Assembly (NCBI GenBank): GCA_037043015.1
Contig: CM073323.1
Location: 22,348,758-22,412,757, forward strand
DNA from: Bryum argenteum
Taxonomy: Eukaryota > Streptophyta > Bryopsida > Bryales > Bryaceae
Direction: 5' to 3'
Length of the DNA: 64,000 nucleotides
Below, one piece after another: positions 1-64,000 of this stretch; positions within the stretch are counted from its first letter, which is position 1; the number at the start of each line of letters is the position of its first letter. Both the position numbers and the translations under genes were made by a program. The notes beneath the pieces were generated by a model that saw only the letters and a program-made list of their open reading frames with translations, ran no database searches and was not told the DNA's origin.

Positions 1-959
1 TCAATTTTAGGAGTGAACTTGAATTGAGGCTCTTCAAATCCTTGTTCCTAAGTGAGTTAGGAATATGTCTATACAATCTTCACCCTCATAGGACCTATAA
101 AACCTGTAGAATTGCTTGATTTCTCACATGAAGGTATGTTGAAATTCAAATATAAAGGCTAATTTAATACAATTAACACGGGATATGAAGAGTTATTGAA
201 TTGAATTGAATCTGAGCGATAATGTTATGCCTTAGAACCTAATTTACAAGAACAAAAAACAAAAATTGACAAAAAGTAAAAAACTCATTCTTTGGTGAAT
301 TTTTGAAGTTACTACAACCTAATTGATTTTGGGCAGATTCCGAGAATATATGAGCATGTTCCGCAGCTGGGGCAGATTTCATATAGTGTTTTCAAACTTT
401 GACATTGAATATCTCCTAAATTATGAGGAGTTTTGAAGCATGAGATGACTTTCCAGAAAGGTATGGAAAAACTCTACAATCTGCAAAATGTTCCAACTTC
501 TTTCCATCTGTAGTTAGAAACTAAGAGCATGACTAGAGTCAAAACAACCACTTTATGACCTCTTGGAGGCACAAGATTACTCCCTAACTTACATTCCAAT
601 TGGCAAACCCTAAACTCAAGCAAACTTTATCTTTTTTGTCAGTAACATAATCTTCAAGTGATTCAAATATGTTCCACAAATGATAACCGACATTAGCAAG
701 GCATATTTTTGACACTGTGGGTATATTACTTGTCCTTGTTTCTCAAATTCCTAAGTAAATTTAAGTATGGCATCACAAGTACCAAAGTTTGAGAAAATAA
801 TTTGAAAAATATCCCCCTTGGATGGGACGTTCTTATCTCATTGTTGGGCACCACTGTTCAAATGGGGATTTGCTTGGTCTCAAGCGCATCTTTGCTCAAT
901 TCTCCTTCCTCCCTTATCCAATGCTTGCGTGCAAAGGTCGCCCTTGACATTAGCTCCCT
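1..959. other. Gene-free AT-rich flank
   Basis: No gene is seen. The segment at about 360-520 is homologous, in inverted orientation, to about 2745-2880 (shared GTGTTTTCAAACTTTGAC), which suggests that the whole 300-2900 interval may be one older composite repeat. Confidence 0.4.
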
Positions 960-963
960 TTAA

Positions 964-1832
964 CCCCTAAAGTTGAAATTGACCACGATCGACCGCAAAA
1001 AAAATATGTTGTTTTCGTAGAAACTAAAATTTTGAGTATATGACTCAAGATCTGTACGGTGAAATTTGATAAAAATTGGTGGTGATAGACTAATTAGATA
1101 GTTGCAACAAGATCCTATGGTTGGATTTTATCCAGAATCAAATTTTGAAGATTTCTTATATAGCTGTTTCGAGGTCATTGTAGAGATTTAGAGTGTAGAA
1201 CTTCAACCACTTTTGTGTTTAGCCCGAGTGAAGTCAGTAGTCTCAAGTCATTGTTGTTGTGTCATGTAGGCATATCATCAAAGGGTAGGTCGAACGGACA
1301 TTTTATTCACGCCAACCCAACAAGGGTTTCATTGGTGTTCTTATTTAGAAAAATTGTTGTGAGTATACCACACGAGTACACCCCAGAGTGGCAATTTACA
1401 CCCGAGGTAGGCATATATCACCATCACGGATGTAGTTGTTGGTATAGTGGCTGGTATGCTGAAGCCACTTTTTTATTAGTGCAACTTAACATTTAAGGGG
1501 TCACTCGTGGAGGAATATTTTTATGTTGAGATGCTATGTGAGCAGAAGGAAACAAAACTCTCTAGTACTTTAACATTAGACACAAAAGTTGATATCATTG
1601 TAGGATGAAATGTCCAAACTCTCTAAGGTACCAACACCTAAAAATTGAAAGAACAACAAAGTCACCTTCTTGATAATGGTGCAAATTTCAACATGGTAGA
1701 TTTTGTAGTAAGCTTCAGTCATGCGAGAATTTTGTGTGCATGGACAAAGTAATTATAATGGTCAAAGTTGGTTGGTTGTTTTTCGTGCGGGAACCTCATG
1801 AAGCCATTTCAGCTTTCTTGGATCTTTAGGGG
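964..1832. mobile_element. TTAA-flanked inverted-repeat element, 869 bp
   Basis: TTAA at 960-963 and 1833-1836. The ends are CCCCTAAAG on the left and, inverted, CCCCTAAAGATCC on the right. The last 70 bp are homologous to the right end of the next element (1877-2136). The interior includes a SINE-like 3' fragment (about 1265-1330) and no gene. Confidence 0.65.
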
Positions 1833-1876
1833 TTAAAAGATGGAGGGATTGTATTGACCGTTGCCCCGTACCTTAA

Positions 1877-2136
1877 CCCCTAAAGGTCCTTGATACAAAA
1901 TTGTTTAAATTATCAAAAAGAACCTTCATCTACTTCAGGTGGAAAGAAACTCAATCTAAGCATTGATTAGAAGATCCAACCGTAGGATCTTGAAGTTAAC
2001 TTGACCCTTTTCTCGAATGTCAAATTTGAACCGTTACTTTTTCTCGAATTTTGAGATTATAATGGTCAAAGTTGGCTGATTTTTCTCCCTGCGGGAATTC
2101 CAAAAAGCGATTTCCGCTTTCTTGGACCTTTAGGGG
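1877..2136. mobile_element. TTAA-flanked MITE, 260 bp
   Basis: TTAA at 1873-1876 and 2137-2140, with a perfect 13-bp terminal inverted repeat CCCCTAAAGGTCC. It lies only 36 bp from the element to its left and shares its right-end sequence. It has no coding capacity. Confidence 0.88.
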
Positions 2137-2377
2137 TTAATTCAAAATAAGGATGCTGAGAATTGATTCCAGGATCTCATGAATGGTAAGATTGCAAAGG
2201 CAATGGAGCAAATGAATGGAACCACCTGATTCTACAGTATAAGAACAGATACCTTCTCATCAAGGAATGCCCAACTTAACCCTTTCGACCACCTGAAAAG
2301 CCAGCATTGTGCTTTGTAAACAACATCAATTCTGCCCCAGCCTGCTTTTAGTGCTCACTTTTTGTTTCCTCAAACCG

Positions 2378-2603
2378 TTAAAGGACCGTATGTCCCATTC
2401 GGCCAGTTTATGAAAATTTCTTTTTAGGCAGAATCGGCAGCTGAGGTGGAGTGCCGATTCTGCCCGTTCATAATCGGCCAGCCTTGCCGATTCTTGTCCT
2501 TTAACGCTAGAGAAGCGGTAGTGTATTGCCGATTCGGCAGTATGGTGAGGTCACTGGCGAATCACCATACTGCCGAATCGGCAATACACTGCCGCTTCTC
2601 TAG
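2378..2603. repeat. Two adjacent fold-back elements, one with 42-bp near-perfect arms
   Basis: The right hairpin has arms 2507-2548 and 2562-2603 that pair with a single mismatch around a 13-nt loop. The left one (about 2378-2506) is bounded by CGTTAAAGGAC and GTCCTTTAACG and contains an inner inverted pair, GCAGAATCGGCA/TGCCGATTCTGC. Both carry the word TGCCGATTC. A related, shorter hairpin lies at 3386-3475. Confidence 0.85.
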
Positions 2604-3385
2604 TACGTAACGCATGTGAGCAAATCGTGAAAATCCATGTTTCAACTAGTGAGATCTTTTAGCAAATTGCATGTTTTAACCCCTAAAGTTGACTGAACTT
2701 CGATTTGGGTCGTCTGGAGTTTGGTCACATTCTCAATTATTATACTAGGTGTATGAAGTTGAAACTTTTTGCAAGTTGTAGAGTTTTCTCATACCTTTTC
2801 AATGAGACCATTCATGTTTGAGAACTCCTTAGATTTTTGAATATATTTGTGGTCAAAGTTTGAAAACACTATTAGGGCATGTAGAAAGTGCCAAAAATAT
2901 GTTCCTGAATTAAACCTGAGATGCATACTTTTCTAGTTCAATAGTGAAACAATTCAAGTATCAAGATTTAATCCTCAGATAGAGTAAGAGTCCGTTGAGC
3001 TGTGAGGCTGCGTATTCCACTCATTTTGAGCTTGATTGTTTTCGAGAATCGGCTTGCTTTGCCAATTATTTTTACTACGAATAGTTGCACGGCATTCACG
3101 GATCGAGACAGTCATTCATAATCATCATCCATTCCATCATTTTGAGTTTGATCTTTCAAGAACACACCCCAAGGATATCATAAACATATCAATGACAAGG
3201 AGTGCGGCATTTAGCTGGCACTAATAAAACGACACCAAGACATTTCAAGATCATACATGCTACACTGCATCACCGAGTCGTTTCAAGATTGCATTCTTTG
3301 CTGATTTTCAGGACGGAAACATGAGAGGAAATCGTATACGGTATATTAGACCATATATTTTCGGAATACTCAGCCTCAAAGCTTA

Positions 3386-3475
3386 ACGCCAGAGAGCGGT
3401 CAGGGTTTGCTAATTCTCTGCCCTACGGGCTCGCTAGTCTACAAAATCGGCAGAACCCTGACTGCTCTTTAGTAC
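3386..3475. repeat. Related fold-back element
   Basis: Starts TTAACGCCAGAGAGCGG, like TTAACGCTAGAGAAGCGG at 2501. Its arms AGAGCGGTCAGGGTT and AACCCTGACTGCTCT pair with about one mismatch. It is a second member of the hairpin family near 2500. Confidence 0.65.
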
Positions 3476-4192
3476 AATTTGACTTTAGATGGTTTCACTC
3501 ACATCAACTTATGTAATAGATTATCATACATTAGAGCTTAGTATTTAGTGGAAGTGACAAGTTTAAAAACTTGTAATTTCTTCTTTCACAAACATTCAAC
3601 TTGTGCCAACATGATACGAGAAGTGGAATTGATTATAAGGGATAAGGTCACCATGCAATATTGACATTACTTGGAGGCTAGAGAGCAAAGTATGGCCACA
3701 TGCATTGCACCTATTCTTGCTTTCACCTATTCCTGCTTTCAAAAATGTAGTGCCAAATGTAATCACAATAATATCAAGTGAATATTTTAATATGGTTGCC
3801 CACACTATTTGTTTGTTATGCTTGGAAAATTCACTAGTTTGTGGAATGAATTTCTTCTTGACCCCTCAATATTCTTGTGTTTCTTGGAACTCAAAAACTA
3901 GAAATTGTAAATTTCAACCCCTTTGTTTGAATGGAGGTATGATAGAAGTTTATGGTTTTTGGTACTTGTAACCGTAGGAACTTGAAGCTAACTATTAGTA
4001 CCTTGCAACATTTCAACCGTTGGATGTTTACCATTTATGCGATCATGACATTAAAAATTAATACAAATTTACTAAAACTACTAAAATCTACTAAATGTAC
4101 TAGAAGCCACTTGAGATTTAGAGATCTTGTAAGGGATAAACTAGTCATAAAGTAGTACTTTAAGCTTCAACAAGCTACTCTACAAATAAACG

Positions 4193-5050
4193 TTAATCTC
4201 CTAAAGGTCCATAAACCCCAAAAAGGGTTTTTAGCAGATTTAAACCCCAAAACAGGTTTTTAGCAATTTTGGACAGTCTAGATAAAAGGGGTAAAAAGTA
4301 ATCTTTTTGCCTAAGATTTTTCCTAGGTGCTCCTTATACCTCAAAGTATATGTGGTAAAATTTGCGCATTGAGAACCTTCATCTAGAAATTTTAGGTTCC
4401 AAGTCCAGAGCAATTTAAACTTAGCCTTTATTTGAATTTCTTTTTTAAAAATATGTTCATTACCAAATCACTACTCAAGTTCTAAAGTGACCCAAGTCAA
4501 AAAGTTTACCAATTTTACAATGACAACCTCCAAAAATACAGGAACAATCTTCAAGATTTTTGGTACCCCCCAGTTATTCATTTCAAAATTTGCCATAACT
4601 AAAGATTTTGGAGTATTTTGAAAAGAATTACAATCAAGAATCACAAACTCATAACAAGTACCTACTCACAGTTTATTTTTTATGAATAAAATACAATAAA
4701 CACGAGGCTTGTTCTCTTTAATGGTTGTTTTTATACCTTCTTCTAGAAAATAAAATAAAATTGTATGAAGGTTCAAAAAGTTGAATGAGTTTACAATTTT
4801 TCATGGGCATTCTCAACTTAGTTATCTACATGGAAAAACATATGAGCACAATATGTAGGGCAACAATTATTAAATCTCCCTTTGCTCAAAGTAGACTATG
4901 TCTCTTGGACAATGCCCTAAAATAGTTTGGCATCAATTTTAAATGCTATGGTCTTGCAATCAATGCAGATCCAGCAGTTGGTATTTGACATGGTATTCTC
5001 AATAGTAGTTTTCCTTGAGATTTTTCGGTTGAATATCCTTTAAACAATAA
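4193..5050. repeat. Degenerate copy of the 956-bp TTAA element family
   Basis: Starts near TTAATCTCCTAAAGGTCC (4193). It contains the same ordered words as the copy at 39565-40520, such as CATGGGCATxCTCAA followed by TAGTTATxTACATGGAAA and later CAAAGTAGACTATG. The right end is not identifiable. Confidence 0.5.
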
Positions 5051-5995
5051 AAATCTTAGCCTTACCTCAATCCCTACAAGGTGAATTTGGAGAATTTGGA
5101 GATCAAAAAACACTTGGACCTCTAGATGGTCATTTAAGAACATGCAAGTTACTTTTTATGGTCAAGTTACTTTTGATGGTCAAGTTACTTTTGATGAACA
5201 TGCAACTCCATCAACTCCACCTTGATATGCAAGTTATATCCATCTTGTGCATGTTAATTCCATCTTATTGAGGCAAAAATAAGCCTTCTCAAACAAGCCG
5301 CCTCAAAAGGCCAGGTCTCATCAAGACAAACAATCCTTCTCAAAAGGCCAGGGTCTCATCTCATCCAGGTGAGGTTCAGTAGGAAAACGGGTTTTAGACT
5401 TTAATCCTTAAATTTAGAGTTTAAGATTTGGAGATTTAGGTTCTGAGTTTGAAGGACTGGGTGTTAGTAATTTGGTGTCACTGGTCTCATTCTTGAAGTC
5501 AAAGTTTAAAGATATATATAATTTACCTCCACCCCAAAAACAAACACTGCGTTTTCATTGTTTTCGTTGCCTGGATGCGATGAGACCCTGGCCTTCCCAA
5601 AATACATGGACACGCCCAAGACGTTGTTCAAGACACACAACTAGACATGCAGATAACGAAGAAAACCCGATATCAACATAATTGAATCCTAAGCACTTTC
5701 CAATTGTTCTTTCGGCCCTGTTCCAGGACATCATCATAAAGTACTTACAAACTAGCAAGAGTACAAGAGCTTCCATAGGTCCTCTCCGAAACAAGAACAA
5801 TCAGCAATCTGAAAAGGGGCAACCAGTTTCCACACGAATATACAACAAGGAAGCTTGGGAAGTGTTTGAAAGCACTCAAGCGACATCCACAAACTACGAA
5901 GTAGCTCATGATTCCAGTGAAACCAAATTCGGCAAGTTGAGTTGGGGAGATATTGATTTTCAATAACCACCAGAATAGTGATACCTGTTTACCAC
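5051..5995. other. Downstream flank and probable 3' UTR of the LPEAT1-like gene
   Basis: No gene is supported. Overlapping frames on both strands at 5472-5970 lack motifs. A short direct repeat, ATGGTCAAGTTACTTTT, occurs in tandem at about 5158-5200. Confidence 0.4.
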
Positions 5996-8900
5996 CTATT
6001 TACTCTCACTTCCTGCTTCAATCAAGATGTACGAAATTAGACCAGGTAGAGGAAAAGAGCTCAAGAAAGGAAAGTTCAAGCACGATAAAAGCTCAAGGGT
6101 GAGAACTAAATAGTAAATAAAAAGAGGATACTGGTTGACAAAGCGATACGTACCTTGGGGTGCTGGTGGAGGTGGCAAAGGCTTGCCCTGCAATGCACTA
6201 TGAAAGATACGCTTCTCGTACAATCCAATATCTGACATGGTGAAATCACCCTGCAAGCAACAACGAAGTGTTAGCCAAGGAGTACTGCCTAGCATAGGTC
6301 CTATACAACAATGTGGTCACTCACGAAAAGGTGATTAGGAAGGAGAAGCTTGTTAAGAACAATGAAAACCCTATGAAGCTAGAAAAGCAAGTGCAATATA
6401 GAGCAACAGATCAAAAAGCACCTGTAATCAGGATAGTCACTCCTACCAGAGGAATGTACACTACAGTATGCAGTATTTCAGAAAATCACACTAGATGTTT
6501 TCTCACCTCGGCAGCCATTAATCTCCGGACGTTATCAGCATAAAGCTTTGGGTCGGAGCATTCCTTCTGAGTTGGACGATATACAGGTAACCGTGCAACT
6601 TCGAGGTGATTCACATATTGGCACATAAGAAGAATAACATGCCGAGCCTGGAAGGAAACGAAACATTATCTATTAAAATCATCAGCATCTCTAGAATACT
6701 TATGACTATTGGACTGCATGTAGATCCATTGCAGACTACAAGGATCGTGACGGCTGGATACCAGTCATCTAAAAGATGGAACACTAATGCACAAACTTAC
6801 TCCAGTGATTGTGTCCCAGGCGGGGCTAAAACGCCTGAATGGATACTTCAGAATGACGGGCTGCACAGGTGTACGAGCGCGAAATGCTCCTGTCTTAAAT
6901 GGCAATAAGTAGCCACCGTTGGTAGTTGTACCCTCTGCCATATCAAGAGCATCCACAAGCATTAGAGAGTTTGCGAGATTCACAAGAGCCGCTGACCAGG
7001 AAGAATAGGGAAGTCCGATTTCAAACCAAGAGCTAAGATGGGTACCTGGAAATAGAAGAAGACCCGGGGCGTTGGGATCATTGTGTGCAGCTTCCAATCT
7101 ATCAGTGACCACTCCTGAAGTCAACACCGCAATACCGCATGTAAATTAATTATCTACGAGAGAGCGATTCCAAACTGAAGCAATAGCACACAAAGTAGAA
7201 TACCCTAGCTGCAGAAAAACTACGAATTTAAGCTAAAGAAGTAGCCCAGTACACCTCCTACTGAGGAAGCCCGCTCATGAATTTCCAATGTAACTAGTGC
7301 ATGAAAAAATCATCCAGAGCTCAGGAGTGAGAAATTTTGGTAAATTGAGATACCAGATTTCAGGCGATCTTGAAAATAACAATTAGAAAATGATCAGGAT
7401 ATGAAGCTGAGTTACCTGATACACCTTTATGATCTGAGGACCTATATTCCCGTTGAACGTACACACAGCCCAGGCATTTGCTGCGACGAAGAAATATCCC
7501 AATCATGTGAGCACCGAATGAAACACCAGATGCTTGATTACGTTGCTCATACAATTTCCAAAGCAAGACAGTTGTATTTGACTCGACACACTCAACAATG
7601 ACGAGAGCTTCTTATGTATACGTCATGCACCACTTGTCATGAGTAATGATCGACTATAGCTGAAAGGGCATACGCAGAGTACCCTTACTGCTCTGGAAAA
7701 AGCCAAAGTTACCAGATAATAATTACAGGAGGAACATGTCATGACATACCTGATCAAGCCAACCAAAGGCAACTTCGCCACTGATCTCTTCCCGCCGATA
7801 CATAGACCACCCACGAACCAATGAGGTAAGATACGTATAAGCAATAAGGTGAAGAGAGATTTCATAGTAAGAAGACAAATACCAGAGAGGCTACACATAA
7901 CCCTCCACATTCACATGAAACGAACTACTCTGAGCCCTACAAGAATTACATATCCATTTACTCAACTCAATGGAATCATCATAGAACGAACACCTAGAAT
8001 CAGGATCTTACTATCTGCTCGCATAAATATAAAAAAATTCACCGAAAGAAAAAAAAGGGAATTTTGACCCAGTTGAAGATCAAAGAAGTAGGAGTACAAT
8101 CTTTAGGGTTAAGCATACAAACAAGGAGTAGGACCGTGGCTTACTTTAGCCACAAAGCTGGGAAAGGAGGCTGACATGTGGTACAAAATGTCCAAATAGG
8201 AGACGTGGTTCGAAACAATAGCTCCTGGACGAGCATTATCCAACACCTTAGCTTCACCATCCTGTGAAATATCACAATACTTATTGTTGCCACTGAAATG
8301 GATTGAGATTGATCAGACTAAGGTAGAGGATACTAAAACCGTCAAGGACCAGCTCCTACACCGAGCCCTGCCAACTCACTCGTCTATTTTAGATAGTGTC
8401 GTGGAGCATAAATGAACTAAATTTCTATGAAAACTGACCTCACAATGCAAATGGAGTAAGACTGCTATCAACTATAATGCGAGCAATTAGACAATTCAAT
8501 AATTCTTCAACTCTCGCACTCAGAAAGTGACGCGAATGGTATCCTCTACCTTAAGCCTGACACAAGATGCCTCGTTTCAGGAAAGGAGGTACTCACCTGG
8601 CTCTCTTCCGAATCTCCTAGACCCAACTGAAGACTCTGCATCCCTTCAGACGTTACATTTTCAACAGGGATATAGTAGAACCCAAACATAAACAGCATCG
8701 CGCGAGCAAGGAACCGACCCGACCGCACAATAATGGTCCGCCTGATTCCCGTCATGTGTGCAAAGCTCTCCTGACCTTCATCACTTGAGGAAGCCGTGAC
8801 CCGTAGTGTACACAGTTTGCAAATAACATAGAACACCACCAATATGGCGAACAGCATAAACACCCTAATAGGGCAGATAGTCACTAGCGCCAGAAGGAGT

Positions 8901-9298
8901 TGCAGCTTCTCGAAGAGAGAGACACTGCGCATTCCCCAGTTACCATACACGTCGTGACGAACATAGGCTGCATACTTGGATTCCATCTCCTTTATAAGCT
9001 CTGGAGGATATTGAACCGATTCAGTTGTTGCACCATTTGCGTGAGGCATCTGCGTCCCCTTGGCTGCTGCATCGCTCCGATGTTGTTGTGAAAGAAGAGG
9101 TGCCTGATCATCTCCTCCATTTTCGGCAAGCTTTTTGGACTCTTTGTCACTGGCGGGGGTTTTATCACTTCTGGACGCTTCGTCTGGTGTATCATTTTGA
9201 GTTGAATCAGATAACAAGGGTACCTCGGCAGATTCAGGCGGCTTGCCGTCTGAGTCTTTTGATCCAGCTAACTCGACCTCCTTCAATGGATTCCCCAT
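5996..9298 (-). CDS. LPEAT1: LPEAT1-like lysophospholipid acyltransferase (9 coding exons, 459 aa)
   Basis: Membrane-bound acyl-CoA:lysophospholipid acyltransferase of the PlsC/LPLAT family. Plant LPEATs re-acylate lysophosphatidylethanolamine at the ER. Coding exons: 9298-8597, 8261-8145, 7787-7750, 7480-7416, 7114-7046, 6934-6801, 6647-6507, 6250-6154, 6012-5996. All introns are GT/AG and the frame stays open. Visible motifs: NHVSYLD (HX4D, His253 and Asp258), KCLGCVYVQRE (287-297), FPEGTTTNG (329-337) and PVQPVILKYP (353-362), in family order. A membrane segment lies at about 132-165 and a weaker one at 197-211. The N-terminus is a longer, acidic, low-complexity region than I recall for Arabidopsis LPEAT1 (398 aa). 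No EF-hands are seen, so it is LPEAT1- rather than LPEAT2-like. The last coding exon is only 17 nt and encodes GSESK plus stop; the alternative of reading through that intron is less likely. Family call very sure, C-terminus fairly sure. Confidence 0.93.
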
Positions 9299-10500
9299 CT
9301 TTGTATCCGCAATGTCTTACCACTGCCAGGCTCACATCACGTTGTCGTCTCTACCTCCAATCTCATGTGTAGAGCATGCTTCTGCTGTCAACAACACCTG
9401 CATTAGTCTTTAAGACTGAATATACCAACTTTTTCTACAAATCAAGACTGAGACCTAAGGCCACAAATCATTGATTAGAAGTGCATTTGTCTTTCGTCCA
9501 TTCATTACTAATCCTAGCAGTACCCGCTCAAAAAGCACTCACACGTACAAGTTTAAGGCGATCCCTCCTATCCATAACGATGTCTACATAACTCCAACAT
9601 ACTATCCGCACTTTATTTCAGCTGAAGCAACGAAATACAAAAATTCCTCTAAAAGCAAACAAACACAGCTACATATTAGCAATTGACTCCGTAACGATCG
9701 CACAGAGTCTACCGTAGCTGTAAGGCCAGTTCGAACAGAAAGATTGTCGAGAGATTCGGAATTTTCCAGTTTTAAAATGATATTGTCACTCAAAAAACTC
9801 GGAATCGACACAGAAATGCTTATGTCGAATAAGAATCTCGTGATTGAATCAATTGATTATTGGACATTCAAGTGTCTAACTGGCTCTAAAGCTACGGTAC
9901 TTATTATCTCAATCAAGAACACTCGCTTCTTCACAGACCGTCCACCAACCATTTGAAGCCAGATGTCAAGAATACTCTTACATGAAATCAAACAATGTAA
10001 CAACTGCCACATGAATTGCTTAACCTCTTGATTTTGTATTGGAGTCAGGTTATCTAATCTCCGTCCCCTCGACAGGCAAATCTTACGCATTCCAGTAATC
10101 TCATAAAAGCTCTACGGTTCGGAAGCCGTATGGAATTGATGCATCATCGGAAACAATGAATCGGCTATCGGTCGGTGGAGTCGAAACGATCAGGAAACCC
10201 TAAATAACGAACAGCAATGAAAGAAAGTGAGGAAACGATACCTTGAAATTTGAAGAAAAGCAGCGGCAGCACGGTCCTCGAGGGATAAAGGAGGCCCGGT
10301 CGATTAAATCTCCATCGCCGGAGACAATTGACGAAAGACCAGCAATGGCGAGCTGAAGCGAGCAAGCATACGAGCGCGGTGGAGGAGACAACGCCTTTGA
10401 AGTTACTTTTTAGTGTGCTTTTAAAGTTCCTTACTCTATGTCCACGTCGTGGACGACTCCGATTTTGTTTGGTCGGCGCCAATGGTGAACCCATCATTTA
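9299..10500 (-). other. Upstream and 5' leader region of the LPEAT1-like gene
   Basis: No coding sequence is supported here. The minus strand just upstream of the ATG at 9298 should contain the 5' UTR. The GC-richer stretch at about 10160-10500 is a likely promoter or first non-coding exon, so a leader intron is possible. The short ORFs in this interval have no recognisable motif. The transcription start cannot be placed from sequence alone. Confidence 0.35.
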
Positions 10501-11670
10501 CCTTCTTTTCATTGTAAATAGGGCTATGGAAAGAAAGAGGAACTCCAAGAAGAAGAGAAACTCCAAGCTATTCAGGGGTCAGCTTGTATATCTTAGAGTG
10601 TTTGTTTGACCTATCCATGGATGTATGCCCTGGGATCATCACACCCAATGGCGGGGAAGAACTCCAACTTGTAAGAGGTCGGTGTGAATAGAGTGTTCGT
10701 TCACCTATTCTTGTAGACATGTTCAGAGGTCATTACACTAATGGTGAAACTACTAAATCCTCTGATGGTGAAAACTGCCCTAATTCTTACCTATCCACTA
10801 CGCTATATAGGTAGATTAGTGTTGGAAACAGTAATAGCTAGCCGAAACGCTAAATGTCAATTGTCTTCATAATGTTAGAGAACACTAAATGTCAACTCTA
10901 ACACTATCTGTACCTATTTGTAACTTTGAATATTTACATAAGCGTATTTAGTGTTAGACTATATTTGTTGAACTTGGATGAAAGATTGAAGGCTGAAAAA
11001 ATATGAGAACCTCATAAATGTTATTTTTGCTCCTAGTTTTGCTCATTTAGGTACTCCTAAATTTGAAGGGAATTCACTCTCACGTTTCAAGTTTGAACTT
11101 CTAGGCTTTTCAAACTTTGAGATGTAGTGAACTGTTAGGCTTCACTGGTTTCAGATGTCGCCTGCATTTCAAACTTCAAACCCACATGGTTTCAAGATAG
11201 CACATTGGTCGATTAGATATTCAATCTTCTAGACTTTGAGAAAATAGATCGCCTTTTATTACAACCAATAATGTGATCGTTGAAGCAAATCTTACAACAA
11301 CTTTGAGTTGAAAGAGATGTTGGGTACGATTGGTAATCGTCAATGCAAGTTTCAGAAAGAGAGTCGTGTTAACACTAATTCAAAACCCTATCTAACCTAA
11401 TTTATAGGTGGAGTTGACAAATAGTATTTCAGGCAACTAATGCATCTAATACTAATCTACATATATAGTGTATTGCCTTAGAGATACCTCATATTGTCTC
11501 CTCCAGAAGAACTTTGATGTACCTATGCAACAAGGTAAAAGAACTCATCATCATCTTTAGGTAAATTGTGAAAAAAGCACCATGTGGGAATGAGGAATGA
11601 AACCCACTACCTTCTTATTAGGTGCCATGACCATAACCACCAAGCTTGTAGTGCCTAATAAGGTCTTACA
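10500..11670 (-). repeat. Old, broken SINE relatives
   Basis: About 11395-11665 aligns, with many changes, to the 5' half of the SINE. Shared parts are the A box region (CTTGGTGG), the B box-like GGGTTTCATTCC and CAACAAGG. About 10549-10640 and 10666-10740 both resemble the SINE's 3' end (AACTCC...GTGTGAATAGAGTGTTCGTTC). The 600 bp between them is unrelated. No target duplication is visible. Confidence 0.5.
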
Positions 11671-12390
11671 CCAATGTGAGTTCATAATATTGTTGTGTTT
11701 TTGGGAAGGGTTATCATCAATGGGTGTCTATTTATTTTATTTTTGTTTACTACTTGTATACTATTGACAAATAAGTATGCCTGAAGTCTCTCCACGCAAT
11801 TGTTGTTGTCTATGAGGATCATTTTGATTACCAACAAGTCTAGAGAATCTTCTTTTAGAAATTAGCTCTTATTGGGTTGGTATTGGTAAGGGTGGAGAGA
11901 GAAATGACAAGGTTGGAGCCGAAAGGTCAAAGAGGGGAGTCGAACTAGGAGCGCTACGAACAGAAACCGGGAACGGGAGAGCTCTACGAACGGAAATCGG
12001 GAGCAAGGCGGACGGCAATAGATGTGCGTTACTACAGCTTCATGCGGCTAGACAAAGCTACAACCCGAGAAGTCAAGGAGACGAGCAGTAGAGGCACAAC
12101 CCTTGCCAGTGCCTAGCCCTTAGTGACAAGGGTGGGAAGCACGTCAAAGTGTCCAACTTCACACTTTTTCGGATAAAAGTAAAGACAGTCACAATTGGTT
12201 TCACGACGTCTAAGTATTCAAAAATTCAATATACATATCTTGAAATCTTCCTACAATTACCAATAAATAATTTTTAAAATTCCAATAATTACAGTTACCA
12301 TTATCACCTCCATATGTACTAAACAACAAAAATGTGAAACAATATCTTACACATTTTCATGAATAAGTTGCAAAAAAAATAATGGTATCA
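11671..12390. other. Gene-free stretch downstream of the AIFM2-like gene
   Basis: No gene is seen. The part next to 12391 is the likely 3' UTR of the AIFM2-like gene. Confidence 0.4.
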
Positions 12391-15263
12391 TTAATGCAAT
12401 CCAAGATCCTTGCGGGCAGCACTTACATAGAGGTCCTTATTCTTAAAAAAAGCGGGAAAACATCCTATACATGAGCATGAGCAACATGGAAATTGAGCAA
12501 CAGCTATATTACGCCCTAATGTTACAATGCCATAAGGGTACTTCAATCGATGGTAGGTTTTTAGTTTTTTCGTTTTTGGATCCTTGATCAATTTTTTGAT
12601 ATTTTCAGCTATTACAGCAGCATGGATTTTGGCTAAAAACCCTTGTTTGATTTCCTGCACCCCACCAACAAATCTCAATTATAACACCCGAAACCATATT
12701 GTTGTCATATACTACCTCTGTCCCATTATAATTGTTTGGTAGGTTTTCTCAAATCTACCTCTAGAAGTAGATTTGAGAAAACCTACTGGACAATAATAAT
12801 GGGACAGAGGAAGTACAACTTTGTCACTTATTTTCAAACTTAAAAGTCAATATTGCATGAGTCAATATGCAATATCACCAAAACTATTGACCACAATCAA
12901 TGGCTTCAAATCAAACCTACCATATTCTTATTTGATATGAACACATGTTGATTGAAGAGTGGTTTTCTTATCAAACTCTTTATCCTATCAAATCCACTCA
13001 TCGGATATGAATAAAATGAAGTATACTACTCCTACTTTTTATCTCCTACTCCCTCTCTCCCATTATGATTGTCCACTAGGTTCTCCAAAATCTATCTTGA
13101 GTGATAGATTGGTAGATTTGAGAGAACCTACTATACAATTATAATAGGACGGAGGGAGTATTTCCTTATTCCATTGTAGGTATCTAATGTTCATAATCTT
13201 CATGAACCAACCTCCTAGGAGAAATTCACTATGGGAGGTTGGTTCAAGAAGATTATGAAGAACATTGAACTTTCACCACTTCCAAGACATGAATCTTTAG
13301 AACGTACCGGAATATCATTCATATCTCCAGCACAAAAGACATTGGGAATGTCAACCAAACGCAAGTGTCTGTCCACCTTGAGGCGACCCTTGTCGTCACA
13401 CCAATTTTTGAATTCAGAGTTTTGCAACCAAGCATTTCCTAAACGCTTTCCGACACACCAGAAGTGAAGCTCGGCTTCAATTTTCTTGCCTGACCTTGTT
13501 GTGTATATGTTCCCATCTTTGGCAGAGGGATCTACCCTGCCCACACAATCAATCCAGATACACACAAACATTTACTATTTTCAAGCCTTTGGTTAGAATT
13601 TGAGAGTGTCTGAAGCATTGTTGGTTCGTTCCAAGAGCGTACATGTCATTGAAGATGACCTCGACCTTGTTCCACTGAAGCCAGTAGAGAGTTTTATTGG
13701 ATACGTTGGGCCCCAAAAACTCAAGCAACCTCGGGCTCGAAGTCACTATCGTTACCTTCACCATCAAAAATAAGAACATGCATCAGAACGTCGATTGTCT
13801 CATTCAGAACTGATTGTAGATTCTGCCTCCAATGATGTTCGAACTAAAGACCAGGTGAAAAGTCCAAGAGATTGATGTCATGATTTGAAACAATGCAATC
13901 AGGTCAATGCAAATGGCGAGGAAGAAAAACCTCATCTGACAGTTATCAGAAAAACTCGCACGAAAAACGAAAGGAATGATCGTGGATTGAAGAGTAGAGA
14001 ACATCCAAAGCAAGGGAAACTAATATAGATCATGTACGTTCTATGTGAAGTGTACTTCGATGGCATGATTTGAAACTATGAACGTCATAAAATAGTATGA
14101 ATCCTCATTTTCGATAAACTGACAAGAAATGGCACCAAGAAAAGGAAAGATAGTGAAATCTGGAGTAGGAGGTGAGCTTAGTAAGGAGAACTAGCAAGAG
14201 TGAAAAGCTGAGAATTGGCACAGAAGACACATTTTCATGTCGAAATGATGAATTGCCAACCTTTTTTTTCGGAAAATCCGTCACGATTTCACCTGCGAGC
14301 TCTACACCGACAGGCCCACCTCCGATGATGAGAAGCTTTTGAGCAGTAGCTAGTTTCCTGTTCGCTGCGTGCAATCAATATCTTTAGCAACATCGAGAGG
14401 ATGAACAGTACTGATCTGGTTTCTTAGCTTTAGTTGCTTAGAGAGTGTGAGATTACCAGTATGATACTCATCAATGCGTTCCTTCCTGGTCCTGGGGCCA
14501 ACATAAGCGCTGCCAGTACAAATGACTAAGTAATCGAAGGGTATCCTTTCTCCCATGTCCGTGACAACTTCTGTTCTCGTTGCTTCCACGGCCTGCGACA
14601 TCACCAATTTCGCTTTCTTCATGTAAGCATCGTGGCTTATACACGAGCGCTCTGCTACATCGGGCTCCACTAAACATCTCAATGCTGCATAGGGCACCTC
14701 ATAGTAATCTTTCCTGCACAAAGTCCAGGAAGGAGAATTGGTTGATTCTCCTTCATCTCTGAACGCTCAAGATCAGAGGATTGACACTACCCTAATTGAT
14801 CAATGCTCCTGATCACATCCTCCGCTAGTAGAAATGTATGGTATTTCTATCAAGATTGATGGAGTGAGACATTCTTGATGGAACTATGAGACATTCTTGA
14901 TGGAACTATTAGAGTAGAGCCTCATTCTACCAGGATTTCGCTTGGTGTAATTAGATATTCTTGGCAAAAATACTGGTGGAAACCATGGTGGAAATACCAG
15001 ACTTATCCACTACTGCTTGAAATGCTTGATAGGATATTACGTCCACTGGTGAATATTATGATCAAAGTGACGTATAATATTGCGTAAGCTCAGAATTGAC
15101 GAATATTATGATCAGATTGTCGCTCAAATTCGCGAGTATAAACGAAGCGATAGTGCACATACGGGTCTATGAGTGTGACATCTGCGGCATCTTGCAAATA
15201 CTTGGTGAGAAGACTGCCTGCCACACCACCTCCCACTATCGCCACCTTATTCTTCAAAGCCAT
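12391..15263 (-). CDS. AIFM2: AIFM2/FSP1-like FAD/NAD(P)-binding oxidoreductase (6 coding exons, 355 aa)
   Basis: Pyridine-nucleotide-disulphide oxidoreductase of the AIF-like/type II NADH dehydrogenase group. Animal AIFM2/FSP1 reduces ubiquinone at membranes; the plant homologues (such as Arabidopsis At3g44190 and At5g22140) are less well studied. Coding exons: 15263-15163, 14713-14457, 14364-14261, 13755-13643, 13536-13308, 12654-12391. Two Rossmann motifs are visible: GGGVAG (11-16, FAD) and GGGPVG (134-139, NAD(P)H). Further conserved blocks are VICTG (97-101), RLLEFLGP in exon 4, CAGDMNDIP (260-268) and EIKQGF at the start of the last exon. Length is close to the family's (about 365 aa). 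There is no N-terminal myristoylation glycine (starts MALKNK) and no clear targeting peptide. The last intron (13307-12655) carries two MITEs and an inverted repeat. Family sure; exact reaction is inferred. Confidence 0.92.
12712..12813. mobile_element. Stowaway-type MITE in the last intron of the AIFM2-like gene
   Basis: A 102-bp element flanked by TA on both sides (12710-12711 and 12814-12815). The ends are near-perfect inverted copies starting CTACCTCTGTCCCATTA and CTTCCTCTGTCCCATTA, close to the CTCCCTCCGTCCCA end typical of Stowaway (Tc1/mariner) MITEs in plants. The interior is also nearly palindromic, so it can form a long hairpin. It lies inside an intron and does not touch a splice site. 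Confidence 0.88.
13049..13158. mobile_element. Second Stowaway-type MITE in the same intron
   Basis: A 110-bp element with TA on each side (13047-13048 and 13159-13160). Its ends are CTCCCTCTCTCCCATTA and, read from the other side, CTCCCTCCGTCCTATTA. It shares the internal fold-back of the copy 235 bp away but differs enough to be a separate insertion. Confidence 0.88.
13187..13265. repeat. Inverted repeat inside the last intron of the AIFM2-like gene
   Basis: Arms 13187-13215 and 13234-13265 are near-perfect inverted copies of about 30 bp, separated by roughly 18 bp. It begins about 40 nt inside the intron on the minus strand. It has no clear target-site duplication and no recognised family. 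Confidence 0.7.
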
Positions 15264-15477
15264 AATGCGATGTTAACTGCAGGGATTCACCCACATCCAT
15301 TGCTTCGACCCATTCGCTATTCTCTCACCAAGAAATTCACGCCCTCATTCTTTCATGAAACCTAATTTTGTTGGGTGCACTCCAAATCCAACATTCTTTC
15401 ATGGAGGCTTCGGTTGAGCTCATGGTCGCTTTGATGAAGCTCACATTTCTTTCATTGAACCCTAATTGACTCGAGCT

Positions 15478-15669
15478 TCAGTGGAGGTTAAGCTCATTTT
15501 CGCTCTGATGGAAGGCGAACAGGAAGCCGGAGAGGAACCAGGACAAGCAGAGGTAGACTTTCCAATCAGCGACAGTATGTGTGAAGAAGCCCGCGAGGCT
15601 TGCGACGAAGAAAGAGAATGTGGCAATAGTGATGATCATGCGAGAGCACAAGCCCTTGTGCTTGCACAT
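15478..15669 (-). CDS. Possible small two-segment membrane protein (63 aa), unrecognised
   Basis: An ATG-started frame on the minus strand, in an unusually GC-rich patch (about 15470-15960) just upstream of the AIFM2-like gene. The product has a basic, Cys-containing N-terminus (MCKHKGLCSR), a hydrophobic stretch at about 11-30 and a second at about 36-53. I do not recognise the family. It could be an upstream ORF in the leader of the AIFM2-like transcript (its stop is 214 bp above that gene's ATG), an independent small gene, or a chance frame in a CpG-rich promoter. A longer minus-strand frame (15566-15955) overlaps it and looks like low-complexity chance coding. Confidence 0.25.
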   Translation of the reverse strand: MCKHKGLCSRMIITIATFSFFVASLAGFFTHTVADWKVYLCLSWFLSGFLFAFHQSENELNLH

Positions 15670-17469
15670 CGTGCTGGGCAGGATTCATCCAATAAACCAA
15701 AAAATCCCCGATTGAAAATGAGAGAGACGATCGAGCGTGAAGGTGCGCACCTGTCCGTCCGAATGTGCATTGGACGGCGTCTGCCGCAAGGTACCGCCCG
15801 GGGTGCCGGCGGCAGTGGGCCGGCGTCGATGGCGGGCGGTACCGCGAGGTGACGCGCGGTAGGCAGCGGTAGTGGGGCCTAGAGAATATCGGGTGGCGGA
15901 GCGGCCGATTAGGGTTTTGGCGGAGACAGAGTGCAGCTGGCTCCGTGCTAAACACGGCTGCTTGACAGGTCAGTTCACCTCTGTCGGTTGGTTACTTCCC
16001 CACTTTTTTAGGGTCTGGACCATGATTCCGTTTAGACCTCCTAGGTTGGCCTTACCCTCGGTCATAGGGCCCCTCCTTAAAGATTTGGGGATTTGAACTT
16101 TGCGTTAATGTCTACGCATTCAAATTTGAATAATTAGTAAACTTTACAAAAATTGATATTGTAAAGGTTGAAGTAATGCGACTACAAAGTTTGGACGTGT
16201 TCAGTGTACACATTTACATTCTAGTTTCATATAATAGGCTTTTAGAAAATCATAGTATTGTAATTTTGTCGCAATCAACTCTATTCATGTAGATTCATCA
16301 AAATCGGTTGTGTGTAGATCTATTTTGTGATTATTGCGTGCTATCTAGCATACCTTTATCGTACAAATTTATTCCTAGAGATCGAGGGAGTATATTCAAG
16401 TTAGGAAATTTAGTTGTAATACGTTGTGTGCGTTTTAGTGTATGTAGTCTATACTTTGTATGTATCTGAATATTATAATGGTTATTGTTCTTAGATTCAT
16501 TCACACAAAAAACGTCATACAAAACTCTTGTCTTAGTTTTAGAGTCATTTCCTTTGTGAGCCCTATCGACAATAAGACCTTACAACTTGGTTGCATTGTC
16601 TCAATTGAGAAGGGAAATTTCTTTTTATATTATTTTGGTTTGAAGAGGTTTTCTCCATTGACACCATATAACAAAGCAAATTTTTAAGTTTTGTTTGAAA
16701 AGCTCTAATAAGGATTTCATTGCTGAGAGAATATTAACTCCATTTGCCTTTAAGATTACATGAATAGTCCATATGCTCATATAAAACAAGGATGAAGATG
16801 CTTAGAATGAAGACAACCAAAGAGAATAGAGCTTCCATTTGTGTGAATTTCCCTTAATTAATTTGGAACTTCAATATTTTTGGTAATCGATACGCAATCT
16901 TTTGATATATAAAATTTTCTTTCTTGAATTATATTTTTTTAGCACCTCTTAATTTCGTAGGAATGTAGAAAGCCAACCATGTTTGCTCAAAACGACCAGA
17001 TTCTATTTGAGTGGAAGTCTTGAAGCATTGTCACGCCTAAACTACAAAGTATTTTGGGGAAAAAATACAATGAGCAAATTGTGGGTTAGTTAACTCTTAA
17101 TTGCAAATTACAAAACTTCATTTGAGTTTGTAGTTTGTTTTTTTTTTTTTTTTTTTAATTTCTATGAACCTCCAAATAGAAACACAACAACTATTCTTTG
17201 TATAGGCAATTTGGAGAGCCAAGATGAGAATCAATGAGATTACAACATTGGTATGGAGTGGGCAACACATTAAAGTGCCAAACTTTGATATTTTTAGAAA
17301 AGGGCAAACAAAATGTAAGGGTTACTTGTGATTCTCTTTGTCGATTTTCATCATTCTTAGTCGATTTCCGTTATTCTCAATCAAATAATGTTCATCTATT
17401 TGTAATCATGCATTAAGTAATACATTGAAAATTTAAATGACACTTATAGATGGTTGCATTTTAGTTCAC

Positions 17470-19540
17470 TTTGTGTTGAAGCAAAAGTTTTAAAAAGGGT
17501 CCTTCTATATGATCTTATTTTCACTTGCCCAAATCATTATCAGGTTTATATTTATATTTATAGTGTTGAGTTTTTGTATCCCTTCATGTACTGCAAGCCT
17601 CTTATGTGATTTTGTAAACCTTAAAGGATTGAATGATAAATTAGAAGTTGATAGGTAACTCTATTGTGCAACTCAAAAGAAATTTTGTTTGATTTCAATA
17701 TGCATTTGCAATATCAAGATTATTCTTAGTGCCCCATTTTCGATTGAAAGTATGAATCTCCAAGTACATGTAGTATAGAATATTTTTAATTTGTGAACAA
17801 TCTTCTCATAGTAGTATCCTACAAAATCACATGGCTACAAATTTTCAAATCATCTTGTAAAAAATCTTAAAAACATACATTGGATCCCTCATCTTGAAGG
17901 AAAGCTAAAAGTTGCTATCCCCTCATGCTTTCAAGAGCTCAAGATTACTATTACTAAACAATATCTGTAATTTTCTTCCGTGAAAAAGAGTTTGACCGAG
18001 AATTTCTCAATGAGCTCCCTCACTTAACGGCTAAAAGAGACACTTTTGGTCCAATTGGAAACTTTATGGCCTTATGACATCTAAACTGTATAGATTTTGG
18101 AAAAAACTCTGAAGGATAAATTTTTAATGGAATTAAAAAATTAAAAAAAATTATCTATACATTGAGTCAGTTGGCTATTAGATGAAATTTACAATTCTTT
18201 GTTTGGATATATAAGTTCAATCTCATAAGCCTCCAAACTTAAACAAGGCAAGAGATTTCTCGTGTGCAATCTGCAAACTAATGTTTGGACCAATCACCTT
18301 CAAGTATTGGCATTCCATGTACAACTCCTGAAAGTGCCGACCATAAACTTATCACATGTGCAAGAAGGGCAAGAGGGTTTCTCGTAATCTCAAATTCCAA
18401 TTTTTGGGATCAGTAAGGTATCCATGTAAATATCACTATTTCAAAAATGAGCTTAAACGCTTGTGCTAGTAATAAATGGTCACGCTTTTCAAAAAACCTT
18501 TGTGTAGTTGTAAACACCATGATTTACTCAAAATTCACAAAAAATGTCAATTATAATAACTATTACTTTAGGTTACTATGTATTAAGTGGAAGTCAAATG
18601 CACTGTGCATGTGGGTGACTCATTTTTACAAAACTTGCCCAAATTATTATCATAACTTTCATTTATTTAAAGTAATATTTAGTTTTTGTGTACCTCTGCC
18701 TATTTCAAGCCTTGTAAATTACTGCTTACTCCTCTCATATATAAATGAATAGTAGGTAACTTTATTTTGTATTCAAGGAATGAGGGGTTCTTGACTTTGT
18801 ATGAAGTGGTGATCTTATGTCATATTCCATTGCCCAAAATAGTTTTAAGTTCTATTATAATCTTGGAACTTTAAATCCTTAAAATGAAAAAATTCTTTGA
18901 AACAAATCCGCAATGTCTTCTAATAGTGCTCTACAAGATTCTATGTTAAAATTTTGTTAACAATCTTCTAAAAAATCTAAAAGCTTGTAGATTGTCTTGC
19001 TTATTTTGGGGGGAAGTCAAAAGTTGGTACTCCATTAAGCCTTTAGAGGTTGAAGTCAAAATGCATTTCATGAGGAATTTGGAGGGCAAAGAGGATACTA
19101 GTATGCAATAGATAGCAACTATAATTACCTACCATAAATTAATTTTAATAGAAGGGCAAAAAAGGTGTAGAAGTGGCTGATAAAGTCAAATAATAAATTT
19201 GGCAATGAAGGCGAATGTTGTAGTTAAGTGTATTTTACACCGGATTCTTGAAATTGGTCTCTTGTGGTACTTTGTATAAAGTGATAATGCTCTTTGAAGT
19301 CAATTACTCTAAATTATTTTTAGATGCATGTTCTCTATTGCATGAATTTTCCAATTTGTGTGGTGGAAAAATATGTATCATACTTGAAACTTCTTATACT
19401 AGTACTCTACAACATCCTATTAATGGTTGTAGTTTTTTAGATCAAGCTTTCAAAGAATCTACTTCTGCATAAGATCCGTTCATATATAGACTTGCTCGTT
19501 TTGAAGGAAATCAAAGCTTCATACCTCGTTTGCTTTCAGT
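17470..19540. repeat. Three degenerate copies of one unknown repeat unit
   Basis: Segments of about 300-600 bp starting near 17500, 18600 and 19240 share recognisable words in the same order. These include a CACTTGCCCAAAT-like start in the first two, a TAGTACTCTACAA-like word and an AATCTTCTxAAAAAATCT-like word. Some 1.1 kb separates the first two. They look like an old direct duplication. No open frame survives and the source (gene or transposon) is unknown. Confidence 0.5.
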
Positions 19541-21772
19541 GGTTAATAACATCTTGTATAACATAACTACTCGTTACATGTGTATCATAATGTATGTCAA
19601 TTAATTGAGTTTATCATGATTAATGAAATCTTAAACCACTTTTGAGATTATCTCCATTTGTGCATCGGAAGAAACATATGTGGGATCGTTTTATGGCTAG
19701 CTAGCTATTTTGAACTATATTGACTCTTTGGTGGACGACCTTGGCCATGGGTGGATGAAAAGTTTATCAATTGTGCCCTGTTGTGTTTAATAACTTGGTC
19801 GTGGCATCTCAAAATGCTCTCTTGCATGGAGAGCCACAATTATTGGTCTTTCTAATGTATAACAAACATTTACACTCTCCAATAATTGTCTTACATCTTT
19901 AGGGTTCATTTATTTATCAATTAAAATGCATGTATACGTAATTAGTTTATATACAACACGACTATTTGATATAACTCTTAAAAATATGTGTCCTTAGAAT
20001 AAAGTCTCTATCCTAAGGTAAAGTGCTCAAATTTACAAGATACCAAAAAAAGTGTCACGAGGATAAACTTGGAGGAGGTACATTATGCCTCTGAAGGCTT
20101 ATTTTTAATGTGCTCACTTTGAATATTCTATGTTGCACCATTTTAGAAACATTTGCAAACTCTAACTTGAGAAACTCATTACAAATTTTTGAAAGGTCCA
20201 AGAATGATGATTCTAGTACATCTAATCTTATACTTTTTTTTCTCATGCACAAAATTTGGTCACACCCTAATAATTGCTATACTATAACTTTCACCAACGT
20301 TAAATGCTCTACCTTACATGAATGAATCCCCGACCACTTATGCAATCATTACCTTTTATATTTTCTTTCTTCCTTTTGTAGTGAAGACGTACTATTAAAA
20401 AATCACTACAATGCTTTTACTCAATTCAAATTAGAGCAATTGTTATGGTTGACTCTTAAGCCTTTATTAGCATTTATTCCAATCAAGGGCTTAAGGTGTC
20501 CTTCAACTTAAAGACCGGAGATCATTTGAAGTTGCATATGATTAGAAATTATTATTTATACTTCTTATCATATGGTATCTTTCAAGATCCCTTTTTGGGT
20601 GAGAATATGAAAAGTCACAAATACAAAGCCTAGGGCGTCAAATCTCGTGGAGAGGGGGATCTACCACAACTTGGAAAGCCAGAAGCCATAGAAGCCATAA
20701 AATTCTAGCTCAGAAAACAACAAACTTGAAGTCTAACTATTGATTCAAAGAGGCCTAAAATCTTCCCTGAGCTTGAAGATCTTCAACTAACATATTCTAC
20801 AACATCTTCTCATGTATGTAATTTTTATCGTATTTGATTATTTCTTAATAAAATATTAATTTCAAATGAGCCATAAAAGAAAAGAAGATGGATTTAAGGT
20901 TTGGATTATCCTCCAAGGGCATCTTTAAGAGACTAGCCATGGGATTGACTAAATCTAGCCAAAGAAGAGCAATTGTTAAGTTAAACATCCCTTTGAATTT
21001 TAACCCTTCTAAATGTTCCTCCTACATTCCACCTTATGCCAAACCTCATCACATTGTGACAAAACGTGAAAATGTTTAAAGTCCAAAATCTCAAAAGTAT
21101 TGACATTTTTCTTAAGAGGCAGACTCAAGTCTTTTAAAATTTAAGTTAACGAAATGGGCTGGCTATACGACGTGTCACCTTTGGCAGCCCGCCATGGAAA
21201 CGCTCTAGACTTGCCACAAGTAGCGGCTTTCCACAACCCTCGTTACCAATCCAACTCCCACTCGAACGCATTCTTTACTTCAAGTCAACTTGACTTTTGG
21301 AAAATTTCATGCCGCTTATTGGAAAGTCTCAAAACTTTTGGACTTTTGAAATCCAAATACTGGTAAATTTTTGTCATCTTGTGGTAGAAGACAAACATAT
21401 AAAAAGATCATTTAGCTACTTCATTGGCTGTGAATTCAAATGGGTATTTTATAACAACTTCTTCTCCTTGGCTACATACCAGTCAGTTGGAATGCCCTAA
21501 ACTATGTAAAAGAACCCGAACTTACAAAAGTAAGTAGCTCTCGTAGCCATATTTTGTATTTGAGGTATTCCCAACAGACTGGTGAAGGCGTTAGGACTAA
21601 CTACATTTGACCAAACAAAGGTCATTTTCCTTTTCTAATAGAGTCTTTATTAGACTTGCCACCTTTAACAACCCATTAAAAGGAGGCGCCTACCTATCAA
21701 ATGTAGCAACCACTCACACCGTGCTAGCCATCAAACTCCTACTCAAACGCATTGTTTTCTTCAAGTTAACTA

Positions 21773-22136
21773 GATAGATAGATAGATAGAAACTCCGGTC
21801 CCTTTCTAAGGGGCCGGCGTGAATGAAGTGTCCGTTCGTAATGCTAATATCCCGATGGCCACCGGACAAGGGGAAATTGGAACAATACTACTTCCCCCTC
21901 TCGAGGGTGGACACTATAACTACGCTAGTTTCTAGCCTAGTTACTAGTGCCTTGAGGATACTTGACATAGTATCCCCCCAAAGGACTTTGAGGTACCCAT
22001 ACAACAAGGTCCAAGGACCCCCCACAATAGTTGGGTGGACTATAGTGGTGAGCACCACGCCGGCATGGGGAATGGAACCCACAACCTCCTCAATGGGGGC
22101 CATGAGCCCCAACCACCAAGCCAAGGCTTGTGGTGC
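21773..22136 (-). mobile_element. tRNA-derived SINE, full length, copy 1
   Basis: Read on the minus strand, the element starts GGCACCACAAGCC. It has a pol III A box-like TGGCTTGGTGG (about 22114-22124), then a B box-like GGGTTCCATTCCC (22068-22080), a body of about 300 bp and a (TATC)n tail. It is flanked by a perfect 14-bp target-site duplication, CTTCAAGTTAACTA, at 21759-21772 and 22137-22150. A second copy with different duplicated flanks lies at 50566-50934. The duplications plus the tRNA-like head and simple tail make a SINE call strong. I do not recognise the family name. Confidence 0.9.
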
Positions 22137-22361
22137 CTTCAAGTTAACTACTAAAGGTCTAAGTGTTTTTTGACCTCCAAAACCAAAAAAAAAATGCAAT
22201 TTTTGACCACCTTGTACAAGATGAGGTATGATTCAATTCAATTTACTTTTTTTGTAATTTCAACTCTAATGTAAGATTCAAAACCTTACTGCCTAAAGTA
22301 GTACCAAGTAAATTTCTATCGTTGGATCTTTACCAATTGTGATATCATAACGTTCCAAGTT

Positions 22362-22404
<43 letters not shown>

Positions 22405-23339
22405 GCTTTGCCTCAAAGACATAGTCTAAATGGTGCCAAGGCTTGATGATTGTTACTTCAAAATCTACTTATATTTTTTTCAGTGTAGGTAATCAAGTTT
22501 ACAGACTCTTTCCGCTTTTTTGACCTTCGTGCAAATTATTTCTTAGAAGTAGGACTAAAAACAACAATATAGTAAAACACGAATTATATTATATATATTT
22601 GGTCTTTGAGCGGTGAGTAGGTGCTTTTGTGAGTTAATTTTTTCTTTTTCTTTTTCTTTTTTTTCTTTTTTTTCTTTTTTTTTCTTTTCTGGGTTAGAAA
22701 TACTTTTGAAATTATTAGAAGTTGTGGAAGTTGTTTTTGTAATCTTTGGAGGTTGTCCTTGTGGAATTGACAAACTTTTTGACTTAGGCGACTTTGGAAC
22801 TTCAATTATGATTTGATTATGAACATATTCCTTCAATTTTTTTAGAAAAGTCTATATTTAAAGTGCCCTATTTGGACTTGAAACCTAAATTTTTTGGATG
22901 AAGATTTTATAATTGGAATTTGGCTTTGCAAACTTTATCACGTGCAGTACAAGAAGCATTCTATAAAAATCTTGAACATGAAATATTACTTCTAAGCCCT
23001 TCATCTAGTCTGCCTAAAATCACATAAACCCATTCTGGTTCTCTCGACCATTAAGAGTTAAGTTGACTTTTGGCAAAATTTCATCTCGCCTTTTGGGAAA
23101 ACCCGGAACATTTTGAATTTGAGGACTTTAAGTAATATTGAATTATTGTCATGGTGTAATGGAAGGCGGAATGTAGCAGGATCATTTTTTAAACTCTATG
23201 GAAAGTATGAATTCGAAGGGGTGCTATATCAAGAAACCCTCCTTTCTAGCTACATACAGCCAAACATCTATTCTTGGGAATGCCCTTAGAAACCTACCTA
23301 ACGTTACCCCACGATGTTGTTCCCATTATTTTAGAGATT

Positions 23340-23455
23340 TGTCCTATACCATGTTGTTAGGTCCTGTGGGCATATCATCAAGGGTAGGTCGAACGGACAC
23401 TTTATTCACGCCAACCCTTACGGGTCTGTGTTCTTCTTCTTCTTCTTCTTCTTTG
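23340..23455. repeat. SINE-like 3' fragment with TTC tail
   Basis: Contains ATCATCAAGGGTAGGTCG, then AACGGACACTTTATTCACGCC, which resembles the 3' part of the SINE (AACGGACACTTCATTCACGCC), followed by a run of TTC. A similar piece lies at about 1265-1330. It may belong to a related SINE subfamily. Confidence 0.5.
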
Positions 23456-24960
23456 AAAAGATTTCAAAATGCCTTTTAGACAAATATAAAAATATGGACT
23501 TTGAACATTTGAAAATTTGTGATGGTGAGGTTGGACACATGATTGAATCCATTAATTCACCCAACCATTGTAACAACACATAACTAAAAATAACAAGAGT
23601 TGAAAGAGTAGGGGATTTGAGCCCCTAGACTTCCTCTGTAAGGAGATTTGTTTAACCCAACTTCTGCTTAATATCAAGTAGTTCTACAACTTTGATACTT
23701 CGCTTATTTTGCAAAAATTTTAGTGACTTTGTATCTTCCAACATATTTATCAGTATATAAGTATCAACAATTAAAGAATGAATTTTGATGTAGCTTTATG
23801 GTATTTTAGATAGGAAGTATTTTCAAAAACACATGGATGAATGGATAGTTATATTTCATTTTTAATTGTGAATAACATAATCAATCCATTCATGGTAAGT
23901 ACCAAAATGGCCTTTATTATTTTGAGTGATTATTAGGCTAAATTTGCTATGAGCCTACGAAACACAAATACGATACATCATGTAAATAGTAAGGAATCTC
24001 AATCAACATGAAAAATATTACATGTCAAGTACTCAACACAATAGTCTAAAATTGTAAAATTTTATAAAATTCCTAAAGATACCGAGAATAAATTATTACG
24101 TTTGAATATGAGACAAAGTACTTCAAAATAAGCAATATGTTAAATAACAAGTGTTTGAAGAAAGGGAATGCAATTCAAACTATATAAACAAATGTATTTT
24201 GTAAGGAAATGCAACTAAAAACTGTCAATCAGTCAAGAACAAATATACTGGATATACAAAGTCCTACGTAGTTAAAGTGTCACTATTCCGTTGTACGAGT
24301 GACATTTTAACAACGGACTAGTCACTCTCGTTGTTAAACTGTCCGATGTAGTTGTAGATTCAAACTGAGTGCCATGTGTCCGATGCCGTTGTAGATTCAA
24401 ACTCAATGCCATACTCTACACTTACCACATTCACGAAAGAATTGGGTCTTTGATTGGTAATTGAAATGTTACCTACCCCTTTTCTAAGATTATTTCAGTT
24501 TTACTAATACAGTTTTGAAATTTGAAATTTTAATATCTAATTGTTTCAAATTTTTTAAACAATATCAACCTAATATATTGAAATTTATTTTCTACACAAG
24601 TTGAACATAATTCTATAATTTCATACCTCTAATATGATTTATGATAATTAGTCTTGAAGATGCTTATTAAAATTTAATAAACCAAAATGTCATAATATTA
24701 CTATTTTTTGTTTTCATTGGCGTGGTTGACAATCTAAAGTAGCATATTTTTAATGTGAACACGATTCTCAAATTCAAAGGGTGAGGGAAGGGTTTTGAAC
24801 AAGGCTGCCCGGGCAGCTGCCCCGCTTAAGCTGCCCAGAAGGCGGAAACCCCAAAACGTTCGGGACTTAAGTGAGTGCCGATGCAGAGAGAGGCCAAGTC
24901 CTTTAGCGATTGTTCCTGCGCCGTCGTCGTCCTCGACGCACCTCTTCTGCTCCCAGATCG

Positions 24961-25369
24961 GTGAGTTTCTCGTTTCTCCGTGCTCGCCAATCTCTCCATT
25001 GCAACTTTCCGCTTCTTTTGAGCTCTATTGTGGCATTTTTGGTGCGGGTTTCCGATATTTAGGGTAAGCTATCTGCGCGAAGCTCTCACTCGCTTTCCTC
25101 GCCTTGTTTTGGTTCCTTGGAGCTCTTCTCTGTGATATTGGACCAGGTTTTACGCTTGTGGATACTCATTTAGGGTTGGCCGACTTTGGCTTGTTTCATT
25201 GAGGTGTAGTGCGATAGGTTTTGTGCATGCGTCTTTGCTATTGTGAGCTTCGTTAGTAAGAATGGCAGGTCGGTGAACGATCCGTTTCAATCTAAAGGGC
25301 TGTGATCGCATCAAGAAGATCTTGTCTGTTTGTGATTTGTTTCTGACACGGTGACGCGTGTTGAATCAG
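24961..25369 (+). other. Leader intron of the importin beta gene
   Basis: A GTGAGTTTCT donor at 24961 follows a GC-rich leader with little coding character. An acceptor, ending TTGAATCAG at 25369, precedes a short leader piece and then the importin ATG at 25400. The predicted spliced 5' UTR would join the exon ending at 24960 to 25370-25399. A leader intron is common in plant housekeeping genes. The transcription start is not determined, but lies upstream of about 24900. Confidence 0.6.
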
Positions 25370-25399
25370 GAAAGGCGAGGAGATCTGCAGTAGCGAAAG

Positions 25400-28300
25400 A
25401 TGGCGTTAGAGGTGACGCAAATATTGTTGAATGCTCAGTCGCCAGATGGAAGCGTGCGGAAGGTTGCGGAAGATAGTCTGAAGCAGTTCCAAGAGCAGAA
25501 TCTTGCCTCTTTTTTGGTGTCTCTGTCTCACGAGCTTGCCAACAATGACAAGCCGCCGGAGAGTCGCAGACTTGCTGGATTGATCCTAAAAAACTCGTTG
25601 GATGCCAAGGAAAGTGTACGGAAGCAAGAGCTTGCGACGCGATGGGTGGCGTTGGATCCTACCGTGAAAGGGCAAATCAAGACGGCTCTTTCTCAGACTT
25701 TGTCTTCGATGGTGGCGGATGCCCGTCACACGTCTGCACAAGTTATTGCCAAGATTGCTGCTATCGAACTGCCGCAAGGCGAGTGGCCCGAACTTGTAGG
25801 ATCCTTGTTGGCTAACATGGGAGGCCCCCAATTAGAGCAGCCGTCCCATTTGAAACAAGCAACGTTAGAAGCGCTTGGATATGTGTGTGAAGAGGTTTCG
25901 TCTGAGATTCTCGCTCAAGAGCAAGTGAATTCCATCTTGACTGCCGTTGTTCAGGGCATGAACTCGTCGGAGACAAGCAATGATGTGAGACTGGCTGCTA
26001 CTCATGCTCTGTATAATGCCCTAGACTTCGCACAAACTAACTTCGATAATGATATGGAGCGCGACTACATTATGCGGGTGGTCTGTGAGGCCACTCTGTC
26101 GCCAGATGTCCGAGTTCGTCAAGCTGCCTTCGAATGCCTAGTCTCCATTGGCTCCACATACTACGATAAGCTTTCCCCCTACATGCCTGACATTTTCACG
26201 ATTACCTCCAAAGCCGTGAAGGAAGACGAGGAGCCTGTTGCACTTCAAGCCATCGAGTTCTGGAGCTCTATCTGTGATGAGGAGATCGAGATTTTAGAGG
26301 ATTACCAAGGTGAATTCTCTGGTGATTCAGAGGTTCCTTGCTTCAACTTCATCAAGCAGGCCTTGCCTGCCCTCGTCCCGATGTTGCTCGATACCTTGAC
26401 GAAGCAGGAGGAAGATCAAGAGCTGGAGGAAGGGGCCTGGAACTTGTCCATGGCTGGTGGAACATGTCTTGGTCTTGTGGCTCGTGCTGTTGGGGATGAT
26501 GTTGTGCCTCTTGTCATGCCATTTGTGCAAGGGAATGTGTCGAAGCCCGACTGGAGATGTCGTGAGGCTGCTACCTACGCTTTTGGATCCATTCTGGAGG
26601 GTCCTTCGTTGGATAAGCTGACCCCTCTCGTCCATGTTGCTCTTACCTTCATGTTGCAAGCAATGAAGGACGAGAACAACCATGTGAAGGATACTACGGC
26701 TTGGACACTTGGAAGGATCTTCGAGTTTCTCCATGGACCATCTCTGGAAGCCCCTGTTATCAATCAGACCAATTTGCCCATCATTCTTGCTGTCCTCTTG
26801 GAGGCCATCAAGGATACGCCGAACGTTGCTGAGAAGGTTTGCGGGGCTATCTATTTCTTGGCACAGGGGTATGAAGAAGGTGGTCAGTCATCATCTCCTC
26901 TATCTCCCTTCTTCCAGAGCATCGTGCAAGCCTTGTTGGCGACCACGGAGAGGGAGGATTCAGGAGACTCTCGTCTACGAACATCGGCATACGAGACTCT
27001 TAACGAAGTTGTGAGAATCTCAACGGAGGACACCGCACCGATCGTCATGCAGCTGGTGCCCGTCATTATGCAGAAACTCAATGTCACTTTGGAGATGGCC
27101 GTGCTGTCTTCCGATGACCGAGAGAAGCAGAGTGAATTGCAGGCCCTCCTGTGTGGTGTTCTGCAGGTAAGTGACGACATCATTGGCTCTCTTGCACTGC
27201 TAATTGTTTGATCTCAAGCTAGCTCTCTCGTCGTGTCGTTCATTTCTTTGCTGGTGTGCAGACCCTGCTTTTTAGATTAGTCTTGCTGTATTTTTGATTT
27301 TATAGCTCATGTCGTTAATGAGCATACTTCAGTCAATCTACTTCTTGGTATGTTGGCTACTCTAGTCTAACATTGTGCTGTCTTTATTAACGATTGGTTG
27401 TGGCTGCTTCATGTTTTTCGAGCACACGTTAAGATAAATTTGTCTCGATTGTGCAGGTCATTATCCAGAAGTTAGGTGCATCGGAGGGAACGAAGTACGG
27501 TGTGGTGCAGTACGCCGACAATATGATGGGTCTTTTCCTTCGTGTCTTCGCGTGCCGCAGTGCAACTGTCCACGAGGAAGCCATGCTTGCAATCGGAGCC
27601 TTGGCATACGCAACGGGTGCTGGCTTTGAGAAGTACATGAGCGAATTTTACCGGTACTTGGAAATGGGTCTCCAGAACTTTGAAGAATATCAGGTATTTA
27701 AGTATTGCACGTTACATGTCATTCGTTGCCTTTCACTGGTGGCAAGTGTATTCAGATCTGCCACACGAATCGGTTTCTTTTCCTTCTCATCTCGTTACAT
27801 ATAACTGTGACTTCTCATTTCGTTTCATATAACTGTGATGGTCCATATTCGCTTTTCTATGACTAATTCGGGATGAGTTTGTACAGGTATGTGCGGTGAC
27901 AGTTGGAGTAGTCGGTGATATTTGCCGGGCATTGGATGAGGCGGTGCTGCCTTACTGCGACGGTATCATGACCCAGCTTTTGAAGGACTTGTCGAGCAAC
28001 CAGTTGCACCGATCAGTGAAGCCACCCATTTTCTCTTGTTTTGGAGATATTGCTCTCGCAATCGGAGAGCACTTCGAGAAGTATTTGATTTATGCCATGC
28101 CCATGCTCCAAGGAGCCGCTGAGCTTTCTGCCCAGCCTTCAGTAGGTGACGACGAGATGATTGACTACAACAACCAGCTCCGAAGTGGAATCTTTGAGGC
28201 TTACTCTGGTATCTTCCAAGGATTCAAGTCGAACAAGGCAGACCTAATGGCACCTTATGCCGCACACATTCTGCAGTTTATTGAGAACGTGTACCAGGAC

Positions 28301-28609
28301 AAGGACAGGTATGATACTGTCTTACCACTAACTGATTTGACCTGCCTACATTATTTCTGCAAGTTCCATAGGGGATGCTAATCATTTATGCTTTCATTGG
28401 AATGATGCAGGGACGATGTGGTGACCAAGGCGGCAATTGGAGTGATGGGTGATTTGGCTGATACGCTGGGAGCGGGCGCAGCAGCTCTATTCAAGCGGAC
28501 GGTGTTCTTCAAGGACTTCCTGGATGAATGCACATCTGTAGATGACCAGCAGCTAAAGGAGACAGCAGAGTGGGCTCAGGGCACGATTGCACGTATTGTA
28601 TCTGGATGA
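25400..28609 (+). CDS. KPNB1: Importin subunit beta-1, nuclear import receptor (4 coding exons, 874 aa)
   Basis: HEAT-repeat nuclear transport receptor. It binds importin alpha or cargo in the cytoplasm, carries it through the pore and releases it on Ran-GTP. Coding exons: 25400-27166, 27457-27693, 27887-28308, 28411-28609, all GT/AG with the frame preserved. The N-terminus (MALEVTQILLNAQSPDG) and the importin-beta N-terminal domain (about residues 20-100, with ESRRLAGLILKNSLDAK) are clear. HEAT repeats run the full length. The acidic loop region around IEILEDYQGEFSGDSE and the C-terminal block ELKETAEW-like (LKETAEWAQGTIARIV) are intact. Length agrees with Arabidopsis KPNB1 (870 aa). The first exon is exceptionally long (589 codons) and the last three are short. 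No damage is seen. Confidence 0.97.
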
Positions 28610-29300
28610 GAGAGATGAGATTCTTCAGCGAACGGGCTCCTACATCAGAGGTCGACCGAATTCCAGTTGTTCTATATATGATTGATTGAGTTTCCATTAT
28701 TGCACTCGTGATTAGAATTTTAGTGGGGGGCATTTTGCATGATAGGCCTTTAAAGGTTGTGTCTATCTGTTTACATACACAGGAGGCTCGAACAATCTGT
28801 TCGTGTCATTTAAATTTCTCTCTCCGCCCAGGTACCTGTGCTCGTCTCTGAGGATTTTATGTCCATTAGATTACTTTGTTAAGTACCAATTAGTAACAAT
28901 GTTTGTTCTGGTCGAGAATCCAGCAGCAGCTTTAGACACTAGTTCTAAGTTTTTTGCACAGGTAGAGGCAGGAGCAGTTTTGATTACTGTCTGTTTGATT
29001 TATAGTTTCATCATCGTAAAGCTGATGCTTGCTATATAGCAATGCTCCTTACCTTACTGGATGATGATCACATTAGCAATGACTCTTGGACATGCTCGTG
29101 ACTGCTCCTGATATCTACTTTTGTGGCTCAGTTATCTCCCTACCTAGGTGCAGGTACTATATGATCTTTACCCCTGATTTTTAAGGGGTTTTCATGTATG
29201 AAATGTGAATGTGATTTTGTTCATATCCTCTGTGTCCCACTGAACTGCAGATTCTCTTTCCTTAGCCGAGTACCCCTTCATTGTCCGCTATTGATATTTG
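28610..29300 (+). other. 3' UTR and downstream flank of the importin beta gene
   Basis: After the stop at 28607-28609 the sequence is T-rich and non-coding, as expected of a plant 3' UTR. I cannot place the polyadenylation site. Short frames here have no motif. Confidence 0.4.
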
Positions 29301-32300
29301 TGCACTGTTCGTAGTTTAGCTACTGCGAACAGAATGGAACATGTCGCAGGAAATTTGTATCAGGGCGGACGCTTTGAAAGCATAACAGTGGAACAAGTAG
29401 AACTGTGATACGTGAAATAGATCATATTGTGTAGATGCTTCAGAAGTACGTTGGTAGGAAGGTACGCTTATGTCTAATGATTCATATGAAACAGGGAACG
29501 CAATACTGTATGTAGATGGTTTATTAGTACATTTGCAAATACACTTGTCATTGTTTTCAAGATAGACAAGGCCATAGTGTTTATTTGAACATGTGATACT
29601 TAGATTAATCATCATTGAGATTTGGTTGTAAATTACCCACATGTTGGGAGGGATCAAGATTAGTGGTTTGTCACGCTTCATTCATGAGAGATAATACATG
29701 CCATTCGTACATTAAGGTGTATTGTGGTAGAGCAGCCATAAATGGCGCAGTGCCGAAAATGGAGCCCTAGTACCATGTACACACTGCAAAGATTTCACTT
29801 TAGGGCACCATTTCAAGAACACCTATATTTCCATCTTTAAAAATTCATTACTTACTGTAGAAGAGTCGAAAAATTATGATTCCACTTGCTCTAGTTTTCT
29901 ACTAATTTTCCCCACGCACAAAAATTGCTTGCGTTGGCAACATTCCTGTAGATTTTTTGTGCTGAAAATTGCGCCATTATAGGACACCTTACCATACACC
30001 AACGCTATCAATATTGGCTCATTGTACCCAATTATCATGGGAGTACAAATTATCTTCTAGGTACTTGCTCAGAACATTCAAAAGTGCGCCATTTTGGGAA
30101 CACCTACAAATTCAACTACAAAACTTCATAACAGATTCAAGAAGGGTCCGAATTTAACAAATTCAAGAAGGGTCCGATTTTTTTTCACATGGATAACCTA
30201 ACTTTAGAATTTCCAGGGTGAAATCTGTGACATTCTTCAGCATCTTACCTTAACATGGGCTTTGAAAATCCTCTTCTACTAATCTAAAGTAGCGTACTTT
30301 GAATGTACTTAGATTGTATCTAAATCCAATCCTCAACAATTCACGAATACCTCAATTATAAAATGCGTTATGTTTTGCAATTTATCACACTATTCTAAAA
30401 AGTAAAACTAAAGTTCTCGGTATGTGTGATGTTGTGTACTTGCACTTATATTTTGCAAAGTTTTTTTTCTCATTAATTGTTAAGCAATACAAGAAGAAAA
30501 TTCATCAATGATACATATTCAACCTATACATGTAAGTCCATTCACCCAATTGTTTCCCAAAGTGAAGTTGTGAGTGCACTAAGTTGACACATTTCCCATC
30601 ACTAGAAAATAATTCAATATGTACATTTTTTGCATGCTCCGTGGGAAAATTCATGTATAACACTATTCTCCCATGGTTATAGTATCATACAAAACATATC
30701 AAATATGGTAAGTTAAATACTTCATGGACTTTCATAGTCTAGAAGTAGTTAAATACGTCATCTACCTTTTTATCTCTATTTTTGCAACACTCAAGCAGAC
30801 TCCATGTAGTCTCCCGGTATTGCTTAAGCTTGAATTCTAATAGTAAAACGTACCCACGCACATAAGATGAAAGGATCAAACCCTAAAAATCAACAACTTT
30901 TTAACTATCTTAAGGGAACAATCTAAACCCCTAACTATCCTTGTAGACTAATATGGTCATTTGTCATTTTAGGCAGCCGAGGTCTTTGGGTTAAATTCAT
31001 AATTGTGACTAAGATTTTTACACAGTGTTCTATATACTACAACATGCTTGTGCAACAAATTGGAAAGTCAAATTCCAATTTTGAACTTTTTTAACGCAAA
31101 ATTTAGTTTTGACACCCAATGCGGGCAGAAATTAAATTTTTATTTTGGAGATTTTTAAATTTTTTTTTAATAGAAATATGTTCATAACCAAATTACTATT
31201 TGAGTTCCAAAGGGTCCTAAGTCAAAAAATCTACCAATTCTACAAGGGCAGCCTCCAAAGTTTTTCAGAGCAAGCTTCAAAGTTTTTAGGAATCTCAGTA
31301 AAAACTTTTGCACAAACTTTGGGTGCTATGATCTTGTAAATGATAAACATCCAACGGTGAATTTTTGGACGAGTGACCAAAAATAGGCTTGATTATAAGA
31401 TCTTACAGATGGAAATCTAAAAAAAGATTAAAAATTAGCTTCACACTCCCAGGAGTCCGTAAAGGTAGAAAGTCGCGGTTTTGAGGTTTGAAGCTCCAAA
31501 AACACACAAGGAAATTTAAGGGTTAACTTTGTTGCCATATACGATAAGCTTCTTTATTACACAAGAGTGTCTTGTGTTCAAATTTTGGAATATGAGTCAC
31601 TAAAGCTTCAGACAGAAGGAAGGACAATCCTAACTCCAAAAAGTGTTGCCACATAGGGGACCATTTTATTTTATCATTCATGAAAAAGTTCACCACCAAT
31701 GTTTTCTTCACCTAATGTAAATACCCACCAATTAAGAGTTGCATTTTCAACCAATCACAATTAAGGAACTGCATTTTTTTTATGCCCAGTAGACTTCTCT
31801 ACTATAGTGTAAACCGGCCCTAAGACCCATTATGTCATTAAGTGCAAGCAAAGTACTAAATCTAAGAATTAATTACAAATTTAGCTAACAACATGGTCAT
31901 TATGTTGTTGTGACATTGCGACAAGAACCATTACAAAATTAACAATTTCACAATAAGAAACACATACAATTCTCAATAGGAAACACCATAACTTCAATAG
32001 TGCAATAGACGTATTTCGGCCATGGTGACAGATTCCAGACCTTGAACAACTTCTAGGAACCTAACCGTGTGACTAACTCCACAGCTAAAACAACCACAAC
32101 TATGCGCAAATTCAAAACTCCTGAAAAATAAACTATCTATAGTTTTTCTTGGGGGGGGGGGGGCACACAGAAAAAGTGCAGCTAGCTATAGCTAGCTAAA
32201 GTTGTAGCCATATTGTATGACAATGATGTGCCAAAAACTATCAATGGTATTAACACTTACCCACGTGATTAGGTATCTATAAGAGTTGTGTTTGGTATAC

Positions 32301-32857
32301 TTCTCATTGCATGCATTTTCCTTTTTATTCCTACATTACTAATTTTCATAATGCAAGACATTCTCGAGGAATTCTGAACTTGATTCTCTTACGGGTATTA
32401 GGCGAAGCAATGCATCAAACGCCATATTGAAGCAAACATTTTGAAAGCCAAACTAAAACAAGGAATCTAGTGTTCAGCTATTACAAAAAATAACCAACGA
32501 TTTCTGCATCAAACATAAGTTCTTTAGCTAATTAGCAAGCTAAAGTTGTATTCAGAATGCACTTCTCAATTTGATAGCTAGCTTTAGCTATTTCCTCATG
32601 ACCACATTAAAAAATCTAGCTAGCAATAGCTCTTTAATATAGTAGATGCAAAGAAAAAACACCTAGCTTTAGCTGGATTGACAACTGTACAAGATTTGAA
32701 AACTTCTTTTTCAAGAAGATTTATTTATTTATTATTATATATATATATTTTTTTTGAAAACCCCTATCTTTCACGATAGTCAAACAACAATTAGTTGGCC
32801 TAATTATCACCCATGTCCCCTCAAGTCTAATGGTGTATTATGCCACGGTACTCCTTA
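29300..32857. other. Gene-free AT-rich stretch
   Basis: No gene is seen. From about 30900 to 31526 there is a degenerate member of the same family as the TTAA element at 39565-40520. Its right end (GGAAATTTAAGGG then TTAA at 31523-31526) is clear and its left end is eroded. A G run occurs at about 32150-32162. TAGCTAGC/TAGCTTTAGC words are repeated between 32170 and 32690 and may be an old MITE, but its ends cannot be fixed. Confidence 0.5.
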
Positions 32858-32888
32858 CACTATAAGAAAACCCTGATTTTTCTAATGT

Positions 32889-33880
32889 CTAAATATGACG
32901 CAAAGACATCAAAAGTTCAGACAGTGCACTAGTGTCTCCTTCTCCTGAGCCCCCTCCTCCTTCTCCAACCTCCATGGACGTGTCTTCTTTTTTGTTCGTC
33001 GTAGCTCTTATACTAAGATCTTGCCCAATCGTGCACTCAGACACGCCCAATGTGCCATGGTTAGGAGATGATGGCAACACCTTATTCGTAGTGGTTGTTA
33101 GCGTAGTAGTAACCTGCAATAACAAAACGCACTGCAAGTTAGCCCATTTGACATGTTTTTGTCGACATCCTCTTAGACATCCCTTAAGACATCTTTGTAG
33201 ACATCTTATCGTAAACTGATCATATAGAGATTCTCTTAGTGGAAAATGCAGCATTTGTGTTGATATTATTTTTGAAGAGAATAAGTATTCCAAAGTAACC
33301 TACAATAACACGGGTGTTACACGTACTGGAAAGTCTCTATAAGGTTGCAAGGTTGAGAAAGTCTGGAAGTCCAAAAGCTTGCGGATCATTGTTTCCAAGC
33401 GCTGATAAGGGTCTTCAATCTTGGCCTCCAAGAGCGTGGTAAAGGCATCAATCTTGGCCTCTAAACGCTTGATTAAAGCCTCCATGTTTTGCTCCACTTG
33501 TAGCTTGTTTTTATATCTCTCCACATTGTCACCATCGTCATCGATGTCCCTACCCTCTTGCTTTATATTGTACCACATCTCCATCTCCTCATCAATATGT
33601 GATTCCTACATCACCGGTCAAGTTGGCAACACTGCCATATAGTATTCACAGAATTGTACGCACAGTTTTTAACAAAAACAACAAAGATTACATTTGCACA
33701 GATGTCTAAAGATGTCCCCAACAACTTTGAAGATGCTTACCACCTCCATACCGCCGCCTTCCTGAGCGCCAGAGGCCTTGGTCGATTGCTGCCCTTCCCC
33801 TTTGAAACATTTGTCATTCTCTCAAATTGCACCTTGGCCTCTAAGGTCCTCTTTTTCACGAGCTTGTTCTATTGCTGAAC
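32889..33880 (-). CDS. CACTA-encoded coiled-coil protein, TNPA-like by position (partial model)
   Basis: Two 3' exons join cleanly in phase 0: 33605-33327 and 33113-32889 (stop at 32889-32891). A donor at 33741/33740 suggests an upstream exon, but its frame and start are not resolved, and more exons may reach about 34450. The product is acidic, then helical. MEALIKRLEAKIDAF and LLEAKIEDPYQRLE-like heptads suggest a coiled coil. It ends in a Gly/Glu-rich tail and SELLMSLRHI. It lies next to one terminus, where TNPA sits in En/Spm, and on the same strand as the larger coding remnant, consistent with one direction of transcription from the 42700 end. Similarity to TNPA was not tested; function is inferred from location only. 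Confidence 0.4.
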
Positions 33881-35245
33881 CGTCACCTCTGATGGTTTCT
33901 CATGGCCTACATTGATATGCTAGTTCAGTGTATAGCATCCATTCGTTAACATCTTATTCACCTTTGTAGCGATGTATGCTCAATCCTCTTCGTCCCTCAC
34001 ACCGTCCCCTCTCACATCCCATCCTATAAAACGTATTTCAATCAACGTTGTGATACATCTCTACAGACATCTTTATAGAAATCCTCTAAGGCATCCCTGC
34101 ACACATCTTTGTAGACATCTCCTAAGACATCCCAGAAAACAATCCCGTAGACATCCTCTAAGACATCCAACCAGACATCCTCCAAGACATTCCTGCAGAC
34201 ATCCTCCAAGACATTCCTGCCAGATAGCCCACAAGATATCTTTTTAGACTGAAGACTATAAACCCCTTCAACAAAAGCACAATTCTCTTACCTCCTGCCA
34301 AGCGATTGAAGAATCTCTCCTTCATCGCGTGAGTCTGTTCTTTGGAGTTGTAGTTTGGATCTAAACTTTGACATCAAGCGCAAATCTTCCTCGGATGCTT
34401 TCTTCAAGTTTCCATAAGAATGGCCCTTCTTGTCCACGATCAAGACTTTCTTCACTGCTTTCTTCTTCGATTGTCATGCTAATCCACGATACAAAGGGAA
34501 GGTGAAGAATCGCAAATTGACGGAAGCAGACAATTCCAAAACCAAAAACAAATACAGTCGACGGGGATCGCAGCTCACATGTTTAAGAAGGGAGAGAGCG
34601 GTCTCATCAGCAAAATTGAGCTGTAGAAGCGGAGCGGTGAAGCGCTTGGAGGAGGGAAGGTGACCCGACACGAGACGTCTTCAAAGTCCAGAGGTGCGAG
34701 ACAATGCAGGAAAGGCGGTGGCCTTAAAGGCACGGTCCGCGGTCACCTATCACCGTTATCTCCGCTCTATCACTGTGCGGGCCCTATGGCCGTGCAATTT
34801 CTCCAACCTCTGAACCACTGGTCAATTGGCGGAAGTAGTGAAAATCTTGCATTTATGCCTAGATCCAACTTCCTGCCCTTTTGAAGGCATCAATCCCAAG
34901 ACCTCGTACGGTCTAATCCCAAGACCTCGTACGGTCTAATCCCAAGAACGAAGTGAAGGTCTATATTGCATATGGAGGAAGTGACAAAATTTTAAGTGAA
35001 ATGTTCTAGTTCCCTTCATGCTATGGTATGCACTAAGGCACGATTATTGAGGACCTTCCTTGCATGAAAAGTGGGAGTTGTAGTGTATGACAATTGGCTT
35101 AACTGTTTGACGATATGCGCAGTCGATGCTAAGTAGTTTGGACACGTGGATTAGGGTTGCTTATAATTTATTCCTGCTGTTATTTTTGACATCTAAACAC
35201 AATGTTAGACATCTACGTAGACATCCCAAGAGACATCTGCAGGTG
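33165..35245. repeat. Left subterminal AGACATC repeat clusters of the CACTA element
   Basis: Clusters of the word AGACATC with about 13-20 bp spacing occur at 33165-33215, 34055-34240 and 35185-35245; the middle one holds about 14 exact or one-mismatch copies. A typical unit is AGACATCCTCTA followed by the next AGACATC. Similar words, in both orientations, appear near the other end (about 40880-41000 and 42495-42680). In En/Spm such motifs are binding sites for the element's own TNPA protein; that role is inferred here. The repeats are too short and irregular for a CRISPR. Confidence 0.75.
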
Positions 35246-35477
35246 AAGAAGTTATTTCATACTTTACTTTGGCACAAGTTAAGCATCATAGGAAGTGTTC
35301 GAAACATTAGTTTGGGTGACATAGAACAACCAAGTTTGGAGTTTAGAATGAAATAGGAATGTTTTTCTTTCATTGTATGAAGAATTACTGTTTGAACATA
35401 AGACAAAGTTCTGTATAGGGTCTTGTAGCATCCTCCAACGGATCTACATGGTGTTGGACAGTTGAGCATGTTTCGAT

Positions 35478-35795
35478 GTGGAATCCGTAAAAGAGTGTGA
35501 TCATCCATACGAGCCGTATCCATTCGAGGACTATGATGTTCTACATGCTCCATACTTGGAGTGCCGAGCGCTAAAACATACTGAGCACATGTTTTCTCTT
35601 CACCAAGATTTGTTTAAAACGGCAACTTTCTTGGCGGACACTGTGGATAATGTCTACTACATGAACATGTATAAATTGTCATGGTTTCATGACAATTGTT
35701 ATCCTTTTAATACTTACGAGTACAACTACAAGCAATGGTTGTATGAAAATGTATTTATTGCCATGATAAACGAATACTATGTAGTGTATGCATAA
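35478..35795 (+). other. Unrecognised open stretch inside the CACTA element (105 codons)
   Basis: A frame of about 105 codons that begins at GTG, not ATG, and is rich in Tyr, His and Asp (for example HPYEPYPFEDYDVLHAPY). Its composition is more protein-like than its neighbours. It runs opposite to the other coding regions of the element. It may be the last exon of a captured or transposon gene, or a chance frame. No family is recognised. Confidence 0.2.
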
Positions 35796-37833
35796 ATGCA
35801 ATGTTACGCTTTATAGTCCTTAGAAATACAAATTTACATTGAGGGGACCGTTTAATGATGATAGGTGTACAATTTGTACATGAGATTAATATTTACAATT
35901 GCATGTTCATGTTCTATGTATGGTTAAGTGACTCTTTTATGTATTGCACTAAGTACTTTTAAAATGAATATTTAATTATTATTAACAGTGTATGCATGCC
36001 CATGTACAATTGTATAGGTACGATAAGTGTAGATATATTCTACCCTCACGTATGGAGGAATTCCTGTAATCATCCATGTATAATGATATGCATGGCTATA
36101 TAGAACATGGAGAATACGTTGTAGTCTTCAATGTGGATAAACCAACTGCGTACGATGTCTCAGGAGATGTCAATACCGATACGATCATAGACGTTTATGC
36201 ATTTAAATAAACATCCTCATACAAATTTTGCAATAAATGATGCCAAATTTGAACAATGCACAGTCATGTACAAGTCATTTCTTTTGAATTCCTTCCGATC
36301 CGTATGATTTCTAATATGGTATAATACATATTTCTTTACTTTGTAGCAAAGTTGCGGCAATGTACAGAGAGCGGCGCGGCCATGGCGCAACAATTCGACC
36401 AATTGCCATTGACCGGCAAACAAAGGAGGCACTTGGATTAATCCCAATTTCATAAACACTATAGATACAAGTTACCTAGATTCATTGCCATGCCCACACG
36501 GATTTTACAGAATCTAACACAAAATGAATGTATTAGTTGTGTGGCTACAAGTTAAATCCTTGGAATACTCTAAAAATCTCTTGAGACCACATTCAACTAT
36601 GAACACTTTTGACATTTGCAACTTGAAGAGTTCAAGATTCTCTTTAAACCAAGGCACATCAATACCTCCTTTGTATGCAGTATAAGCCTAGTATGCACTC
36701 AGCTTCGTATATTGATAAAAAGGGGGAGTGGTCTTTGACGGTTCATCGAAGAGATGCACCAACATGAGCAAAAAGACATGATTCTCATATCGCACTCACA
36801 CCGCTTGAAGTAGAGAATGTAGCAAACTCGGGGAATTCGAAATAAACTTCAAATATATAGCTTGCCCTCAAACCCTGTTGAAGATGATAGAGTAAAATTT
36901 TGTACAGATGTGTCGTTTGAGATTTGGTCGTGAGGCCCTTCCTGTACCGCCACACCAACCAATACACCTGAATACAACTCGTAGCATTTGGCAAATCCGG
37001 ATTGTATGTACCAAAGTATTCCAAAACAACCGGCAACGTGAAACATCCGGCGTCCGGATCTTCGCGAAATGTTAGACTACCAGCTGAATAACAATGAGAA
37101 AATTAGTATACTCTAATATTTTTGGCATAACAAACAAAATTAAAAAAACACCGCATACAGAGATTATTCCATTAGTCTCATTGTATAGCATCTGATGCCT
37201 CTCTAGTGCTACATTGGGCCCAAAATTATCTACAAAGACAGCTCTTTGAAATTTCGGAGACACCTTTACATGCTCACATAAAATGAGTTTATGAAAACCT
37301 TTGAGTTTGCGCCTTCAAATTAAAGATTGCTCAACATCAAATTTGTACCTGATGAAAAAAAGTTGTTTTCACCTCCAGTAAAGTGATGAAGAACCGCATT
37401 CTCACCACTCATTGAATCTGGATCAAGGTTCCCGGAACTCTTCGAAAACAAAACATAAATAAGAAGCCCCCCCTTTCCAATTGGAGACAAATGACTTCTT
37501 GAGCATATTTATTTAGAAATGGCCTCATACTCAATGGATACGGAAGGAACGCCGTTGAAAATCATCAACCCTTGAACACATTGTTGAACACGTCCAAGAT
37601 TGAAATGTCTCCTCCTCACGTATGTCTTTGCCCATTGAGACTCCAAGTCGAGTGAGTTTATACCATATACTTCACTAAAAATATCCACCTCGAGAACATT
37701 GTGATACAGAACTTAGAAAGAAGAGAGACTCTTCGTCTTTGTTTGTAGCAACCAATGTAATACGTGTATTGTTGTGCCATTTGCCCGAAGAGTATGCCGA
37801 TGTTATGAGTGTCACACACTAAAACCCAACAAG

Positions 37834-37993
37834 CACTAGTAGAAAATGGCACTAAAAGTGAGAGCCGTAATGACAAAGTGACAAATATAATAATTTATTT
37901 CGACGCTATTAGAAGCACAATTAAAGCTGACACTTTGTGTCATTTCGGTCAAGTCATTACGGCCGTCACTTTTAGTGCCATTTTCTACTAGTG
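37834..37993. mobile_element. CACTA-type MITE, 160 bp, inserted in the interrupted gene
   Basis: The ends are perfect inverted copies of about 28 bp starting CACTAGTAGAAAATGGCA. The element is flanked by a 3-bp direct repeat, AAG (37831-37833 and 37994-37996), exactly as CACTA elements leave. There is no coding capacity. The high similarity of its arms suggests a fairly recent insertion. Its ends differ from those of the 9.8-kb host element, so it is a separate family. Confidence 0.92.
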
Positions 37994-38814
37994 AAGCGGC
38001 CATAAAATAATATTGACCTTGTGGGCTGTGAATACTCTAAAGTTACCATTAGTATCTACTCCCACAAGTATACCAGAACTACCTTTCTCCTTCCATGTGC
38101 AAAAATAAGAAGCAACAATCTATCGTTGCCCCTCATAGTCGTTACCATGGATTGGAGCTTCTTCTTGTATGTTGTAATAAGATGTTGAGTGTGACTCAAC
38201 GTGTAATTAAAATGCATCGTCATTTTTGTTGAAGACCACATTCCTCTTGTCCTTTAGATGACCTTACAAGTATGGGCCAGGTTGAACTTCGTTCGCTATA
38301 TCCACACATGTCAACCAAGTTTGTTCCGAGTCAATATCTCCGTAAATATGATAAGCCGTAGGAAAATGTGCAGTGAACGAGCCGTTGCTATCTCCAAAAC
38401 CGACTGAAGAAGGACCGAGTAACGCAACTAAAATGCTTCGGCCACTTCTATTGGCTTGAACACGCTCTATGAAAGTCTCCAAAGACGTTTAGGTTGTCCC
38501 TCAAAGCTTTTCTGTCTATGAAGACTTCGGAAACTTTGTAACCTACAATAAATATAACGTAAGTACACATGAAAAGCAATAGTACAATTTGTCAAGCGCT
38601 AGCATGTAGAAAACAACATGTGTATACTTACGGTGTGAGCTGTTCATCCTCCTTTGACCCCAAGTCTATGTGCGCAAAGTGTAAAGCCATGCGGTCCTTA
38701 CCAACATGTAAGCAATCAAAAACCTGAGAAATATGAAATATATGAAATATTGCTTATATATATGAGATATGAAAGCAAAAGATCATGAAACAAAAAACTG
38801 TTACTCACCTAGCC

Positions 38815-38909
38815 GCGCAGGCACTTAATCGCAGGCACTCAATCGCTCAGGCACTCAATTCCTCACGCGCTCAATCCCCCAGGCGCGCAATCACGGAGGC
38901 GGTGAATCA
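38815..38909. repeat. Short degenerate tandem repeat, unit about 16 bp
   Basis: About six units resembling CTCAGGCACTCAATCC follow one another, with changes in each. On the minus strand this lies in the leader exon of the interrupted gene, just before a splice donor. Confidence 0.6.
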
Positions 38910-39564
38910 GATACGGGAAGAGCTCGATATGAGCTCAATAAGAGCTTGGAGCTCGGTTAAGTTAGGGTTTAGGATCGAGGGTTTAGAAAATACGTAGATC
39001 TTGACAGGAGATTTTCACATAAGCTATATACTTTCAGAATTTCGATAGATTTTTTCTTGTTTCTAAGGTACGAGTGCATGGATGCGGGCAATTGCTCGAG
39101 TAGAGACGTCATCGATGCTCTAGACGTGTGACGTATCCCTCCGAGCCGGGAGATGTGTCATTCTTTGTCCAATGGCTAAAGGCACAAGTACCGCAAGCAG
39201 AAGGGGCCGGAGATCGTCTTGACGAGGACGCCGTACAATACTCATGTCCTCTAGAGCCGTTCGCAACCTTTCATCAGCAAATGAACTCATTCGGGATGCA
39301 TTTGCAGGTGCAGACGTCGTAGGCGGACCTTGTTACTAGGGACTCATGTGTGGTGGCCACTTATACGCAACACTTGCGTTTGGCGATTCGCAATGGGAGG
39401 CTCATTGAGCATATCGCTCAGCATGTGGAATCCAGGTGATACACGAGTTGGATTACTGTAATCTCTGCACTAGGCTTTTGCTATGCCAATGGTAAGAGCC
39501 TCACCGAACATTCGAGTGACGGGTATTGAATGTGACAAGTACGGATTCACCATGGCAAACTTAA

Positions 39565-40520
39565 CCTCCAAACGACCAAGGCGTCTGATTTGGAGATTTG
39601 CGATTTTGGCAGCCAAAATGATGGTCTTAGAAGTAAATTTTTTTCTAAGATTTTAACTGGATGTTCCCTATACTACAAGGTGTATGTGGGAAAATTTGCA
39701 ATGTCAAACTCCACCTCTAGAGTTTTTAAGCCCAAATTTTAGTTTTCAGCCTTAGAGCAGGCAAAAAAAACTTTTAATTTTACCTTTTTTTTTAGTTTAA
39801 ATATATAAAAATTAAAAAATTAAAAAAAAAAATTAAAAAAAATTGATTGATTTTGTACTTAGGTCTTCAAGTGACTCAAGTTGAAACTTGTACCAATCCT
39901 ACAAGGACACCCTTCAAAAATTACAAGAGCTAGATTCAAAGTTTTCTATGAAATTACAATTTTTTCTTTCAAAATTTCCCAAAATTTGAGATTTTGGAGT
40001 TTTTTGAATTTCTTCTGTCTTGAAATTCAGAAACTCAAGAAGGTATATACTCGCCGTTCATTTTTCCCCCAAACCATATACAATAAACGTGGTGCATGTT
40101 TTACCAAATCCTTGATTTCTACCTTCTTCTAGTAAATAAATTGCATGAAGGTTCAATTGTTCAAGAAAAAAAATGAGTGTCTAAAATTTTGCATGGGCAT
40201 GCTCAATTTAGTTATATACATGGAAAAAAATTTGAGCTAGATGTTTAAGGTAATAAACATCACATTTTCCTTTGCACAAAGTAGACTATGTTTGTAGAAA
40301 AAAAGATCGCATCAATTTTGAATGTTACGATCTTATAAATGGCAAAGATCCAACGGTTGAAATTTCAGCCACTACCTCTAATGGTAGTTCTCTTTAAGAT
40401 CATACAGTTGAAAGTTTCAAAAAAGTGTAAAAAATATTCTCATACTCCAAAGTTTACAAGGTGGTATGAAATTGCAATTTTGGAGTTTGGAGCTCACAAA
40501 ACACCATGGTCGTTTAGGGG
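39565..40520. mobile_element. TTAA-flanked inverted-repeat element, 956 bp, nested in the CACTA element
   Basis: Flanked by TTAA at 39561-39564 and 40521-40524. The left end reads CCTCCAAACGACCAAGGCGT; the right end, inverted, reads CCCCTAAACGACCATGGTGT, so about 16 of 20 bases match. The interior is AT-rich with no real ORF. Homologous interiors occur at about 4193-5050, 30900-31522 and 63590-64000 (window edge). The TTAA target with ends beginning CC(C/T) is the pattern of piggyBac-type elements. Superfamily assignment is inference. Confidence 0.75.
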
Positions 40521-41596
40521 TTAAATCACATGGACAACGGAGAGCATCCGTAGTCATTTGCATTCGCCTTGCACTATCAACAAGTTTTTTCTCCAATCAC
40601 AAAACAAGACACGGATGAAAGATTATATGCCAAACAGATTTAGTGGTCGGCGTACAAGATTACATCATCGGCAACCTGCAGCGAATGGAATCGCAATCAA
40701 TGACGACGCGAACTTCCAATGCTTACAACCGCAGATCTTGGAGATAGAGCCTACTTAGAGACTTGTGCCAACAAGAGCATTCTATGCTATAGCCACAACA
40801 AATTCAGAAAGTGATCGTGAAATAGAGGATGAGTAGTAAAAGAAGTTAGTACTGCCGCTTAAGAGAAAAGGATGGATAGTAGGATGTCGTGCAAGACATT
40901 TTTACGGACGTCCTAGTCGATGTCTACGGTGACGTATTTGTGTTACTGTAGTCATAATAAGCCGGATGTCCATAGAAACATCCGCCTTGATGTACTATCG
41001 TTTGATGTGGAGATTTTTCTTTCCATGTAAATAAAGCGCAGTAAATTAGGTTTTTCATGTATCTCCACCTCTACTCTAATTAAATATCAGTGAAATTACT
41101 CATAATTAGAAAATCTTTGTTTTTTACATCTATATTATTTTATTGATATTTAATTATTTATATAATATTGATAAAATATTTTGGTAATTTCATATCAATA
41201 AAAACTAATATTGTTTAGAAATTATATTATTATCATATCATAATTTCCTTAACTATATAAAAAATTTACTTCTTATATCTTACTAAAATACAAAATTAAA
41301 TTTGTATATTATTCAAAAACTCAACCAATGACAAATTAGTGAGAATATTCTGAATTTAATATTTCCAATATTGCCATGTAACAAAATAAAAAGTTTTATA
41401 GGAGAAATAAACACTTTTTAAAAGTTTGATTTTTTATTTTTTATTTTTTTTAACTCTTGAAAACCAGTAGAAAGTGTTTCTTGTAAATTCTATAAAACTC
41501 CGTTTTTATCATTTTATTTCCATTGTGGATGGTTAAGGGAATGGGGTTATAAATGGTGTTGAAATCAGTCTAAATATTTTTTTTATGTAGATCCCC

Positions 41597-41737
41597 GTTA
41601 TAGTGTCCACCCTCGAGAGGGGTAAGTAGTATTGTTCTAATTTCCCCTTGTTCGGTGGCCATCGAAATATTAGCATAACGAACGGACACTTCATTCAGGT
41701 CGCCCCTTAGAAAGGAACCGGAGTTTCTATCTATCTC
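41597..41737 (+). mobile_element. 5'-truncated SINE, copy 3, inside the CACTA element
   Basis: Contains only the 3' 140 bp of the same SINE as at 21773 and 50566, in the opposite orientation, ending in a TATCTATC tail. A perfect 11-bp target duplication, TGTAGATCCCC, flanks it (41586-41596 and 41738-41748). 5' truncation with an intact duplication fits incomplete reverse transcription. Confidence 0.88.
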
Positions 41738-42700
41738 TGTAGATCCCCTTCAATCATTTGCAGTCCTTTGCAGTCAGTTTAGTTAGTCCGTTTTCAATAT
41801 TGGTTTGACATTCAATTTAAGTCCGTTTGGTAAGTGGATGTTCTTATGAAATCAGTTCACTCAATTCTGTTTTTGTTCACTAATGTTTCGCCGTTTCAAT
41901 TTCTATTGACTTTGAGTATCCGTTTTAGGGTTTAGTTTTGTCACTCGGTTTGTAGCAGTTTTGTTCCGTTTTGTCACTGTTGTTTAGTAAAGTAATACCA
42001 TGAGTAGAAAGGCACATTTGAACCGTTGTTTTGGGATAGTAGATTGGTTATAGTATAGATAGCATTCTGAGTGTCTATTTTTGTTTATCAGAGTATAGTT
42101 GATGGCAGGCCTAAGGAATGCAATTGGTACCCTATTTTCTTATTTTGTAGTGTGATTTAGGAGATTTACTTGTCTACAATTCGGTTCAGAGATTGATACA
42201 TGACATTATTTAGTTATTGTAATACAATGTATATTTGTAATTGCTTATTGAGAAATTGAGAGATATTCAATTAAAAATACCTTCCAAGTGACATTACAAC
42301 TGATAGCTTGATTACGCGACTCCCTACCGTCCGAATTTTATATAATGGAATTTGATTCCCATAATATGTAATTACAAAGTGGTCCCATTGAGCTTAACGG
42401 TAGAAATGCTTTTCCCCTACATACTAGTGACCTTTACTCGCTTCAACCTCGTACCAAACTCCCTTGCCAACATGGCAATTTGATGTTATTGGAGATGTCT
42501 CATAAGACATCTGAAAACTCTAACTTCTCAACGAACATCTGGTAAACATTCCCGTCTCCATGACCCACCAATTCCAACTCATATTATTAAAAGATACATG
42601 ACATTGGGATGTCCTCTAAGACATCATTAAGATACGAAGACACCCAAAAATCTTTTAAGATGACTAATTTAGACATCAGAAAAACGTTTTCTGGTTAGTG

Positions 42701-43171
42701 TTCATATTTGCCACCAGATTATTATCAATCTGGGCCCTTCATATTCACTGTATTTAAAGAAATTTGACAATATATATTCATGCAGTACAAAACCGATAAG
42801 CCAAAGTAAAAAGCATTTTGTACGGAAAGATACTATTTGGAAGTCCGGAGAAAGGATGAAATTTATTTCTGACTGCTACATACCAGAAAAATGGCGGCAC
42901 ATGCTGAACAAAACATTCACAATCAGCAGTGCAGTTTCAAACCTAGTACAACAAACCTGCACCCTAGCTAGTAAAAAATTTCTTGCAACGAAGAAAGAAA
43001 CCATTCAGTTTCAATAAACGATGAATGATTCAATCCATCTTCTTCTTTCCTAGGTCGCACTGCGAGCGAGTCACATTCTGAGTCAACATGTAAAACAGAA
43101 GAAAAAAACTAAGGGGGGGTTGAGTTGGTTATGTACAAACTCCTGATAAAGAGACCAATCCTGTTGTAGAA
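42701..43171. other. Downstream flank and probable 3' UTR of the ABHD17-like gene
   Basis: No gene is seen. The part next to 43172 should be the 3' UTR of the minus-strand hydrolase gene. Nothing else stands out. Confidence 0.4.
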
Positions 43172-45155
43172 TTATTCGATGGACGCTTTCCTTGGCTGGT
43201 CCAATGACCGCAAAAACTTCTGGAGGTGCTTGATGTATTCTGGGTACAATTCCAAGTTACAGTGACCCGCCCCTTTCAACCATAATGGATCGTACTTCTC
43301 CTTAGATAATGTATGCAGTTGCTTCCCATGTGACCAGTCCACTACTTCGTCAGCCGTTCCCTGCAAACCATCAACACACCTCACAATCAACAAGCAAGCA
43401 TAACTGAGTCGATACTCAAACAATGGCATTATTGCATGAAGGAAATAGTCAACATTATTGGATAGAAAAAGGAAATGCCTCTACTTACATGCATCACAAG
43501 GACCGGACAGGCCACCAAGCCGATTTTGTCGATGTTCTGCAACATCCAATACATTCCCTTTGTCAAATAATGCTTGATAAGTACATATATATTTATAAGT
43601 ACATTAAACCTGAGAGGAGACATCGATGTAAAAAAAAAAAGGTTTCAAACTTATGAGGTGCTTAGATTTTACCTTATAAATGTCGAACCAGTATGTTCGC
43701 TTCACTGGGTACATTACACGAAGTCCGGAGAGAATGGGACTGTGAAGTACAACGCCTCGGAGATTAGGTTTACGTGAGGCTAAATCAACAGTAGGACCAC
43801 TGCCTACTGACTGCCCGTAGAGCACAATATTCTCATCTCGGATATTGTACTTTGCCAGTGCATTGTACGCTGCTTCAATATCTGCATACGTATTCTGTTC
43901 ACTTGGCTGCAAAATGCAACACAAGAAGAGGCTAAGTTTTAACAGCAAAGAATAATGGCCACAGTGGATACAGTAACCTAGATTCTCAGAAGGCACGATC
44001 AAAAGTGATTAGGGTAAGGTTATAGTACCTTCCCAGTAGAAGCACCATAACCTGAGTAATCGTAGCTGCACAACAAAAACAAAAAGTGTAACACTCAATC
44101 AGCCAATCACGACAGAATCACTCCGAAGCTCACTTTTCTTAAGTGCCTTACACTCCTGTAATCAACACGAAAGTCTATACTATTACTACAGGTGCTACAA
44201 GTGACGCTAGCTCATAAAAGAGTTCCATGATTCGAAAGACAAGCTTCAAATTCATTGCTCTGCTACGCCATAGCTCAAAACTCTCCTCCACACCGGAATA
44301 CTAAGGATTTTGTAAGGGGAGATACAGAAACAGAATTGTATGCCTAAAATCATACAAACTATGATCCTTCATGGTTCAAGAGAGAAGCTTCATAAAATCA
44401 TTGCTCTGCACGCCATGGCTCAAAAATCTCATCCACACCGAAATACCGAGGATAATTTAATGGGAAATGCAGAAACAGAACTGCACACCTACAGTCATAT
44501 TATCTATGAACCTCCAAAGAAAAATTCCTTAAAGGTTCTAAAATTGTTGCTCTGCACGCCATAGCTCAGTACTCTCATCCACACCGGAATACTGAAGAAA
44601 AAAATACAGAAACAGAACTGTATGTCTACAATCATACAGGAATCGATACTCTCTCAAACGACACTATCACATCATTACATTCCACAACCGAAAATTTCGG
44701 AAGAATCTCATATCCGTTGCTGAAAAAAATACAAAAAAACACAGAAGGCCATAGATCTCTTCAAAACGTCGCTAATGAATATTTCCTTCTCGCGTAGAAA
44801 CCGAAAATTCAGTTTAAAACCTAAATAATCAAAGAGCGTCAAAACGTTACCCGAGGATGTTGATCTTCAAGTGAACACTAAGCTCAACGAAGAGCTCATG
44901 CATTTGACCGAGGTCGGCAGCGTTTCCATGCGAATACAACAAGGTAAGAGTCGCAGACGGGTATCTAACAAAGAGCGCCACAATCTCGTTCTTTCTGGAG
45001 GTCGACAATTTGAGCACATCCACATTTTCTCGAGGCGCCACTGCAGTCATGCGCAACTTGCCCGGCGTGACACCATCCTCCACCACTTCGTACGATGACG
45101 GCGTGGGCGGGAAAAACGCAAACCTGGCTGCCACCGACGAGGTCACAGCTCCCAT
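43172..45155 (-). CDS. ABHD17: ABHD17-like alpha/beta hydrolase (5 coding exons, 270 aa)
   Basis: Serine hydrolase of the alpha/beta fold. Animal ABHD17 proteins remove palmitate from membrane proteins; plant members are mostly uncharacterised. Coding exons: 45155-44851, 44065-44029, 43906-43673, 43536-43489, 43360-43172, all GT/AG and in frame. The start [17 protein letters not shown] matches the plant subfamily, with Gly2 available for N-myristoylation. [12 protein letters not shown] and [12 protein letters not shown] are family signatures. Catalytic triad by position: Ser147 in GQSVGSG, Asp212 in GTADEVVD and His241 in GAGHCNLE. Also intact are [11 protein letters not shown] and [10 protein letters not shown]. 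Length is slightly shorter than many plant homologues, which carry C-terminal tails. The 785-bp first intron contains a tandem repeat. Family very sure; substrate inferred. Confidence 0.95.
44255..44645. repeat. Tandem repeat of about 145 bp (2.7 copies) in intron 1 of the ABHD17-like gene
   Basis: Copies start at about 44255, 44400 and 44546, each with TTGCTCTGC(T)ACGCCAT, then GCTCA, then TCCACACCG and later CAGAAACAGAA. They are divergent from each other, so the duplication is not recent. No open frame runs through them. Confidence 0.75.
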
Positions 45156-45640
45156 CTCTTACCTACCGAACCCTACCGACACCAGAAATGAAAAAAAAAA
45201 ATGGCCACAACAATGACGGCAACGCAAGCAAGGAGCAAAAATATGGTATCAGCAAACAAGCGTTATCGGCGCCGAGGCTGCCATGGCGGGGTCGCTATGA
45301 GGAATATGGTTGGTTACGAGGTTGCTTGCTGCTGCTATGGCTATTATTGAAGTGACTGAGGAAAGGCCAGAAGTGCGATAACGGAAGAATAGGGATGGCG
45401 ATGGTTGCGGAGGGTGGAGCGGCAGCGCATGAGCGAGGGCGATGGCTTCAACGACAGATTCGCTGTTGCGAGAGTGAGCGAGGAAGAGAAGACACGAGCC
45501 AGCACGGCCGGTACCGGCTTTTTTGCATCTCCAGCGGTAAAAGGGACGGTAAGCGCTATTCTTGTTCGAGAGGTTGTCGTCCCCTCAACCGACCACCCCA
45601 AATGGTGAATGCGCCTATATTTTTCTACCATCAAAATTGT

Positions 45641-45748
<108 letters not shown>

Positions 45749-45759
45749 GATAGTTTGTT

Positions 45760-47018
45760 TGGTTTAGCGAGTGACACTATGATCTCGGAAACTACTGGTT
45801 GGATCAATGCACATGAGGTGTTGTTGAGAGCAGAGTTTTTTGTAAGGTGTGGGCAACGATCGGATCGCGAGATGAGCCTACAAATCCTCATATATAGAAT
45901 TTCCAAGTAATAATGGCCCTCAAATCACCAAAAATTTACAGAAATGACCCACTTTCATATTTAGCCGAAAAACAAGAGGGGCAAGGTCAGAGTATATAAG
46001 TGGTTGTAGCAACACCACAAGTGCACACTAGTATCATTTTAAAAAAGTATTTGAGGATTCTGATGCATCAAAGGACATATGATTATGATTTTGGATCTAT
46101 TCCAAAAGTTAGTAAGAATCAAATTTGTGTTGAAATATCTTTTAAAAGTCTTATTGATGGTGCATGTTCGTTTTCCCACTAGTTTAGTAATCAAATTGGG
46201 TTTAGCCACTAAATCAAGTGCCTCTATTCTTATAAAAGCTTATTTTTTGCCCTCTTGAGATTTAGATAATTGTAGAACTTTGTTGCGATGATAATAAGTA
46301 AGGTTTTATGCTTAAAAAATTCAACAAGATTTGTAGGTGACGAGGTTTTGTTGTGGAAATTTATTCTCCCTTGTAAATATGTAAAGAGGTGATAGGTTTC
46401 TTAAGGCAAGAATAATAATAACAGAAATGGAATGATTTTGAGAACCGACTCAATGTACTGAAAAGAAAAGTAGATTCTGACGGTGGTGCAGGCAAGAATG
46501 GATGGATCTACCTGGCACTCCTCCCATGCATGCTGCAGCAATCACAATTTGAACTGGTCATCTTGGCTATTGGACCCACCTACCAACTCATTAAACCCTT
46601 TTTGCCCACACAAAGAGGAGGGCATGTAGACTATCTCAACCCTCTTTTTTTTTCTCACTAAAGTTGAAGGTATTATGCTATAAGGTAGAGGCACCTATAA
46701 CCGACCACTTAAGGATTTTAGCATATGATATTATGGTATATATATTTTTTTAGATTTTTTCATGTGTGCAAATGTTGAATGCAAAAAGTTTCGTGATTTT
46801 ATTTGCATTATTCAAATAGTTTTAATTGTTCAAAGTGCAAAGTTGCTTGGAACCTAAAGTCGATCACATGCTCAAATATACAAATGAGGCACATCTGTTC
46901 TTTCAAAATCTAGGAATTGGGCTTGATCGGTTATGGGTCCCCGGTCGGGAATGGGTCCCTTTACCTTACTAGAATTCAATTTAGACCCTAAAATGATCCA
47001 TGATGCAAAATTGTTTTA
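45760..47018. other. Gene-free stretch
   Basis: No gene or clear repeat boundary is seen. The sequence is AT-rich with only short frames lacking motifs. Confidence 0.5.
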
Positions 47019-47742
47019 CCCGTAAGGAGAAACGCGCATGGGTCTGAAATGGGCAGCCCAAAATTGGATCACAACATCTTTTGGACTTGGGCATCATGAA
47101 TAGTGCACTTTTTGGATTTGGGCACCAATCAATGATGAGCTTACAACATCCTACAAGGTTATATACACCCCAACCTACCTACCACAATCCTTTCAAAGCA
47201 CAAAACCACTCATATAAATTGTGATGTGAATTGTAAAATTTCAGTTTCCGAATGCATCATGTGAAGGTGACTAGTTTGAGATTAAAATATAAGTGAAAAG
47301 TCAAGTAGAGTGAGAGCTATAGAGAAGATTCTATTGGAAAAAGGCCTCTGTGGCTTGCTAGGGCGTTTAACCCTTAGACGTCTAGCTATACAGATTTGGG
47401 CAGCCCAATATTGGATCACAACATCTTTTGGACTTGGGCATCATGAATAGTGCATTTTTTGAACTTGGGCATCATGAATGATCCAATCAATGATGAGCTT
47501 GCAACCTCCTACAAGGTTATGTACAACCCCAACCTACCTACCACAATCCTTTCAAAGCACAAATCACTCATACAAATTGTGATTTGAATTGTAAAATTTC
47601 ACTTTTTGAATGCATCACAAGAAGGTGACCAGTTTGACATTAAAATATGAGTGAAAAGTTGAGTACATTGAGAGCTACAGAGGAGATTCTGTTGGAAACG
47701 GCCCCCTCGGGGCCGCTCAGACGTTTAAGGGTTAATGGTTAA
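47019..47742. mobile_element. TTAA-flanked MITE (outer copy), interrupted by a second copy of its own family
   Basis: The outer element starts at 47019 after TTTA (a changed TTAA). It runs to 47366, continues with TGG at 47736-47738 and is closed by TTAA at 47739-47742. Its interior matches the single copy at 52313-52674 throughout, including GGGCAGCCCAAAATTGGATC and CCCCAACCTACCTACCACAA. The consensus right end is GGGCGTTTAAGGG plus TTAA. The inner copy (47371-47731) is inserted exactly at the TTAA within that CGTTTAAGGG terminal sequence, duplicating it. Confidence 0.82.
47371..47731. mobile_element. TTAA-flanked MITE (inner copy), 361 bp
   Basis: Begins CCCTTAGACGTC after TTAA (47367-47370) and ends GACGTTTAAGGG before TTAA (47732-47735). 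It has no coding capacity. It belongs to the same family and orientation as the outer copy and the copy at 52313. The terminal inverted repeat of about 10-12 bp begins CCCTTA(A/G)ACG. Confidence 0.88.
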
Positions 47743-48200
47743 CAGTGACTTGGAGACAACCATATCTAAAATCATTAGACAATTTTTTTTTGTGAATTAG
47801 ATTATGGAGATCCTACCGTAGGATCTTCTTTATAAATGTCTAATTAGTCTACTCGCCAAATTGTAACAAGATTCCTAGTAAAGATCTTGAGTCAAAATTA
47901 CAATTTTGTGTAAAAACAACACATTATGTAAGCAAACTCATCCAATTGGGGCTTCTCTTTTCTTTAGGGGTTGAAGTATCAAGATTCGCAGTTTCTCCTT
48001 TAACCCGGAAGAAGCTTAATTTAAGCATACATTGGAAGATCCAACTATATGATCTTAAAGTTGTCTTGACCATTTACTTCCATGTCAAATTTGAATTGTT
48101 GATTCTTCTTCATTTGTAAGATTATAATGGTCAAAGTTGACTAATTTTTTTTCATGCAAATGTCATTTTGGGCTTCTGAAATCTTTTAAAGGACAATGAT
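47743..48200. repeat. Degenerate relatives of the elements near 960-2140
   Basis: This stretch contains the word GACTCAAGATCT and the ATCCTACxGTAGGATC region found at about 1050-1130 and 1970-2000, here in altered order and orientation. It ends in GGTCAAAGTTGACTAATTTTT as do the right ends at about 1760 and 2060. A CTTTAGGGG followed by TTGA at about 47970 marks an eroded terminus. The exact ends are lost. Confidence 0.5.
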
Positions 48201-48881
48201 CAAGAACCTTCATTTTTGACTTGTTCATTGTATAATTGTGTTTGGTGTGTCTTGAAATGCAAAATCATTAAAGATAGAGGTATTAGTTTAGAATTTTGAC
48301 ATGTACTTTTGGGAATCTAAGAGGAGGAGTAGGTTGAGATGTAGAGAACCAAAAAACACTTCTTGAGATATTTATTAGTACAAATTCTTGAATTGGTTGT
48401 TAGTTAGTTAGTCACGTATTACTCATATGTACGGTGCCATGCAAGAAGCATGTACTTCATCAACTTAGTATAAACACATCCTTGTCGAGAAATTACACAA
48501 ACATCTACCAGTTCATAGAAAAAGTTATGATTATTAATAGAGCCGTATACTATACTTGGTGACACTTGTGAATTTTGAGGATATTCTACTTTAACCACCA
48601 ATATACTTCTTCTGCAAGAAATATTTTAATCTCAATGGAATTATTCCACATGTACATTGATCGATGCATTAGATCTATAGTTTTACAGTTATATGTGATA
48701 TGTAAAAAAAGAAAACTTTGTACACAATCAATAGTGACTACTTTGCATTAGTGTACTAGAATATGTACAAAAATGTTCCAAACTTATACCGAACAAGCGA
48801 GAAAGTCTAAATGTGTGGAGAGATAAAGGATCATCAAACATTGAACAATGTATCGATAACAAAATTTTATCGAAATTTTAA

Positions 48882-49106
48882 CCCTTAAAGGTCCATTGGG
48901 GATAGTATGTACGGTGGCGTATAATTGAGATTTGCTACCAACAAGAAACTCTATATTGAGATCTTAAAAGCTTAGTAGAACCACATGGATTTATATGTCA
49001 ACTTCTTCTTTGAACTCAAATCTATTAAAGGTGTGCACTCATTCCAATACAAACAAAATACGCTGTATTCTAGCAACCAAAATATGGTTGTTTAGACCTT
49101 TAAGGG
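48882..49106. mobile_element. TTAA-flanked MITE, 225 bp
   Basis: TTAA at 48878-48881 and 49107-49110. The ends are CCCTTAAAGGTCC on the left and, inverted, CCCTTAAAGGTCT on the right, a 12-bp perfect terminal repeat. There is no coding capacity. It is about 780 bp downstream of the small mitochondrial-type gene's stop codon. Confidence 0.85.
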
Positions 49107-49888
49107 TTAAGCTAAAATCAATGTCCAATTGTCTACACGAGTGTGAAATACAACACAATATGTTGTTCGGTAATCACTACATTTTGGTGCATATGATGTC
49201 CTTTGTGTTGTATTCTCAACTATGACAAGAGTTATACAACTTCAAACTACGATCATTGTTAAATACTTGAGCATATTTGGTCCTCATAAGTCAATTTACA
49301 AAGAACTTGATGAAAATTGAGTTGAAACAAGTGTATCGACCCGCTCCAGGCCATCTTGGCCAAGGGTTAAGGTGAACATTGCTCTTAAATGTACCCATAT
49401 CTCGAATCTACCATACATACATCTAGAGTAAAAGCACATCTCATGAAATCTCTTTCTTCTACACTTATTAGCAAATTTCGAAGTTAGTAAAGCACAGTCC
49501 AATTTCGACATGTACATAATTGCAATCTGAACCGCAATGTCTTTCCCTGAAGCAAATCAAGGAGAAATGCGATTCTCTAACATATGAATTAACGGTATAC
49601 CACTCGAAGCTCAAGCCTCTGAATAGTAGAAAGATAAAATCAAATGACACTCCAGAATTCAAGGCAAATGTAGCACTGTAAAAATTAGGGTTTCCTGATA
49701 CGAATCATGCCATGGCTAACAATACACGGCATTGCAAACTATGAAACAAGAGAATCGTAGAAATTGATTTACTCATATACATGAAGAGATGCTCACATTT
49801 CCAGCTGATCGGTAGAAAGCGGTCTCCGATGGCGTGATCAACAATTGATCAGAGGTCTTGAATGGCGAGCTAAAACTAATGCGGCGAT

Positions 49889-50451
49889 TCACCAGCCTTT
49901 CGAGCTCAAAGAATGGATGAGGGACCCGAATGTCTTGTCAATAGTGGAGTTCCAAACATGCGCCAAATCGTCTCGCACTTCTCTGCCTAAAAGAGGAGGA
50001 GGAGACTGCAAAACCAGCGAAAATTCTCTCTGATTATTCCATTGCCAGCTCAGAATGATTGAACAAATGATCTCAGTTCTTAATGCGAGCGACGAGATTT
50101 TTCAAAACCCTAAATGCGAGAAGCGTACCGGAGGATCGCGAGGGGGAGGGAGAATTCCGCCGGACAGAGTCTCAGCGAGCCCCGCAGTGGACTTCCAAAG
50201 CTCCCGTTGCTCGTACATGAACACGCCCATGCCGACCAAGCCTCCCAATGTGAAGCCAAGCATCCGTTCCTGCACCGGAAAACTCAATTCGTTTGTTAGG
50301 AATCCGGACGAAAATGCGGCAGTGTGTTTTGGAAAAGTGGAAATTGCAGTACCTGGAACAGGATGGACGGGTAAAAGAGAGGCATCGTGATGGTCCGGAT
50401 ACTGAAGCTCTCCTCTGTCTGTGCACGCTCCTTCGATCGGAAGTGAAACAT
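49889..50451 (-). CDS. Small membrane protein, MICOS Mic12/Mic13(QIL1)-like candidate (3 exons, 118 aa)
   Basis: Three exons with phase-0 GT/AG introns: 50451-50353, 50269-50129, 50005-49889. The product has a short basic N-terminus, then MLGFTLGGLVGMGVFMYEQ (about 36-54), one glycine-rich membrane segment. It continues with RELWKSTAGLAETL, a proline-rich linker (PPPRDPPSPPP) and a C-terminal helix, VRDDLAHVWNSTIDKTFGSL. The layout of one Gly-rich membrane helix, then a Trp-containing stretch and a C-terminal IWN-I-type helix recalls yeast Mic12/Aim5 and animal QIL1, which sit in the mitochondrial inner membrane and help build cristae junctions. That match is from memory and weak. A second in-frame ATG (codon 23, MPLFYPS) may be the true start. 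The gene model is good; the family call is tentative. A SINE begins 115 bp upstream. Confidence 0.7.
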
Positions 50452-50565
50452 GCCGGGAGAGATGACGCGCCTGGACGCTGGACGCTACCGCAGCTTGCCG
50501 CTGACTACCGTGAAGTGTCGGTGTCGAGGTCTGAAGTGTAAAGATTCCGGTTGAAATTGGAATCA

Positions 50566-50934
50566 GATGAGAGAGAGATAGATAGATAGAAACTCCGGTC
50601 CTTTCTAAGGGCCGGCGTGAATGAAGTGTCCGTTCGTAATGCTAATATCCCGATGGCCACCGGACAAGGAGAAATTGGAACAATACTACTTCCCCTCTCG
50701 AGGGTGGACATTATAACTACGCTAGTTTCTAGCCTAGTTACTAGTGCCTTGAAGATACTTGACATAGTATCCCCCCAAAGGGCTTTGAGGTACCCATACA
50801 ACAAGGTCCAAGGACCTCCCACAATAGTTGGGTGGACTATAGTGGTGAGCACCACGCTGGCATGGGGAAAAGAACCCACGACCTCCTCATTGGGGGCCTA
50901 AGCCCTTACCACCAAGCCAAGGCTTGTGGTGCCT
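50566..50934 (-). mobile_element. tRNA-derived SINE, full length, copy 2
   Basis: Same element and orientation as at 21773-22136, with about 15-20 differences by eye. It is flanked by the 12-bp duplication AAATTGGAATCA (50554-50565 and 50935-50946) and has a TAGATAGATAGA tail on the plus strand. It is inserted just upstream of the small 118-aa gene (ATG at 50451), in its promoter or leader. Confidence 0.92.
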
Positions 50935-50946
50935 AAATTGGAATCA

Positions 50947-51862
50947 TATGTACCGGAGTACAAGAATATTCTCATACTTTCAATTTTTGTATTTGTACTT
51001 ATGCCTGCAATATTATGTATATGAAAATTAATTTCAGTACTCATAAATATTTATAATTACCATAATCAAAAATGGTTTTTGAAGTGCAAAGAAAATTGTA
51101 ACATAATCTTTGTATCATAATAACATGATTGATGACATTTTTCAGATTTTTCACATTTGTACACTGATAACTAATACCAAATTGAGAATAAATTTTGAGC
51201 ATTTGGACATTGTCAAGAGTCTCTTTACGGCATGTTACATCTATATTTTTCTAAGTCTAGAAGTAGTTCAATGTAGCATCATTGCCACATACATGTACAA
51301 GACATAAGGTGAAATTCAAAAGCTATTTTGAGTCTGCTTATACAAAACTCTATGGAGGGAATATAGCTCCACAGTAAGGCCCACTTTACACAGACTGCGG
51401 GGCTGGCCGGAAGGTGGCCGGAAGGTGGGCGAGAATTTGGCCAGGCTCCAGCCCCCATTTGGGCCTCCGCAACCCTATTCAGCCCCTTTGGCTGTAAAGG
51501 GGTTAGGGCCCAATGAATGGGGTCCCATCTAAATTCATGAGTTACTGTTACCATGCTTTAGGGTTTAGGGATTAGGGATTTCACCATCCTCCAATCGACG
51601 ATGGAGATTCACAAGATCCGATGGAGATGCACAATCTGACCCAAGATCCAAGTTTGGGCTTGGGAAAACCTTGCCCCAGTTGCCTCCCATGGGCCCAAAG
51701 CTTTGGCGCCAAAAAAATTACCACGTAGGACGCTACGTAGGATAAAAGGGAGTTCAGGTCCAACCTTAGTACAAAACCCTTGGGCCCAATTTGAAAAATC
51801 TGAGTGATCCCATTGGTCAAATTTTCAATAGTTTGGGCCGGCCCTCAATTAGGACCCAAGTA
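50947..51862. other. Gene-free stretch upstream of the MITE pair
   Basis: No gene is supported. A 14-bp word TAAGGCCCACTTTA at 51373-51386 is present inverted at 52298-52311, which may mark the ends of an older element of about 940 bp, but this is not proven. A GC-rich patch lies at 51390-51500. Confidence 0.35.
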
Positions 51863-52295
51863 CCGTAACACCATAGCTGGTTCGTTCTTAAATAATTCCA
51901 AAAATAACAAACGAAAACAAATGGAAATTCCATGCCTTCAAGAACGAATTTCAGGAAAAATAATCTCAATATAAACCGAAAATTGAGAAAATAGAGTATA
52001 ATGATTCTGGAGGAATTGTGGACTTATTTTGCCACCCTCCAAAAATGGGTAAATTACGAAACTATGCGCTGGCCCCACTGATGTAGCTGCCAAATCTATT
52101 GATTTCAAGTCTTGCTTAGTCTTGTCATTATGAAGCTCCATCCACAAATAAATCCCCTTCCCTGCCCCAAATTTTTTTTCCTCTAAAAATATAGAGACGA
52201 ATTTTTAAAAATTCGATTTGCGAGAAACGAACCTTATTTTTTCAAAAAAAATAATTATTCGTTCGGCAGAGAACGAACCAGCTATGGTGTTACGG
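51863..52295. mobile_element. Inverted-repeat MITE, 433 bp, TA-flanked
   Basis: The ends are perfect inverted copies of about 26 bp beginning CCGTAACACCATAGCTGG. TA flanks both sides (51861-51862 and 52296-52297). The interior carries several AACGAA/TTCGTT words in both orientations and no coding capacity. The TA duplication would fit a Tc1/mariner-like element, but the end sequence is not Stowaway-like, so the superfamily is left open. Confidence 0.85.
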
Positions 52296-52312
52296 TATAA
52301 AGTGGGCCTTAA

Positions 52313-52674
52313 CCCTTAAACGCCCATGGGGTCTGAAACGGGCAGCCCAAAATTGGATCACAGCATCTTTGGGACTTGGGCATCATGAATAGTGCACTTT
52401 TTGAACTTGGGCACCATGAATGAACCAATCAATGATGAGCTTGCAACCTCCTACAAGGTTATGTACAACCCCAACCTACCTACCACAATCCTTTCAAACC
52501 ATAAAATCATACATACAAATTGTGATTTGAATTGTAAAATTTCACTTTTTGAATGCATCACAAGATGGTGACCAATTTGACATCAAAATATAAGTGAAAA
52601 GTTGTTTACAGTGAGAGCTACAGGAAAGATTCTATTGGAATCAAGCCCCTCGGGCTTGCTTGGGCGTATAAGGG
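52313..52674. mobile_element. TTAA-flanked MITE, 362 bp, single copy
   Basis: TTAA at 52309-52312 and 52675-52678. The left end is CCCTTAAACGCCC; the right end, inverted, is CCCTTATACGCCC. It is the most complete copy of the family that also gives the nested pair at 47019-47742. It lies 13 bp from the neighbouring MITE. Confidence 0.92.
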
Positions 52675-52678
52675 TTAA

Positions 52679-53389
52679 CACCCAGTGTACAAGTTGTGAC
52701 CTTCATACAAAGCCATAGACTCACTTGTATTGATGCATAGATTGTGGAAATTACTCACACAAGAAGGGAACTTACTCAAAATCCTTACAAAACTAAAAGA
52801 ATAACAAAGAGTTCAGCCTTCATTTCCATTTCACATCTAGAGTCTAAAGGCAACTGTTTAGTACCTGAAAACACCCACTACTTTCTCATCAAAAACATCA
52901 ATAACTGAGGACTCAAGAAACATGAATCCCCTATCACCTAACGCCAATTACATACCTTGCACCTCGTACCAGAGCATCTTTCTCATGCCAGATCATGTTC
53001 CTCATATTATCGATCTACAATTTATTCCAAACCCCGTTTTCTTTACTTCGCGCACCCCCCTGTTTCTGAACTTTGCGCATACCAACTTTCACTTCCTCTC
53101 TGTCCGAGGAACATTCTGAAATTTTTAATCCAATGTACAGAGAATGGTTACTGTCGTGCATCGACATCATGTGCACATTTCAGAGACTTCAAAGATGTAA
53201 TAAACAGAAAATGCTTGGACTTCTTGAATGAGAGAGGATTTTCACCGACACAACTTCAAGCATGCAAAAGACATTGATCTCTTATCAGTGAAAGCAAATT
53301 GAGCTGAAAAAATTTGATGGTTTTGTACAAATGCAGAAGTCAATAGATGGAAACCGAGGGAATCCCACCACATGACGTCGCGGTTTAGA
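52679..53389 (-). other. Probable 3' UTR and downstream flank of the kinesin gene
   Basis: No gene is seen. The part next to the kinesin stop (53390) should be its 3' UTR. Overlapping frames at 52922-53277 show no motif. Confidence 0.4.
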
Positions 53390-56300
53390 CTACAATCTTC
53401 GCGAGCTGTTGCTGCGAAAATTCTCCTTTTGATCTGCAGCACTGTCCTTCGGGGGTCGGTTGCTGGCAGTAGCGGTTTCCTTTCGCTTGCCATTGCCGCC
53501 GTGGGAAGAAGCGGGTGCATTCACATCGGAGGTGCTACAATTCTGTGAACTCAAATCTATGGCAGTTAGTGAGCTATCGCGGATCTTCAAAGGGCTGTGA
53601 GCAGTTCTATGAGAAGTAGAATGCATCCAGGCTGGTGGAATAGTTGGCTCGCCTTCACTCACATTGGTTCCTCCTCGCTCGCGCGCTGTCACGAACGGAG
53701 TAGCCAGCTTGGGTGTCGTTACTGGCGCTGCTGCCGGAACAGGGGCCGGGGCTTGAATTGGGGGGATGTTTTCTAAAAGAGGAGCTGTGGGCGTCGGGAC
53801 CGATACTAGCTGTATCAACCCTCGTGGGACTTTTCGCTTGGGTTTAAGGATGGGACGGTCAACCTTCAGCTTTGACAACGTCTGTCACGAAAACAAACTT
53901 CATCAGAAAATATGCTCGTGGGCACAGAGAGACGGGAGAGTGAACATGAAAATGGAGAACGGACCTTGTTGTTTCCGATATCAGACAGTGGACGGCGAGG
54001 TCGTTTAGTCCCGACTTCACTGTCTCGCCTTCTGTCGTCTCCAGTTGCGTGTGCATTATCTTCGGGACTCACAGAGCCTCGCAGGCTTTGTTTGTAGGCG
54101 GAATCAAGCAATGTGACACCCTTCTTCACTAAAGCCCGGTCCGGTTCCGACTCCTCACTTTTCACACCCTCGGTGGATAGACTGCTTCCAGAGAAGGGAG
54201 GAGTACCCAGCGGCGAAGAATCCACCCGAAGACCCGCCATGGCCGCAGCCATTGCAGATTGGGCAGGTGCATTGGAGAAAGTTGGAGTTGTTTCCGCAGT
54301 CGCGATCTCCCACCGGTTGCAACATCGTCCGACATTACATCCGCATTGGGCTCCACAGAAACTACCCGCGGCTTTGCACGCACATTTCTTGGTCTTACAA
54401 CCCGACCAGGACGAGCAAGAGCAGCACAGACCACCCCCAGCAGACTGCCCTGGAGTGGAGTCTTCTGGAATTGACTCTGGCACTGCAGCTTGCAAAGGAT
54501 TGCTCCCTGACCTCCTGGTACCCGCATTCTGCTGAGACTTCCGCCCACCAGAAAGCACACGGCTTCCGGTATGCGTTTTGCGAGCCACCCGTCTCCGACT
54601 CGCTTTGTCTTCCTCTTCAGAATCAGATTCCAGATCGGTTAAATCTGCTCTCATCTCGAAATCTGATTCTGAATCGGACAGATCCATATCGGACTCCAAG
54701 GAATGTCGAACGACCAAGGATCCTCGCGAAGACTGCAGGAAGCACGAGAGAATTGAGTCAGCTACCCCATCAAGGTGGAAGAACAGACGAACTTCAAATA
54801 AAACCGGGTATGATTGCTACCAATCAACTACCAGGTTCGTGCGCGAAGAAACCATTAAAAGGGCGCAAACAAGGCTATTGGGAGAACGAGCAAAAACTGA
54901 GTAGTGTCGGAGTACCTGTCGAAGGCCATAAGGTCCTGCTTCTAAGTCTCGTGATCCCTTTCCTATATCTGTCACGGATTTCCTCTCCCTAGGTGCGAGA
55001 AGAGCGGCTGTCAAGGCGTGATTCGTGAGCAGATTCTGTCTTTCGAGTTCCTGTCGCTGTGCCTCCGTCTGCTTCAGCAGACCTTCAACTTCAGCTAGCT
55101 TCTCCTTGAGATCTTTGCACTCGTCCTCGAGGTCTTTAGAGCGGCATCTGCAGTATGAGGGAACAGCTTTTCAGCATCGGGAGCAGACACGATTCAACAA
55201 CAAACTTGAGCGCCGTAATATCAATGCGATGGAGTCGCATTGTGATTCCGAAGGTGATATTTAGGTTTCATAGTGTATTCGATACGCAAGTATTTAATAG
55301 TCTGAATACGGACCTGGAATAAGAGGCAACACCAAACATGAGGTGCAAAAGCGTCTTTGCATCTCCCATAGAACGTAAGTGCTGCCATCGAGCCCTTCCA
55401 CTGCACGACCTTTCACGATCTTCAGCTTCTGAAAGTTGAGAAGCCATCGCCACCATGTTTCCAGAGGAAGAACTCAAGAGACTTTCTAAGTAAGCGATCC
55501 GAGCATGTCTGCAAGACGAAGTTTCAAACTACCTCAGTAACGATTGGAATTAATTCTTACAAACTATGGATTGGAGAACTGAATCATGTGTACGACTGGC
55601 GGCCTGCAAAAGCAATTAACCTGATCAATTGAAAATTCACGGATGAGTACAACAACCCCACTAGGTACCTGGCGTTGGATTCTTCATCAGGATCACTTGC
55701 ATCGGCTACTTTCTCTTCGACCTGTTGCTTCAGCTCCATCAGCTCCTTAGCTGTTGCCGCGCGTCTGTAACACAGTAAAGTTTGGATTAATATAAAAAAG
55801 TTCGATGTACCATGTGAAACATCCTGGCCAAAAAGAAGACCTCTAAGCCAACAAAAGTTCTTACTCTTCTCTCTGTTTCTCGACAGCAGAACGAACTTCA
55901 TGAACCCGCAGTGCCATTTCGAGTTCTTGTTCGAGCCAATGCTGCAGAGATTTCTCATTGTTCTGCAGATACAAACCACCAATTCAGTTAGAAAGTCAGT
56001 TGAGGCTCCAGATCAGAATCGTTGCAGAGAAAGCTAGCGTAGAAAATGCACGTATCCTGTGAACGACATCACAATGACAACAACACGAACCTGTGTCGAA
56101 GTACCGCCAAGGAGTAGAGTTCCTGCAAAATCAAACCGGGGAGAAGTAGAGATCCAGTAAGAAAAGAGGTACGAGAAAGCCACAGTACAATACAAACGTG
56201 TCGGAGTACTTCAGCATACTACAAAATCGAGTGTTACCATTTGGCGCAGCATCCCGGGAGGACTTCCTTGCCTCTTGGATCTCCTTTAACCGGCGCATTG

Positions 56301-59300
56301 CCGTCGCAGCCTCTTCCGTCTTTCGTTGTAGAACCTGCAGGATATAGGACAGACGTCAGACCTGCTCGGCGTATCCAAGTTTCGAGAAACCTTTCTTCGG
56401 AATTCATAATACTAAGCAAAGAATAATGTGGGATTCTCAGATCTTCGTTACGCTCACCATTTTCTGCCGCATATGAAGCGCCTGCATCTTATGCAACTCA
56501 TAAACATTGCGACGTCCTTCCTTCTTCAGCTGCTCAGAAACCAGCAGGTGCTCAGTTCAGATTCGGTCTTGTTAATTTGAAAAGAGACAAGGTGAAAGTC
56601 TGGTTATCAAGTTCGCTGTTACACAGCGAAAAACTGGTCTTATGAGCAATTACCTGAAGAACTTCTTTTTCTCTAGAGGCTTTCCACAGTCGAAACTGCT
56701 CAGACTCTAACTTCATCTTCTGCTGGATTTGAACCTGAAAAGATCACCAGACGTAAGTGCCATACAACTCCATACATAACCAGTGAAAACCTGCAACCGT
56801 CGTACAGCAAGGAGATAATATCCTGATTTCGGTGAAAGCGGAGCAGATGAAGTGCAAAGACGCTAACCTTTTGGGTCTTCATGCGGACAATCTCATCTTG
56901 CAGACGCTTAGCGGCCTCATCACTGCGCTGCTTGTGACGAAGAAGCTGGGCTTGGTTCTCTTGCTTCTTTTTCAATTCGACTATCTGATTGCCAGGGACA
57001 GCCATAGCTTCAGTACCCAACACTTACACTTCCATGGAAATTATAACCCAGAAAGAAACAAGGACCAAGCTCTTCTCACTACAGTACCTGGGTCTCGAGC
57101 TCCGATAACTTCTGCGTGTGTAGTTCTTGCGATTTGTGTGCATTCTCGTCAGAGACATGAGAAAGGTTCTCAAGCTCTGCTAGCAACTTATCTCTCTCCT
57201 TTTGCAAGTGCTTTTTCTCATCCTCCAGGTCCATCAGCTTTTTCTCAAAGTGCTGCTTCAAAACTACCGCATCGGTCCGTACGAAAGATTTCATTTCAGC
57301 CTGGGCGATGAGAGCCATTTGTAGTTAGTATACAGCCTCTGAGTGTGGACGATAGCTCGTCCAGCAGGTGAGGTCAAGGATAGAGTAGATCGCAATCATT
57401 CAGTACACGTGACCAGATCCTGGACGAACTACTGGACTTCAACGACTTTTTACCTCTTTCTGTTCCAACCGTATGTTCAAGTCCTGCAATTCTTTGTCGA
57501 GGCCCGCTTGCAACGATGTGTACTCAATCTCTTTTGCGACAACATCAGCTTCTACCTCTCCATGCACATCCGCACCAGGGGACAAGATATCGCCATCGGC
57601 ACCCGGAGCTGGAAGAATTGCACTGCCCCTGTCGACCTGAGAAGGAAACGAATATTGTGATCGGAGAGCGATTCCGGAGCGTGACTTTTGATGGAGGATT
57701 TTCAATTCCTCTTCTAAGTCCTGAATTTTATCCCTGTACTCCTTGAGCAAGTCTTCGGTCTGCGACAGCAGCGAATAATATTCATGTCAGACGGCTCACT
57801 CTGAAATAAATCTAATTGTACATTTAAGACTGCACAATGATGTACCTGGTTGCTCGAGTCATCGTCCAGCTCATCCAACGTCTTTCCAGACCGCAGTTGA
57901 TCGAACTTGATCATCATCTTATCTCGCTCAACCTACATGATGCAGGGCATTGTTCGAGTGAGAATCCGAAAGACAGTAGATACACATATAATGACTAACA
58001 TGGAATCGCAACTTACTTGGGACTCAGAGGCACATCGTTGAAGGGAGACTATTCGCTCTTGAGCCTCATCCAGCTCCCGACGGAGCTCAACATTGCTTGA
58101 TTCCAGCCATGCTATTTTTTGGTTGAACCGCTGACACGTGATTTCAACATGCAGTTCAGTACAGTGTATTGAACATCGAAGCGTTCTGAATAAACGTAAG
58201 AAGAACTGCCGAATAAAAGTAACAAGCCGCAAGTCAAGCAGTGAGAGGAGCCAGACGCTCGACAAAGTATGGCCCACAGAAGAGCAAATGCATACCTGTA
58301 CGTCGGTACTCGATGGTCCTCCAGCTCGTGCACAGATGAGTTCGACGTGGGCCATCTCCAATTGCTGTCGTAGTCGCTGCATTTCAGCAGCCATTGGGTC
58401 TCGATTGACCTGGATCCGATATGAGCCAATACATTTAGATAATACATCAGTTATGGTGTCTGGAAGAGTGGAGGCGGATATACCAAACAACAGCATCTGT
58501 CATGTTTGGTTAGCAGGTAGATACACGGATTTTAAATCAACTACGTCTAAGCGAACGTGTAACATCAGTTCCTTTCGTCTTACAAGATAAATACATGATA
58601 AGTTCCGTACCGTAGGTTTATTCTGAATGTTGCGAGCACGATTGGCGTATTTCAGTGTGTTTAATGTCTCCTCTGCGTTAGAGTCCGCTGGACTTACACA
58701 GGCTGCATATCACCAACATCGACTAGTATGAGGAACTGTGAAACTAAATTTGACAACGACCAATACTGACTGTCTTGTTGGGTCGGAGAATTTACCAATC
58801 ATAACGGTGCTGCTATTCCCTCCAAGAGAATCCTGTCATAAAAAATCGCGGTCCGTGATCAGATCTCAGCGGTTGGCTCTAGTCCTGAAAACTCACAAGC
58901 AGAATTTGAACTTCCGAGTGTAAATAAGATTCTGTAATTTTACCTGCAGCAGTCTTGTAAGTTTACTATCTCTGTACGGAACATGGCCTCCTTCTTTCCG
59001 CTTCTTGTCATCCCCTAAAGCACTGATGACGTTTCCAAGTGCTAGAAGTCCTTTGTTAATATGTACACCTGCGACGGAATAAAACTCATCAGGTACTTTG
59101 AAGAATCTGAACGACTCCAGGTCCAAGCAGCTCCAGGTTAGAGGCGACATCGACTAGGAGTTAGGATAATAAACAAGATCAACTCACCTTCTTTGAATCT
59201 AAGGCCATCCGCACCAGTACGTTTTGCTCGCTCTGATCCAGCCAAATCGACCAAATGCAGCTTTGCACACAAGTAGTCCTCACTGGCATCCTCCATGAGT

Positions 59301-60903
59301 GGATTCTCTCCGGCAGGACCAATATCCCACTTACGACGCTGCTCGACCGTGATTGTGAAAATAGCATGTGATCGACTGTTGCATGAGAGGAATTATCGTT
59401 GAGTCATTCACAGAATAGATACAACATTCTGAATTTCAAAGAAGTAAGGGATCGGATGACTCTAATCCGAGCGAAGTGTACCAGCAAGAATTAGGAGAAG
59501 GCAGTTTTTGGGCTAACTGCAAGTGGGCAGGAACACTGAGAATATATATGGCTACAATGATCAATCAAAGAATTTTTAATCGTTCTAATCGCTTTACGAC
59601 ATATAATCAGCAAATGGGCTGGTTGCTTGAAGGGAGCTGTGCACCTTGATTGAGAATTCATATTTGTACTTCCAGTAGCCCGACAAAGAGAGCCTTGCTC
59701 TAGGCAAGCGGCCATTTCCTCGAGGGATTTCACATCAGACTCAGTTACACCGGCCAGTGTTATGCCTCCATTTGATGTCTCTCTAATTTGAATGGGAGGT
59801 TTACCCACAGCCGTGGTCTTCGTTCCTCCACCAAAGTTGGCTTCTGTTGAGGGAGGATTGGGATCGAGCAAATCATGCACCTCCTCCTTCAAAATCTGTA
59901 TGTTCCAAACGCATTTCAGCACCAAATAAATAGGATAACAAGATATTGAAATTTTCTCGTCTGACTCATTGGAACCTCTTATTTACTTTGGTTCACACTG
60001 TAAGTTTGTCGGCCATGGAGTACCACGTCCGAGTGCGAAACCATTCACTACACTCAACGTTTCAGGCCATGCCTAACTTTGGAAAAACCAAACTGCTGAC
60101 TCTTTGGCTGCCTACATATCCTTCTACAACTTGAACAACGAAGCCTAGCAACGAATTGAAGACGGGTATCACTGACCGTTGCAGGCCTCGCAGAATACAC
60201 ACCTCAATGAATGAAACTCTTATTTGGAAGTCGGCTTTCTTCTTCAGGGATTCGATTTGCCTGAAGATAAACTCCATCACCTGAGGTATAACGCCATGGG
60301 TACTGCCTCCCACAGTGTACCCTGTGCCCATAGTGTAGGTTTTCCCTGACCCAGTCTGTGACAAAATCACGAGTTAAAGTGGTACACCAGCGAAGAACAT
60401 TGACACGGAATATAATTATGATCTTCATAAGCCATTGGCGAAGGAGCTATTAGATTTGTACCTGACCGTAAGCCAACACAGTCGCGTTGTACCCATGAAA
60501 CAATCCCTCCACGAGTGATTTTACACATTTCTCAAAAACTCCAGCAAGAGGTGCGGCACCACTGCCGAAGACATGATCAAATGTAAACGAATGGCTGCCA
60601 AGTTGAACCTACAGGATCACACACAATCGTCTTTATCTTCTCAGACCATTATCATATGATCATGTACGGATTTTCCCGGAAAGCTACAGGGGGCAAGAAG
60701 TCTTTTAAGAAACACAAGGAATCGAGGAAAGTCACCTGTGGTTCACCGGGTACAACTGAAATACAATCCTTACAACCCTGAGAGCGCTCTAAAGCAATCA
60801 GGGGCCTAATGTTCAAGGCGACTTGGACAGACTGTGTGAGTTCTTTCTCTGCTTCCTCTCCAGGTGTCGGCCCTTCCGGGGAGCTTCTATTCTCTACCCC
60901 CAT
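53390..60903 (-). CDS. KIN4: Kinesin-4 motor protein with C-terminal CXC domain (25 coding exons, 1430 aa)
   Basis: Plus-end microtubule motor of the kinesin-4 family (FRA1/KIN-4A and KIF4 chromokinesins). Exons: 60903-60736, 60608-60462, 60355-60203, 59895-59645, 59375-59188, 59068-58944, 58832-58796, 58702-58611, 58409-58296, 58130-58017, 57932-57846, 57759-57454, 57300-57088, 56984-56868, 56734-56654, 56529-56458, 56334-56238, 56122-56091, 55962-55865, 55764-55669, 55578-55561, 55508-55314, 55147-54916, 54732-53965, 53881-53390. Motor motifs: GQTGSGKT (104-111), SSRSHA (about 239-244) and DLAGSE (283-288). The coiled coil spans about 420-1000 and includes ARIAYLES and [13 protein letters not shown], as in FRA1. 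Residues 1114-1149 are a CXC cysteine cluster, followed by a basic, Pro-rich tail. The frame upstream of 60903 has no ATG before a stop, so this Met is chosen. Confidence 0.95.
54319..54426 (-). other. CXC cysteine-rich segment of the kinesin-4 tail
   Basis: Part of exon 24, residues about 1114-1149. The cysteines are arranged CC-x-C-x5-C-x4-C-x-C-x7-C-x3-C-x-C-x4-CC, including KTKKCACK and CGAQCGCN. This is the tesmin/CRC type of cysteine motif that KIF4-class chromokinesins carry near the C-terminus, where it aids chromosome or iron-sulphur-related binding. Arabidopsis FRA1, as I recall it, ends without one. Confidence 0.85.
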
Positions 60904-61700
60904 TGGCCTGCCCTTATCTTCAACCCCGCTCAAGCCCTCGAGTTCAATGTATCCGACAGTACGAATCCCCTACACCATAGACTACATAGCTTCATGACAA
61001 CATCAAGAAGCGGGAACAGGACCGTTGGCCAGTACTGAGAGGCCACGATCAGTACCAAAGCCCTCTTGCCTGAATACCACAACCATATAGTCCGATCAAT
61101 GTCACAACACCGAAGAATTTAACGACAAAAACTCCAGTCATCCAATACAACACACTTTGACGCAAAACAAAGAAACCGGTGCTCAAGCAGTAGCCAAAAG
61201 AATATCAAGAAACAACGTACCTTACCGAGCGGCCTATTCAAACAACGGACCTGCCCTCCAAAACGTAAATTGACATCACAATCATCTGCATGTCGTTCAC
61301 TTCCCTGATTACCATAACCTCGTCAATGAATCACACTTCTATACAACAACGACGACGATCAAACCTACACTCTCTCGGGACATAGTACACTACAGCATCT
61401 ACAAGTTCACGAGGAGGCGAGTGGCAAGGTGTCAGAAGACGAAACAAGCTACTCTAGAGCAATCGCGCAACATATAACGTGGACAATACCGGTGATTGAG
61501 CTCCAAAAATAACCAAATCAGGCCAGTTCAGGCTCAAAAAGACGCGGATAATGGCAAACAATTGAGCTCGCGAGGTCTTACCAGACCGTTGGCACGAAGT
61601 TCGATGGAAGAAGGGGATCGAAATGGTGCGGGAAGCAGATTCAAGCAACGGCCAGAACGCGGCAATGAAGTGCTGAAGCTCGAAAGAGTACAGTAAGAGT
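60904..61700 (-). other. Leader and promoter region of the kinesin-4 gene
   Basis: A possible leader intron runs from a donor at 61220 (GTAAG/GTACGT) to an acceptor at 60970 (GGTGTAG), but this is not certain. No upstream coding exon is supported. A GC-richer patch at about 61550-61690 may hold the transcription start. Confidence 0.35.
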
Positions 61701-64000
61701 GGCGAGATGGATGAATGATTAATTATTTTTTCATTCGTTCGACATTTGAATTCCGAACGGTAACACTAGAGGCTGGTGACTGGTCACTCAGCTCGTGTGC
61801 CCCTTTTTAATTGATTATTAATGATTTTGCTGTTTCCTTTTGGCTGACAGAACCACCTTATTTTCAAATTTTTGAATAATATATGCTTTTGTCCTTTTTC
61901 AACAGGATTTGGAGGGTTCAGTACTTTAGTACTAAAAAAAAGGCCTTGAACTTGGAAATTACAATTGTAGAATATCTTTTCCCAATTTTTGTAATTATGT
62001 CTTAAAGTATGAATTTTTTCTTTTTTCTTTTTTGAATTAGTCAATGTAATATTGATTGAAAAACAATACATTTGGTCCATAGCATACAAGCTTGGAGAGT
62101 CTACAACTTTTTATAATTTTTGCAAACATCTAGAGGGGTAGAAGAGCTTAGTGAAAAACTCGGAGGGTGATCTCAACCACGTTCACACAAAGTTGCCTAG
62201 TGAGGATGCCGGATTGAGCCACTCAAGTGTTAGCTCAACCCTCCTACAAAACTCAGTGGTTGGCAACCAATGTGAGTCAAATCTATTTGAGTATATGGAA
62301 GAATGTTGAGGGTGGTGTGTAGCCAAGCGGTCTTGTGGACAATTGATGGTGTCCACAAATGCTTCCTAGATTTTAAGCTCTCGAAAGTGACCACTCCAGT
62401 CGTCATCACGGAAACACACTGCATTCGTCTCCAACCAGATTAGCCGTAGTACAGGAGTGTTTTTTCATTAATGTAATTTGATCTCTTTCATAAAGACATA
62501 GGAATCTTCAAGAAAATAAAAGTATTTGATAGGAATTTGTGTATTATAAACTAAATACAATAGTTGATTGTAGTTTTTCACAAAGCATAACGATATGCAA
62601 TATAGTAGCCTTAACTCGGTGGAAATCACTTTAACTATTTTTTTTGAAGGAATTTGAAGGTAGTTGCGGCTATTGGGTGGTCTTGAAGATTTTGTTCAAG
62701 ACATTTTTTATAAAGAAATCGCGGCGTGAAGTTGTTGAGAGAAATATACATAGCAAAACTACATTTGATGAAGGTAGTTGAAAGCACAAAATTGGTGAAG
62801 TCGTACAGTCTATGAGGGTAGAAAATGGAAACCACATTAGAAGATACACTTGCTACTTATATGTTATAGATTGTTTAATGGTCATCACAACGACACAAGC
62901 TATAAGCAAGAGGCTTGAGCCAAAAACAACAAAAAGAGAAGATCATAAAGCATTTCACTTACCTATTGAACATACCATGTCCTTAAGGATTTTGTGCCAT
63001 TCCACGACAAAAAGCAAGATTCCCCAAAAAAAATCTTCTGAACTTCATTGAAAGATTAAAAAATAATAATTAAAATGACTAAACATATCCAGTATGATTT
63101 CTCCAATAAAATTAGTTTTTAAATCAATATTTATTATAATACGGTTTGTTCATTTGTACCAAATCACAAATCTCCTAAAGAGCATCCCCAATGGTCCTCA
63201 AACTTTGCACATATATGCATGTATTCGCTCATAAAGAGGGACCAATAGAAGGTCTGAGAATGCAATACAACTTCTAATAAATCTTGCTTAGAATAGAATC
63301 TCATTGAATCCTACTATGCCTTAAAAACCTCTTGCGTTTTATTGCTTGGTGAATTTTTAACTTGGCATTGTGTTTCTATGTGACCTCTTTTTGTATATTT
63401 ATATAGCAATTTCATTAAATTTTTCCTTAGAGCTTTAAAATTAATGATTTTTAGCTGACATTTTGCTTTGGGCAGATTTCTAAAAGAGGTGGGAGCCAAT
63501 CTTAGAGTTGAGGCTATCAAAATCTAGCTTGCTATCTCTTAATTGGTACTCTTGTTTGTTCAAGGGGAACCTATAATGTTAAACTCTTCTTTTAAGATAT
63601 GGTCTTTTGCCATTTCGAGCAGCCTAGGTTTTTGGGTTGAAATTAATATTTTTGATTAAGATTTGTACTGAGTGTTGTCTATACTACAAGGTGCGTGTGC
63701 AGCAAATTGGAAAATTAAATTCTAATTTTTGAGTTATTTAACACAAATTTTAGTTTTCACACCCTAGGCACGCAGATAAAAAATAATTATTTTAAAGATT
63801 TTCTCAAAATTTTTTTTTAGAGGTATGTTCATATCAATGTCACTATTTGAGTTCCCAAGGGCCTTGAGTCAAAAAATCTACCGTTTCTAAAAGGGCAGCC
63901 TCCAGAGCAAGCTTCAAATTTTTTTGAAATTTCAAAAATAAAAATTTGCCCAAACTTTGAATGTTATGATCTTATAAATGGTAAACATTCAACGGTGAAT
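61701..64000. other. Gene-free AT-rich flank to the window edge
   Basis: No gene is seen. From about 63590 to the end there is another copy of the 956-bp TTAA element family (shared GGTATGTTCATA, then GTCAAAAAATCTACC and AAGGGCAGCCTCCA), cut off by the window. Confidence 0.5.

Follow-up and report, generated by a model that had tools for sequence, protein, structure and literature searches.

Short TTAA-bounded elements in the moss Bryum argenteum share termini with long elements encoding a piggyBac-type transposase

The element under study lies at 52309..52678 (+ strand) of a 64,000-nucleotide stretch of the Bryum argenteum genome, referred to here as the window, and comprises a 362-bp inverted-repeat element, interpreted below as a non-autonomous piggyBac element (MITE F), together with its target duplications, TTAA at 52309–52312 and 52675–52678. 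The left terminal inverted repeat (52313..52326, + strand) is CCCTTAAACGCCCA, and the right one (52661..52674, − strand) departs from the family majority by one substitution. Among 30 F copies retrieved from the genome, CCCTTAAACGCCCA was present at the locus-left end in 27 and as one-base variants in three; 18 of the 30 are reversed, so that the locus-left end there is the element's other end.

MITE F is one of six inverted-repeat elements in the window, each flanked on both sides by TTAA. The other five are element A (960..1836; 869 bp, ends CCCCTAAAG), MITE B (1873..2140; 260 bp, ends CCCCTAAAGGTCC), element C (39561..40524; 956 bp, of the internal-deletion type), MITE D (47367..47735, + strand; F family) and MITE E (48878..49110; 225 bp, ends CCCTTAAAGGTCC, TTAA on each side), with no strand assigned to A, B, C or E. 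All six had been proposed in an earlier sequence-only reading, whose coordinates exclude the TTAA and are exact to the base for the element interiors. The same reading gave the ends as starting CCCTTA or CCCCTA, a description that holds for most of them but fails at the left end of element C, which is CCTCC, and at the left end of MITE D, which is CCCTTAGACG; the CCC start of the termini is general apart from the CCT of element C. MITE D and MITE F belong to the same family, with 90% identity over 339 bp, and MITE D is itself hosted by an older F-family copy (about 47030..47742, + strand) with a decayed left end. In the right end of this host, MITE D sits at an internal TTAA of the right inverted repeat, giving the order GGGCGT-TTAA-[D]-TTAA-TGG-TTAA, which differs from the majority by one base.

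As a control within the window, TTAA-anchored inverted pairs were collected at a threshold of at least 10 of 12 matching bases and a spacing of 60–1600 bp. Eight such pairs were obtained, of which six are the six elements, one (960–2140) joins the outer ends of the neighbours A and B, and one (41080–41153) is unrelated to these. Thirteen of 15 alternative 4-mer anchors gave 0–5 pairs, while TATA gave 175 and ATAT 157, the few of these that were printed lying mostly in one simple repeat around 45.6 kb. The window also carries an importin beta-1 gene at 25394–28381 (+ strand) with at least two open stretches. As the sequence-only reading had stated, no transposase was detected in the window, and a tblastn search with 20 transposase proteins from the same genome (E 1e-3) found no transposase remnant there either.

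The target site was examined across the genome. With no selection by similarity, 921 of 1035 exact CCCTTAAACGCCCATG ends were preceded by TTAA, and TTAA was present on both flanks in 30 of 30 retrieved MITE F copies, a favourable sample in that the query to which these copies had to be similar over its whole length contains the TTAA. Exact empty sites were provided by nested insertions. Specifically, at locus L015 the order is TTAACCC, TTAA, the MITE, TTAA and ACGCCCATGG, the whole lying within the end of another copy, and the uninterrupted form of such an end (through ATG) occurs 921 times. Both exact nested junctions were present at 15 loci, a figure reached by comparing 41 of the 61 right-hand junctions against 98 of the 136 left-hand ones. 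In addition, for five F copies the two flanks, once joined, matched other retrieved sequence through the junction, in 16 rows. Five of these, from L024, were left out as its flanks are MITE copies themselves, and the 11 rows from L016, L017, L019 and L023 have no gap in the four columns where the TTAA would fall; these rows show 66–88% identity, with nearby gaps in several, and carry letters such as TTCA, TTGA or CCAA, never TTAA. Taken with the TTAA on both flanks, the exact nested empty sites establish that the duplication is exactly four bases, TTAA, and that TTAA lies outside the terminal repeat, in accordance with the sequence-only reading, which had treated it as target sequence. Self-nesting was seen at window positions 47030–47742 and at L015, L020 and L024, with a MITE in an internal TTAA of the terminal repeat of another copy or in a TTAA shared with a neighbour. 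Exact self-nesting junctions numbered 61 genome-wide against 13–27 expected with uniform use of TTAA, a 2–5-fold excess that is not pressed here, the expectation using a genome TTAA number scaled from the window.

These data bear on the idea that the elements are PIF/Harbinger-like (Tourist) MITEs whose 3-bp TTA/TAA duplication reads by chance as TTAA. The four letters do hold both TTA and TAA, and plant Tourist MITEs are described as duplicating TAA/TTA in the available text of PMC10004981; yet the full TTAA stands on both flanks of all 30 selected copies and before the great majority of exact ends, in the nested insertions the duplication comes to exactly four bases, and neither the F copies nor the nested junctions show the 3-bp TWA duplication of PIF/Harbinger. 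As elements sharing termini with A, B, C and F moreover encode PF13843 (see below), a Harbinger-like origin is given virtually no weight.

A PF13843 profile search of the genome yielded at least 116 scored regions, a lower bound with 776 candidates at first look; every one of the 116 passed the cut-off, with a best E of 7.4e-82, and matches were present on all 11 contigs (C1–C11). Twenty PF13843 regions were fetched with their flanks for analysis of ends and ORFs. In 12 of them (L039, L040, L042, L044, L046, L047, L048, L049, L050, L052, L054 and L058) the transposase region sits between TTAA-bounded, CC-starting paired ends 4.9–6.5 kb apart, ends being counted as paired if they agreed at 11 or more of 16 bases or over a run of at least 6. 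For L039, the top-scoring pairing extends to the end of a neighbouring MITE (7.3 kb), and the inner pair was used. A search of the same genome for a PF13843 transposase between the same ends was the check that the sequence-only reading had set beforehand, and these 12 of 20 regions answer it. The other eight regions had no paired CC ends; L043 gave unrelated pairs only, and for L055 and L056 the reason is that the retrieved sequence breaks off at the transposase.

Six whole ORFs were scanned against Pfam, matching PF13843 at 3.9e-72 to 1.4e-82 and nothing else; neither the Pfam zinc-ribbon nor, in the long N-terminal parts, any other Pfam entry was matched in these six. The L044 ORF also matched the structures of the Trichoplusia ni piggyBac transposase 6x67 (1.4e-28) and of piggyBat 9c0f (3.8e-28), and in the alignment with 6x67 the DDD motifs line up. 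The first catalytic aspartate was found in 20 of 20 transposases (in L041 by eye), the second in 19 (L045 has E) and the third in all 20 (L040 has RVD for GVD), with a GVDxxDQ motif in most copies. Twelve of the 20 ORFs carry a C-terminal six-Cys-plus-His pattern, to which the remaining eight did not conform, several appearing by eye to be truncated, mutated or differently spaced. Stop-to-stop frames reached 1187 aa, and 368–715 residues precede the PF13843 core in L040, L041, L044, L046, L047, L049, L050, L053, L054 and L057. Six lineages can be distinguished among the 20 transposases, with 32–46% identity to one another and 71–98% within, with the exception of L045, which is 56% identical to its nearest relative. 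Lineages so far apart together with pairs of up to 98% identity indicate a piggyBac population that is old, diverse and recently multiplied.

The elements of the window could be tied to these partners through their termini. Bases 1–43 of MITE F correspond to the 3' terminus of L039 at 84%, from TTAA inward, and its bases 337–370 (the last 34 bp) to the 5' terminus of L039 at 88%, from TTAA; the same two-ended alignment with MITE F was obtained for L040 and L058. The last 29 bp of element A, TTAA included, are identical to the 5' terminus of L044 and L052, and the right 40 bp of MITE B share 80–85% with the 5' termini of L042, L049, L050 and L054. The right 340–410 bp of element C share 69–71% with the 3'-terminal regions of L044, L049, L050, L052 and L054, the alignment to all five stopping at the same TTAA. 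A PF13843 partner with matching ends was found in this way for A, B, C and F, and for D via F; for MITE E, none of the 20 retrieved transposase regions gave a match (E 1e-3). The superfamily assignment made in the sequence-only reading, to piggyBac, is thereby borne out, the elements that share these termini encoding a PF13843 transposase.

Production of the MITEs by another TTAA-targeting superfamily was also considered. Kolobok and a Sola group have a TTAA preference, and TTAA by itself cannot separate superfamilies; Sola, furthermore, stands in the plant-superfamily table in the available part of PMC9033089. Against this, the long elements with these termini code for the piggyBac domain, and most ends start with CCC, a common piggyBac start in an animal survey, where CCCTT is given as the most conserved one (PMC10813416, in the text available). 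A Kolobok or Sola origin is accordingly rated as very improbable, if slightly less so than a Harbinger-like one.

The family is abundant. The end word TTAACCCTTAAACG occurs 5945 times in the 258.8-Mb genome, ends of long elements included, against 4 occurrences of a reversed-word control, and CCCTTAAACGCCCATG occurs 1035 times against 0, which excludes chance for both words. With MITE F as query, 40 scored genome matches at 96–100% identity were obtained, including the window's own copy, and 39 of the 40 span the whole query; the 30 retrieved copies differ from their majority at a median of 6 of 377 columns. For MITE B, identity to the window copy is 96–98% among the best 39 of the other genome matches. 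As best-hit samples, these F and B divergences reveal young copies and not a mean age.

The distribution among contigs is uneven. Contigs C1–C4 measure 44.1, 34.6, 30.6 and 28.7 Mb, together more than half of the 258.8 Mb, and C1, the largest seen, holds only 94 of the 5945 F-type ends against 1013 expected from its size, a depletion of about 11-fold; 5 of the 116 listed PF13843 matches are on C1. C1 could be a non-recombining sex chromosome, judging from this sequence pattern. Near C1 positions 1956257, 5243871, 10458708 and 16523341, MITE ends lie 3.2–3.3 kb from a short TTTAGGG array (4 of 9 ends checked, out of 13 listed), and this shared spacing suggests that a larger repeat may have carried MITE end and array together. 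TTTAGGG arrays are present inside contigs, and the telomere repeat was absent from the five contig tips examined. As a separate observation, the genome gave 90 matches to PF00504 (chlorophyll-binding genes), with clusters of weak matches at C5:8.16–8.41 Mb, C5:14.73–14.76 Mb and C2:25.06–25.09 Mb, which we would guess to be an expanded ELIP-like family. For one LHCII gene the top structures were 9vfj (a longer multi-repeat chain), 7xqp and 8htu, followed by 8c29; 7xqp and 8htu are presumably from Physcomitrium patens and 8c29 from spruce. Together with the TTTAGGG arrays, these matches give good support for a land plant as host and point to a moss as likely.

Since piggyBac is best known from animals, contamination or a single very recent horizontal transfer might be invoked in place of a native plant population. 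The matches, however, occupy all 11 contigs, the transposases form six lineages that are far apart from one another and, L045 aside, close within, and MITE copies are lodged both in one another and in other repeats. A foreign or newly arrived source is for these reasons considered very unlikely, although it keeps a somewhat larger share of our doubt than either of the other superfamily readings.

The reading preferred here, to which we assign a probability of about 96%, is that the window elements belong, as non-autonomous MITEs and internal-deletion derivatives, to piggyBac families that reside in the plant's nuclear genome, and that full-length relatives of about 5–6.5 kb encode a piggyBac transposase, which probably moves the short copies at TTAA. 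Transposase genes, shared termini, TTAA duplication, nesting, high copy number and young copies are the direct observations behind it. In such a scheme, the piggyBac transposase encoded by the full-length relatives would recognise, in trans, the terminal tens of bases shared by the short copies and would excise these precisely by cut-and-paste, both steps being modelled on insect piggyBac; reinsertion at TTAA would then duplicate those four bases. More broadly, the sequence data make it fairly likely that piggyBac has long resided in at least one land-plant lineage, probably the mosses, as a TIR superfamily that has diversified and been active recently, in addition to the six superfamilies of a review; the same picture includes the six transposase lineages among 20 copies, the thousands of family-type ends, their near absence from the largest chromosome and the repeated insertion into TTAA of the elements' own terminal repeats.

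The available parts of the literature are divided on this point. In the land-plant review PMC9033089, plant TIR elements are divided into six superfamilies, with no occurrence of the word piggy in the text available, while the plant TE review PMC10794571 includes PiggyBac in its class II superfamilies of plants and PMC10004981 lists piggyBac as one of seven angiosperm MITE superfamilies. Table entries exist for C-fern (1230 PiggyBac hits, 0.00%; PMC6890710) and for the grass Stipa (one PiggyBac element of 75 bp; PMC8319324), and PMC10813416 and PMC10140906 state that piggyBac is found in plants, with no species named in the passages concerned. The sequence-only reading had also suggested that land plants rarely have such elements or have no record of them. 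This is the weaker part of that reading: it is in keeping with the review that omits piggyBac, but an absence of records conflicts with the papers naming piggyBac in plants. Among the literature matches listed, in the parts available, no description of an autonomous (transposase-coding) piggyBac element in a land plant was found, the superfamily survey PMC5381638, subscription papers and Repbase being outside this scope. The disagreement between the reviews (PMC9033089 and PMC10794571) implies that such elements may be mislabelled or missed. A single plant genome here combines copies that encode the transposase, short derivatives matched to them and empty sites, and raises the question of whether piggyBac in land plants was inherited or gained by transfer. 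The T. ni piggyBac is already used in plants (PMC5505980, in the part available), and the development of seamless excision tools for plants would naturally begin with a piggyBac transposase that resides in a plant and has short ends matched to it.

Compared with known systems, the elements share with piggyBac (6x67) and piggyBat (9c0f) the PF13843 core, the three catalytic aspartates, the TTAA duplication, the CCC ends, GVDxxDQ in most copies and, in 12 of 20, the C-terminal Cys/His-rich segment, but differ in their plant host and in the long N-terminal parts, with frames of up to 1187 aa. The T. ni element is given as 2472 bp in the accessible text of PMC10140906, compared with 4.9–6.5 kb between paired ends here. 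The piggyBac entries of the plant papers carry the same superfamily name but, in the parts available, as a repeat-library label or in a list of names, with no transposase or empty site shown. Animal piggyBac MITEs, as listed for coral (PMC2872659) and Daphnia Pokey (PMC3849761, PMC4912750), are likewise short TTAA-associated derivatives, whereas the present ones belong to a land plant and have 5945 exact family-type ends. The Tourist and Stowaway MITEs of plants are likewise short, non-coding, inverted-repeat elements in many copies, but differ in their duplications, TAA/TTA and TA, respectively, and in their partners, PIF/Harbinger and Tc1/mariner (PMC10004981, in the part available).
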